From NCBI GenBank assembly GCA_019112625.1, contig DXIW01000008.1, positions 1 through 51,802 of the forward strand: 51,802 bases of DNA, read 5' to 3'. Shown in pieces: positions 1-51,802 of this stretch. The translations under genes were made by a program, and so were the position numbers. The notes under the pieces are model-generated. The model was not told where the DNA came from. It did not search any database and saw only the letters and a program-made list of their open reading frames with translations. The stretch comes from Candidatus Acutalibacter stercorigallinarum. GTDB taxonomy: Bacteria > Bacillota > Clostridia > Oscillospirales > Acutalibacteraceae. The number at the start of each line of letters is the position of its first letter. The stretch's first letter is position 1.

Positions 1-22
1 GTGTCATAGAAACCAATGACAC
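1..22. repeat. Perfect 7-bp inverted repeat, copy 1
   Basis: GTGTCAT is followed eight bases later by its exact reverse complement ATGACAC. The dyad lies in an AT-rich stretch of about 45 bp that contrasts with the very GC-rich surroundings, and it recurs at 186-207. It could be an operator, or the remnant of a mobile-element end. Neither can be decided from the window. Confidence 0.7.
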
Positions 23-64
23 TTTGATAGGCAAAATTCCCCGCAGGTGAAAGGAGGCGACCCC

Positions 65-235
65 ATGAGGCGATACCACCGGCTGGCCCTGGCAGCCTGC
101 CTGGCAGCGGCCTGCCTCCTGTTCCTCCCCGCCCCCGCCGCCCGCGCCCAAGGGGTGGAGGAGGCAGAGCTCTATGAAAAAAGCGGTGTCATAGAAACCA
201 ATGACACTTTGATAGGCAAAATTCCCCGCAGGTGA
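65..235 (+). pseudogene. Truncated spoIIIAE 5'-end copy (56-residue ORF)
   Basis: The ORF starts at ATG 65 behind AAAGGAGG (50-57) and encodes the same signal peptide and first residues as SpoIIIAE (about 41 residues, ending LYEKSG). It then runs into an unrelated tail, VIETNDTLIGKIPRR, read from the AT-rich repeat segment, and stops at 233-235. The stop codon overlaps the ribosome-binding site of the intact gene, so translation of this peptide could be coupled to spoIIIAE. It is most simply a by-product of tandem duplication. A function as a small secreted or leader peptide is possible but unsupported. Confidence 0.75.
186..207. repeat. Perfect 7-bp inverted repeat, copy 2
   Basis: This is the second exact copy of the GTGTCAT-N8-ATGACAC dyad. 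Here it sits 43 bp upstream of the start codon of intact spoIIIAE, inside the frame of the truncated first copy. Its position could affect coupling between the upstream sequence and spoIIIAE. Confidence 0.7.
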
Positions 236-249
236 AAGGAGGCGACCCC

Positions 250-1374
250 ATGAGGCGATACCACCGGCTGGCTCTGGCGGCCTGCCTGGCTATGGCCTGC
301 CTCCTGTTCCTCCCTACCCCCGCCGCCCGCGCCCAGGAGGTGGAGGAGGCAGAGCTCTATGAAAAAAGCGGCGCGTCGGGGCTGTACGACAGCCTGGACG
401 GGGAGACCCGGGACTTATTGTCCCAAGCAGGGGTGGAAGAGGGCCAAATCGGGTCAGATCTGGGCTTAAACGGGCTGTTTGGGGCACTTTCCCGGCTGAT
501 CCGGGACGAAATCGCCGCCCCGTTGAAGGCCGCGGCCTCCCTCCTGGCGGTAATCTTGCTGTGCCGCCTTGCCGCCTGCCTGGAGGAGGCCCGCCTGGGA
601 AAAGCCGCGGCCCTGGTGGGGGCCCTGGCCTGCGCGGGTATCGTGGCGGCCCCCCTGGCGGAGCTCATCGCCGGGGTGCAGACCGCCGCCCAGGCGGCCT
701 CGGCCTTCCTGGTGGCCAGCGTGCCGGTGTACGCCGGGCTGCTGGCGGCCTCGGGCAGCGCCGTCACCGGCAGCTCCTACAGCCTGTTGACTCTGGCCGC
801 CGGGAACGCCATCCCCCTGCTGGTGTCGGGGCTGGTGCTGCCCCTCCTGTCCCTGTTTCTGGCCCTGGCCCTGGTGTCGGCGGTGTCCGGCGCCGGCCTG
901 GACCGCCTGGCCAAGAGCCTGTACGGCTTCGCCAAATGGGCACTGGTGCTGGCGGTGACGGTGTTCTCCGGCTTTCTCTCCATCCAGACGGCGCTAAACG
1001 CCCAGGTGGACGCCGCCACCAGCAAGGCGGCCAAGCTGGCGGTCTCCTCGGCCATCCCCATTGTGGGCAGCGCTTTCGGCGACGCCATTGCCGCCATCCA
1101 GAACAGCGTCCACGCGGTGAAATCCGGGGTGGGTGCCTTTGGGATTCTGGCCGCCCTGTGCATCTTTGCCCCGGCGGCCATCCGGACCGCCCTGTGGGTG
1201 GGGGTGTGCACCGCGGGCCAGATCGCCGGGGAGCTGTTCCAGGCGCCGAAGCTGGGGGCTTTTTTAGGCTCCTGCGCCGAGGTGGCCCGGATGCTCCTGG
1301 CAGTGCTGGCCAGTATCTGCACGGTGTCGGTGGTCAGCGCGGCGGTGGTGCTGTTCGCCAGGGGGAGCGCATGA
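250..1374 (+). CDS. spoIIIAE: Stage III sporulation protein AE
   Basis: SpoIIIAE is a polytopic membrane component of the SpoIIIA-SpoIIQ channel that links the mother cell to the engulfed forespore. The 374-residue product has an N-terminal signal peptide (hydrophobic core at about 7-22, likely cleavage after the Ala-Arg-Ala near residue 28), a short soluble region, then repeated Ala/Leu/Val-rich membrane segments to the C-terminus, as in the family. I chose ATG 250 because AAAGGAGG lies seven bases upstream; a GTG at 232 is in frame but precedes that site. The gene overlaps spoIIIAF through ATGA. Its 5' end is duplicated at 65-235. Confidence 0.95.
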   Translation: MRRYHRLALAACLAMACLLFLPTPAARAQEVEEAELYEKSGASGLYDSLDGETRDLLSQAGVEEGQIGSDLGLNGLFGALSRLIRDEIAAPLKAAASLLAVILLCRLAACLEEARLGKAAALVGALACAGIVAAPLAELIAGVQTAAQAASAFLVASVPVYAGLLAASGSAVTGSSYSLLTLAAGNAIPLLVSGLVLPLLSLFLALALVSAVSGAGLDRLAKSLYGFAKWALVLAVTVFSGFLSIQTALNAQVDAATSKAAKLAVSSAIPIVGSAFGDAIAAIQNSVHAVKSGVGAFGILAALCIFAPAAIRTALWVGVCTAGQIAGELFQAPKLGAFLGSCAEVARMLLAVLASICTVSVVSAAVVLFARGSA

Positions 1375-1841
1375 GCGGGGTCCTGGCCACGGTGGGGGCA
1401 TTGTGCGTCCTGCTGGTGGCGGTGGAGGCGGCAGCCAGCCTGTGCGGGGACAGCCCTATGGTGGGCTTTGTCCGGGGGCTGGTGGTGACGGCGGCCCTGT
1501 TGTCCGGGCTCCTGACCCTGGTGTCCGCCGGCTGGGGGCTGGAGCTCTCCCTGGCCCCGGCCCAGGACGCCGGGGAGGAGCTGGTGAGCTATGTGGAGGA
1601 CCGGGCCCTCCAGGCGGCCCAGGAGGAGCTTACGTCCTATCTGAAGCGGCTGCTGGCCGCGGCGGGGCTGGAGGCGGAAAAAATCCAGGCCGCCACAGAT
1701 ATTGGGGAGGATGGCAGCATAGTATGTACCGGGGTAAGCGCCTGGTTCCGGTACCCCAGCGACGGGGAGCGGGCCTGGGCGCTGCTGCGGGGGGTGCTGG
1801 GCGAGGAGATCAGGATCGAGGTGATGACGGATGGAGCTTAA
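1371..1841 (+). CDS. spoIIIAF: Stage III sporulation protein AF
   Basis: This 156-residue protein has two N-terminal hydrophobic segments (about 3-19 and 28-48) followed by a soluble domain, the layout of SpoIIIAF, a subunit of the mother cell-to-forespore channel. ATG 1371 overlaps the spoIIIAE stop as ATGA, and the 3' end overlaps spoIIIAG by 11 bp, so translation is probably coupled. Identification rests on the layout and on its fixed place between spoIIIAE and spoIIIAG; the sequence itself is weakly conserved. Confidence 0.9.
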   Translation: MSGVLATVGALCVLLVAVEAAASLCGDSPMVGFVRGLVVTAALLSGLLTLVSAGWGLELSLAPAQDAGEELVSYVEDRALQAAQEELTSYLKRLLAAAGLEAEKIQAATDIGEDGSIVCTGVSAWFRYPSDGERAWALLRGVLGEEIRIEVMTDGA

Positions 1842-2373
1842 AAGCCTGGGGGAGGCCCTGGGAAAGCTCGCGGGCAGGGAGCGGCTGATAAAGCTGGTGT
1901 GCCTGCTGGGGGTGTGCGGCATCGCTCTGCTGTTCCTCTCCAGCTGGCTGGAGGGCCGGGAGGAGCCGTCCCAGCCCCAGCAGGAGACGGAGTGGGACGG
2001 GGAGACCTCCCGCCGCCAGCTGGAGGAGGACCTGGCCCGGGTGGTCCGGGCCATCACCGGCGAAGAGGACCCCGAGGTGCTGGTGACCCTGGAGGACACC
2101 GGGGAGAACGTCTACGCCGCCGACCAGGCCTGGAACGCCCAGGAGGGCGGCGCCCAGAACAGCCGGGAGGAGGAGAGCACCTACATCCTCCTGAAGGACC
2201 GGGACGGCGGCCAGAGCGCCCTGCCTGTCACCCAGCGGCAGCCCGAAGTCCGCGGGGTGGTCATTGTGAGCAGCCGCGCCGGGGACCCGACAGTCCGGGA
2301 ACAACTGACCCAGGCGGCGGTGACGGCGTTGGACATCTCCTCCGCCAGGGTGCTGGTCACCGGCGGCGGGTAG
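1831..2373 (+). CDS. spoIIIAG: Stage III sporulation protein AG
   Basis: SpoIIIAG forms a secretin-like ring of the feeding-tube channel in the space between mother cell and forespore. The 180-residue product has a short basic cytoplasmic N-terminus, one transmembrane segment at about 21-38, a charged acidic linker, and a C-terminal domain ending near a VTALDISSARVLVTGGG-like motif typical of the ring-building fold. The start ATG lies inside the end of spoIIIAF. Confidence 0.93.
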   Translation: MELKSLGEALGKLAGRERLIKLVCLLGVCGIALLFLSSWLEGREEPSQPQQETEWDGETSRRQLEEDLARVVRAITGEEDPEVLVTLEDTGENVYAADQAWNAQEGGAQNSREEESTYILLKDRDGGQSALPVTQRQPEVRGVVIVSSRAGDPTVREQLTQAAVTALDISSARVLVTGGG

Positions 2374-2421
2374 GCGGGATTCCCCGTAAAAAATCAAACA
2401 TATAGCGTGGAGGTATGGACA

Positions 2422-2988
2422 ATGAAAGTTGGAAAGAAGCAGCTGGTCCTGGCATCCCTGGTGCTGGCCCTGGGGGCGGCGGTATATCTCAACTGGCAGT
2501 TTGCCGGCACGGGCCAACTGCCGGTGGAAGAGGAGGGCCAGGCCCAGAGCCAGCTGGGGGCCGCCCAGCTGGTGAACAACGCCTATGTGGAGACCGTCAA
2601 CGACAGCCTGGAGAGCAGCGCCTCCAGCCAGGGGGACAGCGCCGCCGACGCCTTCTCCGAGGCGCGGCTGAACCGGCAGAACTCCCGGGACGAGGCGATG
2701 GAGCTGCTGGACGGGGTGCTGGAGGACGTGGAGGCGGACAGCGAGGCCAAGCAGGCCGCGGTGGAGGAGGCCTCGGCCCTGGCCCAGAACATCCTGCAGG
2801 AGACCAACGTGGAGAACCTTTTGAAGGCCAAGGGCTTTGAGGAGAGCGTGGCCTACATCACCCCGGAGGAGTGCAGCGTGGTGGTGGCCGGGGACCTGGG
2901 GGAGGCCGATATGCTCATCGTCCAGGAGATTGTGGTGGAGCAGACGGGGCTGACCGCCGACAAAATCAAAATCATTGGAACAAAGTAG
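2422..2988 (+). CDS. spoIIIAH: Stage III sporulation protein AH
   Basis: SpoIIIAH spans the mother-cell membrane and binds SpoIIQ from the forespore. The 188-residue product begins MKVGKKQLVLASLVLALG, a strongly recognisable family N-terminus with one transmembrane segment. A linker rich in Gln, Ser and acidic residues follows, then a C-terminal ring-building (YscJ/FliF-like) domain from about residue 105. ATG 2422 is preferred over GTG 2407 because GTGGAGGT sits seven bases upstream. It is the last gene of the spoIIIA operon here. Confidence 0.95.
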   Translation: MKVGKKQLVLASLVLALGAAVYLNWQFAGTGQLPVEEEGQAQSQLGAAQLVNNAYVETVNDSLESSASSQGDSAADAFSEARLNRQNSRDEAMELLDGVLEDVEADSEAKQAAVEEASALAQNILQETNVENLLKAKGFEESVAYITPEECSVVVAGDLGEADMLIVQEIVVEQTGLTADKIKIIGTK

Positions 2989-3016
2989 TTGTTTCTGGAA
3001 GATCTTGTGGTATAAT
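2989..3016 (+). promoter_or_regulatory. Sigma-A type promoter of the nusB operon
   Basis: TTGTTT at 2989-2994 and TATAAT at 3011-3016 are separated by 16 bp. The promoter begins right after the spoIIIAH stop and precedes a long structured leader. Confidence 0.8.
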
Positions 3017-3022
3017 AGCTTC

Positions 3023-3135
3023 ATAGCGCAGACGCGATAGCACAGGGACGCTGGCGGCGGCTGCGGCGGAGCTTGAAAAGTGCAGGGACCCAGGGACACG
3101 TGCAGGCTCGCCGCAGGATGCGGCGGGCCTTTTTG
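3023..3135 (+). promoter_or_regulatory. nusB leader with terminator/antiterminator switch
   Basis: Between the promoter and nusB lies an intrinsic terminator: an 11-bp stem (3105-3115 with 3119-3129, one G-T wobble), a three-base loop and a T-tract (3130-3134). An upstream segment (3062-3072) closely copies the right arm and can pair with 3106-3115 in ten base pairs with one bulged G. The two structures exclude each other, as in transcription attenuators and riboswitches. The leader also carries AGGGAC three times (3044, 3084, 3092). I do not recognise a known riboswitch or T-box consensus; the ligand or factor is unknown. Confidence 0.72.
3105..3134 (+). terminator. Intrinsic terminator in the nusB leader
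   Basis: A GC-rich 11-bp hairpin is followed directly by TTTTT. It lies between the promoter and the nusB start, so it must be bypassed for the operon to be expressed. Confidence 0.85.
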
Positions 3136-3185
3136 TTTGGGCCGTGCCGCGCCGGGCGGCGGAGAGAAAGGGGAATGCGGGAGAT

Positions 3186-3602
3186 ATGACGAGACGGGAA
3201 GCCAGAGAACAGGCCTTCTGCCTGGTGTTTGAGCAGGCGGTGGGCGGGGAAGCCATCCAGGACATCCTCCACGACGCGGCGGAGGCCAGGGATTTCGTAC
3301 CCAACTCCTATGCCGAGGCGGCGGCCTTTGGGGTGGAGGAGCACCGGGAGGAGATCGACCAGGTGATCCAGGGGAATATCCGGGGCTGGAGCTTTACCCG
3401 GCTGTCGAAAGTGACCTTGGCCCTGCTGCGGCTGGCGGTGTACGAGATGCTCTTCGACGAGAGCATCCCCGCCAGCGTGTCCATCAACGAGGCGGTGGAG
3501 CTGGCCAAAACATACGGCGGCAAGGACGACGCCCCCTACATCAACGGGGTGCTGGCCTCGGTGGCCAAGGCCCACTGTCCCAACGAGCCCGGCCATGAAT
3601 AA
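3186..3602 (+). CDS. nusB: Transcription antitermination factor NusB
   Basis: NusB binds boxA RNA with NusE (S10) and supports processive rRNA transcription. The 138-residue protein opens with MTRREAREQAF, the classic NusB N-terminus, and is all-helical throughout with the conserved SINEAVELAK..Y segment near residues 99-110. Start ATG 3186 gives the expected family N-terminus; GGGAG is close upstream. The 3' end overlaps the next gene by 8 bp. The leader carries an antitermination-type switch, so autoregulation is an attractive but unproven idea. Confidence 0.95.
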   Translation: MTRREAREQAFCLVFEQAVGGEAIQDILHDAAEARDFVPNSYAEAAAFGVEEHREEIDQVIQGNIRGWSFTRLSKVTLALLRLAVYEMLFDESIPASVSINEAVELAKTYGGKDDAPYINGVLASVAKAHCPNEPGHE

Positions 3603-4527
3603 ACACAGCGTCGGCATCGACACCAGCAACTACACCACCTCCGCCGCCCGGTACGACGGGGAGCGGGTGCTGGAGAACCGGAAGCTCTTGCTGCCGGTAA
3701 AGCCCGGGGAAAAGGGCCTGCGGCAGAGTGACGCGGTGTTCCACCACGTAAAGCAGCTGCCCCGGGTGCTGGAGCCCATTTTGGAGATGGGCCCGGCGGG
3801 GGTGGTGGGGGTGTCCATCACCCCCCGCAGCGAGATGGGCTCTTACATGCCCTGCTTTCTGGTGGGCAAGGGCTTTGCCTGCACCCTGGGGGCGGCCTGG
3901 GGGGTGGGGGTGAAGTTTTTCTCCCACCAGCAGGGACACATCGCCGCGGCGCTGTACTCCGCGGGAAAGCTGGAGCTGCTGGACCGGAAGTTTCTGGCCT
4001 TCCATGTCTCCGGGGGCACCACCGAGGCGCTGCTGGTACAGCCGGATTCCCAGGGCATGCCCGAGGTGGAGCTGGCAGCCCAGTCCCTGGACCTGAAGGC
4101 CGGCCAGGCGGTGGACCGGGTGGGGGTCATGCTGGGCATGGGGTTCCCCTGCGGGCCGGAGCTGGAGCGGGCCGCCCTGGCCTGGGACGGGCCAGTAAAG
4201 GCCAGGGCCTACATGAAGGGCAGGGACTGCTCCCTCTCCGGGGTGGAGAACCAGTGCCGGAAGCTCTGGGAGGAAGGCCATCCCCGGGAGGAGGTGGCCC
4301 GGACCTGCCTGGAGATGGTCCTGGCCGCCCTGGACGCCATGTGCGCGGGGCTTTTGGAGGACTTTGGCCCCCTGCCGGTGGTGTTTTCCGGCGGGGTGTG
4401 TTCCAACTCCATTTTGCGGGAACGCCTGACGGAAAAGTACGGCGGGGCCTTTGCCGCCCCGGAGTTTTCCGCGGATAACGGGGCCGGGGCTGCCATCCTG
4501 GCCTGGAGAAGGAGGTTTTTGCCGTGA
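3595..4527 (+). CDS. TsaD/Kae1-like (peptidase M22 fold) protein
   Basis: This 310-residue protein belongs to the ASKHA-fold Kae1/TsaD superfamily. It has the N-terminal GIDTSNYTTS nucleotide-binding motif, a metal-site-like HQQGH near residues 112-116, HVSGGTTEAL and a C-terminal FSGGVCSNS phosphate loop. True TsaD makes the t6A modification of ANN-decoding tRNAs. This version is somewhat shorter and looks like the clostridial paralogue often called O-sialoglycoprotein endopeptidase. Its position between nusB and xseA, with overlaps at both ends, indicates co-expression. Its activity is unknown, and a separate tsaD gene is expected elsewhere. Confidence 0.85.
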   Translation: MNKHSVGIDTSNYTTSAARYDGERVLENRKLLLPVKPGEKGLRQSDAVFHHVKQLPRVLEPILEMGPAGVVGVSITPRSEMGSYMPCFLVGKGFACTLGAAWGVGVKFFSHQQGHIAAALYSAGKLELLDRKFLAFHVSGGTTEALLVQPDSQGMPEVELAAQSLDLKAGQAVDRVGVMLGMGFPCGPELERAALAWDGPVKARAYMKGRDCSLSGVENQCRKLWEEGHPREEVARTCLEMVLAALDAMCAGLLEDFGPLPVVFSGGVCSNSILRERLTEKYGGAFAAPEFSADNGAGAAILAWRRRFLP

Positions 4528-5759
4528 GTGCTGGAGTGCTCACCGTCTCCCAGGTGAATTTCTTTGTCAAGTCCCTTATCGAGGGGGACGGCAGGCTCAG
4601 TGACATCCTCATCTCCGGGGAGATCTCCAACTTTACCGACCACTACCGGTCGGGGCACCTGTACTTTTCCCTGAAGGACGAGAAGTCTGTCCTGAAGGCG
4701 GTGATGTTCGCCAGCGCTGCCCGGCGGCTGCGGTTCCGCCCGGCGGACGGGATGAAGGTCATCATCCGGGGGCGGGTGTCGGTCTACGAGCCCACGGGGC
4801 AGTACCAGCTCTACGCCGAGGACATGCAGCCCGACGGCATGGGCGCTTTGAGCCTGGCCTACGAGCAGCTGAAGGAGCGCCTAGCCGCGGAGGGGCTCTT
4901 CGACCGGGAGCGGAAGCGGCCCCTGCCCCCTTACCCGGAGCGCATCGGGGTCATCACCTCCCCCACAGGGGCGGCGGTGCGGGACATTTTGCAGATCACC
5001 GGTCGGCGGTGGCCTGTGGCCCGGATCGTCCTGTGCCCGGTGCTGGTCCAGGGGGAGGGGGCGCCCCGGCAGCTCATCGCCGCGGTGAAGGCCTTAAACC
5101 GTGCCCGGGCCTGCGATGTGATCATCCTGGGCCGGGGGGGAGGCTCCATGGAGGACCTGTGGGCCTTCAACGACGAGGGCCTGGCCCGGGCGGTGGCGGC
5201 CTCCGCCATCCCCGTGGTGTCCGCCGTGGGCCATGAGACGGACTTTACCATCTGTGATTTCGCCGCGGACCTGCGGGCCCCCACCCCCAGCGCCGCCGCG
5301 GAGCTCTGCACCCCGGAGATCGGGGAGGAGAAGAGCCGGGCGGCAGCCTTCCACCGGTATTTCTGGGAGGGCTCCCGCAAGACTGTGGAATACCTGCGCC
5401 AGAGCCTGGACCTGCTGGTGCAGGACTCCCCCCTGGGGGAGCCGGGGGGCTACCTGCGGGCCTACCGGGAGCGCCTGGACGGCCTGGACCGGCGGCTGGC
5501 CCAACGGGGCCGGGGCCGGCTGGAGGAGGGGAGAGGGAAGCTCTCCCTGCTGGCCGGGAAGCTGGACGCCCTGAGCCCCCTGAAGGTGCTGGCCCGGGGC
5601 TATGCCGTGGTGTACGACGGCAGGGGCGGCATCGTCCGGGACGCGGGCCGGCTGGCCCCGGGGGAAGTGGTCACCATCCGGGCGGCAGAGGGCGAAGCCC
5701 GGGCAAAAGTCGTGGAAAGGAGTGAGCGAAGTGGCGGCAAAACCCAAACTGAAATTTGA
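4524..5759 (+). CDS. xseA: Exodeoxyribonuclease VII large subunit
   Basis: XseA with XseB degrades single-stranded DNA to oligonucleotides. The 411-residue product has the N-terminal OB-fold region (VSQVNFFVKSLIE, ISGEISNF) at about 8-100 and the catalytic domain with GRGGGS, AVGHETD and a DLRAPTPSAAAEL segment, then a charged helical region and a C-terminal ARGYAVV motif. The GTG start overlaps the previous stop as GTGA, with GGAGG eight bases upstream. The stop lies inside xseB. Confidence 0.96.
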   Translation: MSAGVLTVSQVNFFVKSLIEGDGRLSDILISGEISNFTDHYRSGHLYFSLKDEKSVLKAVMFASAARRLRFRPADGMKVIIRGRVSVYEPTGQYQLYAEDMQPDGMGALSLAYEQLKERLAAEGLFDRERKRPLPPYPERIGVITSPTGAAVRDILQITGRRWPVARIVLCPVLVQGEGAPRQLIAAVKALNRARACDVIILGRGGGSMEDLWAFNDEGLARAVAASAIPVVSAVGHETDFTICDFAADLRAPTPSAAAELCTPEIGEEKSRAAAFHRYFWEGSRKTVEYLRQSLDLLVQDSPLGEPGGYLRAYRERLDGLDRRLAQRGRGRLEEGRGKLSLLAGKLDALSPLKVLARGYAVVYDGRGGIVRDAGRLAPGEVVTIRAAEGEARAKVVERSERSGGKTQTEI

Positions 5760-5955
5760 GGAGGCCATGGCCCGGCTCCAGGAGATTGTGGAGAAGCTGG
5801 AGAGCGGGGAGGAGTCTTTGGAGGACTCCATGAAGCTCTTTGAGGAGGGGGCCAAGCTCTCGGCCCTGTGCTACGAGACCTTGGACAAGGCCGAGCAGAA
5901 GATCACCGAACTGACGCCCCTGGCGGCGGACGAGGAATGCCATGAAGAAACTTGA
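5731..5955 (+). CDS. xseB: Exodeoxyribonuclease VII small subunit
   Basis: The 74-residue helical protein contains FEEAMARLQEIVEKLESGE and a SLEDSMKLFEEG segment, the hallmark of XseB, the partner that assembles onto the XseA helix. GTG 5731 is favoured because AAAGGAG lies eight bases upstream; GTG 5722 is in frame but overlaps that site. It overlaps xseA by 29 bp and ispA by 14 bp, so the three are very likely translationally coupled. Confidence 0.93.
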   Translation: MAAKPKLKFEEAMARLQEIVEKLESGEESLEDSMKLFEEGAKLSALCYETLDKAEQKITELTPLAADEECHEET

Positions 5956-6826
5956 ACAGGCGGAAGCCTACCGGAAGAAGATTGAGGCGGCCCTGGAGGC
6001 CGCGCTGCCCGCCCCCGTCCCCGGGGACCGGGCGGGGAAAGTGACAGAGGCCATGCGGTACAGCCTGCTGGCGGGGGGCAAGCGGGTGCGGCCGGTGCTC
6101 ACCCTGGCGTTCTGCGCCCTGTGCGGCGGGGACCCGGACCGGGCCCTGCCCTTTGCCTGCGCCATCGAGATGGTGCACACCTATTCCCTCATCCACGATG
6201 ACATGCCCTGCATGGACGACGACGACCTGCGCCGGGGCCGGCCCACCAACCACAAGGTCTTCGGGGAGGACATGGCCCTGCTGGCCGGGGACGGCCTTTT
6301 GACCCTGGCCTTCGAGACGGCCCTGTCCTTTGACGGCAGGCCGGAGGACACGGTAAAGGCCCTGCGGCTTTTGGCGGAGTACGCCGGGGCCAGGGGCATG
6401 GTAGGGGGCCAGTGCATCGACCTGAGCTCTAACGGCCGGGAGGTGGACCTGGACACCCTGCGGGAGATGGACCAGGGCAAGACCGTGGCCCTCATCGCCG
6501 CGGCCTGCGCCATGGGCTGTGTGGCCGCCGGGGCCGGGGAGAAGGAGCTGGCCGCCGCCAAGCGCTTTGCCCAGGGGCTGGGCATGGCCTTCCAGCTGCG
6601 GGACGACGTGCTGGACGTGCTGGGTGACGCCCAGAAGCTGGGGAAAAACACGGGGATGGATTCCGCCCATGAAAAGCGCAACTATGTGACGCTGCTGGGG
6701 GTGGAGGAGGCCCAGCGCCTGGTGGGCGAGTACACCAAAGAGGCGCTGGAGGCCCTGCGGGAATTCCCCGGGGACGCCGGTTTCCTGCGGGAGTACGCCA
6801 TCGCCCTGGTGGAGCGGGAGACGTGA
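5942..6826 (+). CDS. ispA: Polyprenyl (farnesyl diphosphate) synthase
   Basis: The enzyme condenses isopentenyl diphosphate with allylic diphosphates to make farnesyl diphosphate for undecaprenyl and quinone synthesis. The 294-residue product carries the first aspartate-rich motif HDDMPCMDDDDLRRG (Asp86 onward), the KRVRP substrate loop, and the second motif RDDVLDVLGD near 220-228. Length and motifs fit the short-chain FPP class. Many relatives have dxs directly downstream; here a pseudouridine synthase follows with a GTGA overlap. Confidence 0.93.
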   Translation: MKKLEQAEAYRKKIEAALEAALPAPVPGDRAGKVTEAMRYSLLAGGKRVRPVLTLAFCALCGGDPDRALPFACAIEMVHTYSLIHDDMPCMDDDDLRRGRPTNHKVFGEDMALLAGDGLLTLAFETALSFDGRPEDTVKALRLLAEYAGARGMVGGQCIDLSSNGREVDLDTLREMDQGKTVALIAAACAMGCVAAGAGEKELAAAKRFAQGLGMAFQLRDDVLDVLGDAQKLGKNTGMDSAHEKRNYVTLLGVEEAQRLVGEYTKEALEALREFPGDAGFLREYAIALVERET

Positions 6827-7731
6827 CCCGCCTGCTGCAGTACCCTGTCCCAGCGGAGTGGGACGGGGCCCTGGTAAAAGATTTTGTGCGGCGGGGCCTG
6901 GGATTTTCCGCCCGGGTGCTCACCCAGCAGAAGTTTTTGGAGGGGGGCCTCGCCCGCAACGGGGAGCCCTGCCGGGCCGTGGACCGGCTGGCGGCGGGGG
7001 ACAGGCTCGCCCTGGCCTTCCCCGATGAACCGGTGGATTACCCGCCGGCGGCGGGGGAGCTGGCGGTGGTGTACGAGGACGGGGACTACCTGATCATAAA
7101 TAAGCCCCCAGCCATGCCGGTACACCCCTCCCCGGGGCACGACACCGACAGCCTGCTGAACCGGGTGGCCTACTATTATGAAAAGACGGGCCAGGCCCAC
7201 CGGGTGCGGCCCCTCTACCGCCTGGATAAGGACACTACCGGTCTGGAAGTGCTGGCCAAGCACCGGGCCGCGGCCTCCTGCTCCCGGGCGGAGAAGCGCT
7301 ACTATGCCGTGTGCCAGGGGGAGCTTTCCGGCTGCGGCACCATCGACGCGCCCATCGGCCTGGGGGAGGGGAGCAGGATCGTGCGGGAATGCGGCCGGGG
7401 ACAGCCTGCTGTGACCCACTGGAAAGCCCTGGCCGCTGGGCAGGGCCACACCCTGCTGTCCCTGGAGCTGGAGACCGGCCGCACCCATCAGATCCGCTGC
7501 CATTTGGCGGGGACCGGCCATCCCCTGGCCGGGGACGACCTGTACGGGGGCAGCCTGGCGCTGCTGCCCCGGCAGGCCCTGCACTGCGGCAGGGTGCTGC
7601 TCTGCTGCCCTGCCCTCGGTATGGAGAGAGAGTTCCAGGCCGACCTGCCCCAGGACCTGCGCCGAGCCTTCCCCTGGCTGCCGGACTGGGAGGACATCAC
7701 AAAGGAGGAGAAGTTATGCCCGCCTGCCTGA
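6823..7731 (+). CDS. RluA-family RNA pseudouridine synthase
   Basis: The 302-residue enzyme isomerises uridines in rRNA or tRNA. An N-terminal S4-like segment (about 12-60) precedes the catalytic domain with RPLYRLDKDTTG, where Asp135 is the expected nucleophile, and ETGRTHQIRCHL, the RluA-family signature. The start is GTG 6823, overlapping the ispA stop as GTGA. The exact target (RluD-like or another site) cannot be told from sequence alone. It ends just inside the next gene. Confidence 0.92.
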   Translation: MTRLLQYPVPAEWDGALVKDFVRRGLGFSARVLTQQKFLEGGLARNGEPCRAVDRLAAGDRLALAFPDEPVDYPPAAGELAVVYEDGDYLIINKPPAMPVHPSPGHDTDSLLNRVAYYYEKTGQAHRVRPLYRLDKDTTGLEVLAKHRAAASCSRAEKRYYAVCQGELSGCGTIDAPIGLGEGSRIVRECGRGQPAVTHWKALAAGQGHTLLSLELETGRTHQIRCHLAGTGHPLAGDDLYGGSLALLPRQALHCGRVLLCCPALGMEREFQADLPQDLRRAFPWLPDWEDITKEEKLCPPA

Positions 7732-8579
7732 CCCACACCTATTTTGCCAAAGCCGTGGCCCAGTCCCTGGGGGAGACCGGGCTGGAGAACACGCCGGAGT
7801 ACATCTGGGGCGCCCAGGGGCCGGACTTTTTGTTCTGCCACCGGTATTTCCCCTGGATGAAGGGCCGCAGCCTGAAGGAGTACGGCAGTCGCCTGCACAG
7901 CGAGGTAAAGCCCTCGGTGACGTTTTCCGCCATGCGGGAGTTCTTGTCCCGCCACCGGGACCCGGGCTACCGGGCCTATGTGACGGGCTTTGTGTGCCAC
8001 TACGCCCTGGACTCCACCGCCCACCCCTATGTGAACGCCCTGGCAACAGAGCTGGCCGCCCAGCGGCCCTGGGAGACCGTGAGCACCATGCACGGGGAGG
8101 TAGAGGCCTCTTTGGACGCCATCATCCTCCGGCGGGAGACGGGGATGCTGCCCTCCCAGGTGAACGTGAAGCAGATGTTCCCCAAAAACGAGAGCGCCCA
8201 GCGGCGCATCGCAAAGCTGTACCAGGCGGTGCTCCTCTCCGCCTGCGGGGAGGACGTGCCCGAAGGGGAGCTGCTGCGGGCCACCAACGACGCCCACTTT
8301 GTGTTCAGCCTGCTCAACGACCGGACGGGCCTGAAGCGCCAGCTGTTCCAGCGGGTGGAGAAGGGAAAGCCCAGCCTGGTGACCTCCCACATCGTGCCCA
8401 TCACCGAGGAGGACGGGGTGGACTTTGCCAACATCCAGCACAGCCCCTGGGGGGACCCGCCCTCGAAGCAGAGCTTTTTCGACCTGTTCGACCAGGCGGC
8501 GGAGCTGGCGAAACAGCTCATCACCCGGTTTGACACCTGCGACTTCGCCGCCCTCACCGGGGAGCGGCCCTTCGGCTGA
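7716..8579 (+). CDS. Zinc-dependent phospholipase C-like protein
   Basis: The 287-residue product is rich in spaced His and Asp residues in an all-helical pattern: THTYFAK near the start, WGAQGPDFLFCHRY, CHYALDSTAHPY and HGEVEAS. This arrangement matches the zinc-dependent phospholipase C / S1-P1 nuclease-like fold, which binds three zinc ions. No signal peptide is visible, so it probably acts in the cytoplasm and may not be a secreted lipase. AAAGGAGG lies eight bases before ATG 7716. It closes the nusB operon before a terminator. Confidence 0.82.
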   Translation: MPACLTHTYFAKAVAQSLGETGLENTPEYIWGAQGPDFLFCHRYFPWMKGRSLKEYGSRLHSEVKPSVTFSAMREFLSRHRDPGYRAYVTGFVCHYALDSTAHPYVNALATELAAQRPWETVSTMHGEVEASLDAIILRRETGMLPSQVNVKQMFPKNESAQRRIAKLYQAVLLSACGEDVPEGELLRATNDAHFVFSLLNDRTGLKRQLFQRVEKGKPSLVTSHIVPITEEDGVDFANIQHSPWGDPPSKQSFFDLFDQAAELAKQLITRFDTCDFAALTGERPFG

Positions 8580-8597
8580 AAAAACGCAAAGAAAAAA

Positions 8598-8626
8598 GAG
8601 CTGCCCGAAAGGACAGCTCCTTATTT
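8598..8626. terminator. Bidirectional terminator between the phospholipase-like gene and rpmB
   Basis: GAGCTG at 8598-8603 pairs with CAGCTC at 8614-8619, with a short inner CC/GG pair and a GAAA loop. On the minus strand it is followed by a clean run of T, making a strong rpmB terminator; on the plus strand TTATTT follows. Confidence 0.85.
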
Positions 8627-8651
8627 CTCACTCACAGCGCAAGGGGCGAAA

Positions 8652-8840
8652 TCACACCGCGCGGGTGACCTTGCCGGAACGCAAGCAACGGGTGCAGGCG
8701 TACACACGCTTGGGCGTGCCGTTGACGATCGCCTTGACACGCTTGATGTTGGGTTTCCAGGTCCGGTTGGAACGTCTGTGGGAATGGGACACCTTGATGC
8801 CGAAGGTAACACCCTTTCCGCAGAAATCACATTTTGCCAT
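8652..8840 (-). CDS. rpmB: 50S ribosomal protein L28
   Basis: The 62-residue protein starts MAKCDFCGKG and contains VSHSHRRSNRTWKPN and CTRCLRSGKV, so it is the zinc-ribbon (C+) form of L28 with paired CxxC motifs. A GGAGGT site lies just upstream of the ATG on the minus strand. It is monocistronic, with its own promoter and terminator, and is the only clear minus-strand gene here. In Bacillus rpmB sits next to spoVM; here it is about 19 kb from spoVM and inverted. Confidence 0.97.
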   Translation of the reverse strand: MAKCDFCGKGVTFGIKVSHSHRRSNRTWKPNIKRVKAIVNGTPKRVYACTRCLRSGKVTRAV

Positions 8841-8888
8841 ATCTGCACCTCCTTAATAAGAGCTGGGCTCGAATTTACAGCAAACAGA

Positions 8889-8917
8889 ATTATAGCAGAT
8901 GTCCGGCCCAAATGCAA
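8889..8917 (-). promoter_or_regulatory. Promoter of rpmB
   Basis: Read on the minus strand, TTGCAT (8912-8917) and a consensus TATAAT (8889-8894) are separated by 17 bp. It lies about 50 bp upstream of the rpmB start. Confidence 0.88.
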
Positions 8918-8934
8918 GTTTTTTTTCAAAGGAA

Positions 8935-8963
8935 TTGCCATTTTTTCGAAAATGGGGTATAAT
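8935..8963 (+). promoter_or_regulatory. Promoter of the M50 protease-scpAB operon
   Basis: TTGCCA (8935-8940) and TATAAT (8958-8963) are 17 bp apart, just upstream of AAGGAGG and ATG 8988. It is arranged back-to-back with the rpmB promoter. Confidence 0.88.
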
Positions 8964-8987
8964 CCTAACCGTATAAGGAGGTACGCC

Positions 8988-9683
8988 ATGTTATTTGACG
9001 TTATCCGGCAGCTGTCCGCCGGTTATCAAGTAGACCTATGGCAGGTGCTGGCCCAGGTGCTCTCGGTGGTGTTCGTCATCCTGTGCATCCTGCCCCTGCA
9101 CGAGTTCGCCCACGGCTGGGTGGCCTATAAGCTGGGGGACCCCACCGCCAAGCTGGCGGGCCGCCTGACCCTGAATCCCCTGGCCAGCGTGGACCCCATG
9201 GGGGCCGCGGCCATCCTGCTGTTTGGCTTTGGCTGGGCCAAGCCCGTGCCTGTGGACAGCCGCTATTTTAAGAAGCCCAAACAGGGCATGGCCCTGGTGG
9301 CCCTGGCCGGGCCCGGCGCCAACCTGCTGGCCGCCTTGCTGGGGGCGCTGGTCATGGCGGTGATGCAGGCCTTCGTGCCGGTCAACGGGGTGACCCAGTT
9401 CCTCTACAGCGTGTTCTATTATTATGTTCTGGTGAATATCTCCCTGGCGGTGTTCAATCTGCTGCCCATCCCGCCCCTGGACGGCTCCCGGATTGTGGGG
9501 GCGTTCCTCAGCGACAGGATGCTGTACAGCTACTACCGCTACCAGAACATCTTCTCCATGGCGGTGTTCGTGTTGGTGCTCTCCGGGGCCATGTCCGGCC
9601 CCCTGTACCGGGCCCAGAGCTTTTTGGCCAATGTGATCTTCACCATCGCCGCCGCGCCGTTCCGGCTGTTTGGGGTGCTGTGA
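8988..9683 (+). CDS. Site-2 protease family (M50) membrane metalloprotease
   Basis: The 231-residue integral membrane protein has HEFAH (His38, Glu39, His42) for zinc binding in its first core transmembrane segment and NLLPIPPLDGSR near the C-terminal part, which supplies the third zinc ligand. This compact form lacks PDZ or CBS domains, like the clostridial YwhC-type proteases. AAGGAGG precedes ATG 8988. It is three bases from scpA, so co-expressed, though no functional link to condensin loading is known. Confidence 0.9.
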   Translation: MLFDVIRQLSAGYQVDLWQVLAQVLSVVFVILCILPLHEFAHGWVAYKLGDPTAKLAGRLTLNPLASVDPMGAAAILLFGFGWAKPVPVDSRYFKKPKQGMALVALAGPGANLLAALLGALVMAVMQAFVPVNGVTQFLYSVFYYYVLVNISLAVFNLLPIPPLDGSRIVGAFLSDRMLYSYYRYQNIFSMAVFVLVLSGAMSGPLYRAQSFLANVIFTIAAAPFRLFGVL

Positions 9684-9686
9684 CCT

Positions 9687-10415
9687 ATGGAGAAGCTGCA
9701 ATACCGGCTGGAGGCCTTCCAGGGGCCCTTGGACCTGCTGCTGGCCCTCATCGCCAAGAATAAGATCGAGATCACCGACATCCCCATCGCGGAGCTGCTG
9801 GACCAGTACATGGAGCAGATCGACCTGATGCGGGAGGAAAATTTGGATATAGCCAGCGAGTTCTTGGAGATGGCCGCCCGGCTGGTGCAGATCAAGACGG
9901 CGTTTTTGCTGCCCAAGCACCAGGAGGACGAGGACCCCCGGCTGGAGCTCACCGGCCAGCTGCTGGAGTACCAGCAGTGCAAGGCCGCCGCCGCGGCCCT
10001 GCAGGAGCGGGCCAACTTCGACGCCCTGACCCGTGGCCCGGAGGACCTGCCCGTGGACCACACCTACCGCCGGGAGCACCAGCCCCGGGAGCTGCTGCAG
10101 GCGCTGGTCTCCGCCTGGGGGAAGGGCAAGAGCCTGCTGCCCCCCAAGGCTGAGAGCTTCTCCGCCCTGGTGAGCCGGAAGATCGTGTCCGTGGCCTCCC
10201 AGGTGGTGTTCGTGCTGCGGCAGCTGTGGAAAGGGAAGCGGGTCTCCTATGAGGCATTGTTTGCCGGGAAGCACGACCGCTCGGAGCGGGTGGCGGCGTT
10301 TCTGGCGGTGCTGGAGCTGGTGAAGAGCCGGCGCATCCGGGTGGAGGGCGACCCGGGCCGGGAAGAAGTGAGATTGCTGGAAAGGGGGGACCGCCCGTGG
10401 ACCGGGAAGAGCTGA
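9687..10415 (+). CDS. scpA: Segregation and condensation protein A
   Basis: ScpA is the kleisin that bridges the SMC heads in the bacterial condensin complex. The 242-residue protein has the N-terminal FQGPLDLLLALI signature, a long charged middle, and a C-terminal winged-helix region. It overlaps scpB by 19 bp, matching the usual coupling of the two subunits. Confidence 0.95.
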   Translation: MEKLQYRLEAFQGPLDLLLALIAKNKIEITDIPIAELLDQYMEQIDLMREENLDIASEFLEMAARLVQIKTAFLLPKHQEDEDPRLELTGQLLEYQQCKAAAAALQERANFDALTRGPEDLPVDHTYRREHQPRELLQALVSAWGKGKSLLPPKAESFSALVSRKIVSVASQVVFVLRQLWKGKRVSYEALFAGKHDRSERVAAFLAVLELVKSRRIRVEGDPGREEVRLLERGDRPWTGKS

Positions 10416-10960
10416 AAGGAAAGATGGAGGCCATCCTCTTTGCCGGAGGGGACGCCGTGGCCCTGGAGCGCATCGCCCAGGTGCTGGGTACCCGGGTCTA
10501 TGTGATCGAGGAGCTGGCGGCAGAGCTCCAGGAGAAGTACAACACCCCCCAAAGCGGTATCCACCTGCTGCTGCTGGAGAACAGCGCCCAGTTCTGCACC
10601 AACCCGGCGTTCATCCAGCCGGTGCGGGACGCCCTGGAATTGAAGCGCAACACGCCCCTGTCCCAGGCGGCCATGGAGGTGCTGGCGGTGGTGGCTTACA
10701 ACCAGCCGGTGACCAAGGCCTTTGTGGAACAGGTGCGGGGGGTGGACTGTTCCGGGGTCATCGGCAGCCTGGTGCAGAAAGGCTTGTTGGAGGAGCGGGG
10801 CCGCATGGAGCTCCCTGGCAGGCCGCTGCTGTACGGCACCACCGAGAATTTTCTGCGGTGCTTCGGGCTGTCCTCCATCGGCGAGCTGCCGCCCCCGCCC
10901 CGGGGGGAGGAGGGCACGCCCCCCGAGGAACCGGACGGGCCCCAGCAGATCACCCTGTGA
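10397..10960 (+). CDS. scpB: Segregation and condensation protein B
   Basis: ScpB binds ScpA as a dimer with tandem winged helices. The 187-residue product shows MEAILFAGGDAV at the start and the conserved QAAMEVLAVVAYNQPVTKAFVEQVRGVD segment around residues 92-118. Its start is GTG 10397, within scpA. The Pro/Glu-rich C-terminal tail is variable in the family. Confidence 0.95.
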   Translation: MDREELKGKMEAILFAGGDAVALERIAQVLGTRVYVIEELAAELQEKYNTPQSGIHLLLLENSAQFCTNPAFIQPVRDALELKRNTPLSQAAMEVLAVVAYNQPVTKAFVEQVRGVDCSGVIGSLVQKGLLEERGRMELPGRPLLYGTTENFLRCFGLSSIGELPPPPRGEEGTPPEEPDGPQQITL

Positions 10961-10975
10961 GAGAGGCTGTGTGAC

Positions 10976-11665
10976 ATGATCGTTCTCCTTGTGATAGCCG
11001 GGGTGCTGCTGCTCCTGCTTTTGCTCCTCCTCCTTCCCCTGGGGCTGGAGGCGGAGTACCGGCAGGGCTTTACCCTGCGGCTGCGATACCTATGGTTCAC
11101 CATCCCCCTGCTGCCCGGGGAGGAAGAGGAGGTCCCGGCAGGGTCCCCCGCCCCGGAAGAAGGGGAGGGCCCCGGCGGCCTGGGGGCGTTGAAACGGGGC
11201 TGGAACAAGCTGCGGGCCATCCTCCGCCGGGAGGGGCTGGAGGGCTTTCTCCAATCGCTGCTGGACTTTACCCAGGCGGTGAAGGACTCCTCCCAGCGGC
11301 TGCTGCGGCACGTGAAGCTGAAGCGGTTCGACCTCTACCTGTGTGTGGCCGGGGAAGAGGACGCGGCCCAGGGGGCCGTCCTCTACGGGAAGGTGTCTGC
11401 CGGGGTGTACGCTGCCTGCGGGGCGCTGTTCGGCCTGCTGCCCTGCAGGAAGAAGGGGGTCGCCGTGGATTTGGACTACGGCGCCAGAGAACACCGGATC
11501 GACTTTTCCGGGAAGCTCACAGCGGCTCCCCTGTTCTTGCTCCGGGAGGCCGTGGTATTATTGTGGAAGGGACTGCCGCTTTTCAAAAAGCTCCAGGCGA
11601 GGGGCGGCAGTGGACATACAAGCGAGACCGAAAAACGAGAAAGGGAGGACTTCCCCCATGAGTGA
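10976..11665 (+). CDS. DUF2953 membrane-anchored protein (YtfI-like)
   Basis: The 229-residue protein starts with a very hydrophobic Leu-rich segment (2-21), then a Gly/Pro/Glu-rich linker and a soluble domain ending in a second hydrophobic helix near 185-200. It fits the DUF2953 family, which includes Bacillus YtfI, and lies directly before ytfJ as in Bacillus. The function is unknown, though its conserved partner suggests a sporulation role. The 3' end overlaps ytfJ by 8 bp. Confidence 0.82.
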   Translation: MIVLLVIAGVLLLLLLLLLLPLGLEAEYRQGFTLRLRYLWFTIPLLPGEEEEVPAGSPAPEEGEGPGGLGALKRGWNKLRAILRREGLEGFLQSLLDFTQAVKDSSQRLLRHVKLKRFDLYLCVAGEEDAAQGAVLYGKVSAGVYAACGALFGLLPCRKKGVAVDLDYGAREHRIDFSGKLTAAPLFLLREAVVLLWKGLPLFKKLQARGGSGHTSETEKREREDFPHE

Positions 11666-12086
11666 AAATCAGGTAAACAACCTTTTGGGCGTGAGCATGG
11701 AGAAGATCAAGGAGATGGTGGACGTGAACACCGTCATTGGCGACCCCATCGCCACCCCGGACGGCACCACGGTGATCCCCATTTCCCGGGTGAGCTACGG
11801 CTTTGCCTCCGGCGGCACGGACATCCCCTCCAAGGCCCAGCCGGCCGCCGGGCTTTTTGCCGGGGGCAGCGGCGCGGGGATCACCATCAGCCCCATCGGC
11901 TTTTTGACCATCCGGAACGGCAGCGTGCGCATGCTGCAGATCGAGCCCTATGTCAGCCCCATGGACCGGGCCCTGGAAAAGCTGCCGGAGCTGGTGGACA
12001 AGCTGGGCGCCCTGTTCCAGAAGGAGGAAAAGCCCGCCCCTGCCCCGGAGGAGGACGTCCCCGGGCCGGAGGCTCCCCAGGAATAA
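11658..12086 (+). CDS. ytfJ: GerW-family sporulation protein YtfJ
   Basis: The 142-residue protein has the typical YtfJ course: an N-terminal helix NLLGVSMEKIKEMVDVNTVIGDP, then VIPISRVSYGFASGG, a Gly-rich GGSGAGITISPIGFL stretch, and a C-terminal acidic Pro-rich tail. In Bacillus ytfJ is forespore-expressed under sigma F and affects spore germination. It overlaps the preceding gene and lies 45 bp before the carboxypeptidase gene, another frequent forespore product. Confidence 0.92.
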   Translation: MSENQVNNLLGVSMEKIKEMVDVNTVIGDPIATPDGTTVIPISRVSYGFASGGTDIPSKAQPAAGLFAGGSGAGITISPIGFLTIRNGSVRMLQIEPYVSPMDRALEKLPELVDKLGALFQKEEKPAPAPEEDVPGPEAPQE

Positions 12087-12131
12087 GCCCGCCCCGCGCC
12101 GCATAGGCTTTCCCCAGGCGGTGATGTGCAG

Positions 12132-13262
12132 ATGAAACGCAAGGGGAAACGGGGCATGGCCATCGGCCTGGCCGCGGCGCTGCTGTGCCTGTGCCTGCCG
12201 GTGTCCGCCCGGGGGGAGGAGCTTGCTGTCTCCGCCCGGAGCGCTGTGCTGCTCTCCGGGGAGTCCGGGGCGGTGCTGTGGGAGAAAAACCCCCGGGAGC
12301 GGCTGCCTATGGCCAGCACCACCAAAATCATGACCGCGCTGCTCGCATTGGAAGAGGCGGAGCGGGCCGGGGACCCGGCGGTGGAGATCACCGAGGAGAT
12401 GGTGGCGGTGGAGGGCTCCTCCATGGGCCTGCGGGCCGGGGACCGGCTGACCCTCACCAATTTAGCGGCGGGGATGCTGCTGGCCTCGGGGAACGACGCG
12501 GCTAATGCAGCGGCGCTGTTTTTGGACGGCTCCCAGGAGGGGTTTGCCCGGCGGATGAACAGCCGGGCGGAAGAGATCGGGATGGAGGACACCCATTTCG
12601 TCACACCCTCGGGGCTGGACGCGGAGGACCACTTTTCCACGGCCTATGACCTGGCCCTGCTGGCCCGGGAGGCCCTGGAGAACGAGGCCTTCGCGAAATT
12701 GGTCGCCAGCCCCCGCCGTGAAGTGACCTTTTTAGAGCCGGCCCATACCGCCACCTATGAGAACCACAACAAGCTGCTGGGGCTCTACGAGGGGTGCGTC
12801 GGGGTAAAGACCGGCTACACCAAAAAGGCCGGGCGGTGTCTGGTGTCCGCGGCACAGCGGGAGGGGGTGACCCTCATCGCCGTGACGTTGGACGCCCCCG
12901 ACGACTGGGACGACCACACGGCCCTGCTGGACTACGGCTTCTCCCAGCTGGAGCAGGCGCGGCTGGACGGTTCGGCCTGTGTGGTCTCACTTCCCGTGGT
13001 GGGCGGCGGGGCGGATGCGGTGGAAGTCCACGGTGTACAGGGGAACACCTTTACGCTGCCTGCCGGGGACAGTGGGCGGATCACTGTCCGGGTGATGGCG
13101 CCCCGGTTCCTCTACGCCCCGGTGGAAGCGGGGGAGCAGGTGGGGGAGCTGAAATACTGCCTGGGCGGCAGAGAGCTGGCCCGGGTCCCCCTGGTGGCGG
13201 CGGCAGAGGTGCCCCGACAGGAAAAGCAGCCTGGCTTTTGGGAGCGGCTGTGGAAAGGATAG
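12132..13262 (+). CDS. D-alanyl-D-alanine carboxypeptidase (DacF/PBP5 family)
   Basis: This class C low-molecular-mass penicillin-binding protein trims pentapeptide stems of peptidoglycan. The 376-residue product has a signal peptide (hydrophobic core about 9-22), the catalytic STTK (Ser62, Lys65), SGN (Ser119-Asn121) and KTG (226-228) motifs, and a C-terminal beta domain from about 270. ATG 12132 is favoured by an AGGCGGTGA element eight bases upstream. Being next to ytfJ it may be the spore-cortex DacF, but vegetative use is possible. The end FWERLWKG resembles a membrane-associating tail. Confidence 0.92.
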   Translation: MKRKGKRGMAIGLAAALLCLCLPVSARGEELAVSARSAVLLSGESGAVLWEKNPRERLPMASTTKIMTALLALEEAERAGDPAVEITEEMVAVEGSSMGLRAGDRLTLTNLAAGMLLASGNDAANAAALFLDGSQEGFARRMNSRAEEIGMEDTHFVTPSGLDAEDHFSTAYDLALLAREALENEAFAKLVASPRREVTFLEPAHTATYENHNKLLGLYEGCVGVKTGYTKKAGRCLVSAAQREGVTLIAVTLDAPDDWDDHTALLDYGFSQLEQARLDGSACVVSLPVVGGGADAVEVHGVQGNTFTLPAGDSGRITVRVMAPRFLYAPVEAGEQVGELKYCLGGRELARVPLVAAAEVPRQEKQPGFWERLWKG

Positions 13263-13267
13263 ACGAC

Positions 13268-14080
13268 ATGCCAGAGAAAAGCAGGATACAGAAGATACTG
13301 GCCGCCTGTGGGGTGGCCTCCCGGCGGCAGGCGGAGGAGCTCCTCCGGGCCGGGCGGGTGACGGTGAACGGCAGGCCCGCCGGCCTGGGGGACAGCGCTG
13401 TGCCGGGGAAGGACGTGCTGGCCGTGGACGGGGAGACGGTGTCCTTTTCGGGGCGGACGTACTACCTGGCCCTCCACAAGCCCCGGGGGTTCGTCACCAC
13501 CATGCACGACGAGCGGGACCGCAGATGCGTGGCCCAGCTGGTGGCGGACCTGGGGGAGCGGGTGTACCCCGTGGGCCGGCTGGATAAGGACTCGGAGGGG
13601 CTGCTGCTCATGACCAACGACGGGGACTTCGCCAACCGGGTCGCCCACCCCAAGAGCCACGTGGCCAAGACCTACCGGGTGACGGTGCGGCCCCAGGTCA
13701 CCGAGGAGCAGCTGACCCGGATGAGCACAGGCATGGTCATCGACGGCAGGAAGACCGCCCCGGCCAAGGTGCGGGTGCTGGAACAGCAGCCCGGCCGGGT
13801 GGTGCTGGAGATCGTGCTGTACGAGGGCAGGAACCGGGAGATCCGGAAGATGTGCGAGGCCTTGGGGCTGGAGGTGGCCCGCCTGAAGCGGGTGGCCATC
13901 GGCCCGGTGAGGCTGGGCATGCTGGCCCAGGGAAAGTACCGGGAGCTGACCAAAGAGGAAGTGAGGGGGCTCCTGGCGGAATCGAAAAAGGGGGAACAGG
14001 GAAATGATCGAGATACTGCCCATGGCAGACCGGGAACGGGAAAAAGAGCTGTTGGCCGCCGTGGAGGGCGCCGGCCCTGA
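13268..14080 (+). CDS. RsuA/RluB-family rRNA pseudouridine synthase
   Basis: The 270-residue enzyme has an S4 domain at about 5-60 (RIQKILAACGVASRRQAEELL) and the catalytic GRLDKDSEGLLLMTNDGD motif with Asp106 as nucleophile, then EGRNREIRKMCEALG, typical of RluB acting on 23S rRNA. The family core ends around ELTKEEVRGLL (near 237-247). The remaining Arg/Gly-rich tail is encoded by a 77-bp overlap with the next gene and is probably disordered. Confidence 0.92.
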   Translation: MPEKSRIQKILAACGVASRRQAEELLRAGRVTVNGRPAGLGDSAVPGKDVLAVDGETVSFSGRTYYLALHKPRGFVTTMHDERDRRCVAQLVADLGERVYPVGRLDKDSEGLLLMTNDGDFANRVAHPKSHVAKTYRVTVRPQVTEEQLTRMSTGMVIDGRKTAPAKVRVLEQQPGRVVLEIVLYEGRNREIRKMCEALGLEVARLKRVAIGPVRLGMLAQGKYRELTKEEVRGLLAESKKGEQGNDRDTAHGRPGTGKRAVGRRGGRRP

Positions 14081-14390
14081 GGCCCGCGTCCTGGCCATGA
14101 CGGACCGGGGGGAGGAGCTGGGCACCGTGGCGGTGGAGCTGCGGGACGGCACCCTCCACATTTTGCAGATGCGGGCGGGGGAGTACGACTTCTCCCGCAA
14201 GCCCCAGGGGGAGGAGGCCTTTATTTTGGATACGCTGCTGCGCTCGGCGGCCTCCTGGGGGGAGAATTTCGGGGCGGGGGAGATCGTCACCGCCTTCCCG
14301 GATTTCTTCGATTTCTTCAAGGCGCGGGGCTTTGCGTCGGACGATTCCCACGCCTTTACCCCCATGAGCACCATCGTGCGCTACGAGTGA
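14004..14390 (+). CDS. Hypothetical protein, possible degenerate GNAT fold
   Basis: The 128-residue protein is not one I recognise with certainty. Its order of elements (charged helix, GTVAVELRDGTLHILQMRAG, then FILDTLLRSAASWGENFG and a FFKARGF ending) resembles an N-acetyltransferase, where the last helix-strand motif often reads FYEKxGF. The usual acetyl-CoA loop (RxxGxG/A) is not evident, so it may be non-catalytic. It starts 77 bp inside the preceding gene and ends just before a terminator. Confidence 0.6.
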   Translation: MIEILPMADREREKELLAAVEGAGPEARVLAMTDRGEELGTVAVELRDGTLHILQMRAGEYDFSRKPQGEEAFILDTLLRSAASWGENFGAGEIVTAFPDFFDFFKARGFASDDSHAFTPMSTIVRYE

Positions 14391-14395
14391 CCCTG

Positions 14396-14422
14396 CGGGC
14401 CGTGGGAACGGCCCGTATTTTT
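14396..14422 (+). terminator. Intrinsic terminator after the scpAB-rluB operon
   Basis: CGGGCCGT (14396-14403) pairs perfectly with ACGGCCCG (14408-14415) around a GGGA loop, followed by TATTTTT. Confidence 0.92.
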
Positions 14423-14472
14423 GCGTGTTTTCCCGGTTTTTCTTAAGATTCTATGAAATCGGCGGAAAGCGG

Positions 14473-14502
14473 TTGCAAGAGACCGCCGGGATATGGTACA
14501 AT
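14473..14502 (+). promoter_or_regulatory. Promoter of the yicC-remA-gmk operon
   Basis: TTGCAA (14473-14478) and TACAAT (14497-14502) are separated by 18 bp. They lie between the terminator and yicC and are the only good promoter for the long downstream run. Confidence 0.8.
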
Positions 14503-14550
14503 CATTACTTAGCAAAGAAGATCGCGCCCCGCAGAGGGGAGAGGTGACAG

Positions 14551-15429
14551 ATGCTGAAGAGTATGACGGGTTACGGCCGCAGCGAGATGACAGTGGGCGG
14601 CCGGCACATCATTTTTGAGATAAAGTCGGTCAATCACAAATACTTCGAGTTCAATTCCCGCATCTCCCGGGGATACTTGTTTTTGGAGGACAAGCTGAAG
14701 GCCTACCTCCAGGGGAAGCTCTCCCGGGGGAAGGTGGACGTGTTCCTCCAGATTGAGACCCTGGAGGACGCGGACGCGCAGGTGCAGGTGAACCACTCCC
14801 TGGCGGCCGGGTACTACGCCGCCCTGCGGGAGCTGCGGGAGCGGTACAGCCTGCCGGACGAGCCCACCCTGGCCCTGCTCACCCGGTATGGGGACATCTT
14901 CTCCGTCCACCGGGCCCCGGAGAACGAGGAGGAGATCTGGCAGGCGGTGCAGCAGGCGGCGGAGCCCGCGGTGGAGTCCTTCCTGCGTATGCGGGAGGCC
15001 GAGGGCACCCGGCTGCGGGAGGACATCCTCTCCAAGGCCCAGCGCATTCTGGAGCTGGTGGGCCAGGTGGAGCAGGAGACCCCCCAGACCGTGAAGGAGT
15101 ACCAGGAGCGGCTAGAGGCGAAGATCCAGGAGCTGCTGGGGGACGCCCATTTCGACGAGCAGCGGGTGCTCACCGAGGTGGCGGTGTTCGCCGATAAGGT
15201 GGCGGTGGACGAGGAGACCGTCCGGCTGCGCAGCCACTTCCAGCAGCTGGAAAAGCTCATCGACTCCCAGGAGCCGGTAGGCCGGAAGATCGACTTTCTG
15301 GTGCAGGAGATGAACCGGGAGGCCAATACCATCGGCTCCAAGTCCGTCAACTCCAGGATTGCCTACCTGGTGGTGGACATCAAATCGGAGATCGAGAAGA
15401 TCCGGGAGCAGGTACAAAACGTGGAATAA
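14551..15429 (+). CDS. YicC/YloC-family endoribonuclease
   Basis: The 292-residue protein begins MLKSMTGYGR, the diagnostic N-terminus of the YicC family, and ends with the conserved DUF1732 region including DFLVQEMNREANTIGSKS. Family members are endoribonucleases involved in RNA decay (known of the family). It heads the run yicC-remA-gmk-rpoZ, the standard Firmicutes order. GAGAGGTGA precedes the ATG. Confidence 0.93.
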   Translation: MLKSMTGYGRSEMTVGGRHIIFEIKSVNHKYFEFNSRISRGYLFLEDKLKAYLQGKLSRGKVDVFLQIETLEDADAQVQVNHSLAAGYYAALRELRERYSLPDEPTLALLTRYGDIFSVHRAPENEEEIWQAVQQAAEPAVESFLRMREAEGTRLREDILSKAQRILELVGQVEQETPQTVKEYQERLEAKIQELLGDAHFDEQRVLTEVAVFADKVAVDEETVRLRSHFQQLEKLIDSQEPVGRKIDFLVQEMNREANTIGSKSVNSRIAYLVVDIKSEIEKIREQVQNVE

Positions 15430-15441
15430 GAGGTGCGTGCG

Positions 15442-15705
15442 TTGAAGCTCATCAATATCGGGTTCGGCAACATGGTCAACGCGGACAAGGTGCTGGCCGT
15501 GGTCAGCCCGGAATCCGCCCCCATCAAGCGGATCGTCCAGGAGGCCAAGGAGAAGGGCGGCCTTATCGACGCCACCTACGGCCGGCGCACCAAGGCGGTG
15601 CTCATTATGGACCGGGGCAGCGTGGTGCTCTCCGCCCTGCCCACAGAGCGGGTGGCCGGGCGGTTCCAGGAGAAAGACGACATGCAGGAGGAAGAAGATG
15701 CGTAA
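15442..15705 (+). CDS. remA: RemA-family (DUF370) DNA-binding regulator
   Basis: RemA is a small DNA-binding activator of biofilm-matrix and osmoprotection genes in Bacillus. The 87-residue product reads [11 protein letters not shown], then [12 protein letters not shown] and [15 protein letters not shown], all close to family consensus. I prefer TTG 15442, six bases after AAGAGGTG; the in-frame GTG 15433 overlaps that site. It overlaps gmk by 8 bp. The target genes in this organism are unknown. Confidence 0.9.
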
Positions 15706-16318
15706 GGGTTTGCTGGTAGTGATCTCCGCCCCCTCCGGCGGGGGGAAGGGGACCATCTTAAAGGAATTGTTTGCCCAGGACGAGAACCTGGTCCTCTCGG
15801 TCTCGGCCACAACGCGGAAGCCCAGGCCCGGGGAGGAGGACGGGAAGCAGTATTACTTCATCAGCCGGGAGGAGTTCGAAAGCCTCATCGCCCAGGGGAA
15901 GATGCTGGAGCACGCCGAGTACGTGGGCAATTACTACGGCACCCCCAAAGAGCCGGTGGAGCAGTGGACCAGCCAGGGCCGGGACGTGGTGCTGGAGATC
16001 GAGGTCCAGGGGGGCGCGCAGATCAAGCGGCTGATGCCCGACTGCGTGTCCGTGTTTATCCTGCCCCCCTCTATGGCGGTGCTGGAAAAGCGCCTGCGGG
16101 GCCGGGGCACCGAGGACGAGGCCACGGTGCAGAAGCGCCTGGCCCAGGCCAGGGAGGAGATCCCCCACGCCAAGGATTACGACTATGTGGTCTACAACGG
16201 CCGCCTGGAGGACGCAGTGGACGACCTGCGGGCCATCCTGCGGGCGGAGAAGTTGAAATATATTAGAAATGAAGATTGTGCAGAAAGGGTGTTGCAAGAT
16301 GTTGAAACCGTCGGCTAA
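15698..16318 (+). CDS. gmk: Guanylate kinase
   Basis: The enzyme phosphorylates GMP to GDP. The 206-residue product carries the P-loop [10 protein letters not shown] (10-19), the GMP-binding [14 protein letters not shown] region, and the VLEIEVQGG segment. It overlaps remA upstream and rpoZ downstream by 20 bp. This linkage ties nucleotide supply to RNA polymerase omega, a common arrangement. Confidence 0.97.
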
Positions 16319-16511
16319 CATGATCCGTACCCCCCATAACAGCCATTACTCCCTGGTGATTGCCGTGGCCAAGCGGGCAAGGCAGATCGCCGAGAAGGCA
16401 GAGGCGGAGGGCGTAGTCCTGGTGGACAAGCCCGTGGACATGGCGGTGCAGGATTTCGTACAGGGCAAGTACGTCATCGAAGAGCCAGACCACTTCCAGG
16501 ACGAGGAATGA
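16299..16511 (+). CDS. rpoZ: DNA-directed RNA polymerase omega subunit
   Basis: Omega helps fold and hold the beta' subunit. The 70-residue protein has the conserved N-terminal SLVIAVAKRARQI helix and an acidic end. ATG 16299 is preferred over ATG 16269 because AAAGGGTG lies seven bases upstream and it removes an atypical ten-residue extension. It overlaps priA by ATGA. Confidence 0.92.
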   Translation: MLKPSANMIRTPHNSHYSLVIAVAKRARQIAEKAEAEGVVLVDKPVDMAVQDFVQGKYVIEEPDHFQDEE

Positions 16512-18958
16512 GCCTGCTGGCCCAGGTGGCGGTGGAGGGTGCTGTCTACCACTTCGACAAGCTGTTCACCTACCAGGTGCCCCAAAGCCTGGCGGAGAAA
16601 GTCCGCCCGGGCGTGCGGGTGATGGCGCCCTTCGGCGCCGGCAACCGGGAGCGGGTGGCCATGGTGTTCGCCGTGGGCGAAGGGGACCCGGAGGGCTTGA
16701 AGCCCCTGCGGGAGGTCCTGGACCGGGAGCCTGCCCTCCCCCCGGAGCTGCTGGAGCTGGCCCTGTGGATGCAGGACCGGTACTTCTGCACCCTGTTCGA
16801 GGCGGTAAAGACCATGATCCCCGCGGGGCTGCAGTTCCGGGTGAAGGACAGCTACGTGCTGCAGGCGGGCTTCCAGGACTTTGACCGGGAGGCCTATGCC
16901 CCGGTGGCCTGGCAGGTCATCCTGCTGCTGCAGAAGGCGGGGAAGGCCCTGCCCTTTGAGAAGATCGCCAAGGAGCTGGGCATCACCAAGGAGTGCCCGG
17001 AGTTTCAAGACCTGCTGCGCAGGGGCATCGTGTGCCGGGTGAATATGGCCGCCAGCAAGGGGAAGGACGCCGTGTCCAAAATGGTGCGCCCCATTTCCGG
17101 CTTTTCCGGGAAGCTCACGCCGCGCCAGAAAGACGTATATCAGACCTTACTGGATGTTGGGGAAGCCTCGGAAAAGGAGCTGTGCTATTTTACGGGGGCT
17201 TCCCTTTCCGTTCTCCACGCTTTGCGGGACAAGGGGGCGGCGGAGATCTTCGAGTATGAGGTGTACCGCCGGCCGGAGTGGGGCGCCGCCCCGCCCCGGG
17301 AGCGGGAGGAGCTGGTGCTCTCCCCGGCCCAGGCCCAGGCGCTGGCCGGGCTTTTGGAGGAGTACCGCCACCGGCAGGTCCCCGGCAGCCGCTGCGCTCT
17401 GCTCTACGGGGTGACGGGCAGCGGCAAGAGCTCTGTGTTTTTCAAGCTCATCGAGGCGGTGGTGGAGGAGGGCAAAGGCGTCATCCTCATGGTGCCGGAG
17501 ATCTCCCTGACCGCCCAGACCATCCGGCCCTTCCAGCAGCGCTTTGGGGACCAGGTGGCCCTGTTCCACAGCGGCCTCTCCCTGGGGGAGCGCATGGACG
17601 AGTGGAAACGGGTGCGCAGAGGCCAGGCCAAAATCGTTATCGGCACCCGGTCGGCGGTGTTCGCCCCGGTGAAGGACCTGGGGCTCATCGTCATGGACGA
17701 GGAGCAGGAGCACACCTACAAGTCCGAGTCCAGCCCCCGGTACGACGCCAGGGAGGTGGCCCGGTTCCGCTGCGGGAAGACCGGGGCCTTCTGCCTGCTG
17801 TCCTCCGCCACCCCCTCCATGGAGTCCTTCCGCATGGCCCAGGAGGGGAAGTTCCACTTCCACAAGCTGGAGGAGCGCTTCGGCCAGGCCCAGATTCCCC
17901 AGGTGGAGCTGGTGGACATGAATCTGGAGGATGTCCCCGGCAGCGGGCGGGCCATCGGCCCCACCCTGGCCCGGGCTTTGGTGGAGAATTTCCAGGCGGG
18001 GCGGCAGTCCATCGTGCTCCTCAACCGCCGGGGGTACCACACCTTTGTGTCCTGCTCCTCCTGCCACGAGGTGGTGAGCTGCCCCAACTGCTCCATCTCC
18101 CTGACCTACCACAGTGCCAACCGCCGGCTGATGTGCCACTACTGCGGGTATTCCGTGCCCCTGATGGACGCCTGCCCCTCCTGCGGCAGCCACAGCCTCT
18201 CCTTCCGGGGGCTGGGCACCCAGCGGGCGGAGGAGCAGCTCCAGGAGCTGCTGCCCGAGGCCAAGGTCCTGCGGGTGGACACCGACGCGGTGACGGAGAA
18301 GTTCTCCCTGGAGCGGAAGCTGGAGGATTTCGCCAAGGGCGCCTACGACATCATGGTGGGCACCCAGATGGTGGCCAAGGGGCTGGATTTTGAGAACGTC
18401 ACCCTGGTGGGGGTGCTCTCCGCGGACCAGTCGTTGTACAGCGACGACTTCCGCAGCAACGAGCGGACCTTCGACCTGCTCACCCAGGTGGTGGGCCGGG
18501 CGGGCCGGGGCAAGTACCCGGGCCGGGCGGTGATCCAGACCTTCGCCCCGGAGAACCCGGTGCTCCACCTGGCGGCCCGGCAGGACTACTTCCGGTTTTA
18601 CCAGGAGGAGATGGCCTACCGGAAAGCCCTGCTCTACCCGCCCTTTGTGGACCTGTTGGTCATCGGCTTTGTGGGGGAGCGGGAGGAGCTGGTGAGAAAG
18701 GCGGCGGAGGCGTTCCTCCACAGGCTGGGGGAATTGGCCGGGGGGGAGTACCCCGGGCTGCCTCTGCGGGTGCTGCGGCCCTCGCCGGCGGCAGTGGCCA
18801 AAATGAACAACAAATACCGGTACAAGCTGCTGATTAAGTGCCGCAACTCCCCGCAGCTGCGGGAGCTGGCCCGGCGGCTGCTGGTGGAGTTCGCGGGACT
18901 GCGGGAGTTCCAGAAGGTCACCGCCTACGCGGACCCCAACCCGGACCGGGTGCTATAA
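16508..18958 (+). CDS. priA: Primosomal helicase PriA
   Basis: PriA restarts stalled replication forks by recognising branched DNA and loading the helicase. The 816-residue protein contains the N-terminal 3'-end binding domain, Walker A GVTGSGKSS (around 301-309), the Walker B DEEQ box (Asp397), a zinc-binding block with four CxxC-type pairs at about 515-560, and helicase motifs VGTQMVAKG and QVVGRAGR. The DEEQ variant replaces the commoner DEEH. The start overlaps rpoZ as ATGA. Confidence 0.97.
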   Translation: MSLLAQVAVEGAVYHFDKLFTYQVPQSLAEKVRPGVRVMAPFGAGNRERVAMVFAVGEGDPEGLKPLREVLDREPALPPELLELALWMQDRYFCTLFEAVKTMIPAGLQFRVKDSYVLQAGFQDFDREAYAPVAWQVILLLQKAGKALPFEKIAKELGITKECPEFQDLLRRGIVCRVNMAASKGKDAVSKMVRPISGFSGKLTPRQKDVYQTLLDVGEASEKELCYFTGASLSVLHALRDKGAAEIFEYEVYRRPEWGAAPPREREELVLSPAQAQALAGLLEEYRHRQVPGSRCALLYGVTGSGKSSVFFKLIEAVVEEGKGVILMVPEISLTAQTIRPFQQRFGDQVALFHSGLSLGERMDEWKRVRRGQAKIVIGTRSAVFAPVKDLGLIVMDEEQEHTYKSESSPRYDAREVARFRCGKTGAFCLLSSATPSMESFRMAQEGKFHFHKLEERFGQAQIPQVELVDMNLEDVPGSGRAIGPTLARALVENFQAGRQSIVLLNRRGYHTFVSCSSCHEVVSCPNCSISLTYHSANRRLMCHYCGYSVPLMDACPSCGSHSLSFRGLGTQRAEEQLQELLPEAKVLRVDTDAVTEKFSLERKLEDFAKGAYDIMVGTQMVAKGLDFENVTLVGVLSADQSLYSDDFRSNERTFDLLTQVVGRAGRGKYPGRAVIQTFAPENPVLHLAARQDYFRFYQEEMAYRKALLYPPFVDLLVIGFVGEREELVRKAAEAFLHRLGELAGGEYPGLPLRVLRPSPAAVAKMNNKYRYKLLIKCRNSPQLRELARRLLVEFAGLREFQKVTAYADPNPDRVL

Positions 18959-18974
18959 GAAAGGATGAGAGACT

Positions 18975-19469
18975 ATGGCGATCCGTAACATCGTAAAATT
19001 TGGCGACGAGGTACTGGAAAAGGAGTGCCGGGACGTGGTGAAATTCGACCGGCGGCTCCACCAGCTGCTGGACGACATGAAGGAGACCCTGGCCGACGCC
19101 AACGGCGCGGGCCTGGCAGCGCCCCAGGTGGGGGTGCTGCGGAAACTCTGCGTGGTGGACGTGGGGGAGGGGCCCATCGAGCTCATCAACCCTGAGATCA
19201 TCGCCACCGATGGGGAGCAGACCGGCCTGGAGGGGTGCCTCTCCAACCCCGGGGAGTGGGGCATCGTCACCCGGCCCCAGAAGGTGACGGTGCGGGCCCA
19301 GGACCGCAACGGCGACTGGTTCGAGGCCACCGGCGAGGACCTGTGCGCACGGGCCTTCTGCCACGAGATCGACCATCTTCACGGGAAGCTGTTCACCTCC
19401 CGGGCCAGCCGGATGCTGACCCCTGAGGAGCTGGAGGAGCTCACCGCCAAAGAGGAGCAGGAGGACTGA
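18975..19469 (+). CDS. def: Peptide deformylase
   Basis: The enzyme removes the formyl group from nascent proteins. The 164-residue product has motif 1 GAGLAAPQVG, motif 2 EGCLS and motif 3 HEIDH (His130, Glu131, His134) with the metal-binding Cys in motif 2. It directly precedes fmt, which puts the formyl group on initiator tRNA, so the two halves of the formylation cycle are made together. Confidence 0.97.
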   Translation: MAIRNIVKFGDEVLEKECRDVVKFDRRLHQLLDDMKETLADANGAGLAAPQVGVLRKLCVVDVGEGPIELINPEIIATDGEQTGLEGCLSNPGEWGIVTRPQKVTVRAQDRNGDWFEATGEDLCARAFCHEIDHLHGKLFTSRASRMLTPEELEELTAKEEQED

Positions 19470-19473
19470 TGGT

Positions 19474-20403
19474 ATGCGCTTGATCTTTATGGGCACCCCG
19501 GATTTCGCCGTGCCCTCCCTGCAAAAGCTCATCGACTGCGGCCATGAGGTCTGCGGGGTGTTCACCCAGCCGGACAAGCCCAAGGGCCGGGGCCACAAGC
19601 TCCAGCCGCCCCCGGTGAAGGAGCTGGCCCTGGCCCACGGCCTGCCTGTGTACCAGCCCGCCACCCTGCGGGATGCGGCGGTGCAGGCGCAGATCGCAGA
19701 GCTGGCCCCGGAGCTCATCGTGGTGGTGGCCTATGGGAAGATTTTGCCCAAGGCGGTGCTGGACGTGCCCCCGCTGGGGTGCGTCAACGTCCACGGGTCC
19801 CTGCTGCCCAAGTACCGGGGGGCCGCGCCCATCCAGTGGACGGTGATCCACGGGGAGGCGCTGGCCGGCGTCACCACCATGCGCATGGCCGAGGGCATGG
19901 ACACCGGGGACATCCTCCTGCAGGCCGCCACCCCGGTGGAGCCCGAGGAGACCGCCGGGGAGCTCTTCGACCGGCTGAAGCTGCTGGGGGCGAATCTGCT
20001 TCAGGAGACGTTGGAAAAGCTGGAGGAGATCACCCCCATCCCCCAGAAGGAGGAGGAGGCCACCCTGGCCCCCATGCTGAAGAAGGAGCTGTCCCAGATC
20101 GACTTTGCCCGGCCTGCCCGGCAGGTCCACGACCTGATCCGGGGCCTGAACCCCTGGCCCTCCGCCTACGCCTATTTGGACGGGAAGAAGCTGAAGCTCC
20201 ACGCCTCCCGGGTGCGGGAGGGCAGCGGGGAGCCTGGAAAAGCCTTTGCCAGGGACGGCGGCCTGTTCGTCTACTGCGGGGAGGGGGCTTTGGAGCTCAC
20301 GGAGGTCCAGACGGAAAACGGCAAGCGCATGGACGGCAAGAGCTATCTGCTGGGACATCCCCTGCAGGAGGGCGCCCGGTTCGGAGGAAACGGAAGTGTT
20401 TGA
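19474..20403 (+). CDS. fmt: Methionyl-tRNA formyltransferase
   Basis: Fmt formylates Met-tRNA(fMet) using 10-formyl-tetrahydrofolate. The 309-residue product contains MGTPDFAVPSL at the N-terminus, the catalytic Asn/His region VNVHGSLLPKYRGAAPIQ, GMDTGDIL, and a C-terminal OB-like domain that contacts tRNA. It starts four bases after def stops, and its end overlaps the next small gene by 8 bp. Confidence 0.97.
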   Translation: MRLIFMGTPDFAVPSLQKLIDCGHEVCGVFTQPDKPKGRGHKLQPPPVKELALAHGLPVYQPATLRDAAVQAQIAELAPELIVVVAYGKILPKAVLDVPPLGCVNVHGSLLPKYRGAAPIQWTVIHGEALAGVTTMRMAEGMDTGDILLQAATPVEPEETAGELFDRLKLLGANLLQETLEKLEEITPIPQKEEEATLAPMLKKELSQIDFARPARQVHDLIRGLNPWPSAYAYLDGKKLKLHASRVREGSGEPGKAFARDGGLFVYCGEGALELTEVQTENGKRMDGKSYLLGHPLQEGARFGGNGSV

Positions 20404-20599
20404 GAAGAAGGAAAAACGCTTTGTTGTCAAGAGCACGGAGGGGTTCCGTATGGGGGACCTGTCGGTGATCGTGGACCGGCAGACCGGAGTGAACTACCTG
20501 GCCTTTGTGGGAATGGAGTCCTCTAGTTTCCTCCCGCTGCTGGACCGGGACGGAAAACCCCTGGCAGACGAGCTGCCGGTGGAAGAACCTGAGACATAA
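20396..20599 (+). CDS. Small DUF6440-like protein
   Basis: The 67-residue protein reads MFEKKEKRFVVK then VIVDRQTGVNYLAF and PLLDRDGKPL, resembling the DUF6440 family of small bacterial proteins with no known function. The start GTG 20396 has GGAGG eight bases upstream and overlaps the fmt stop. It has no membrane segment or signal peptide. Its place between fmt and rsmB, 13 bp before rsmB, makes it a member of the translation operon. Confidence 0.8.
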   Translation: MFEKKEKRFVVKSTEGFRMGDLSVIVDRQTGVNYLAFVGMESSSFLPLLDRDGKPLADELPVEEPET

Positions 20600-20612
20600 G
20601 GATGGGACTGCT

Positions 20613-21947
20613 ATGAGAGAGACCGCCAGGTCCGTTGCCCTACAGGCCCTGCTCCAGGTGGAGGAGAACGAGGGCTATTCCAATATCGTCATCGACAAGG
20701 CGCTGCGGGCCGCCGGGCTGGACGCCCGGGACGGGGCGCTGGCTTCCTCTATTTTCTACGGGGTGCTGGAGCGCCGCCTCACCCTGGACTACTACCTGGC
20801 CCAGTGCCTGAAAAGCCCGGGGAAGAAGCTGGACCCCCTGGTCCAGGCGGCGCTGCGGTGCGGGGCCTACCAGATCTTATACCTGGACCGGGTGCCGGAC
20901 TCCGCGGCGGTGAACGAGACCGTGGCCCTGGTGAAGGCCGGGAAAAAGCTGTCCGCCGCCGGGCTGGTCAACGGGGTGCTGCGCAGCCTCTCCCGGCGAA
21001 AGGGGAGCCTCACCCTGCCGGAAGGGGACAGCCCCAAGGCCCTGAGTGTAAGGTATTCCGTGCCGGAGGAGCTCATCCTCCTGTGGCGGAAGTCCTATGG
21101 GAAGTCCTTTACCGCCCGGCTGCTGGAGTCCTTCCAGAAGCGGCCGGCGCTGTACCTGCGGCTGAACCCCCTGCGCACCACAAAAGACGACCTGGCCGCC
21201 GCTTTGGAGGGCCAGGGCTGCCGTATAAAGCCCTTGGGCGGCCTGCCCTGGGGGGCGGCGCTGGAGGGCTCCGGCTCCCCGGTGGCGCTGCCCCAATTCC
21301 AGGAGGGGCTGTTCCACGTCCAGGACCTGTCCGCCCAACTGGCCTGCCAGTTGGTGGGGGCAAAGCCCGGGGAGCGGGTGTGCGACTGCTGCGCCGCCCC
21401 CGGGGGCAAGAGCTTCACCCTGGCGGAGGACATGGAGAACACCGGGGAGCTGTACGCCTTCGACCTGTACAAGGGCCGGGTGGGGCTCATCCAGCAGGGG
21501 GCAGAGCGGCTGGGGCTCTCCTGCATCCTGGCCCAGCGCCGGGACGGCACGAAGCCCTACGAGGACCTGCCCCGGATGGACCGGGTCCTCTGCGACGCCC
21601 CCTGCTCCGGCTACGGGGTGCTGCGGCGGAAGCCGGAGATCCGCTACAAGTCCCTGGAGAGCGCGAAGGAGCTGCCAGAGCTTCAGCTCTCCCTGCTGGA
21701 GAACGCCGCCGGGCTGGTGCGGCCGGGCGGGCTTTTGGTGTACTCCACCTGCACCCTGCACCCGGCGGAGAACAGCGGGGTGGCACAGCGGTTTTTGGCC
21801 GCCCACCCGGAATTTGCCCCGGAGGCCATCCGCCTGGCCGGGGTGGAGCGCTGTCTGGACGAGCCGGAACACATGCTGACCATGACGCCCTTCTCCGGGG
21901 CTTCCGACGGCTTTTTCGCCGCCTGCTTCCGGAGAAAGGAAGGATGA
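20613..21947 (+). CDS. rsmB: 16S rRNA (cytosine-5) methyltransferase RsmB
   Basis: RsmB methylates C967 of 16S rRNA. The 444-residue enzyme has an N-terminal NusB-like helical domain (about 1-140) and a C-terminal SAM methyltransferase domain with CAAPGGKS, DAPCSGYGVLRRKPEIR and the catalytic-Cys STCTLHPAEN motif. It is followed 16 bp later by rlmN, another rRNA methylase. Confidence 0.96.
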   Translation: MRETARSVALQALLQVEENEGYSNIVIDKALRAAGLDARDGALASSIFYGVLERRLTLDYYLAQCLKSPGKKLDPLVQAALRCGAYQILYLDRVPDSAAVNETVALVKAGKKLSAAGLVNGVLRSLSRRKGSLTLPEGDSPKALSVRYSVPEELILLWRKSYGKSFTARLLESFQKRPALYLRLNPLRTTKDDLAAALEGQGCRIKPLGGLPWGAALEGSGSPVALPQFQEGLFHVQDLSAQLACQLVGAKPGERVCDCCAAPGGKSFTLAEDMENTGELYAFDLYKGRVGLIQQGAERLGLSCILAQRRDGTKPYEDLPRMDRVLCDAPCSGYGVLRRKPEIRYKSLESAKELPELQLSLLENAAGLVRPGGLLVYSTCTLHPAENSGVAQRFLAAHPEFAPEAIRLAGVERCLDEPEHMLTMTPFSGASDGFFAACFRRKEG

Positions 21948-21963
21948 CTGGGAGATACCGCCT

Positions 21964-23016
21964 TTGGAAAAGATAGATATCAAGTCCATGACTTTACAGG
22001 AGATACAGAGGGAGTTTCAGGCCGCGGGGCTGCCCGGCTACCGGGCGGGCCAGGTCTACCGCTGGCTGCACCGGGGGGTAAAGAGCTTCTCCCAGATGTC
22101 CGACCTGGGAAAGGGCCTGCGGGAGCAGCTGGCAGGGCAGTACCAGATCAAGTCTGCGGAGATCGCCGGCAAGCGGGTGTCCAAAGACGGCACGGTGAAG
22201 TACCTGTTCCGCCTGTGGGACGGGGAACACGTGGAGTCGGTGGCCATGCGCTACCACTACGGAACTTCCATTTGCATTTCCACCCAGGTTGGGTGTAAAA
22301 TGAACTGTAGCTTTTGCGCTACGGGGAAAAGCGGCTTTTCCCGGGACCTGGCCCCCTCGGAGATCCTCTCCCAGGTGCAGGAGGCCTCTCTCGACCTGGG
22401 GGAGCGCATCTCCCACATCGTGCTGATGGGCATGGGGGAGCCCCTGGACAACTACCAGAACGTGCTCCGGTTTTTGGAGCTGGTCACCTCCCCGGAGGGA
22501 ATGAACATCGGGATGCGGCACATCAGCCTGTCCACCTGCGGCATCGTGGATAAGATCTACGACCTGGCGGACCGGAAGCTGCAGCTGACACTGTCCATCT
22601 CCCTTCACGCCCCCAACGACGAGATCCGCAGCCGCACCATGCCGGTGAACAAGCGCTGGAACGTGGAGGAGCTGCTGAAGGCCTGCCGCTACTACAGCAG
22701 GACCACGGGGCGGCGCATCTCCTTCGAGTACGCCATGATCGCCGGGGTGAACGACATGGACTGGTGCGCGAAAGAGCTGGCCGGGCGGCTGAAGGGCATT
22801 TTGGCCCACGTGAACCTGATCCCGGTCAACGACGTGACAGGCACAGGCTACAAAAAAAGCGACAGCCAGCGGGTGAAGCGGTTTGTGTCGCTGTTAGAGG
22901 CCCAGGGGGTCACCGCCACGGTGCGGCGGACCCTGGGATCGGATATCGAGGCCTCCTGCGGGCAGCTGCGGAGGAAGTACGAAGAAAGAGGGGATGGCGA
23001 TGAAAGTCGATTTTGA
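21964..23016 (+). CDS. rlmN: Dual-specificity RNA methyltransferase RlmN
   Basis: RlmN is a radical-SAM enzyme that makes 2-methyladenosine at A2503 of 23S rRNA and A37 of tRNAs. The 350-residue product has the CxxxCxxC cluster (Cys111, Cys115, Cys118), GMGEPLDNY, and a C-terminal EASCGQL Cys for the methyl relay. The start is TTG 21964 with GGGAG nine bases upstream. It overlaps the next gene by 17 bp. Confidence 0.96.
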   Translation: MEKIDIKSMTLQEIQREFQAAGLPGYRAGQVYRWLHRGVKSFSQMSDLGKGLREQLAGQYQIKSAEIAGKRVSKDGTVKYLFRLWDGEHVESVAMRYHYGTSICISTQVGCKMNCSFCATGKSGFSRDLAPSEILSQVQEASLDLGERISHIVLMGMGEPLDNYQNVLRFLELVTSPEGMNIGMRHISLSTCGIVDKIYDLADRKLQLTLSISLHAPNDEIRSRTMPVNKRWNVEELLKACRYYSRTTGRRISFEYAMIAGVNDMDWCAKELAGRLKGILAHVNLIPVNDVTGTGYKKSDSQRVKRFVSLLEAQGVTATVRRTLGSDIEASCGQLRRKYEERGDGDESRF

Positions 23017-23737
23017 GACGGACGTGGGCGCGGTGCGTTCCTCCAACCAGGACGCCTGCGACGGCGGGCTGTTCAGTAAGGACAGCGCCTGGGCCGTGGT
23101 GTGCGACGGCATGGGCGGCGCCAACGGCGGCAACGTGGCCAGCGCCATGGCGGTGGAGAGCATCCGCAGGCGGCTGCTGGAAGGGTTCCACCAGGACATC
23201 ACCCGGGAGGGCGTCCGCAGCCTGCTGCTGGAGGCCGTGACCGAGGCCAACGGGGTGGTGTACCGCCGGTCCCAGGAGGAGCAGGAGCTGCGGGGCATGG
23301 GCACCACGGCGGTGGTGCTGGTGGCCTCGAAGGGCACCCTCCATGTGGCCCACGTGGGGGACAGCCGGGCCTACCTGAAGAACAGCCAGGGCCTTTCCCA
23401 GATCACCATGGACCACTCCTATGTCCAGGACCTGGTGAATTTCGGGCAGATCACCAAGGAAGAGGCCCGGGTACACCCGCGCCGGAACATCATCACCCGG
23501 GTGCTGGGGGTACACCCCCAGGTGGAGTGCGACTACGACAGCTACGACTTCTCCCCCGGGGACACGGCCCTGGCCTGCACCGATGGCCTGACCGGCTATA
23601 TGGAGGACGGGCTTTTGGACGAGTACCTGGAGTACTACGGCCAGAACGGTTCCGCGCTGGCCAAGAAGCTGATCCAGTTCGCCGTGGAAAAGGGCGGCTC
23701 TGACAATATCACGGTGGCGGTAGTCCGCAACGGCTGA
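23000..23737 (+). CDS. prpC: PP2C-type serine/threonine phosphatase
   Basis: The 245-residue protein reverses phosphorylation by the adjacent PASTA kinase. It starts MKVDFETDVGAVRSSNQD and has CDGMGGANGG, GTTAVV, HVGDSRAY and a C-terminal GGSDNITVAVV, giving the metal-binding aspartates of the PPM family. ATG 23000 is chosen because AGAGGGG lies seven bases upstream; ATG 22994 touches that site. The 37-bp gap to prkC fits the usual phosphatase-kinase pair. Confidence 0.95.
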   Translation: MKVDFETDVGAVRSSNQDACDGGLFSKDSAWAVVCDGMGGANGGNVASAMAVESIRRRLLEGFHQDITREGVRSLLLEAVTEANGVVYRRSQEEQELRGMGTTAVVLVASKGTLHVAHVGDSRAYLKNSQGLSQITMDHSYVQDLVNFGQITKEEARVHPRRNIITRVLGVHPQVECDYDSYDFSPGDTALACTDGLTGYMEDGLLDEYLEYYGQNGSALAKKLIQFAVEKGGSDNITVAVVRNG

Positions 23738-23774
23738 GCTTCCGGCATCACAGAGAAAGGTTTGGTAAACGGTT

Positions 23775-25886
23775 ATGGATAGATTCATCGGCAAGCGCCT
23801 GGACGGAAAGTACGAGATCCACGAGCTGCTGGGCGTGGGCGGCATGGCCTATGTCTACAAGGCCTACGACCGGGTGGAGGACCGCTGGGTGGCCATCAAG
23901 ATCCTGAAGGAGGAGCTGGCGAACAATAGCGATTTCCTCCGCCGCTTCCGCAACGAGGCGAAGGCCATCACCCTTTTGTCCCACCCCAACATCGTAGGGG
24001 TGTACGACGTGAGCTTCGGCGACCAGCTGCAGTACATCGTGATGGAGTACATCGACGGCATCACCTTAAAACAGTATATCGAGCAGGAGGGCACCATCCG
24101 CTGGCAGGAGGCGCTCCACTTTACCACCCAGATCCTGCTGGCCCTGGAGCACGCCCACAGCAAGGGCATCATCCACCGGGACATCAAGCCCCAGAACATC
24201 ATGCTCCTGCGGGACGGCACCATCAAGGTGGCCGACTTCGGCATCGCCCGGTTTTTGCAGAGCGAGACCCAGACCATGACCGACAAGGCCATCGGCTCGG
24301 TGCACTACATCGCCCCGGAGCAGGCCAGGGGGGACTACATCACCGACAAGGCGGACATCTACTCCGTGGGCGTGATGCTCTACGAGATGCTCACCGGCAA
24401 GCTGCCCTTTATGGCGGACAACGCCGTGTCTGTGGCGCTGATGCAGCTGCAGGCCAAGCCCGTCATGCCCCGGGAGCTGAACCCCTCCATCCCCAGGGGG
24501 CTGGAGCAGATCACCATGAAGGCCATGGAGAAGAACCCGGTGGACCGGTTCCAGTCCGCGGGGGAGATGCTGGACGACATCGACCGGTTCCGCCGGAACC
24601 CCAACATTGTGTTCCAGTACGGGCCCGCCATGGGCGGCGGCCAGTACGACGCCGCCCGGAGCATGGAGGCCTACGACTCCTCCCGGTTCACCCCCTCCTA
24701 CCAGGACGACTACGAGTATGAGGAGGAGCTGGTGCGCTCCCGGAAGCAGGCCAAGGGCGCCATGGCGGTCAAGGGCGTGGTGGCCGCGGTGATCATCGTG
24801 CTGGTGGCCGTGGGCGCCGTGTGGCTGCTGAACAACTGGGACAACATCACCACCCCCAATGTGGCCGAGGAGATCGAGATGCCCGACCTGCGGGGGAGGC
24901 TCTACACCGACGTGCTGGCGGATGAGGCCCTGACCGAGGACTTCACCTTCCGCACCATCGAGGGCAACGACCCGGAGAAGCAGCCCGGGGAGATTTTGAA
25001 CCAGAACCCCCAGCCCGGCATCATGGTGAAGAAAGGCCGTGAGGTGGAGCTCACCGTCAACGGCGCAGTGGAGCAGGTCCAGGTGCCCGACGTGACCAAC
25101 TACACCGAGGCCGACGCCATCGCCCTATTGAAGGAGTACGACCTGGGCTACAAGTCCGAGCAGGTGGCCGACGACGAGATCGAGGTGGGCCGCGTGGTGA
25201 CCACCGACCCCCAGAGCGGGGAGATGGTGGATGCGGGCACGGTGGTCACCCTGAAGGTGAGCAAGGGCCCAGCCACCAAGAAGGTGAAGGTCCCCGACAA
25301 CCTGGTGGGCGACCTGATCTATAACGTCACCGGCCAGTTGGAGGACGCCGGCTTCGTGGTGGGGAACATCACCTATGATGACGCCAGCACCGAGGCGAAG
25401 GACACGGTGATAAGCGTGAGCCCCGCCTCCGGCACCGAGGTGTCCGAGGGGGCTACCGTGGACATCGTGGTGAGCTCCGGCAAGGGCAGCACCAAGACCC
25501 TGAGCTACAGCATCGCCCTGCCCAGCGGCGTGAGCGAGGACGTGACCCTGAAGGTCTACCGCAACGGAACCCTGGAGATCCAGGACACGGTGAACCCCAG
25601 CTACTCCGGCACCTACAGCCTTAGTTTTACGGGCACCAGCGGCTCGGATACGGTGGTGGTCACCCTGAACGAGCAGGAGTATATGTACCTGAGCTTTGAC
25701 TACGACAACCAGGCCGTGACCGTGACCAACACCATCCCCTTCACCCCCTCCGGCTCTGGGGATGAGGACAGCTCTTCCTCGGAGGACAGCTCCTCCAGCG
25801 ACGGCGGGGATACCGGCGACACCGGTGACACCGGGGACGGCGGCGACACGGGGGACACCGGCGAGACCGGCGGGGAGGCCCAGTGA
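23775..25886 (+). CDS. prkC: PASTA-domain serine/threonine protein kinase
   Basis: The kinase senses muropeptides and controls cell-wall growth and spore germination (known of the family). The 703-residue protein has a Hanks-type domain (about 10-275) with GVGGMAYVY, Lys42, HRDIKPQN (Asp136) and DFG (Asp154), one transmembrane segment at about 334-355, and three PASTA repeats (about 366-431, 432-501, 502-572). Beyond these, residues about 577-660 form an extra beta-rich domain, then an acidic tail of Ser and Gly-Asp-Thr repeats. It overlaps rsgA as GTGA. Confidence 0.95.
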   Translation: MDRFIGKRLDGKYEIHELLGVGGMAYVYKAYDRVEDRWVAIKILKEELANNSDFLRRFRNEAKAITLLSHPNIVGVYDVSFGDQLQYIVMEYIDGITLKQYIEQEGTIRWQEALHFTTQILLALEHAHSKGIIHRDIKPQNIMLLRDGTIKVADFGIARFLQSETQTMTDKAIGSVHYIAPEQARGDYITDKADIYSVGVMLYEMLTGKLPFMADNAVSVALMQLQAKPVMPRELNPSIPRGLEQITMKAMEKNPVDRFQSAGEMLDDIDRFRRNPNIVFQYGPAMGGGQYDAARSMEAYDSSRFTPSYQDDYEYEEELVRSRKQAKGAMAVKGVVAAVIIVLVAVGAVWLLNNWDNITTPNVAEEIEMPDLRGRLYTDVLADEALTEDFTFRTIEGNDPEKQPGEILNQNPQPGIMVKKGREVELTVNGAVEQVQVPDVTNYTEADAIALLKEYDLGYKSEQVADDEIEVGRVVTTDPQSGEMVDAGTVVTLKVSKGPATKKVKVPDNLVGDLIYNVTGQLEDAGFVVGNITYDDASTEAKDTVISVSPASGTEVSEGATVDIVVSSGKGSTKTLSYSIALPSGVSEDVTLKVYRNGTLEIQDTVNPSYSGTYSLSFTGTSGSDTVVVTLNEQEYMYLSFDYDNQAVTVTNTIPFTPSGSGDEDSSSSEDSSSSDGGDTGDTGDTGDGGDTGDTGETGGEAQ

Positions 25887-26791
25887 CCGGGCCCGTGGAG
25901 CTTACCGGCTATGTGAGGAAGGGCATCGGGGGCTTCTACTACGTGGAGACCGCCCAGGGCCTGTACCAGTGCACGGCCCGGGGAAAATTCCGGAAGGAGC
26001 GGATCTCTCCCTATGCCGGGGACCGGGTGCGCATCACGGCGGAGGAGGACATGACCGGCGCCATCCAGGAGATTTTGCCCCGGAAGAATTTTCTGGTGCG
26101 GCCCCCGGTGGCCAACCTGGACCGGCTCTTCCTGGTGACTTCCATGCGGGACCCGGCCCCGGAGCCCCTGATTCTGGACAAGACCATCGCCGTGGCGGAG
26201 CTGCGGGGCATCGAGCCGGTGCTGGTGTTCACCAAGACCGATTTGGAGGAGGCCGGGGAGCTGGAGCGCACCTACCGCCTGGCGGGGCTGCGCTGCTGCG
26301 TGGTCTCCTCGGTGACGGGGCAGGGCGTGGAGGAGGTCCGGGCCCTGCTGGAGGGGAAGATTTCCGCCTTTACCGGCAACTCCGGGGTGGGGAAGTCCAC
26401 CCTCTTGAACGCCCTGTTCCCCCAGTTCCAGCTCAAGACCGGGGAGGTCAGCCAGAAGCTGGGCCGGGGCCGGCACACCACCCGGGAGGTAGAGCTCTAC
26501 AAAATCGGGGAGGACAGCTACGTGGCGGACACCCCGGGGTTCTCCACCTTCGACATCGAGCGCTACCAGCTCACCGACAAGGAGGAGCTGCCCCACGGCT
26601 TCCGGGAGTTTGCCCCCTACCTGGGGCAGTGCCAGTTCTCCTCCTGCTCCCACACCTGCGAAAAGGGCTGCGCCGTGCTCAGGGCCGTGGAGGAGGGGAA
26701 GATCGCCCTGTCCCGCCACCGCAGCTATGTGGCCATGTATCAAGAGATAAAGGATGTCAAACAATGGCAGCTGAAAAACAAAAATGTATGA
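25883..26791 (+). CDS. rsgA: Ribosome small-subunit-dependent GTPase RsgA
   Basis: RsgA checks late 30S assembly. The 302-residue protein has an N-terminal OB-fold, a circularly permuted GTPase domain (TKTD before GNSGVGKST, then DTPGF) and a C-terminal zinc knuckle CSHTCEKGC. The GTG start overlaps the prkC stop. In Bacillus rpe usually lies between rsgA and thiN; here thiN follows directly with a 28-bp overlap. Confidence 0.95.
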   Translation: MTGPVELTGYVRKGIGGFYYVETAQGLYQCTARGKFRKERISPYAGDRVRITAEEDMTGAIQEILPRKNFLVRPPVANLDRLFLVTSMRDPAPEPLILDKTIAVAELRGIEPVLVFTKTDLEEAGELERTYRLAGLRCCVVSSVTGQGVEEVRALLEGKISAFTGNSGVGKSTLLNALFPQFQLKTGEVSQKLGRGRHTTREVELYKIGEDSYVADTPGFSTFDIERYQLTDKEELPHGFREFAPYLGQCQFSSCSHTCEKGCAVLRAVEEGKIALSRHRSYVAMYQEIKDVKQWQLKNKNV

Positions 26792-27408
26792 TCATCGGGG
26801 CGTCCCCCATTTTGGACGGCCGGGTGTTCCAGGAGTTTGACCCCAAGGACTACTTCGTCATCTGCGCCGACGGGGGCTATGAGACCGCCCTGAAGCTGGG
26901 CCTGGTCCCCGACCTGGTGGTGGGGGATTTCGACTCGGCCCAGAAGCGGCCGCCCGCCTCCCTGCGCACCCTGGTGCTGCCGGTGGAGAAGGATGTGACC
27001 GACACCATGTTCGCCGCCCTGAAGGGCCTGGCCAAGGGCCTGCGGGATTTCGTGCTGCTGGGGTGCCTGGGCGGGCCTAGGTTCGACCACTCCCTGGCCA
27101 GCATTGAGACGCTTTTGTACCTGCGGGACCACGGGGCCTGGGGCTTTTTGGCCGACGAGCGCACCAAGGTGTTCCTCCTGCGGGAGGAGAAGCTGCGCAT
27201 CACCAAGCTGAAGGGGGCCACGGTGTCGGTGTTCCCCTACGGCTGCCCCACCTGCACGGTGAGCTACACCGGCCTGCAGTACCCCCTCACCCGGGGCAGC
27301 CTGACCGTCGGCGGCCTGCTTATGGGGGTGAGCAACAGCATCGTGTCCGACGACGCGGAGATCAAGGTCCACAGCGGCACGGCCCTGGTGGCGGTCTACC
27401 AGCCGTAA
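26764..27408 (+). CDS. thiN: Thiamine diphosphokinase
   Basis: The enzyme makes thiamine diphosphate from thiamine and ATP. The 214-residue product has ICADGGYE, PDLVVGDFDS, EKDVTDT and LGCLGGPRFDHSLA, the family's catalytic aspartates and Gly-rich loop. ATG 26764 has AAAGGATG about ten bases upstream; ATG 26788 is an alternative. It overlaps rsgA by 28 bp. Confidence 0.93.
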   Translation: MAAEKQKCMIIGASPILDGRVFQEFDPKDYFVICADGGYETALKLGLVPDLVVGDFDSAQKRPPASLRTLVLPVEKDVTDTMFAALKGLAKGLRDFVLLGCLGGPRFDHSLASIETLLYLRDHGAWGFLADERTKVFLLREEKLRITKLKGATVSVFPYGCPTCTVSYTGLQYPLTRGSLTVGGLLMGVSNSIVSDDAEIKVHSGTALVAVYQP

Positions 27409-27441
27409 CACTTTTTTCGCCCCCGTATATACTGGTAACAA

Positions 27442-27460
27442 GGGCGGCGGGCAGCCGCCC
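27442..27460 (+). other. GC-rich hairpin between thiN and the small membrane protein
   Basis: GGGCGGC and GCCGCCC form a 7-bp stem around a five-base loop. No T-tract follows, so it is not a simple terminator; it may stabilise or process the mRNA. Confidence 0.55.
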
Positions 27461-27490
27461 CAGCGAGAAACAGTAAGGGGGATGAGCGCC

Positions 27491-27667
27491 ATGGCCAAAG
27501 GGGACCGGGGAAACTGCTGCCTGAAAGACCGCCGGGGCCGCTACGCCTGCGTGGTGGCTTTTGGGCTGGGCATGTGCCTTGCCTCCTTCTGCCCCTATGG
27601 GCTCACCCTGTTTTTGGCCGCGGTGATTCTGACGGCCCTGGGCTTCTCGCTACTACGCCATGGATAG
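27491..27667 (+). CDS. Small single-pass membrane protein
   Basis: The 58-residue protein has a basic, Cys-containing N-terminus (MAKGDRGNCC) and a hydrophobic C-terminal half with one or two closely spaced membrane helices (about 20-33 and 38-53). I do not recognise a family with confidence. ATG 27491 is preferred, nine bases after AAGGGGG. It lies between thiN and spoVM, 11 bp before spoVM, so a sporulation role is a reasonable guess. Confidence 0.7.
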   Translation: MAKGDRGNCCLKDRRGRYACVVAFGLGMCLASFCPYGLTLFLAAVILTALGFSLLRHG

Positions 27668-27678
27668 GAGGCATCCCG

Positions 27679-27771
27679 ATGAAAGTGGTGGTCGTAGAGA
27701 AGCGGACCGGGTTCTTCGGCTTTTTGCTGCGGAGCCTGTACGGCATCAAAAAGGAAACGGAGCTTGCGTAG
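27679..27771 (+). CDS. spoVM: Stage V sporulation protein M
   Basis: SpoVM is a tiny amphipathic-helix protein that marks the forespore by binding its convex membrane and recruits SpoIVA for coat assembly. The 30-residue product MKVVVVEKRTGFFGFLLRSL (then YGIKK) has the family layout: a short N-terminal strand, an amphipathic helix and a basic end. TAGGAGG lies seven bases upstream. The place downstream of rsgA-thiN matches Bacillus. The helix-breaking Pro of Bacillus SpoVM is absent here. Confidence 0.88.
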   Translation: MKVVVVEKRTGFFGFLLRSLYGIKKETELA

Positions 27772-27791
27772 CTTCCCATACTTACCCTCTT

Positions 27792-27820
27792 GCCCTGCCG
27801 GGAGACCGGCGGGGCTTTTT
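27792..27820 (+). terminator. Intrinsic terminator after spoVM
   Basis: A 10-bp stem (27792-27801 with 27806-27815, one wobble) with a GAGA loop is followed by TTTTTC. It closes the long yicC-spoVM run. Confidence 0.92.
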
Positions 27821-27844
27821 CTTGTCCAGCGGGCGGCGGGCCGC

Positions 27845-27870
27845 ATAAATCCGTTGTCCCCGCATACACA
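27845..27870 (+). promoter_or_regulatory. Possible sigma-E-type promoter of the sipL-like gene
   Basis: CATACACA at 27863-27870 resembles the sigma-E -10 element (CATACAAT), and ATAAAT at 27845-27850 lies 12 bp upstream, near the expected -35. No sigma-A promoter is visible between the spoVM terminator and the gene. The match is partial, so this is tentative. Confidence 0.4.
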
Positions 27871-27902
27871 TGGGGATAGAACGGGAAAGGAGAAGAAACT
27901 GT

Positions 27903-29438
27903 ATGCAGGCGAAAACCGAGACCCAGCCCTACGAGTATTTTGACCCCATCTTCGACGGGACCTGCGAGGCCCCCGTAGACACCGGATATGACCTGCCCGA
28001 CTACTGCGCCGACATCCAGAAGCTGCTGAAGTGCCTGGTGACCCCCCAGGTGAGCTCTTACACCATCGCCGGGGACAGCCTGACCTGCCAGGGGGTGTGC
28101 GACATCCGGGTGCTGTACCTGGACGCCAAGGGCGACCGGGTGCGGTGCTGCGCCTTTACCCAGGAGTTTACCGCCACAGCGAAGCTGAAGGGCCCGGGGG
28201 AGCAGGCGGTGGCTTCCCTGTCCGCCCGGGTGGAGCACCTGACCTGCCGGGCCGTCAGCGCCCGGCGCATCGACCTGCACGCGGCGGTGGCCGTGTCGGT
28301 TTTGGCTTTGGTGCAGAAGCAAGAGCAGCTCACCTGCGGCCTGGAGGGGGAAGGCATCGAAAAGCGGGCCAGGACCCTGCAGTCCCACCAGGCGGTAAAC
28401 GGCGTGAGCCACCAGTTCACCATCGAGGACCAGCTGCCCCTGAAAAACGGCAAGCCGCCTATCGAGAGTATCCTGCGCCAGGAGGTGTGCTGCCGGGTGA
28501 CGGAGACCCGCCTGGAGCAGGGCCGGGTGACGGTGAGCGGCGTGGCGGAGGTGCGCTTCTTGTACCTCTCCGCCCTGGACGGGGCCGCTGTGGAGAAGAT
28601 GTCCGCGTCCATCGATTTCACCCAGGCCATCGACTGCCCCGGGGCGGAGGAGGGCTGCCTGTGCAGCCTGCGGGCCGTGGCCGGGGAGAGCAGCGTCCAG
28701 CCCCGGGAGGACGACATGGGAGAGCACACCAGCGTGGGGGTGACGGTGCGGGTGTTCCTGATGGCCTGCCTGTACCGCCCCTGTGAGGTGACCCTCTTAG
28801 ATGACGCCTACTCCGTGCGGGAGCCGCTGGAGCTCCAGTGGCAGCAGGGGGCCTTCCTGCAGCTGGCCGGGCGGCGCACCGAGGTGCTGAAAAAGAAGTG
28901 CAGCCTGGCGGTGCAGGGGGCGGAGATTCAGAAGGTGCTGGACCTGTGGTGCGAGCAGGACAGCGTGCAGGCCTCCTGCGGGGAGGGGAAGCTCAGCTGC
29001 CGGGTGCGCTACACCTTGTGCCTGCTGTACGCAGATGCCCAGGGCCGGCCCCTCTACCAGGAGAAGGCCTTTGACCACAGCTTTTCCGCCGCTTTGGAGG
29101 ACCAGCAGGCCCAGCGGTGCTCCGCCGCGGGCCGCACGGAGCTGTGGGAGTACCGCATCACCGACAAGAATACGGTGGAGGTCTCTGCCGAGACTACCGT
29201 GACTGCCATGCTGTACAGCCGGGCAAGCGTGAAGTACATCGCCGCGGCCGGGGCCAGCGAGGGCGCCTCCCCCTATGAACGGCCCTCCCGGCTACTGCTG
29301 TACTACGCCGGGGCGGGGGAGTCCCTGTGGGACATCGCCAAGAGCCACCGGGCGCTGCTCTCGGACCTGCAGGCCCAGAACGACCTGTACGAGGACACGG
29401 TGCCCCAGGCCCGGCCCCTGATCATCTGCAACCGGTGA
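27903..29438 (+). CDS. SipL-like spore morphogenetic protein (DUF3794 + LysM)
   Basis: The 511-residue protein carries repeated DUF3794 (SPOCS) modules across about 20-440 and a C-terminal LysM-like domain at about 460-511 (YYAGAGESLWDIA.. to PLIIC). In Clostridioides difficile SipL has this same architecture and binds SpoIVA through LysM to encase the forespore with coat. Its place directly before spoIVA, 30 bp apart, strongly supports that role. ATG 27903 follows AAAGGAG. It lacks a signal peptide, as expected for a mother-cell cytoplasmic protein. Confidence 0.85.
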   Translation: MQAKTETQPYEYFDPIFDGTCEAPVDTGYDLPDYCADIQKLLKCLVTPQVSSYTIAGDSLTCQGVCDIRVLYLDAKGDRVRCCAFTQEFTATAKLKGPGEQAVASLSARVEHLTCRAVSARRIDLHAAVAVSVLALVQKQEQLTCGLEGEGIEKRARTLQSHQAVNGVSHQFTIEDQLPLKNGKPPIESILRQEVCCRVTETRLEQGRVTVSGVAEVRFLYLSALDGAAVEKMSASIDFTQAIDCPGAEEGCLCSLRAVAGESSVQPREDDMGEHTSVGVTVRVFLMACLYRPCEVTLLDDAYSVREPLELQWQQGAFLQLAGRRTEVLKKKCSLAVQGAEIQKVLDLWCEQDSVQASCGEGKLSCRVRYTLCLLYADAQGRPLYQEKAFDHSFSAALEDQQAQRCSAAGRTELWEYRITDKNTVEVSAETTVTAMLYSRASVKYIAAAGASEGASPYERPSRLLLYYAGAGESLWDIAKSHRALLSDLQAQNDLYEDTVPQARPLIICNR

Positions 29439-29468
29439 CGGCACACCCTATAGGAGAGAGGTAAGACT

Positions 29469-30944
29469 ATGGAAGCATACAACGTCTACAAGGACATCCA
29501 GGACCGCACCGGCGGCGAGATCTATATCGGGGTGGTGGGGCCGGTGCGCACCGGGAAGTCCACCTTCATCAAGAAATTCATGGACACCATCGTCATCCCC
29601 CACATCCCCGAGGGGTTGGAGCGGGAGCGGGCCATCGACGAGCTGCCCCAGTCCGCCGCCGGGCGCACCATTATGACCACCGAGCCCAAATTCATCCCGG
29701 AGCAGGCCGTGTCCGTCCAGGTGGACGAGGACGCCATGTTCCAGGTGCGGATGATCGACTGCGTGGGGTACATCGTGCCCAGCGCCATCGGTTACATCGA
29801 GGGGGAGCAGCCCCGGATGGTGCGCACCCCTTGGTATGAGGAACCTATCCCCTTCAATATGGCGGCGGAGATCGGCACCCGGAAGGTTATCACCGAGCAC
29901 TCCACCATCGGATTGGTGGTCACCACCGACGGCAGCATCAGCGACATCCCCCGGGAGGAGTACGAGGAGGCCGAGGAGCGGGTGATCGCGGAGCTGCGGG
30001 AGACCGGGCGGCCCTTCGTCATGCTCCTCAACTGCGTGGAGCCCCAGAGCGCCCAGGCCGCCGCCCTGGCCCAGCGGCTGGGGGAGAAATACGCCGTGCC
30101 CGTGCTGCCGGTAAGCTGCGTGGACATCACCGAGGGGGACATCAAGGGGATTATCGCCAGCCTGTTGTACCAGTTCCCGGTGCGGGAGGTGGAGCTGGAC
30201 CTGCCCGGGTGGGTCACCGCCCTGCCGGCGGACCACTGGCTGCTCTCCGCGGTGCTGGACACCCTGCGGCAGGTGGGGGACATTACGAAAATGTGCCAGG
30301 TAAAGCCCATGCTGGAGGCGGTGGAGGGCTGCCCCTACATCCGGTCGGTGGGGGTGCGGCAGATCGACCTGGGCAGCGGCCGGGGCCAGGCGGAGCTCAC
30401 CTTTGACCAGGGATTGTTTTACCGGGTGCTGGGGGAGCAGACCGGGCTCACCATCCAGGACGAGGCGGAGCTGCTGCGCCAGCTGGTGGAGATGACCGAG
30501 GTGAAGAAGAAATTCCAGAAGCTGCAGCAGGCCTACGACGACGTGCTGGAGACGGGCTACGGCATCGTCATGCCCGAGGTGGAGGAGCTCACCCTGGAGG
30601 AGCCCCAGATCCTGAAGCAGAACGGCAAGTACGGCATCCGGCTGAAGGCCACCGCCCCCTCCATCCACATGATGCGCACCCAGATCTACACGGAGATCAC
30701 TCCCATCGTGGGGTCGGAACAGCAATCGGAAGAGCTGGTGCTGTACCTCTTAAAGGAGTTCGAGGAGGACCCGGTGAAGATCTGGGAGTCCAACATCTTT
30801 GGCAAGTCCCTGCACTCCCTGGTCAGCGAGGGCATGCACAACAAGCTGTACCGCATGCCGGTGGACGCCAGGGAGAAGGTGCGGGAGACCATCGAGCGCA
30901 TCATCAACGAGGGCTGCAGCGGCCTGCTGTGCATCATTCTGTGA
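29469..30944 (+). CDS. spoIVA: Stage IV sporulation protein A
   Basis: SpoIVA is an ATPase that polymerises on the forespore surface to form the coat basement layer. The 491-residue length nearly equals Bacillus SpoIVA. The N-terminus reads YKDIQDRTGGEIYIGVVGPVRTG up to a Walker A ending in GKST (Lys30); the C-terminal region with GIRLKATAPSIHMM is the part that contacts SpoVM. The gene is 30 bp after the sipL-like gene, so both partners are probably made together in the mother cell. Confidence 0.97.
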   Translation: MEAYNVYKDIQDRTGGEIYIGVVGPVRTGKSTFIKKFMDTIVIPHIPEGLERERAIDELPQSAAGRTIMTTEPKFIPEQAVSVQVDEDAMFQVRMIDCVGYIVPSAIGYIEGEQPRMVRTPWYEEPIPFNMAAEIGTRKVITEHSTIGLVVTTDGSISDIPREEYEEAEERVIAELRETGRPFVMLLNCVEPQSAQAAALAQRLGEKYAVPVLPVSCVDITEGDIKGIIASLLYQFPVREVELDLPGWVTALPADHWLLSAVLDTLRQVGDITKMCQVKPMLEAVEGCPYIRSVGVRQIDLGSGRGQAELTFDQGLFYRVLGEQTGLTIQDEAELLRQLVEMTEVKKKFQKLQQAYDDVLETGYGIVMPEVEELTLEEPQILKQNGKYGIRLKATAPSIHMMRTQIYTEITPIVGSEQQSEELVLYLLKEFEEDPVKIWESNIFGKSLHSLVSEGMHNKLYRMPVDAREKVRETIERIINEGCSGLLCIIL

Positions 30945-30945
30945 G

Positions 30946-31242
30946 ATGCAGGAGCAGGAGAAGCTGCGGGAGATTTTGAATCTGGGGGAGGGCGGGGAGG
31001 AGCTGCCGCCGCCCCCGGAAAAGAAAACCGGCCTGGGGACGGCAGCCCTGTTCCAGGGGCTGGTGTGCGCCCTGGTGCTCTTGGGGCTGCTGCTGGCCCG
31101 GACGGCGGGCAGCGGCTGGTACCAGGCGGCGGTCCAGTGGTACCGGCAGGAGCTGGCCCAGGAGATCCAGCTCCCCGACTGGGGCGGGGAGCCCCAGGAC
31201 AGCGGGGAGGAGGGGGAGGCAGAATCCCTCCGGCTGGTGTGA
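30946..31242 (+). CDS. Small membrane protein, possible SpoIVFA-like remnant
   Basis: The 98-residue protein has an acidic cytoplasmic N-terminus with Pro and Lys residues, one membrane segment at about 35-51, then a WYQAAVQWYRQELAQEIQLPDW stretch and an acidic end. I recognise no exact family. It sits one base after spoIVA and overlaps the SpoIVFB-like protease gene, the place held by spoIVFA in other species. SpoIVFA has a similar N-terminus and membrane segment plus a LytM domain, which is missing here. Treat this as a candidate only. Confidence 0.6.
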   Translation: MQEQEKLREILNLGEGGEELPPPPEKKTGLGTAALFQGLVCALVLLGLLLARTAGSGWYQAAVQWYRQELAQEIQLPDWGGEPQDSGEEGEAESLRLV

Positions 31243-31844
31243 GCCTAGGGTTTTCCCTGGGGGGCTGCCGGTTCACCATAGGGTTTTCCTGTCTGGCCCT
31301 GGGGACGGCCTGCTGCCTGTTCGCCGGGCTGGAGAACGGGGGCTGGCTGCTGCTGGCCATGTTCCTCCACGAAGGGGGCCACCTGCTGGCGCTGGGCGTT
31401 TTCCGCGCGCCGCCCCGGCAGGTGGCCCTTTCCGCCCTGGGCTGCCGGATGGAACTGGACCCCCGGAAGCCCCTGGGATGGGGGCAGGGGGCGGCGGTGT
31501 CCTTGGCGGGGCCGGGGGCAAATTTGCTGGCCTTTGGGCTGCTGTCCCTGGGGGGACTGGGCGGGCATGCCTTCGCCCTGGCCAATGTGGGGCTGGGGCT
31601 GCTCCACAGCCTGCCCATCCCGCCCCTGGACGGCGGGCTGGCCCTGGGCTCCCTGCTGCGCTGGCGGCTGGGGGAAGAACGGGCCGGCCGGTGGGGCGCC
31701 GCGCTGGCCGCCCTCTTCCTGTTCCCGCTGGCGGCGGTGGGGTTTTTGGTGCTGCTGCGCACCCGGTACAACTTCTCCCTGCTGGCGCTGAGCGTGTACC
31801 TGATGCTCTACCTGGTGCTGAAAGGGGAGGTGCCTGCGCCCTGA
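31239..31844 (+). CDS. SpoIVFB-like M50 intramembrane metalloprotease
   Basis: The 201-residue polytopic protein has HEGGH in an early core transmembrane segment and LPIPPLDGG later, the zinc ligands of site-2 proteases. In Bacillus SpoIVFB cleaves pro-sigma-K. Its position after spoIVA and the small membrane protein supports that assignment, though the sequence match to SpoIVFB is only family-level. The GTG 31239 start overlaps the previous stop as GTGA and lacks a close ribosome-binding site, so it probably depends on coupling. CBS domains found in some SpoIVFB are absent. Confidence 0.78.
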   Translation: MSLGFSLGGCRFTIGFSCLALGTACCLFAGLENGGWLLLAMFLHEGGHLLALGVFRAPPRQVALSALGCRMELDPRKPLGWGQGAAVSLAGPGANLLAFGLLSLGGLGGHAFALANVGLGLLHSLPIPPLDGGLALGSLLRWRLGEERAGRWGAALAALFLFPLAAVGFLVLLRTRYNFSLLALSVYLMLYLVLKGEVPAP

Positions 31845-31847
31845 GAG

Positions 31848-31876
31848 TTGCAAAAATCGGGAAAACCCGGTATAAT
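31848..31876 (+). promoter_or_regulatory. Promoter of the radical-SAM gene pair
   Basis: TTGCAA (31848-31853) and TATAAT (31871-31876) are separated by 17 bp, three bases after the SpoIVFB-like stop codon. Confidence 0.88.
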
Positions 31877-31911
31877 AGGCAAAACGACGCCAGAGAGAGG
31901 AAAGGGAAAAG

Positions 31912-33756
31912 ATGTATCCCAAGGAGTTAGAGAAGATTCTGCTGAACGTGCAGAAGCCCGGCCGCTATGTGGGCGGCGAGATCAATTCGGTGGTAAAAGA
32001 CAAGAGCGATGTGGAGGTCCGGTTCGCCTTCTGCTTCCCGGACACCTATGAGATCGGCATGTCCCATCTGGGCATCAAGATCCTGTACGGGGCCATGAAC
32101 CAGGTCCCGTACTTTTGGTGCGAGCGGGTGTTCGCCCCCTGGGTGGACATGGAGCAGCGCATGCGGGAGGAGGGCGTGCCCCTCTATGCCCTGGAGAGCG
32201 GCGACCCTGTGGCGGACTTCGACTTCATCGGGTTCACCCTCCAGTATGAGCTGAGCTACACCAACGTGCTGAACATGCTGCAGCTGGCGGGCATCCCCCT
32301 GCGGGCGGCGGACCGGCACGACCTGTTCCACATCGTGGCGGGGGGCGGCCCCTGCGCCTGCAACCCCGAGCCTTTGGCCGACTTCTTCGACCTGTTCTTT
32401 TTGGGGGACGGGGAAGAGGTGGACCTGGAAGTGATGGAGCTCTACCGCCAGTGCAAGAAGGAAGGGACCACCAAAGCGGAGTTCCTGCGCCGGGCGGCAC
32501 AGGTCCCCGGGGTGTACGTGCCCTCCCTGTATGAGGTGGAATACCACGATGACGGCACGGTGAAGAGCTACACCCCCAAAGAGGGCGCCCCCGCCAGGGT
32601 GGAGAAGCGGGTGGTGCTGGACCTGGACAAGGCCTACTATCCCAAGAGCTTCCCGGTGCCCATGATCGAGGTGGTCCACGACCGCATCGCCGAGGAGGTG
32701 CTGCGGGGCTGCATCCGGGGGTGCCGGTTCTGCCAGGCGGGCTTTTTGTACCGGCCTTTCCGGGAGAAGGGCATCGCCGCCATCGACCGGCAGTGCCGGG
32801 ACCTGTGCGCCTCCACCGGATATGACGAGATCTCCCTGTCCTCCCTTTCCACCAGCGACTACAGCAACTTGAACCAGCTCATCGACACCCTGCACCAGTG
32901 GACGGAGGGGGAGAAAGTCAGCCTCTCCCTGCCCAGCCTGCGGGTGGACAATTTCTCCCCGGCGCTGATGGAGCGGATCAACTCCGTGCGGAAAAGCGGC
33001 CTCACCTTCGCCCCGGAGGCGGGCTCCCAGCGGATGCGGGACGTGATCAACAAGAATGTGGAGGAGGCCGAGCTCCTCCACACTGTAGATGTGGCCTTCA
33101 CCGAGGGCTGGAACCGGGTGAAGCTCTACTTTATGATCGGCCTGCCCACCGAGACAGAGGAGGACGTGCTGGCCATTCTGAACCTGGGGAAAAAGGTGGT
33201 GGACACCTTCTACCAGAACAAGGAGAAGCCCAAGGGCAAGGGGGTGGAGGTGGCTCTCTCCGCCGCGGCCTTTGTGCCCAAGCCCTTTACCCCCTTCCAG
33301 TGGTTCGGCCAGGACACCATGGAGCAGCTGCGGCAAAAGCAGCGGGCGCTGAAGGGGAACATCCCCAGCCGGAGGCTCACCGTGAATTACCACGACGCCC
33401 AGACCAGCTTTTTGGAAGCCGTCTTTGCCCGGGGGGACCGGCGCTTGGGCGTGGTGTTGGAGAAGGGGGTGGAGATGGGCTTCCACTTCGACGGCTGGGC
33501 CGACTGCTTCGACTTTGACAAGTGGATGGAGGCCTTTGCGGCCTGCGGCCTGGATCCGGCCTTCTACGCCAACCGCACCCGGGAAAAGGACGAGGTGTTC
33601 CCCTGGGACCATCTGGATTACGGCATCCGCAAGGAGTTCTTGTGGGAGGAGTGGGAGCGGGCCCAGAACGCCCAAACCACCCCCAACTGCCGGGAGGCCT
33701 GTTCCCACTGCGGGGCGGCCTGCTACAAGGGAGGGATCTGTGTTGCAAAGCGTTGA
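31912..33756 (+). CDS. B12-binding-like radical SAM protein (TIGR03960 family)
   Basis: The 614-residue protein has an N-terminal Rossmann-like B12-binding domain and a radical SAM core with CxxxCxxC at Cys267, Cys271 and Cys274 in GCIRGCRFCQAGF. The C-terminus carries another Cys-rich stretch (CREACSHCGAACYKGG). It is the known partner of the TIGR03936 protein encoded next. The pair often lies beside ribosomal-protein genes (here rplS), suggesting an RNA or ribosome modification, but the substrate is unknown. Confidence 0.9.
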   Translation: MYPKELEKILLNVQKPGRYVGGEINSVVKDKSDVEVRFAFCFPDTYEIGMSHLGIKILYGAMNQVPYFWCERVFAPWVDMEQRMREEGVPLYALESGDPVADFDFIGFTLQYELSYTNVLNMLQLAGIPLRAADRHDLFHIVAGGGPCACNPEPLADFFDLFFLGDGEEVDLEVMELYRQCKKEGTTKAEFLRRAAQVPGVYVPSLYEVEYHDDGTVKSYTPKEGAPARVEKRVVLDLDKAYYPKSFPVPMIEVVHDRIAEEVLRGCIRGCRFCQAGFLYRPFREKGIAAIDRQCRDLCASTGYDEISLSSLSTSDYSNLNQLIDTLHQWTEGEKVSLSLPSLRVDNFSPALMERINSVRKSGLTFAPEAGSQRMRDVINKNVEEAELLHTVDVAFTEGWNRVKLYFMIGLPTETEEDVLAILNLGKKVVDTFYQNKEKPKGKGVEVALSAAAFVPKPFTPFQWFGQDTMEQLRQKQRALKGNIPSRRLTVNYHDAQTSFLEAVFARGDRRLGVVLEKGVEMGFHFDGWADCFDFDKWMEAFAACGLDPAFYANRTREKDEVFPWDHLDYGIRKEFLWEEWERAQNAQTTPNCREACSHCGAACYKGGICVAKR

Positions 33757-34402
33757 GACTGTGCGGGTGTGGTTCCGGAAAGCAGGGGCCGCGAAATATA
33801 TCTCCCACCTGGACCTGACCCACTGCATGGGGCGGGCCCTGAAGCTGTCCCGGCTGCCGGTGTGGTACACCGAGGGCTTTAACCCCCGCATCTACATGAC
33901 CTATGCCATGCCCCTTTCCCTGGGGGTGGCCGGGGAGCGGGAGTGCATGGACATCCGCCTGACCCAGCCGGTGCCTTACGGGGAGGTGGCGGACCGGCTG
34001 GGGCGCCACCTGCCCCAGGGCCTGGAGGTGCTGGGGGCCGCCGCCCCGGAGCACAAGCTGGAGGAGACCGCCTGGGCGGACTACGAGATCGCCTTGGAGG
34101 ACGGGGACAGCCAGGGCCTGCGGGAGGCCGTGACCCGCCTGCTGGGGCGGGAGGCCCTCCTGGTGAAAAAGCACACGAAAAAAGGGGAGCGGGAGATCGA
34201 CATCAAGCCGGTGTTCGCCGGGACAGAGGTGGCCCCCCGGCCCGGCGGGCTGCTCCTGACCATGCGGCTGCCCTGCAGCCCCTCGGGCAGCGTGAACCCC
34301 AGCCTGCTGTTGGAGGCCCTGAAAGCCTACGAAAACCGGGAGCCTGCGGCCCAGATCACCCGGCTGCGGCTGCTCCTCGAAGATTTTTCCGAGATCCGGT
34401 AA
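33740..34402 (+). CDS. Radical-SAM-associated protein (TIGR03936/DUF2344)
   Basis: The 220-residue protein starts VRVWFRKAGAAKYISHLDL and contains PVWYTEGFNPRI and AMPLSLGV, typical of the DUF2344 family. Its gene overlaps the radical SAM gene by 17 bp, and the two are often fused in other bacteria, so they probably form one complex. The start may be GTG 33740 or TTG 33743, which is seven bases after GGGAGGG. The function is unknown. Confidence 0.88.
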   Translation: MLQSVETVRVWFRKAGAAKYISHLDLTHCMGRALKLSRLPVWYTEGFNPRIYMTYAMPLSLGVAGERECMDIRLTQPVPYGEVADRLGRHLPQGLEVLGAAAPEHKLEETAWADYEIALEDGDSQGLREAVTRLLGREALLVKKHTKKGEREIDIKPVFAGTEVAPRPGGLLLTMRLPCSPSGSVNPSLLLEALKAYENREPAAQITRLRLLLEDFSEIR

Positions 34403-34409
34403 AATTTTC

Positions 34410-34438
34410 TTGCATTCCGGCCGAGACTGTGCTAAAAT
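34410..34438 (+). promoter_or_regulatory. Promoter of rplS
   Basis: TTGCAT (34410-34415) and TAAAAT (34433-34438) are 17 bp apart, just after the preceding stop codon. Confidence 0.88.
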
Positions 34439-34445
34439 ATTTAAG

Positions 34446-34606
34446 CATTTGAGTACCGCGGGTCTTCCTCAAAGGCTTGCCCGTGGGGATCGAACCGGGG
34501 ACGGGGGGGCGAAACGGCGCTTCCCGGCTCTTCCGGAACAGAAGCGGACAGTCCGCTGCCAGCCGGCATGAATGTCTGAAACCAAAGGAAATTGGAGGAA
34601 TATCAA
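34446..34606 (+). promoter_or_regulatory. Structured rplS leader, possible L19 autoregulatory RNA
   Basis: The 160-base leader is rich in paired elements. CCGCGGG (34456-34462) pairs with CCCGTGG (34480-34486); AGCGGAC and GTCCGCT (34543-34557) form a stem nested within CCGGCT/AGCCGG (34524-34529, 34561-34566). Ribosomal protein L19 genes of Firmicutes often have a leader RNA that binds L19, but I cannot confirm a family match by eye. No coding frame in it is convincing. Confidence 0.6.
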
Positions 34607-34951
34607 ATGGACGCAATGAAGATGATCTCTCAGGACTCCCTCAAGGCGGAGGTCCCCCAGTTCAACATCGGCGACACGGTCCGGGTGGACGTGAACATCC
34701 GTGAGGGCGAGCGGGAGCGTATCCAGCAGTTCGAGGGCACTGTCATCGCCCGCAAGGGCAGCGGCGTAAGCGAGACCTTTACCGTACGCCGTGTCTCTTA
34801 CGGCGTGGGCGTGGAGCGCGTGTTCCCCGTCCATTCTCCCAACGTGAAGGCGGTACAGGTGGTGCGCCAGGGCCGTGTGCGCCGGGCCAAGCTGTATTAC
34901 CTGCGCGACCGGGTGGGCAAGGCCGCCAAGGTCAAGGGCCAGGTCAAATAA
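34607..34951 (+). CDS. rplS: 50S ribosomal protein L19
   Basis: L19 lies at the interface of the 30S and 50S subunits. The 114-residue protein shows [34 protein letters not shown] and [11 protein letters not shown], all strongly conserved. ATG 34607 is eight bases after GGAGG. It has its own promoter and leader and ends before a long hairpin. Confidence 0.97.
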
Positions 34952-34978
34952 GAGACGCCATACCGAACGAACCAACAG

Positions 34979-35022
34979 AGGGGGCTGTTGTAAAATGTTT
35001 CATTTTGCAACAGCTCCCTTCC
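34979..35022 (+). terminator. Terminator-like hairpin after rplS
   Basis: A long stem of about 17 bp (from 34981 with its partner ending near 35018) closes on a small loop near 34999. The T-tract is poor (TTCC), so termination may be partial and allow read-through into lepB. Confidence 0.72.
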
Positions 35023-35047
35023 TATCATTTTAACGGCAGGAGGGCCT

Positions 35048-35620
35048 ATGGAAACGCCGGTATCCGAGAAGAAAACGCCTGGGCAGCGGAAAAAGAACGT
35101 CCTGGATTGGGTGGAGGAGCTGGTCATCGCCGTGGTCATCATCGGGGTGGTGTTCACCTTCTTCTTCCGCATCATCACCGTGACGGGCAACTCCATGGCC
35201 CCCAACTACAGCGACGGCGACCGGGTGCTGGTCACTGGGGCGGCCCTCGGCGTGGAGCAGGGGGACGTGGTCGTGGTGGTGAACGTGCTGGAGGAGCCCA
35301 TCATCAAGCGGGTCATCGCCACCGAGGGACAGGTGGTGGACTTTGACCCGGACACCCGGGCGGTGCTGGTGGACGGCCAACCGGTGGACGAGACCCAATT
35401 CGGCCTGGAAAACGGCATCACCGACCTGCCCTACAGCTCCTTCGAGGTGCTGGAGTTCCCCCAGACCGTGCCCGAGGGCTGTGTGTTCGTGCTGGGGGAC
35501 AACCGCTCGGTGTCTGAGGACAGCCGGTACCAGCGGGTGGGGATGATCGACACCCGGAACATTTTGGGCAAGGCCCTGGTGCGCATTTTCCCCTTGGACC
35601 GCATCGGCCTGGCCCAGTAA
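35048..35620 (+). CDS. lepB: Type I signal peptidase (first of two)
   Basis: The enzyme removes signal peptides from secreted proteins. The 190-residue product has one N-terminal membrane helix (about 24-40), GNSMAP with catalytic Ser49, KRVIA with Lys87 and a C-terminal GDNRSVSEDSR box. A second, clearly related gene follows 27 bp downstream. AGGAGG precedes the start. Confidence 0.95.
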   Translation: METPVSEKKTPGQRKKNVLDWVEELVIAVVIIGVVFTFFFRIITVTGNSMAPNYSDGDRVLVTGAALGVEQGDVVVVVNVLEEPIIKRVIATEGQVVDFDPDTRAVLVDGQPVDETQFGLENGITDLPYSSFEVLEFPQTVPEGCVFVLGDNRSVSEDSRYQRVGMIDTRNILGKALVRIFPLDRIGLAQ

Positions 35621-35647
35621 AGAAGTCCGCGGAAGGGAGGACGCGCC

Positions 35648-36229
35648 ATGGAAGAGAGGACATATACGCCGGAGGACCAGGGAAAGCCCGGGAGCTTCCG
35701 CCAGTCCCTGCTGGAATGGGTGGAGGTGATTGTGGGCTCGGTGGTGTTCGTCACCATCCTCCTCACCTTTGTGGCCCGGATCATCACCGTGGACGGCAGC
35801 TCCATGAGCCCCACCTATGAGAACGGGGACCGGGTGCTGGCCACCTCCCTGGCGGGACCCGCGGGCCAGGGGGACGTGGTCATCCTGGTGAACGTGCTGG
35901 AGGAGCCCATCATCAAGCGGGTGGTGGCCACCGCGGGCCAGACCGTGGACTTCGACGAGGACATGGGCGAGCTTGTGGTGGACGGCCAGCCCCTGACCGG
36001 AGAGGCCTTCCACATCGCCAACGGCATCACCTATGTGCCCGACCGGCCGGGGGAGGTGCTGGAATTCCCCCAGACCGTGCCCGAGGGCTGCGTGTTCGTG
36101 CTGGGGGACAACCGGCAGAACTCCAAGGACAGCCGCTTTGCCGAGGTGGGCATGGTGGACTGCCGGAACATTTTGGGAAAAGTGGTATTCAATCTCTATC
36201 CCTTCTCCAAACTGGGATTTGTGGGGTGA
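35648..36229 (+). CDS. lepB: Type I signal peptidase (second of two)
   Basis: The 193-residue product repeats the same plan: one membrane helix (about 25-42), GSSMSP with Ser52, KRVVA with Lys90 and GDNRQNSKDSR. Long stretches match the first enzyme (for example NVLEEPIIKRV and FPQTVPEGCVFVLGDN), showing a tandem gene duplication followed by divergence, so substrate preference may differ. It ends five bases before rbgA. Confidence 0.95.
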   Translation: MEERTYTPEDQGKPGSFRQSLLEWVEVIVGSVVFVTILLTFVARIITVDGSSMSPTYENGDRVLATSLAGPAGQGDVVILVNVLEEPIIKRVVATAGQTVDFDEDMGELVVDGQPLTGEAFHIANGITYVPDRPGEVLEFPQTVPEGCVFVLGDNRQNSKDSRFAEVGMVDCRNILGKVVFNLYPFSKLGFVG

Positions 36230-36233
36230 ACCT

Positions 36234-37100
36234 ATGAGTGAAGTACAGTCGGTCCAGTGGTTCCCCGGGCACATGGCCAAGACCCGGCGGAAGATCACTG
36301 AGGACCTGAAGCTGGTGGACATCGCCGCGGAGCTGTTGGACGCCCGCGTCCCCAAGAGCAGCGCCAACCCGGTATTGCGGCAGATTGTGCGGCAGAAGCC
36401 CCGGGTGGTGCTCCTCAATAAAAGCGACATGGCCGACCCGGCCCAGACCGCCCGGTGGGTGGACTGGTACAGGGCCCAGGGCCTTCTGGCCGTGCCCGTC
36501 GAGAGCAAGACGGGGAAGGGCATCCCCGCCTTTTACAGCGCCGTGCGGGAGGCCCTGAAGGAGCAGATCGCCGCCTGGGAGAGCAAGGGCATGGTAGGCC
36601 GGCCCATCCGGGTGATGGTGCTGGGGGTGCCCAACGTGGGGAAATCCTCCTTTATCAACCGGCTCATCAAGGGCGGCGGCGCCGGCAAGGCCGAGGTGCA
36701 GGACCGCCCCGGCGTCACCCGGCAGAACCGGTGGTTTACCGTGGGCAAGGGGTTCGAGCTTCTGGACACCCCCGGCGTGCTGTGGCCCAAATTCGAGGAC
36801 CCCATCGTGGGGGAGCACCTGGCCTTTACCGGCGCGGTGCGGGATGAGATCCTGGACCAGGAGGGGCTGGCCTGCCGGCTGCTGGAGCTCCTGCTGGAGC
36901 TGTACCCCCAGGCCATCCAGCAGCGGTACAAGACAGAGATCCCGGCGGGCCTGCCCGGCTACGAGATATTGGAGCGCATCGGCCGCAAGCGGGGGATGCT
37001 CATCTCCGGCGGGGAGGTCAACACCGAGCGGGCGGCCATCACCGTGCTGGACGAGTACCGGGGCGGCAAGCTGGGCCGCATCACCCTGGAGCAGCCGTAA
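36234..37100 (+). CDS. rbgA: Ribosome biogenesis GTPase RbgA (YlqF)
   Basis: RbgA is needed for late 50S assembly. The 288-residue protein begins [10 protein letters not shown] and has circularly permuted GTPase motifs: NKSD (G4) before GVPNVGKSS (G1) and DTPG (G3). It forms the usual rbgA-rnhB-yraN run, behind lepB and near rplS, as in many Firmicutes. Confidence 0.96.
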
Positions 37101-37111
37101 GGAGGGAGACC

Positions 37112-37714
37112 ATGGATTGGTACGCCTATGAAAAACGGGCCGGGGAACAGGGCTTCTCCGCGGTGTGCGGCATCGACGAGGCGGGCCGGGGCCCCTTGGC
37201 CGGGCCTGTGTGCGCCGCCGCGGTGATCCTGCCCCCGGACTGTGACATCCCGGGGCTCAACGACTCGAAAAAGCTATCGGAGAAAAAGCGGGAGGCGCTG
37301 TTCCCGGTGATCCAGGAAAAGGCGCTGGCCTTCGGCATCGGCTGGGCCACCGCGGAGGAGATCGACCGGGTGAACATCCTCCAGGCCACCTTTCTGGCCA
37401 TGGCCCGGGCGGTGGAGGCCCTGCCCGCCCCGGCGGACTACGCCCTGGTGGACGGCAACCGCATGCCGCCCCTGCCCATCCCCGGGGAGACCATCGTGAA
37501 GGGGGACGCCACCAGCGCCAGCATCGCCGCGGCCTCCATTCTGGCCAAGGTGAGCCGGGACCGGCTGCTGCGCCGGCTGGACGAGGAGCACCCGGAGTAC
37601 GGCTTCGCCAAGCACAAGGGGTACGGCACCAAGGCCCACTACGAGGCCATCCGGAAGTACGGGCTGCTGCCGGAGCACCGCAGGAGCTTTTTGAAGAACC
37701 TGGAGGCCAAATGA
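37112..37714 (+). CDS. rnhB: Ribonuclease HII
   Basis: RNase HII cuts RNA in RNA-DNA hybrids, including single misinserted ribonucleotides. The 200-residue enzyme has [13 protein letters not shown] with the first two acidic ligands, [13 protein letters not shown], and [19 protein letters not shown]. It overlaps yraN as ATGA. Confidence 0.97.
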
Positions 37715-38070
37715 CCGCCCGGGCCTGGGCGGGCAGGGCGGGGGAGGACTACGCCGCCAAAAAACTAGAGGAGCTGGGCTATGCCATTGTGGCCCGGAAC
37801 TACCACAGCCGCTACGGGGAGATCGACATCATCGCCGAGAACGGGGCGTACCTGGTATTCGTGGAAGTCAAGGCCCGGAAAGCCGGGAGCCTCTCCTCCC
37901 CCTTGGAGGCGGTGACGCCCCAGAAGCAGCGGCGGCTCATCCTCACCGCCCAGGCCTATCTGGCCGCCTGCCCCAGTGAAAAGCAGCCCCGGTTCGACGT
38001 GGCGGCCGTCACCCTGGAGGGAAACCAGGTGACCGGCTGGGAGTATGTGGAGAACGCCTTTCTCACCTGA
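37711..38070 (+). CDS. YraN family protein (UPF0102)
   Basis: The 119-residue protein has [18 protein letters not shown], then [29 protein letters not shown], matching a PD-(D/E)XK nuclease-like core with E, D and ExK acidic residues. Its cellular role is unsettled; it is often beside rnhB, hinting at nucleic-acid processing. Confidence 0.93.
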
Positions 38071-38091
38071 TACTTGGAAACGGAGGGTCCT

Positions 38092-39042
38092 ATGCGGTAT
38101 TTTGACTTGCACTGCGACACCATCGGCGAGTGTCTGAGCCGGGGCCTCCCCCTGCGGGGGAACGGCCTGGCGGTGGACCTGGACCGGGCAGGCGGCCTGG
38201 CGCCCTATGTACAGTGTTACGCTGTCTGGCTCCCCGACGAGCTGCGGGGCGAGGCGGCGTTTCGCCATTTTTGTGACGCCGCCGGCCTGCTGGACCGGGA
38301 AGTGACGGCCAGCGGGGGAGAGCTCCTGCGCTGCCGCACCCCCAAGGACCTGGACCGGGTGGAGGCCCGGGGCTGCCGTGGGGCTGTCCTCACCGTGGAG
38401 AACGGCTCGGTGCTGGGCGGGAGACTGGAGCACGTCCAGGACCTGAAGGACCGGGGCGTGGCCATGCTCACCCTCACCTGGAACGGGGAGAACGAGCTGG
38501 GCCGGGGCGTGCTGTCCCCGGGGGACACCGGCCTGACCCCCTTTGGCAGGCAGGCGGTGAAGGCCCTGGAGCGGGCGGGTATCGTGGTGGATGTGTCCCA
38601 CGCCAGCCCGGAGCTGTTCTGGGACGTGGCCGGGCTGGCGGAGAGGCCCATCGTTGCCTCCCACTCCAACGCCAAGGCGGTGTGCGGCCACCCCCGGAAC
38701 CTGACGAAGGAGCAGTTTCTGGCCATCCGGGACAGGGGCGGCCTGGTGGGGCTCAATTTCTTCCAGTCCTTCCTGAACGACCGGCCCCAGGAGGCCAGCC
38801 GGGAGGATGTGCTGCGCCACGCCGAGTATTTCCTGGCCCTGGGTGGGGAGGACACCCTGGCCATGGGCAGCGACTTCGACGGGGCGAAGCTCCCGGCGGA
38901 CCTGCCGGGGGTGGATGGCATCCCTGGCCTGTACCAGATGTTTTTGGACAGGGGCTACCCCGAGGCCCTGGTGGAGAAGCTCTTTTACGGCAACGCCGCC
39001 CGGTTTTTCCGGCGGTGGGGCCTGGGGAAAGAATCCCTTTGA
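38092..39042 (+). CDS. Membrane dipeptidase family (M19) protein
   Basis: The 316-residue metalloenzyme has HCDT (first zinc ligands), TLTWNGEN, VDVSHASPEL, ASHSNAKAVCGHPRNL and GSDFDG, the motifs of renal-dipeptidase-like M19 enzymes, which cleave dipeptides. ATG 38092 follows GGAGGG; TTG 38074 is less likely. No signal peptide is seen, so it is cytoplasmic. Its stop codon overlaps the -35 of the next promoter. Confidence 0.93.
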   Translation: MRYFDLHCDTIGECLSRGLPLRGNGLAVDLDRAGGLAPYVQCYAVWLPDELRGEAAFRHFCDAAGLLDREVTASGGELLRCRTPKDLDRVEARGCRGAVLTVENGSVLGGRLEHVQDLKDRGVAMLTLTWNGENELGRGVLSPGDTGLTPFGRQAVKALERAGIVVDVSHASPELFWDVAGLAERPIVASHSNAKAVCGHPRNLTKEQFLAIRDRGGLVGLNFFQSFLNDRPQEASREDVLRHAEYFLALGGEDTLAMGSDFDGAKLPADLPGVDGIPGLYQMFLDRGYPEALVEKLFYGNAARFFRRWGLGKESL

Positions 39043-39067
39043 CAGAACGGGAAAAGTACGGTATAGT
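39039..39067 (+). promoter_or_regulatory. Promoter of thrC
   Basis: A consensus TTGACA (39039-39044), overlapping the dipeptidase stop, and TATAGT (39062-39067) are separated by 17 bp. Confidence 0.88.
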
Positions 39068-39132
39068 ACCCTATAGCGGGCCTGCCCCGGCGGCCGGCCC
39101 GAAGGGAAATCATGGAATTGCAGGTGATATGG

Positions 39133-40644
39133 ATGCAGTATAAAAGTACCAGGGACTCCCAGCTGCGGTACAGCTCCGCCCAGGTCATCGCCCAGGGGAT
39201 CTCGGCGGAGGGCGGGCTGTTCGTGCCCGAGGCCCTGCCCGACCTGAGCGGCCGGTTGGAGGAGCTCTCCCGGCTGGATTACCGGACCTTGGCCAAGGAG
39301 ATCTTCGGCTGCTTTCTCACGGACTTCACGCCGGAGGAGATCGCCGCCTGCGTGGAGAACGCCTACCGCCCGGAGAAATTCGGGGGCGGGGAGCCTGTAA
39401 GGCTCACCCCCTTGACGGAAAACGGGGAGCAGAAGTATTTGCTGGAGCTGTGGCACGGCCCCACCTGCGCCTTTAAGGACATGGCCCTGCAGATTTTGCC
39501 CCACTTCCTCACCGCCTCCCTGAAAAAGGCCCAGCCGGGGAAGGAGGCCCTGATCCTGGTGGCCACCTCCGGGGACACAGGCAAGGCGGCCCTGGCGGGC
39601 TTCCAGGACGTGGCCGGGACCAAAATCGCCGTGTTCTACCCCCGGGACGGGGTGAGTCCCATGCAGAAGCGGCAGATGGCCACCCAGGAGGGGGAGAACG
39701 TGATGGTCTGCGCCATCGAGGGGAACTTCGACGACGCCCAGACCGCGGTGAAACGCATCTTCACCGACGACGCCATGAAAAAGCTGCTGGAGGAGCGGGG
39801 CATGCTGTTCTCCAGCGCCAACTCCATCAACTGGGGGCGGCTGCTGCCCCAGATCGTCTACTACTTCTACGCCTATTCCCAGCTGGTCCGCACCGGGGCT
39901 CTGTCCCTGGGCGAGCCCATGGACGTGGTGGTGCCCACGGGCAACTTCGGGAACATCCTGGCGGCCTACTACGGCAAACGCATGGGCCTGCCTGTGCGCA
40001 AGCTGGTGTGCGCCTCCAACCAGAACAAGGTCCTCACCGACTTCATCCGCACCGGGGTGTACGACCGCCGCCGGGAGTTTTACGCCACCGCCTCCCCCTC
40101 TATGGACATCCTCATCTCCAGCAACCTGGAGCGCCTGCTGTACCACCTGTGCGGGGAGGACAGCGCCGCTCTGCGGGGCTGGATGGAGGACCTGTCCCAG
40201 CATGGCGTGTACGACGTGGGGGAGGAGGTCAAGGCGAAAGTCCAGGACCTGTTCTACGGCGGCTTCTGCGGCGACGGCTCCGCCTTCCAGACCATCCGGG
40301 AGCTGTGGGACAGCGAGGGTTACCTGTGCGACACCCACACGGCTGTGGCGGTGGACGTGTACCGCCAGTACCGGAAGGAGTGCGGCCTGCCCTCTGTGCC
40401 CACGGTGATCGCCTCTACGGCGGACCCCTACAAATTCTCCGGCAGCGTGCTGGAGGCCATCCAGGCGGACCTGCTCACCGGGGACGACTTCCAGAACGTG
40501 GAGGCCCTGGAGAAGCTCACCGGGGTGGCGGCCCCCCTGCAGCTGCGGGAGCTGAAGGACAAGCCCGTGCGCTTCTCCCGCACGGTGTCCAAGGAGCAGG
40601 CCGCGGCTTTCGTCCGGGAGCTGGTCCAGGCGGGCGAGGGCTGA
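39133..40644 (+). CDS. thrC: Threonine synthase
   Basis: The PLP enzyme converts O-phosphohomoserine to threonine. The 503-residue product starts MQYKSTRD, has TCAFKDMALQ with the PLP-binding Lys115, and SGDTGKAALAGF and PTGNFGNI phosphate-binding loops. Its length suits the longer (yeast/E. coli-like) class. ATG 39133 gives the usual N-terminus; ATG 39112 would add seven residues. Confidence 0.93.
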   Translation: MQYKSTRDSQLRYSSAQVIAQGISAEGGLFVPEALPDLSGRLEELSRLDYRTLAKEIFGCFLTDFTPEEIAACVENAYRPEKFGGGEPVRLTPLTENGEQKYLLELWHGPTCAFKDMALQILPHFLTASLKKAQPGKEALILVATSGDTGKAALAGFQDVAGTKIAVFYPRDGVSPMQKRQMATQEGENVMVCAIEGNFDDAQTAVKRIFTDDAMKKLLEERGMLFSSANSINWGRLLPQIVYYFYAYSQLVRTGALSLGEPMDVVVPTGNFGNILAAYYGKRMGLPVRKLVCASNQNKVLTDFIRTGVYDRRREFYATASPSMDILISSNLERLLYHLCGEDSAALRGWMEDLSQHGVYDVGEEVKAKVQDLFYGGFCGDGSAFQTIRELWDSEGYLCDTHTAVAVDVYRQYRKECGLPSVPTVIASTADPYKFSGSVLEAIQADLLTGDDFQNVEALEKLTGVAAPLQLRELKDKPVRFSRTVSKEQAAAFVRELVQAGEG

Positions 40645-40645
40645 C

Positions 40646-41341
40646 ATGGCGCTCTATGTCATCGCGGACCTGCACCTGTCCCTGGGGGCGGACAAGCCCA
40701 TGGACGTGTTCCCCGGCTGGAAGGACTACGTCCAGAGGCTGGAGAAGAACTGGACCGCCCTGGTAAAGCCCGAGGACACGGTGGTGGTGGCCGGGGACAT
40801 CTCCTGGGCCATGCGGCTGGAGGACGCCGCGGCGGACTTTGCTTTCCTCAACGGGCTGCCGGGACAGAAGCTGCTGCTCAAGGGCAACCACGACTACTGG
40901 TGGTCCACCCGCAGCAAGATCGACGCCTTTTTCCAGGAGCAGGGGTTTTCCACCCTCCACATCCTCCACAACTGCGCCTACCGGGTGGGGGATGTGGCCG
41001 TGTGCGGCACCCGGGGGTGGCTTTACAACTCCGAGACCGCCGAGGACAAGAAGATCGTGGCCCGGGAGGCGGGCCGGCTTCTGGCCTCCCTGGCGGAGGG
41101 GGAGAAGCTGGGGGGAGAGCCCATGGTGTTCCTCCACTACCCGCCGGTGTACGACAACATGGAGTGCGGGGGCATCCTGGATATTTTGGAGGAGCGGCGC
41201 ATCTCCCACTGCTACTTCGGGCACATCCACGGCCAGTACGCCGCCCGGAAGGCCCTGGTGGGGGAGTACCGCGGGGTGCGGATGCACCTTATCTCCTGTG
41301 ATTTTGTGAATTTTACCCCGGTGCTGGTGGCAAAGGGATAA
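40646..41341 (+). CDS. Calcineurin-like metallophosphoesterase
   Basis: The 231-residue protein has IADLHLS, AGDISWAM, GNHDYWW, FLHYPPVY and GHIHGQY, giving the full set of metal ligands of the family. The substrate is unknown; close relatives are annotated only as phosphohydrolases. It begins one base after thrC stops, so the two are co-transcribed. Confidence 0.92.
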   Translation: MALYVIADLHLSLGADKPMDVFPGWKDYVQRLEKNWTALVKPEDTVVVAGDISWAMRLEDAAADFAFLNGLPGQKLLLKGNHDYWWSTRSKIDAFFQEQGFSTLHILHNCAYRVGDVAVCGTRGWLYNSETAEDKKIVAREAGRLLASLAEGEKLGGEPMVFLHYPPVYDNMECGGILDILEERRISHCYFGHIHGQYAARKALVGEYRGVRMHLISCDFVNFTPVLVAKG

Positions 41342-41358
41342 AATCGGGGGAGAGGCTG

Positions 41359-41410
41359 CATTTTTCGGATTTTCCAAAAGTTTTTGCCGGAAAAATGTAG
41401 ATTCTTTCCG
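41359..41410 (+). other. Imperfect inverted repeats before tig
   Basis: CATTTTTCGG (41359-41368) can pair with CCGGAAAAATG (41387-41397) with one bulge, and CGGAAA (41388-41393) with TTTCCG (41405-41410). The elements overlap the region upstream of the tig -10 box. They could be a weak terminator for the phosphoesterase gene or an operator; neither CIRCE nor a CtsR box is seen. Confidence 0.5.
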
Positions 41411-41417
41411 CCGGCTA

Positions 41418-41426
41418 TGGTATAAT
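41418..41426 (+). promoter_or_regulatory. Extended -10 promoter of tig
   Basis: TGG directly before TATAAT (41421-41426) makes an extended -10 element; the -35 region (around 41398-41403, TAGATT) is poor. It is about 40 bp upstream of the tig start. Confidence 0.75.
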
Positions 41427-41465
41427 TACGCAGTTACCTACTTTATTTTGAGAGGGATAAGTGAA

Positions 41466-42893
41466 ATGAATCTGAAATCGACCAATAACCCGGAGATCAA
41501 CAAATACGAGCTGGAGGTGGAGGTCACCCCCGAGGAGTTCAACGACGCTGTCAACGCCGTCTATAAGCGGGAGAGCAAGAAGATGAACGTCCCCGGCTTC
41601 CGCAAGGGCCACGCCCCCCGCGCTTTCATTGAGAAATATTACGGCGAGGAGGTCTTTTACGAGGCCGCTATCGACCATCTGTACCGCCCCCTGGTGATGG
41701 ACGCCATCGAGAAGTCCGGCCTCAACGTCATCAGCGTCGGCGACTTCAAGATCGACGAGATCGGCAAGGACAAGGGCATCCTGTGCAAGCTCACCGTCAT
41801 CACCAAGCCCGAGGCCAACATCCAGGGCTACAAGGGCATCGAGGTGAAGAAGCAGCCTGTCACCGTCACCGCCGAGGACGTGGATCGGGAGATCGACCGG
41901 GTGCGGGAGCGCAATTCCCGCATGGTCACCGTGGAGGACCGGGCCGCGGAGAACGGCGACGTGGCCGAGATCGACTTCGACGGCTATGTGGACGGCAAGC
42001 AGTTTGACGGCGGCAAGGCCGAGAATTACGACCTGACCCTGGGCGCCGGCCAGTTCATCCCCGGCTTTGAAGAGCAGGTGGTGGGCCACAAGGCCGGCGA
42101 GGAGTTCGACGTGAACGTCACCTTCCCTGAGGATTACCACGCCGAGGAGCTGAAGGGCAAGCCCGCCGTGTTCAAGATCAAGCTCCACGAGATCAAGAAG
42201 AAAGAGCTGCCCGAGGTGGACGACGAGTTCGTAAAGGACGTCAGCGAGTTCGACACCCTGGACGAGTATAAGAAGGACCTGGAGGAGAAGCTGCGCTCCC
42301 AGCGGCAGAAGGCTGCCGACGCCGACGTGGAGAACCAGCTGGTGGAGGCCATCATCGAGAAGGTGGAGGCCACCATCCCCGACGAGATGGTGGAGAACGA
42401 GGTGGACGAGATCATCAACTCCTTCGCCTACCGGCTCCAGTCCCAGGGCCTGAAGCTGGAGACCTATCTGAAGTACACCGGCCAGACCACCGACGACCTG
42501 CGGGTGCAGTACAAGCCCCAGGCCGAGCGCCAGGTGAAGGTGCGCTTAGGGCTGGAGAAGATCGCCGAGCTGGAGAACATCCAGATCACCGAGGAGGAGA
42601 CCGAGGCCGAGTTCAAGCGCCTGGCCGAGGCCTACGGCATGCCCGAGGACAACGTGAAGAACCTGGTGTCCGCCGAGGGCATCAACGCCGACCTGAAGAA
42701 CCAGAAGGCCATCAACCTGGTGCGGGAGAACGCTGTCATCTCCGAGGCCGCCGAGGAGGGCAAAGAGGAGAAGAAGGCCGTGAAGAAGGCTGCCTCCAAG
42801 AAAAAGGCGGAGGGCGAAGAGGCCCCCGCGAAGCCCAAGCGCAAGACCGCGAAGAAAGACGAAGCCAAGGAAGAAGAGGAGCCCCAGGCCTAA
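41466..42893 (+). CDS. tig: Trigger factor
   Basis: Trigger factor is the ribosome-bound chaperone for nascent chains. The 475-residue product has the GFRKGHAPR ribosome-binding signature near residues 44-52, a PPIase (FKBP-like) domain at about 160-245, and a long helical C-terminal chaperone region. The last 50 or so residues are a Lys/Glu/Ala-rich low-complexity tail ending EEEEPQA, beyond the normal family end. Start ATG 41466 lies nine bases after AGAGGG. Confidence 0.96.
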   Translation: MNLKSTNNPEINKYELEVEVTPEEFNDAVNAVYKRESKKMNVPGFRKGHAPRAFIEKYYGEEVFYEAAIDHLYRPLVMDAIEKSGLNVISVGDFKIDEIGKDKGILCKLTVITKPEANIQGYKGIEVKKQPVTVTAEDVDREIDRVRERNSRMVTVEDRAAENGDVAEIDFDGYVDGKQFDGGKAENYDLTLGAGQFIPGFEEQVVGHKAGEEFDVNVTFPEDYHAEELKGKPAVFKIKLHEIKKKELPEVDDEFVKDVSEFDTLDEYKKDLEEKLRSQRQKAADADVENQLVEAIIEKVEATIPDEMVENEVDEIINSFAYRLQSQGLKLETYLKYTGQTTDDLRVQYKPQAERQVKVRLGLEKIAELENIQITEEETEAEFKRLAEAYGMPEDNVKNLVSAEGINADLKNQKAINLVRENAVISEAAEEGKEEKKAVKKAASKKKAEGEEAPAKPKRKTAKKDEAKEEEEPQA

Positions 42894-42958
42894 ACCCGGG
42901 AGCCCTGGAATAAACCTTATTGTTTCCTATCATACTAAGGCGTATGTGAGAAAGGGGC

Positions 42959-43555
42959 ATGACCGATTTGAACATGAGCTTAGTACCCTATGTCATTGAA
43001 CAGACCAACCGGGGGGAGCGTTCTTACGATATTTTCTCCCGGCTCTTGAACGACCGGATCATCATCCTCAACGAGGAGGTGAACAACGCCTCCGCCGGGG
43101 TCATCGTGGCCCAGCTGCTGTACCTGGAGGGCCAGGACCCGGAGAAGGATATCTCCCTGTATATCAACAGCCCCGGGGGCGTCATCACCGACGGCATGGC
43201 CATTTACGACACCATGCAGTATATCAAGTGCGACGTGTCCACCATCTGCTTGGGGATGGCGGCCAGCATGGGCGCGTTCCTGCTGGCGGCGGGGGCCAAG
43301 GGCAAGCGCTTCGCCCTGCCCAACAGCGAGATCATGATCCACCAGCCCAGCGGCGGCGCCCAGGGCCAGGCTACGGACATCAGCATCCACGCCAACCACA
43401 TCCTGCGGGTGAAGGATAAGCTGAACCGCATCCTCTCGGAAAAGACCGGCCAGCCGCTGGAAGTCATCGCCCGGGACACCGAGCGGGACAACTTTATGAC
43501 CGCCCAGGAAGCCCTGGAGTACGGCCTGATCGACAAGGTCATCGAGCACCGGTAA
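42959..43555 (+). CDS. clpP: ATP-dependent Clp protease proteolytic subunit
   Basis: ClpP is the serine peptidase core of the ClpXP protease. The 198-residue product has SMGAFLL with catalytic Ser103, MIHQPSGG with His128 and the final [13 protein letters not shown] with Asp. ATG 42959 lies very close to AAAGGGG; TTG 42968 or ATG 42974 (MSLVPYV, the usual N-terminus) are also possible. It directly precedes clpX. Confidence 0.95.
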
Positions 43556-43574
43556 ACAGGAAGGGAGTGGACGG

Positions 43575-44882
43575 ATGGCAGGCAACCACGATCACGAGGG
43601 GGAGATCTGCTGCTCTTTTTGCGGCAAGCCCCAGGCCATGGCCAACCGGCTGATCGCCGGGTCCGGCGTGTATATCTGCGACAGCTGCGTGCAGCTGTGC
43701 ATGTCCATCATCGAGGATGAGGACCGGCTGCGCAAGGGCCGCAGCGACGAAAAGGACACAGGCATCCTGCTGCCCAAGCCCCAGGAGATCAAAAAGAAGC
43801 TGGACGAGTACGTGGTGGGCCAGGACGAGGCGAAGATCGCCCTGTCCGTGGCGGTGTACAACCACTACAAGCGCATCTACTTCTCCGACAACGATGTGGA
43901 GATCACCAAGAGCAACGTGCTGCTGCTGGGCCCCACCGGCGTGGGCAAGACCTACCTGGCCCAGACCCTGGCAAAGCTGCTGGATGTGCCCTTCGCCATC
44001 GCCGACGCCACCACCCTGACGGAGGCTGGCTATGTGGGCGAGGACGTGGAGAACATCCTGCTGCGGCTCATCCAGGCCGCGGACTACGACATCTTCAAGG
44101 CCGAGCGGGGCATCATCTATATCGACGAGATCGACAAGATCTCCCGGAAGTCCGAGAACCAGTCCATCACCCGGGACGTGTCCGGCGAGGGCGTGCAGCA
44201 GGCTTTGCTGAAGATCCTGGAGGGCACCACCGCCAGCGTGCCCCCCAAGGGCGGGCGCAAGCACCCCCAGCAGGAGGCCATCCTCATCGATACCTCCAAC
44301 ATCCTGTTCATCTGCGGCGGCGCCTTCGACGGCCTGGAGAAGATCGTCCAGCGGCGCACGGCCTCTACCTCTCTGGGATTCGGGGGGGAGGTCCACGGAA
44401 AGAAGGAGCTGGACGAGCGCAATTGGATGAAGGACGTCACCCCCCACGACCTGGTGAAGTACGGCCTCATCCCCGAGTTGGTGGGGCGCATCCCCGTCAT
44501 CACCTCCCTGGAGGCCCTGGACGAGGAGTCTTTGGTGCGTATTTTGCGGGAACCCCGCAATTCCCTCATCAACCAGTACAAGAAGCTGTTCGATTTGGAT
44601 AAGGTGGACCTGGAGTTTACCCAGGAGGCCCTGGAGGCCGTGGCCAAAAAGACCTTAGAGCGCAAGACCGGCGCCCGGGGCCTGCGGGCCATCCTGGAAG
44701 GGGTGCTCATGCCCCTGATGTACCAGGTGCCCAGCGACTACACCATCGAAAAGGTGGTAGTCACCAAGGAGATGGTGGAGGAGGGCGCGCCTCCCCAGAT
44801 CGTCTACAACAAGGACCGCAAGCCGGTGAAGATTAAGATCACACAGCCGAAGCGGCGGGACCGGAAAGATTCCGTATCATAA
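43575..44882 (+). CDS. clpX: ATP-dependent Clp protease ATP-binding subunit ClpX
   Basis: ClpX unfolds tagged proteins for ClpP. The 435-residue product has an N-terminal zinc finger (CSFCGKP and CDSC), Walker [22 protein letters not shown] Walker B, and a C-terminal sensor-2 region [10 protein letters not shown]. It follows clpP by 19 bp and is followed by a long stem-loop before lon. Confidence 0.97.
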
Positions 44883-44897
44883 ACAAGGCACACCAGC

Positions 44898-44938
44898 GGA
44901 AAGGCTGTAGCCGGCATGCTGCCGGCCCCAGTCTTTCC
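44898..44938 (+). other. Long stem-loop between clpX and lon
   Basis: GGAAAGGCTG (44898-44907) pairs with CAGTCTTTCC (44929-44938), one wobble, and inside it GCCGGCA (44910-44916) pairs with TGCCGGC (44920-44926) around a TGC loop. A strong T-tract is missing, so it is a weak terminator, a processing site or a stabilising hairpin. Confidence 0.75.
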
Positions 44939-44995
44939 TGATTTATGGGGGTGCCGCTCCCCGGGACGCCCGGCGGTGAGAAAGGAAGGAAGTAC

Positions 44996-47425
44996 ATGTT
45001 TACAGAAGATAGCGGGAAACTGGAGACCAACCTGGTGCTGCCGGTGCTGGCCATGCGGGGCCTGGTATTCTTCCCCGGGATGATGCTGCAGTTCGAGGTG
45101 GCCCGGAAAAAATCGGTGCTGGCCGTGTCCGAGGCCATCTCCAAGGACAGGCTGATCTTCCTGGTGACCCAGGTGGACCTGTCGGAGGACGAGCCGGTGG
45201 GGGACGACCTGTACAAGATCGGGGTCATCGCCCGGGTAAAACAGGTGCTCAACCACTCCGACGAGGGCATCAAGCTCCACGTGGAGGGCCTGTGCCGGGG
45301 AGAGATCACCTCCCTGGCCCAGGAGGACCCCTATCTTTTGGGGAACGTGGTCAAGTGCCCGGTGCTCACCTATAAAAAGACCTACCGGTCCGAGGCGCTG
45401 CTGCGCATCGTCCACGAGAAGTTCGACGAGTACCTGCGGCTGTTCAAGCACGTGCCCCCAGACATCCTCCTGGGGGTGCTGCAGGAGAAGGACTGCGGCC
45501 GCCTGGCGGACTACATAGCCTCCAACATCAACATCGACTTCGAGCGCAAGCAGTATATTTTAGACGAGCTGCGGCCCTTAAAGCGCATCCAGAAGCTCAT
45601 CGACGTGCTCACCGAGGAGATCCAGATCCTGGAGGTGGAGAACGAGATCAACCAGAAGGCCCAGGCCCAGATTGACGAGAACCAGCGGGAATACTTCCTC
45701 AAGGAGCAGCTGCGGGTCATCACCAGCGAGCTGGGGGAGGACGACAACCCCCAGCAGGAGGCCGACGAGCTGCGGGAGAAGGTGCTGGCCCTGGGGCTGC
45801 CCCAGGTGTGCGAGGAGAAGCTGCTGAAGGAGTGCGACAAGCTGTACCGCATGCCCTACGGCTCCCACGAGGCCAGCGTCATCCGGGTGTACCTGGACAC
45901 CTGCCTGGAGCTGCCCTGGAACAAGTCCTCCAAGGAGAAGCTGGACCTGAAACGGGCCCGGCGCATCCTGGACCGGGACCACTACGGCCTGGACAAGGTG
46001 AAGGAGCGGTTCATCGAGATTTTGGCGGTGCGTAAGCTGGCCCCCAAGGAGACCGGCCAGATCATCTGCCTGGCGGGTCCTCCCGGCGTGGGCAAGACCT
46101 CCATCGCCCGGTCCATCGCCGAGGCCACCGGCCGGAAGTATGTGCGGGTGTCTCTGGGCGGCGTCAGCGACGAGGCGGAGATCATGGGCCACCGCAAGAC
46201 GTATGTGGGCTCTATGCCCGGGCGGGTCATCAACGCCGTCAAGCAGGCGGGGGTGAACAACCCCCTGCTGCTGCTGGACGAGATCGACAAGCTGGGGCAG
46301 AATTTTAAGGGGGACCCGGCCTCCGCCCTGCTGGAGGTGCTGGACCCGGAGCAGAACCGGGAGTTTACCGACCACTACGTGGACATGCCCTTCGACCTGA
46401 GCCGGGTGCTGTTCATCACCACGGCCAACGACGTGTCCCGCATCCCCGGGCCGCTGTACGACCGGATGGACATCATCGAACTGGGCAGCTACACCCAGGA
46501 GGAGAAGCTGAACATCGCCATGAAGCACCTGGTGCGCAAGCAGCTGGAGAAGCACGGCCTTACCGCCAAGCAACTGCGCTTTACCAAGGCGGCGGTGCGG
46601 GAGCTCATCGAGGGCTACACCCGGGAGGCCGGGGTGCGCACCCTGGAGCGGATGATCGCCTCGGTGTGCCGGAAGGCCGCCAAAATGGTGGTCTCCGACC
46701 CGGACTTCGCCGGCTTTACCGTGCGGCCTGAGGACCTGGAGGAACTTCTGGGGCCCCGGAAATTCACCCGGGACCAGCTCTCCGGGGAGGACACCATCGG
46801 CCTGGTCAACGGCCTGGCCTGGACCAGCGTGGGCGGGGAGCTCCTGCCCATCGAGGTGGCCGTGATGGAGGGCACCGGGAAGATCCAGCTCACCGGCTCC
46901 CTGGGGGACGTGATGAAGGAGTCGGCCAACGCCGCCATCACCTGCATCCGCACCAGGGCAGGGGCCCTGGGCATCTCCCCGAAATTCTACGAGAAGTGCG
47001 ACATCCACATCCACGCCCCGGAGGGCGCCGTGCCCAAGGACGGCCCCTCCGCCGGTACGGCCATGGCCACGGCCATCACCTCCGCCCTGTGCGGCATCCC
47101 CGTGCGCCACGACGTGGCCATGACCGGGGAGATCACCCTCCAGGGCCGGGTGCTGCCCATCGGCGGCCTGAAGGAGAAGGCCATGGCCGCCTACAAGAAC
47201 CACATTAAGACCGTGCTCATCCCCGCGGACAACGTGCCCGACCTGGCGGAGGTGGACGAAGTGGTGAAGAAGAATATCACCTTTATCCCCGTAAAGCGGG
47301 TGGACACCGTGCTGGAGACGGCCCTGGAGCACATGCCACGGCCGGTGCGCCCGGACACGGTCCTCCCCGAGGGGGCGCACAAGGAGAGCGGGAAGCTCCC
47401 CAACCCCCCGGGGCTGTACCAGTAA
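44996..47425 (+). CDS. lon: ATP-dependent endopeptidase Lon
   Basis: Lon degrades damaged and regulatory proteins. The 809-residue product has the N-terminal substrate domain ([15 protein letters not shown]), the AAA+ domain with GPPGVGKTS (Lys367), and the protease domain with DGPSAG (Ser685) and [10 protein letters not shown] (Lys728) as the Ser-Lys dyad. ATG 44996 follows GAAAGGAAGGA. A short Pro-rich C-terminal tail is present. Confidence 0.97.
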
Positions 47426-47443
47426 CCGACACAGGAGGTCCCC

Positions 47444-48037
47444 ATGAATTTTCAGACTGTGGCCTTCGAGGCCGCCGCAGGCCGGGCAGACCAGCTGCCC
47501 CGGTCCGACTTGCCGGAGGTGGTATTCTCCGGGAAATCCAACGTGGGGAAGTCCTCCCTGCTGAATAAATTGGTGAACCGAAAGGCCATCGCCCGGGTGA
47601 GCGCCACCCCGGGCAAGACCGCCACCATCAATTTCTACCGGCTGGAGGGCTGCCGCCTGGTGGACTTGCCGGGCTACGGCTACGCGAAAGTCTCCCAAAA
47701 GGAGAAGGAGCGCTGGGCCAAGCTGGTGGAGGGGTACTTCGCCCAGCAGCGGCAGATCGCCCTGGTGATCCAGCTGCTGGACATGCGCCACAAGCCCACG
47801 GAGGACGACAGAACCATGCTCCGGTTCCTGGAGGAGTCCGGCCTGCCCTATGCCGTGGTGTGCACCAAAAGCGACAAGCTGAACAAAAGCGAGACAGCGG
47901 CCCAGACCGCCCTGTTCCAGGAGCTCCTGGGGCAGCGGGGCGTGGCGTTTTTCCCCTTTTCCGCCACCAAGGGGACGGGCCTTTTGGAGATTCGGGAGCA
48001 CATCGCCCAGGCGGTGGAGGGCGCTCCCCAAGAGTAA
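47444..48037 (+). CDS. engB: Ribosome biogenesis GTP-binding protein EngB (YsxC/YihA)
   Basis: EngB supports 50S assembly. The 197-residue GTPase has FSGKSNVGKSSL (G1), DLPGYGYAK (G3) and TKSDK (G4). It lies 18 bp after lon, the usual lon-ysxC order, so it ends the proteostasis run. The next gene begins 23 bp later. Confidence 0.96.
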   Translation: MNFQTVAFEAAAGRADQLPRSDLPEVVFSGKSNVGKSSLLNKLVNRKAIARVSATPGKTATINFYRLEGCRLVDLPGYGYAKVSQKEKERWAKLVEGYFAQQRQIALVIQLLDMRHKPTEDDRTMLRFLEESGLPYAVVCTKSDKLNKSETAAQTALFQELLGQRGVAFFPFSATKGTGLLEIREHIAQAVEGAPQE

Positions 48038-48060
48038 GGGAAACAGAAAGGATGATGGCT

Positions 48061-49356
48061 ATGATCTCACCCTGCCTCAGCGTGAACCAGCAGGGCCATT
48101 TGGATATCAGCGGGTGCGACACGGTGGACCTGGCCCGGCAGTACGGCACCCCGCTCTATGTGATGAGTGAGGACGAGGTGCGCCGGGCCTGCCGCAGCTA
48201 CGCGGCCTCTTTTCAGAAATATTACGGGGGCAACGGCAGGCCCATCTACGCCAGCAAGGCCTTCAGCTGCAAAGAGATCTACCGTATCGTGGTAAGCGAG
48301 GGCCTGGACGTGGAGGTGGTCTCCGGCGGGGAGCTGTACACCGCCCTGCAGGCCGGCGTCCCCGGGAAGAAGCTCCATTTCCAGGGGAACAACAAGTCGG
48401 CCGGGGAGCTGCGCCTGGCTGTGGAGAACGGCGTGGGGGACATCGTGGTGGACAACCTGCTGGAGCTGAGCATGCTCCAGCAGGCCGCCAAGGAGCACGG
48501 CGTTAGGGCCGGCATCTCCCTGCGGGTGAAGCCGGGCATCGACGCCCACACCCACGAGTTTATCCGCACCGGGCAGGTGGACTCCAAATTCGGCCTGGAC
48601 CTGCAGAACGGCGAAGCCCTGGAGGCGGTGAAGCAGGCGCTGGCCGCGGAAAACCTGGAGCTGCAGGGCCTTCACTGCCACATCGGCTCCCAGATCTTGG
48701 AGAAGGAGCCCTTCGTCCATGCCGCCGAGGTGATGCTGGACTTCTACGGCCTGCTCCGCCGGGAGCTGGGCGTCACCCTGAAGCACCTGAACCTGGGGGG
48801 CGGCTTCGGCATCCACTATAAGGAGGAGGACGCGGCCATCCCCTACGAGGAATACATGGAGGTGGTCTCCACCGCGGTGCACCGCAAGTGCGGGGAGCTG
48901 GACCTGCCCCAGCCCTTCATCTATATCGAGCCCGGCCGCTCCATCGTGGGGGAGGCAGGCATCACCCTGTACACCGTGGGGGCCATCAAGGAGATCCCCG
49001 GGGTGCGCAATTACGTGGCCATCGACGGGGGCATGTTCGACAACCCCCGGTACGCCCTGTACCAGGCGGACTACACCTGCCTCATCGCCAATAAGGCGGA
49101 CCGGCCCGCGGACTACACCGCCACCATCGCCGGGAAGTGCTGTGAGAGCGGCGACCTGATCCAGGAGCACGCCCCCATCCAGAAGCCGGAGACCGGGGAC
49201 ATCCTGGCGGTGCTCTCCACCGGGGCGTACAACTATTCCATGGCCTCCAACTACAACCGGAACTTAAAGCCCCCCTGCGTGATGGTCTCCCAGGGCAGCT
49301 CCCGGGTCATCATCAAAGGGGAGACCTACGAGGACCTGGTGCGCAACGACATCTGA
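48061..49356 (+). CDS. lysA: Diaminopimelate decarboxylase
   Basis: The PLP enzyme makes lysine from meso-diaminopimelate. The 431-residue product has YASKAFSC with PLP Lys66, HCHIGSQ, LGGGFGI, EPGRSIV and a CCESGD with the active-site Cys. ATG 48061 is about nine bases after AAAGG; ATGs at 48052 and 48055 would add up to three residues. Confidence 0.96.
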   Translation: MISPCLSVNQQGHLDISGCDTVDLARQYGTPLYVMSEDEVRRACRSYAASFQKYYGGNGRPIYASKAFSCKEIYRIVVSEGLDVEVVSGGELYTALQAGVPGKKLHFQGNNKSAGELRLAVENGVGDIVVDNLLELSMLQQAAKEHGVRAGISLRVKPGIDAHTHEFIRTGQVDSKFGLDLQNGEALEAVKQALAAENLELQGLHCHIGSQILEKEPFVHAAEVMLDFYGLLRRELGVTLKHLNLGGGFGIHYKEEDAAIPYEEYMEVVSTAVHRKCGELDLPQPFIYIEPGRSIVGEAGITLYTVGAIKEIPGVRNYVAIDGGMFDNPRYALYQADYTCLIANKADRPADYTATIAGKCCESGDLIQEHAPIQKPETGDILAVLSTGAYNYSMASNYNRNLKPPCVMVSQGSSRVIIKGETYEDLVRNDI

Positions 49357-49379
49357 CCCCGGGAGTTTGATTTTGCCTG

Positions 49380-49408
49380 TTTACTTTTTCCCTTTTCTAT
49401 GGTAAACT
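49380..49408 (+). promoter_or_regulatory. Promoter of the TrpR-like gene
   Basis: TTTACT (49380-49385) and TAAACT (49403-49408) are 17 bp apart, with TGG just before the -10. Confidence 0.7.
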
Positions 49409-49485
49409 CATAAAGTAGTGGCGCAGAACAGGGGAGACGCGCCCGCTTCGAGTTGTCACGACTATTTGGAAAGGATGAAAGGGCT

Positions 49486-49785
49486 ATGAATCCAAAGCTG
49501 CAGGATAAAAATATCGATTTTCTGTTCCAGGCCATCCTGTCCCTCAAGACCACCGAGGACTGTTACCGCTTTTTCGACGACCTGTGCACCGTGCCGGAGC
49601 TGAAGGCCATGTCCCAGCGCCTGGCTGTGGCCAAGATGCTGAGCCACAAGCAGGTGTACAGCGACATCGTAGCGGAGACCGGGGCCTCCACCGCTACCAT
49701 CAGCCGGGTCAACCGGTCCTTGAATTATGGCAGCGACGGGTACGAGCTGGTGTTCCAGCGCCTGGAAAACGGCGGGAAGGACTGA
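49486..49785 (+). CDS. YerC/YecD-family TrpR-related protein
   Basis: The 99-residue protein has a helical N-terminus, then SQRLAVAKMLSHKQVYSDIVAETGASTATISRVNRSL, a TrpR-type helix-turn-helix, and the final YGSDGYELVFQRL. The family is DNA-binding, and Bacillus YerC is among them, but no ligand or target is known. AAAGGG precedes ATG 49486. It is separated from the methyltransferase by four bases. Confidence 0.92.
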   Translation: MNPKLQDKNIDFLFQAILSLKTTEDCYRFFDDLCTVPELKAMSQRLAVAKMLSHKQVYSDIVAETGASTATISRVNRSLNYGSDGYELVFQRLENGGKD

Positions 49786-49789
49786 GCCG

Positions 49790-50533
49790 ATGGCCGGTTA
49801 TTCCGTTTTTGCCCAATACTACGACGAGCTCACCGCCAATGTGGGCTACCCCAAACGGGCGGACTACCTGCTGGAGCTGCTGGCCCGCTTCGGCCACCAG
49901 CCGGGCCTCACCCTGGACCTGGCCTGCGGCACCGGCTCCCTCACCCTGGAGCTGTTCCGCCGGGGGGTGGACGTGTACGGGGTGGACGCCTCGGTGGAGA
50001 TGCTCTCCGAGGCCAGGGAGAAGTGCGCCGAGGCCGGGGCGGACATCCTCTTTTTGTGCCAGCGTATGCAGGACCTGGACCTCTACGGCACGGTGAACAC
50101 CGTGGTGTGCTCCCTGGACAGCGTGAACCACCTGCCCGGGGCCGAAGAGCTGGAAAAGGCCTTCCAGCGGGTCTCCTTTTTCCTGGAGCCCGGGGGCTGG
50201 TTCCTCTTCGACGCCAACACCCCCTATAAGCACGAGCAGGTGCTGGGCAACCACACCTTTGTCTACGATATGGAGCACGTGTACTGCGTGTGGCAGAACC
50301 GCTTCCACCCCGGCCAGGGCCGGGTGGACATCAGCCTGGACTTTTTCCAGCGGGAGGGGAAGCTCTACCGCCGCAGCGGCGAGCGGTTCTCCGAGTGGGC
50401 CTATCCCCGGGAGCAGCTGCAGGCCATGCTGGAGCAGGCCGGGTTCGGGCCGGCCCAGTTCTTCGGCGAGCTCTCCTTCGACCCGCCTGGGCCGGAGAGC
50501 CAGCGGTGGATGGTCGCCGCCCAAAAAAAGTGA
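49790..50533 (+). CDS. Class I SAM-dependent methyltransferase
   Basis: The 247-residue enzyme has the SAM motif DLACGTGSLTLEL near 43-55 and VYGVDASVEML, VNTVVCSLDSVNHL and FLEPGGWFLFD, typical of small-molecule or protein methyltransferases. The substrate is not evident. It is probably co-transcribed with the upstream TrpR-like gene. Confidence 0.9.
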   Translation: MAGYSVFAQYYDELTANVGYPKRADYLLELLARFGHQPGLTLDLACGTGSLTLELFRRGVDVYGVDASVEMLSEAREKCAEAGADILFLCQRMQDLDLYGTVNTVVCSLDSVNHLPGAEELEKAFQRVSFFLEPGGWFLFDANTPYKHEQVLGNHTFVYDMEHVYCVWQNRFHPGQGRVDISLDFFQREGKLYRRSGERFSEWAYPREQLQAMLEQAGFGPAQFFGELSFDPPGPESQRWMVAAQKK

Positions 50534-50546
50534 GAAAAGGAGCATA

Positions 50547-50571
50547 GGCCCGAGGCGACTCCTGCGGGCCT
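50547..50571 (+). other. GC-rich hairpin directly before hslO
   Basis: GGCCCG (50547-50552) pairs with CGGGCC (50565-50570), with AGG/CCT continuing the stem past one bulge. TTCTT follows, so it may be a weak terminator. It also separates AAAAGGAG (50535-50542) from the hslO ATG. Confidence 0.65.
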
Positions 50572-50581
50572 TCTTAGCGCT

Positions 50582-51487
50582 ATGGATAAGATCTTACGCA
50601 CCATCACCTCCGACGGCAGCCTGATGGCTTCCGCCGTGGATTCCACCCAGCTGGTATATACCGCCCAGCGGCTGCACGGCCTTTCCAAGACCGCCTGCGC
50701 CGCCCTGGGCAGGCTCCTCACCGGCGCCTCCCTCATGGGGGCCATGCTGAAGATTGACGGGGCCACCCTGACCCTGAAGGTCAACGGGGGCGGGCCCCTG
50801 GGGACTCTGGTAGCCCTTGCGGACTGCCATGGCAACGTGCGGGGCTATGTGGACCACCCCCAGGTGGAGCTTCCCTTAAAGCCCAACGGCAAGCTGGATG
50901 TGGGCGGCGCTGTAGGCCGGGACGGCCGCCTGGCCGTCATCCGGGACATGGGCAGCGGCGACCCCTACATCGGCCAGGTGGAGCTGGTGAGCGGGGAGAT
51001 TGCCGAGGACCTGACCAGCTACTACGCCGCCAGCGAGCAGACTCCCACGGTGTGCGCTTTGGGGGTGCTGGTAGACAAGGGGACAGGGGAGGCCCTGCTC
51101 TCCGGGGGATTGCTCATCCAGGCCCTGCCCGGGGCGGACGATGCCGCCCTGGCCCGGCTGGAGGAAAACGTGGGGAAGCTGGAGTCGGTGACCACCATGC
51201 TGGCCAAGGGCATGACCGTGGAGGAGATCTGCCGCAAGGCGCTGGACGGCTTTGAGGTGGAAGTCCTGGACCAGTTCCCGGTGAATTACGTGTGCAACTG
51301 CAGCAAGGAGCGCTTTGCCAACGCCATGCTCACCCTGGGGGCGGAGGAGATCCGCAGCCTGCCCTTAAACGAGGAGGGGAAGGCCGAGGCCGTGTGCCAT
51401 TACTGCAGCCGGAAATACACCTTTACCCCGGCGGAATTGGAGCAGCTGGCCCGGCGCGCCGAGGCGAGTAAAAAATCGGAAAAATAA
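50582..51487 (+). CDS. hslO: Redox-regulated chaperone Hsp33
   Basis: Hsp33 is switched on by oxidation of a zinc centre. The 301-residue product begins MDKILRTITSDGS and ends with the zinc-binding Cys238, Cys240 and Cys272, Cys275 (CNC and CHYC). ATG 50582 is the only in-frame start between an upstream stop and the conserved N-terminus, but no ribosome-binding site is near it; AAAAGGAG lies 39 bases upstream beyond a hairpin. Expression may depend on that fold. Confidence 0.96.
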   Translation: MDKILRTITSDGSLMASAVDSTQLVYTAQRLHGLSKTACAALGRLLTGASLMGAMLKIDGATLTLKVNGGGPLGTLVALADCHGNVRGYVDHPQVELPLKPNGKLDVGGAVGRDGRLAVIRDMGSGDPYIGQVELVSGEIAEDLTSYYAASEQTPTVCALGVLVDKGTGEALLSGGLLIQALPGADDAALARLEENVGKLESVTTMLAKGMTVEEICRKALDGFEVEVLDQFPVNYVCNCSKERFANAMLTLGAEEIRSLPLNEEGKAEAVCHYCSRKYTFTPAELEQLARRAEASKKSEK

Positions 51488-51501
51488 TTTGCGGGAAACC
51501 C

Positions 51502-51530
51502 TTGACAAAACCGGCGGAATCCTGTAAAAT
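51502..51530 (+). promoter_or_regulatory. Strong promoter of the tRNA cluster
   Basis: Perfect TTGACA (51502-51507) and TAAAAT (51525-51530) are 17 bp apart, about 45 bp before the first tRNA. Confidence 0.93.
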
Positions 51531-51575
51531 AGTCAACGTCGCTGAGAAACAGCGCGCCATTGTTGTGTGGTCTGT

Positions 51576-51652
51576 GGGGGCATAGCTCAGCTGGTTAGAG
51601 CACCTGCCTTACAAGCAGGGGGTCACAGGTTCGAGTCCTGTTGTCCCCACCA
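51576..51652 (+). tRNA. tRNA-Val (anticodon TAC)
   Basis: The cloverleaf is complete: a seven-base acceptor stem (GGGGGCA with TGTCCCC, one wobble), a CTTACAA anticodon loop giving TAC, a TTCGAGT T-loop and an encoded CCA at 51650-51652. Confidence 0.97.
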
Positions 51653-51685
51653 TGCACACAGTATCACCGGCAAACCTCTTATTAT

Positions 51686-51762
51686 GGCCCGGTAGTTCAG
51701 CTGGTTAGAACGCTAGCCTGTCACGCTAGAGGTCGACGGTTCGAGCCCGTTCCGGGTCGCCA
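51686..51762 (+). tRNA. tRNA-Asp (anticodon GTC)
   Basis: Acceptor GGCCCGG pairs with CCGGGTC with one wobble. The anticodon loop is CTGTCAC, giving GTC; a TTCGAGC T-loop and encoded CCA (51760-51762) follow. It lies 33 bp after tRNA-Val. Confidence 0.97.
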
Positions 51763-51767
51763 TATTT

Positions 51768-51802
51768 GCCTCTGTAGCTCAGTTGGTAGAGCAGAGGACT
51801 GA
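51768..51802 (+). tRNA. Partial tRNA, probably tRNA-Phe (cut by window end)
   Basis: The acceptor and D-arm (GCCTCTG, TAGCTCAGTTGG, GAGC) are followed by an anticodon stem AGAGGACTGA before the window ends. The anticodon begins GA, and the stem is that of bacterial tRNA-Phe (GAA). The 3' half is missing, so identity is provisional. Confidence 0.8.

Follow-up and report, generated by a model that had tools for sequence, protein, structure and literature searches.

A boxA-bearing leader with two alternative stems before nusB in Acutalibacteraceae: a candidate protein-sensing transcription attenuator

The nusB locus and the parts of its leader

The window, i.e., the whole stretch of 51,802 nucleotides analysed here, is one contig of an incomplete assembly (86% complete) of Candidatus Acutalibacter stercorigallinarum. 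The gene neighbourhood comprises spoIIIAE, spoIIIAH, nusB, a TsaD-like gene, xseA and the genes of a polyprenyl synthetase and a pseudouridine synthase (Table 1). The named relatives of the window NusB come from Acutalibacter, Neglectibacter species and other gut Clostridia. The protein is homologous to NusB proteins of known structure, including 3r2c and 3r2d, which we take to be boxA complexes. An open reading frame at 47-235 (+) is a near-exact copy of the first part of the spoIIIAE product (232-1374, +), as if the start of spoIIIAE had been duplicated in tandem.

Table 1. Features of the nusB leader and its flanking genes (window positions)
Feature	Position	Strand	Details and evidence
spoIIIAH, upstream neighbour accompanying the leader in the genus	2407..2988	+	Pfam SpoIIIAH; context of loci L001-L027
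Promoter	2989..3016	+	-35 TTGTTT 2989-2994, 16-nt spacer, extended -10 TGG-TATAAT 3008-3016
Antiterminator 5' arm, CTGCGGCG-G-AGCTT, overlapping the boxA start	3061..3074	+	13 standard pairs with 3104-3116; covariation, cross-pairing
boxA GCTTGAAAA, core CTTGAAAA 3072-3079; proposed NusB-S10 site	3071..3079	+	rRNA-leader identity; TTGA invariance
Shared arm (terminator left arm and antiterminator 3' arm)	3104..3116	+	exact repeat, pairing, pair counts
Intrinsic terminator, 12-pair hairpin 3104-3130 and T run	3104..3134	+	terminator scan; covariation
nusB, gene presumed to be controlled	3186..3602	+	Pfam NusB E 6.7e-31; start ATG

By its sequence, the leader is laid out as a promoter, a 5' arm joined to boxA, a variable loop and an intrinsic terminator whose left arm is complementary to the 5' arm plus the initial bases of boxA. 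The original prediction placed a terminator between a good promoter and nusB, and as regards the terminator this holds. The sequence AGGCTCGCCGCA-GGA-TGCGGCGGGCCT forms 12 pairs (3104-3115 with 3119-3130), followed by the T run. In a scan of window positions 1-12000, which gave 24 terminator-like sites against a shuffle mean of 8.0, this terminator was listed first. For the promoter the word "good" applies in part: its extended -10 is perfect, its -35 is weak (3/6 matches), and it was absent from the sites listed by the promoter scan. The transcription start is predicted near 3023.

A -10-like site is found upstream of the unit in all 35 leaders compared, with TGn ahead of it in 29 of them; seven of these sites, being at least 90 nt away from boxA, may be spurious. 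In nine leaders the distance from the end of the -10 to boxA is exactly 13 nt, and in 14 it is 12 to 16 nt, so the transcript would start at about the antiterminator arm. Since the promoter stands upstream of the terminator, with the -10 at the 13-nt distance in those nine leaders, the terminator is expected to lie within the nusB transcript. From arm to the end of the terminator hairpin the unit measures 58 to 97 nt (median 72). The smallest form would be a transcript starting at the antiterminator arm, with sensor and terminator together occupying about 60-70 nt.

An antiterminator of ten base pairs, made by an upstream repeat of the terminator's right arm, had been proposed; the pairing is in fact longer. 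Positions 3061-3068, an exact complement, pair with 3109-3116, and 3070-3074 pair with 3104-3108, leaving a single bulged G at 3069. The arm ends in AGCTT and continues as GAAAA, and thereby overlaps CTTGAAAA, a feature absent from the original prediction.

boxA in the leader and in the rRNA operons

boxA is the known binding site of NusB-S10 and the rRNA antitermination signal. The sequence GGACCTTGAAAATTAAACAACG occurs 172-192 nt ahead of 16S in 10 of 11 same-genus loci (12 were returned and 11 examined, the eleventh being devoid of upstream sequence). Its first 20 nt, GGACCTTGAAAATTAAACAA, were found in 17 of 29 same-genus genomes, and the reversed control in none. The window's own assembly holds this 20-mer once, in an rrn-like leader, 24 nt before a contig end; the boxA octamer of the nusB leader is identical to the one in this rrn leader. 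In eight further family genomes, where 16 of 18 16S loci were examined and two fragments left out, CTTGAAAA lies upstream at 15 of 16 loci, the sixteenth starting too close to a contig end for an upstream boxA. At 14 of the 16, TTGAAAACTGAATAAAG is present in the stretch behind 16S, which we take to be the 16S-23S spacer.

CTTGAAAA is regarded as boxA because it is found both before and behind 16S and resembles CTTTGAAAACT, presumably the boxA of Bacillus. The comparison indicates that this family has CTTGAAAA as its boxA. It is one T shorter than CTTTGAAAA, the form of Bacillus, and could escape searches that use the usual consensus. The TTGA of boxA is invariant in the nusB leaders (35/35). 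Two of these leaders (L134 and L147) have ATTGAAAACTGAAT, 14 nt, in common with the spacer form of other genera, ACATTGAAAACTGAATAAAG; the rRNA operons of these two genomes were not found in the 16S locus search.

Conservation, covariation and folding

Among 27 nusB loci (L001-L027) from the 29 same-genus genomes, spoIIIAH lies just upstream of nusB in 13. The arm, TTGAAAA and the terminator are present in 12 of these 13 junctions; the exception, L022, has CTTTCAAAG in place of TTGAAAA. The 14 loci without spoIIIAH, one of which (L005) has only 122 nt of upstream sequence, contain boxA in a single case, L011 (G001), where it precedes nusB though spoIIIAH is elsewhere. The arrangement there differs, the arm being able to pair with a segment (TTGCCGC) that lies between boxA and the terminator.

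A model (R1) trained on 13 leaders, 12 of them from the genus, was used to search 398 genomes of the family with no gene anchoring. Matches at E <=0.01, mostly weak, were obtained in 110 genomes; 17 of the 30 returned loci directly precede nusB, and 13 of these 17 belong to genera not used in training. TTGA[AC]A is present in all 17. The remaining 13 loci are not at nusB and look like ordinary terminators; four contain TTGAAAA (L141, L150, L156 and L161). A second model (R2) was applied to 140 genomes of 135 genera, NusB being detected in 128. Among the matches listed, which extend to about E 0.05, 18 genomes have one just upstream of nusB, and 16 of these carry TTGA[AC]A (all except G128 and G185), i.e., the arm-boxA-terminator unit stands before at least 16 of 128 nusB genes. 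Five of the 16 are training members, one is near-identical to a training member and ten are neither. The nine best R2 matches are all nusB leaders, six of them training or near-training sequences, and the tenth is not at nusB. The G185 locus (L248, G185:C1:187350-187680) is a nusB leader with a GTGGA arm and a terminator and no TTGAAAA between them; boxA has perhaps been lost there.

The distribution of the leader is patchy: in 112 of the 128 surveyed nusB genes the unit is lacking or undetected. Forty other nusB upstream regions (25 from the family, 15 from the order) yielded boxA plus terminator in two, L113 and L116, the latter being the G059 leader already counted among the 16; none was seen in 17 further nusB upstream regions read. 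An order-wide search of 394 genomes gave matches in 33. Of 30 returned loci 26 were examined: six are at nusB, all within the family Acutalibacteraceae, and the 18 from outside the family all lie away from nusB (L175 was judged by the NusB search alone). On these comparisons, the unit is conserved across species before nusB.

The terminator stem is 93.7% paired in an alignment of 13 leaders, with five pairs changed on both sides, and 92.5% paired in 19 leaders of more genera, with six such pairs. The corresponding values for the antiterminator are 85.9% with three double-changed pairs and 74.4% with four. The antiterminator exceeds shuffled alignments in score, paired cells and double-change cells (<=1/500 as high). 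Its number of double-changed pairs is not above shuffles (101 and 188 of 500 as high), nor is its number of pair types (107 and 187 of 500).

The arms occur in two registers, GGTGA-A-GCTT with AGGC-TCACC and GTGGA-A-GCTT with AAGC-CC-TCCAC. One alignment cannot hold both, and the arms were therefore tested directly in 35 of 36 leaders (L228 was dropped), with relatedness partly controlled. Own arms pair with a mean of -10.59 kcal/mol, a value reached by 0 of 20000 permutations; permuted arms average -8.24. When each of the 17 genera was represented by a single leader, the median p was 0.0055, and p was <0.05 in 99% of 300 draws. Of the 35 leaders, 28 pair at -7.5 kcal/mol or better; L018, L147, L158, L176, L231, L244 and L113 fall short of this value. 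Taken singly against shuffled arms, 10 of 19 leaders pass at 0.05; in L015, L147 and L158 the own arms show no advantage over shuffled ones. Two nusB leaders have boxA and no good antiterminator (L113 and L176), as does L228 by eye.

The original prediction held that the two folds exclude each other and asked for covariation of both stems in aligned relatives. The shared arm and the covariation of both stems, across 17 genera in the arm test, agree with this. Two mutually exclusive stems are both kept by compensatory change, the terminator strongly and the antiterminator by cells, score and cross-pairing.

That there is no switch at all, the terminator being a remnant of the upstream spoIIIA operon while CTTGAAAA and the repeat arose by chance, is very unlikely. 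Terminators are common at operon ends, and plain terminators without boxA do occur before nusB (e.g., L247). Moreover, CTTGAAAA is found twice in the window with 0.71 copies expected, and 14 of 100 shuffles hold at least two. Against this stand a unit that is conserved before nusB across genera, covaries and is recovered without reference to genes, and a promoter located upstream of the terminator, which puts the latter inside the nusB transcript.

The original prediction also allowed for an unknown riboswitch. A small-molecule riboswitch of unknown class would fit the terminator-antiterminator layout upstream of a gene; it is nevertheless extremely unlikely and was rejected, the leader having no Rfam match and the aligned leaders no additional conserved structure. 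Outside the arm, boxA and the terminator, the aligned leaders have loops of differing length and sequence, in which an aptamer would find little space; the element under strong conservation is boxA. Consistent with the earlier remark that no riboswitch consensus could be recognised, no Rfam 15 family, riboswitch or other, matches the leader at gathering score. A permissive search of 2980-3220 returned three chance-level minus-strand matches (best E 0.67). Three AGGGAC repeats pointed out earlier are indeed present (3044, 3084 and 3092); they occur in none of the other 34 leaders and are for this reason taken as incidental. No conserved short reading frame for a leader peptide was seen by eye. 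Over the whole window, Rfam gathering scores are reached only by two tRNA genes at its end (51576-51649 and 51686-51759, +).

Compared with shuffled versions of itself, the stretch 3023-3136 has a more stable fold (z -2.11, 3/200 as good); the stretch 3023-3114, cut before the right arm of the terminator, has no extra stability (z -0.01). In the full window leader the antiterminator is favoured: the terminator probability is 0.022, rising to 0.998 with 3071-3082 held single-stranded. The flip is not tied to boxA in particular: it also occurs with 12-nt blocks that start at 3041-3074 and at 3092, and does not occur with those starting at 3023-3038 and 3077-3089. An upstream stretch, 3042-3059, pairs with the right arm and T run of the terminator (about 3119-3136), and it is due to this pairing that the antiterminator state is the global minimum in the window. 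The stretch has no counterpart in the minimal leaders of relatives, whose starts lie too far downstream.

In minimal RNAs with boxA free, the terminator is favoured at equilibrium in 34 of 35 leaders. Holding boxA open raises its probability clearly in a few of them only (L003, 0.60 to 0.96; L007, 0.80 to 0.95; L135, 0.81 to 0.98; L170, 0.47 to 0.93). In transcripts cut before the right arm, the arm pairs with the left arm in 32 of 35 leaders by a lenient measure that had no control. Equilibrium folding failed to give proof of a switch in all species. Since the terminator is preferred in nearly all minimal leaders (34 of 35), a switch would in most species have to be kinetic.

Proposed mechanism and relation to known systems

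The leader is probably a protein-sensing transcription attenuator, in which NusB-S10 acts on boxA and lowers the synthesis of NusB. NusB autoregulation through an attenuator had been suggested in the original prediction, and the boxA in the leader, the covarying stems and the presence of the unit before nusB in many genera, all read from sequence, lend support to it. At a low level of free NusB-S10, the 5' arm, together with the first part of boxA, would pair with the emerging left arm of the terminator. The antiterminator so formed would delay or prevent the terminator, and RNA polymerase would read into nusB. Excess NusB-S10 would bind single-stranded boxA and strip the inner pairs of the antiterminator; with boxA occupied, the terminator could form and transcription would halt before nusB. 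A kinetic version is favoured, in which the antiterminator would form first unless NusB-S10 on boxA prevented it. The boxA sites of rRNA would compete for NusB-S10, and nusB output would consequently follow the demand for rRNA transcription. The terminated RNA, which carries boxA, could serve as a sponge for NusB-S10.

The sign of control, NusB lowering its own synthesis, is inferred. It has a precedent in E. coli, where boxA represses suhB (PMC5725501). The opposite sign is possible but unlikely. NusB-S10 on boxA would then join RNA polymerase as it does in rRNA operons, the modified polymerase would pass the terminator, and nusB would be switched on when Nus factors are plentiful. Such positive control is in keeping with boxA as the rRNA antitermination signal, present in the rRNA operons here, and, as it does not call for an antiterminator, it would accommodate L113 and L176. 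In E. coli, intrinsic termination in vitro is reduced by the full rrn complex when SuhB is part of it (PMC6614801). On the other hand, in the same work NusB-E without SuhB did not suppress intrinsic termination below the level of polymerase alone, which, if the E. coli case applies here, would speak against positive control. The known Nus autoregulation is repressive (PMC5725501). Positive control also leaves unexplained why the boxA-adjacent arm covaries with the terminator, as well as boxA's own part in the antiterminator.

In E. coli and Salmonella, suhB is subject to boxA-dependent autoregulation by the Nus complex (PMC5725501). The nusB leader resembles it in having an rRNA boxA copy in the mRNA leader of a Nus-factor gene and, as proposed here, feedback by the Nus complex. 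However, suhB is described there as controlled by translational repression followed by Rho-dependent termination, with no intrinsic terminator switch. The nusB leader does not fit a mechanism of the suhB type, since it possesses an intrinsic terminator and an antiterminator overlapping boxA. In the gamma-proteobacteria treated in that paper (PMC5725501), boxA is found at suhB and rpsJ and not directly upstream of nusB; the only nusB-linked case is a boxA upstream of ribH-nusB in six Pseudomonas species.

Other leaders of genes for Nus-related factors are the rimP leader (PMC2965389) and the rpsJ motif of Peptostreptococcaceae, located before the S10 gene (PMC11109978). The passages available of the former report a conserved terminator stem with no visible antiterminator, and neither motif is linked there to boxA or nusB. 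In the open-access literature searched, no report of a boxA attenuator at nusB was recognised. The nusB leader with boxA and an intrinsic-terminator attenuator appears to be a new variant of boxA-based Nus autoregulation.

The leader shares with the rrn antitermination complex an identical CTTGAAAA in genomes of the genus and family. In rrn operons boxA serves antitermination and rRNA folding, whereas in the nusB leader it is part of the proposed attenuator, where it probably promotes termination. Protein-sensing attenuators of genes for RNA-binding proteins include ribosomal protein leaders and those of the TRAP and LicT kinds. There, too, the decision between terminator and antiterminator is made by a protein acting on the leader; the proposed nusB case differs from them in that the protein is an antitermination factor and its site a single-stranded boxA.

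Whether this amounts to a family-specific class of attenuator, where an rRNA boxA copy and an antiterminator arm let NusB-S10 terminate its own gene and NusB supply tracks rRNA demand, seems to us evenly balanced. If the proposed attenuator is real, nusB itself would be under direct feedback control, boxA-based Nus autoregulation would extend beyond proteobacteria, and an antitermination factor would act through an intrinsic terminator. The leader offers a compact, testable RNA for how the demand for rRNA synthesis feeds back on the Nus machinery.

A boxA attenuator could instead sense another input, such as free S10, NusA, a pause or the speed of transcription, with NusB as a bystander. S10 belongs to the boxA-binding complex, and the arms might by themselves be enough for a kinetic attenuator. 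This reading is nonetheless quite improbable, as the unit stands before nusB and was not found in its nusB form upstream of the S10 gene at 25 same-genus loci. The window genome's own S10 upstream region has no TTGA[AC]AA and reads GTGTTGAGAAA at the place of the GTGTTGAAAA noted below. Within 300 nt upstream of the S10 gene, TTGA[AC]AA occurs at 6 of the 25 loci and CTTGAAAA at none. Five of the six (L270, L274, L275, L276 and L289) have GTGTTGAAAA about 48 nt before the S10 start, and the sixth has GTTTGAAAAC at -291.
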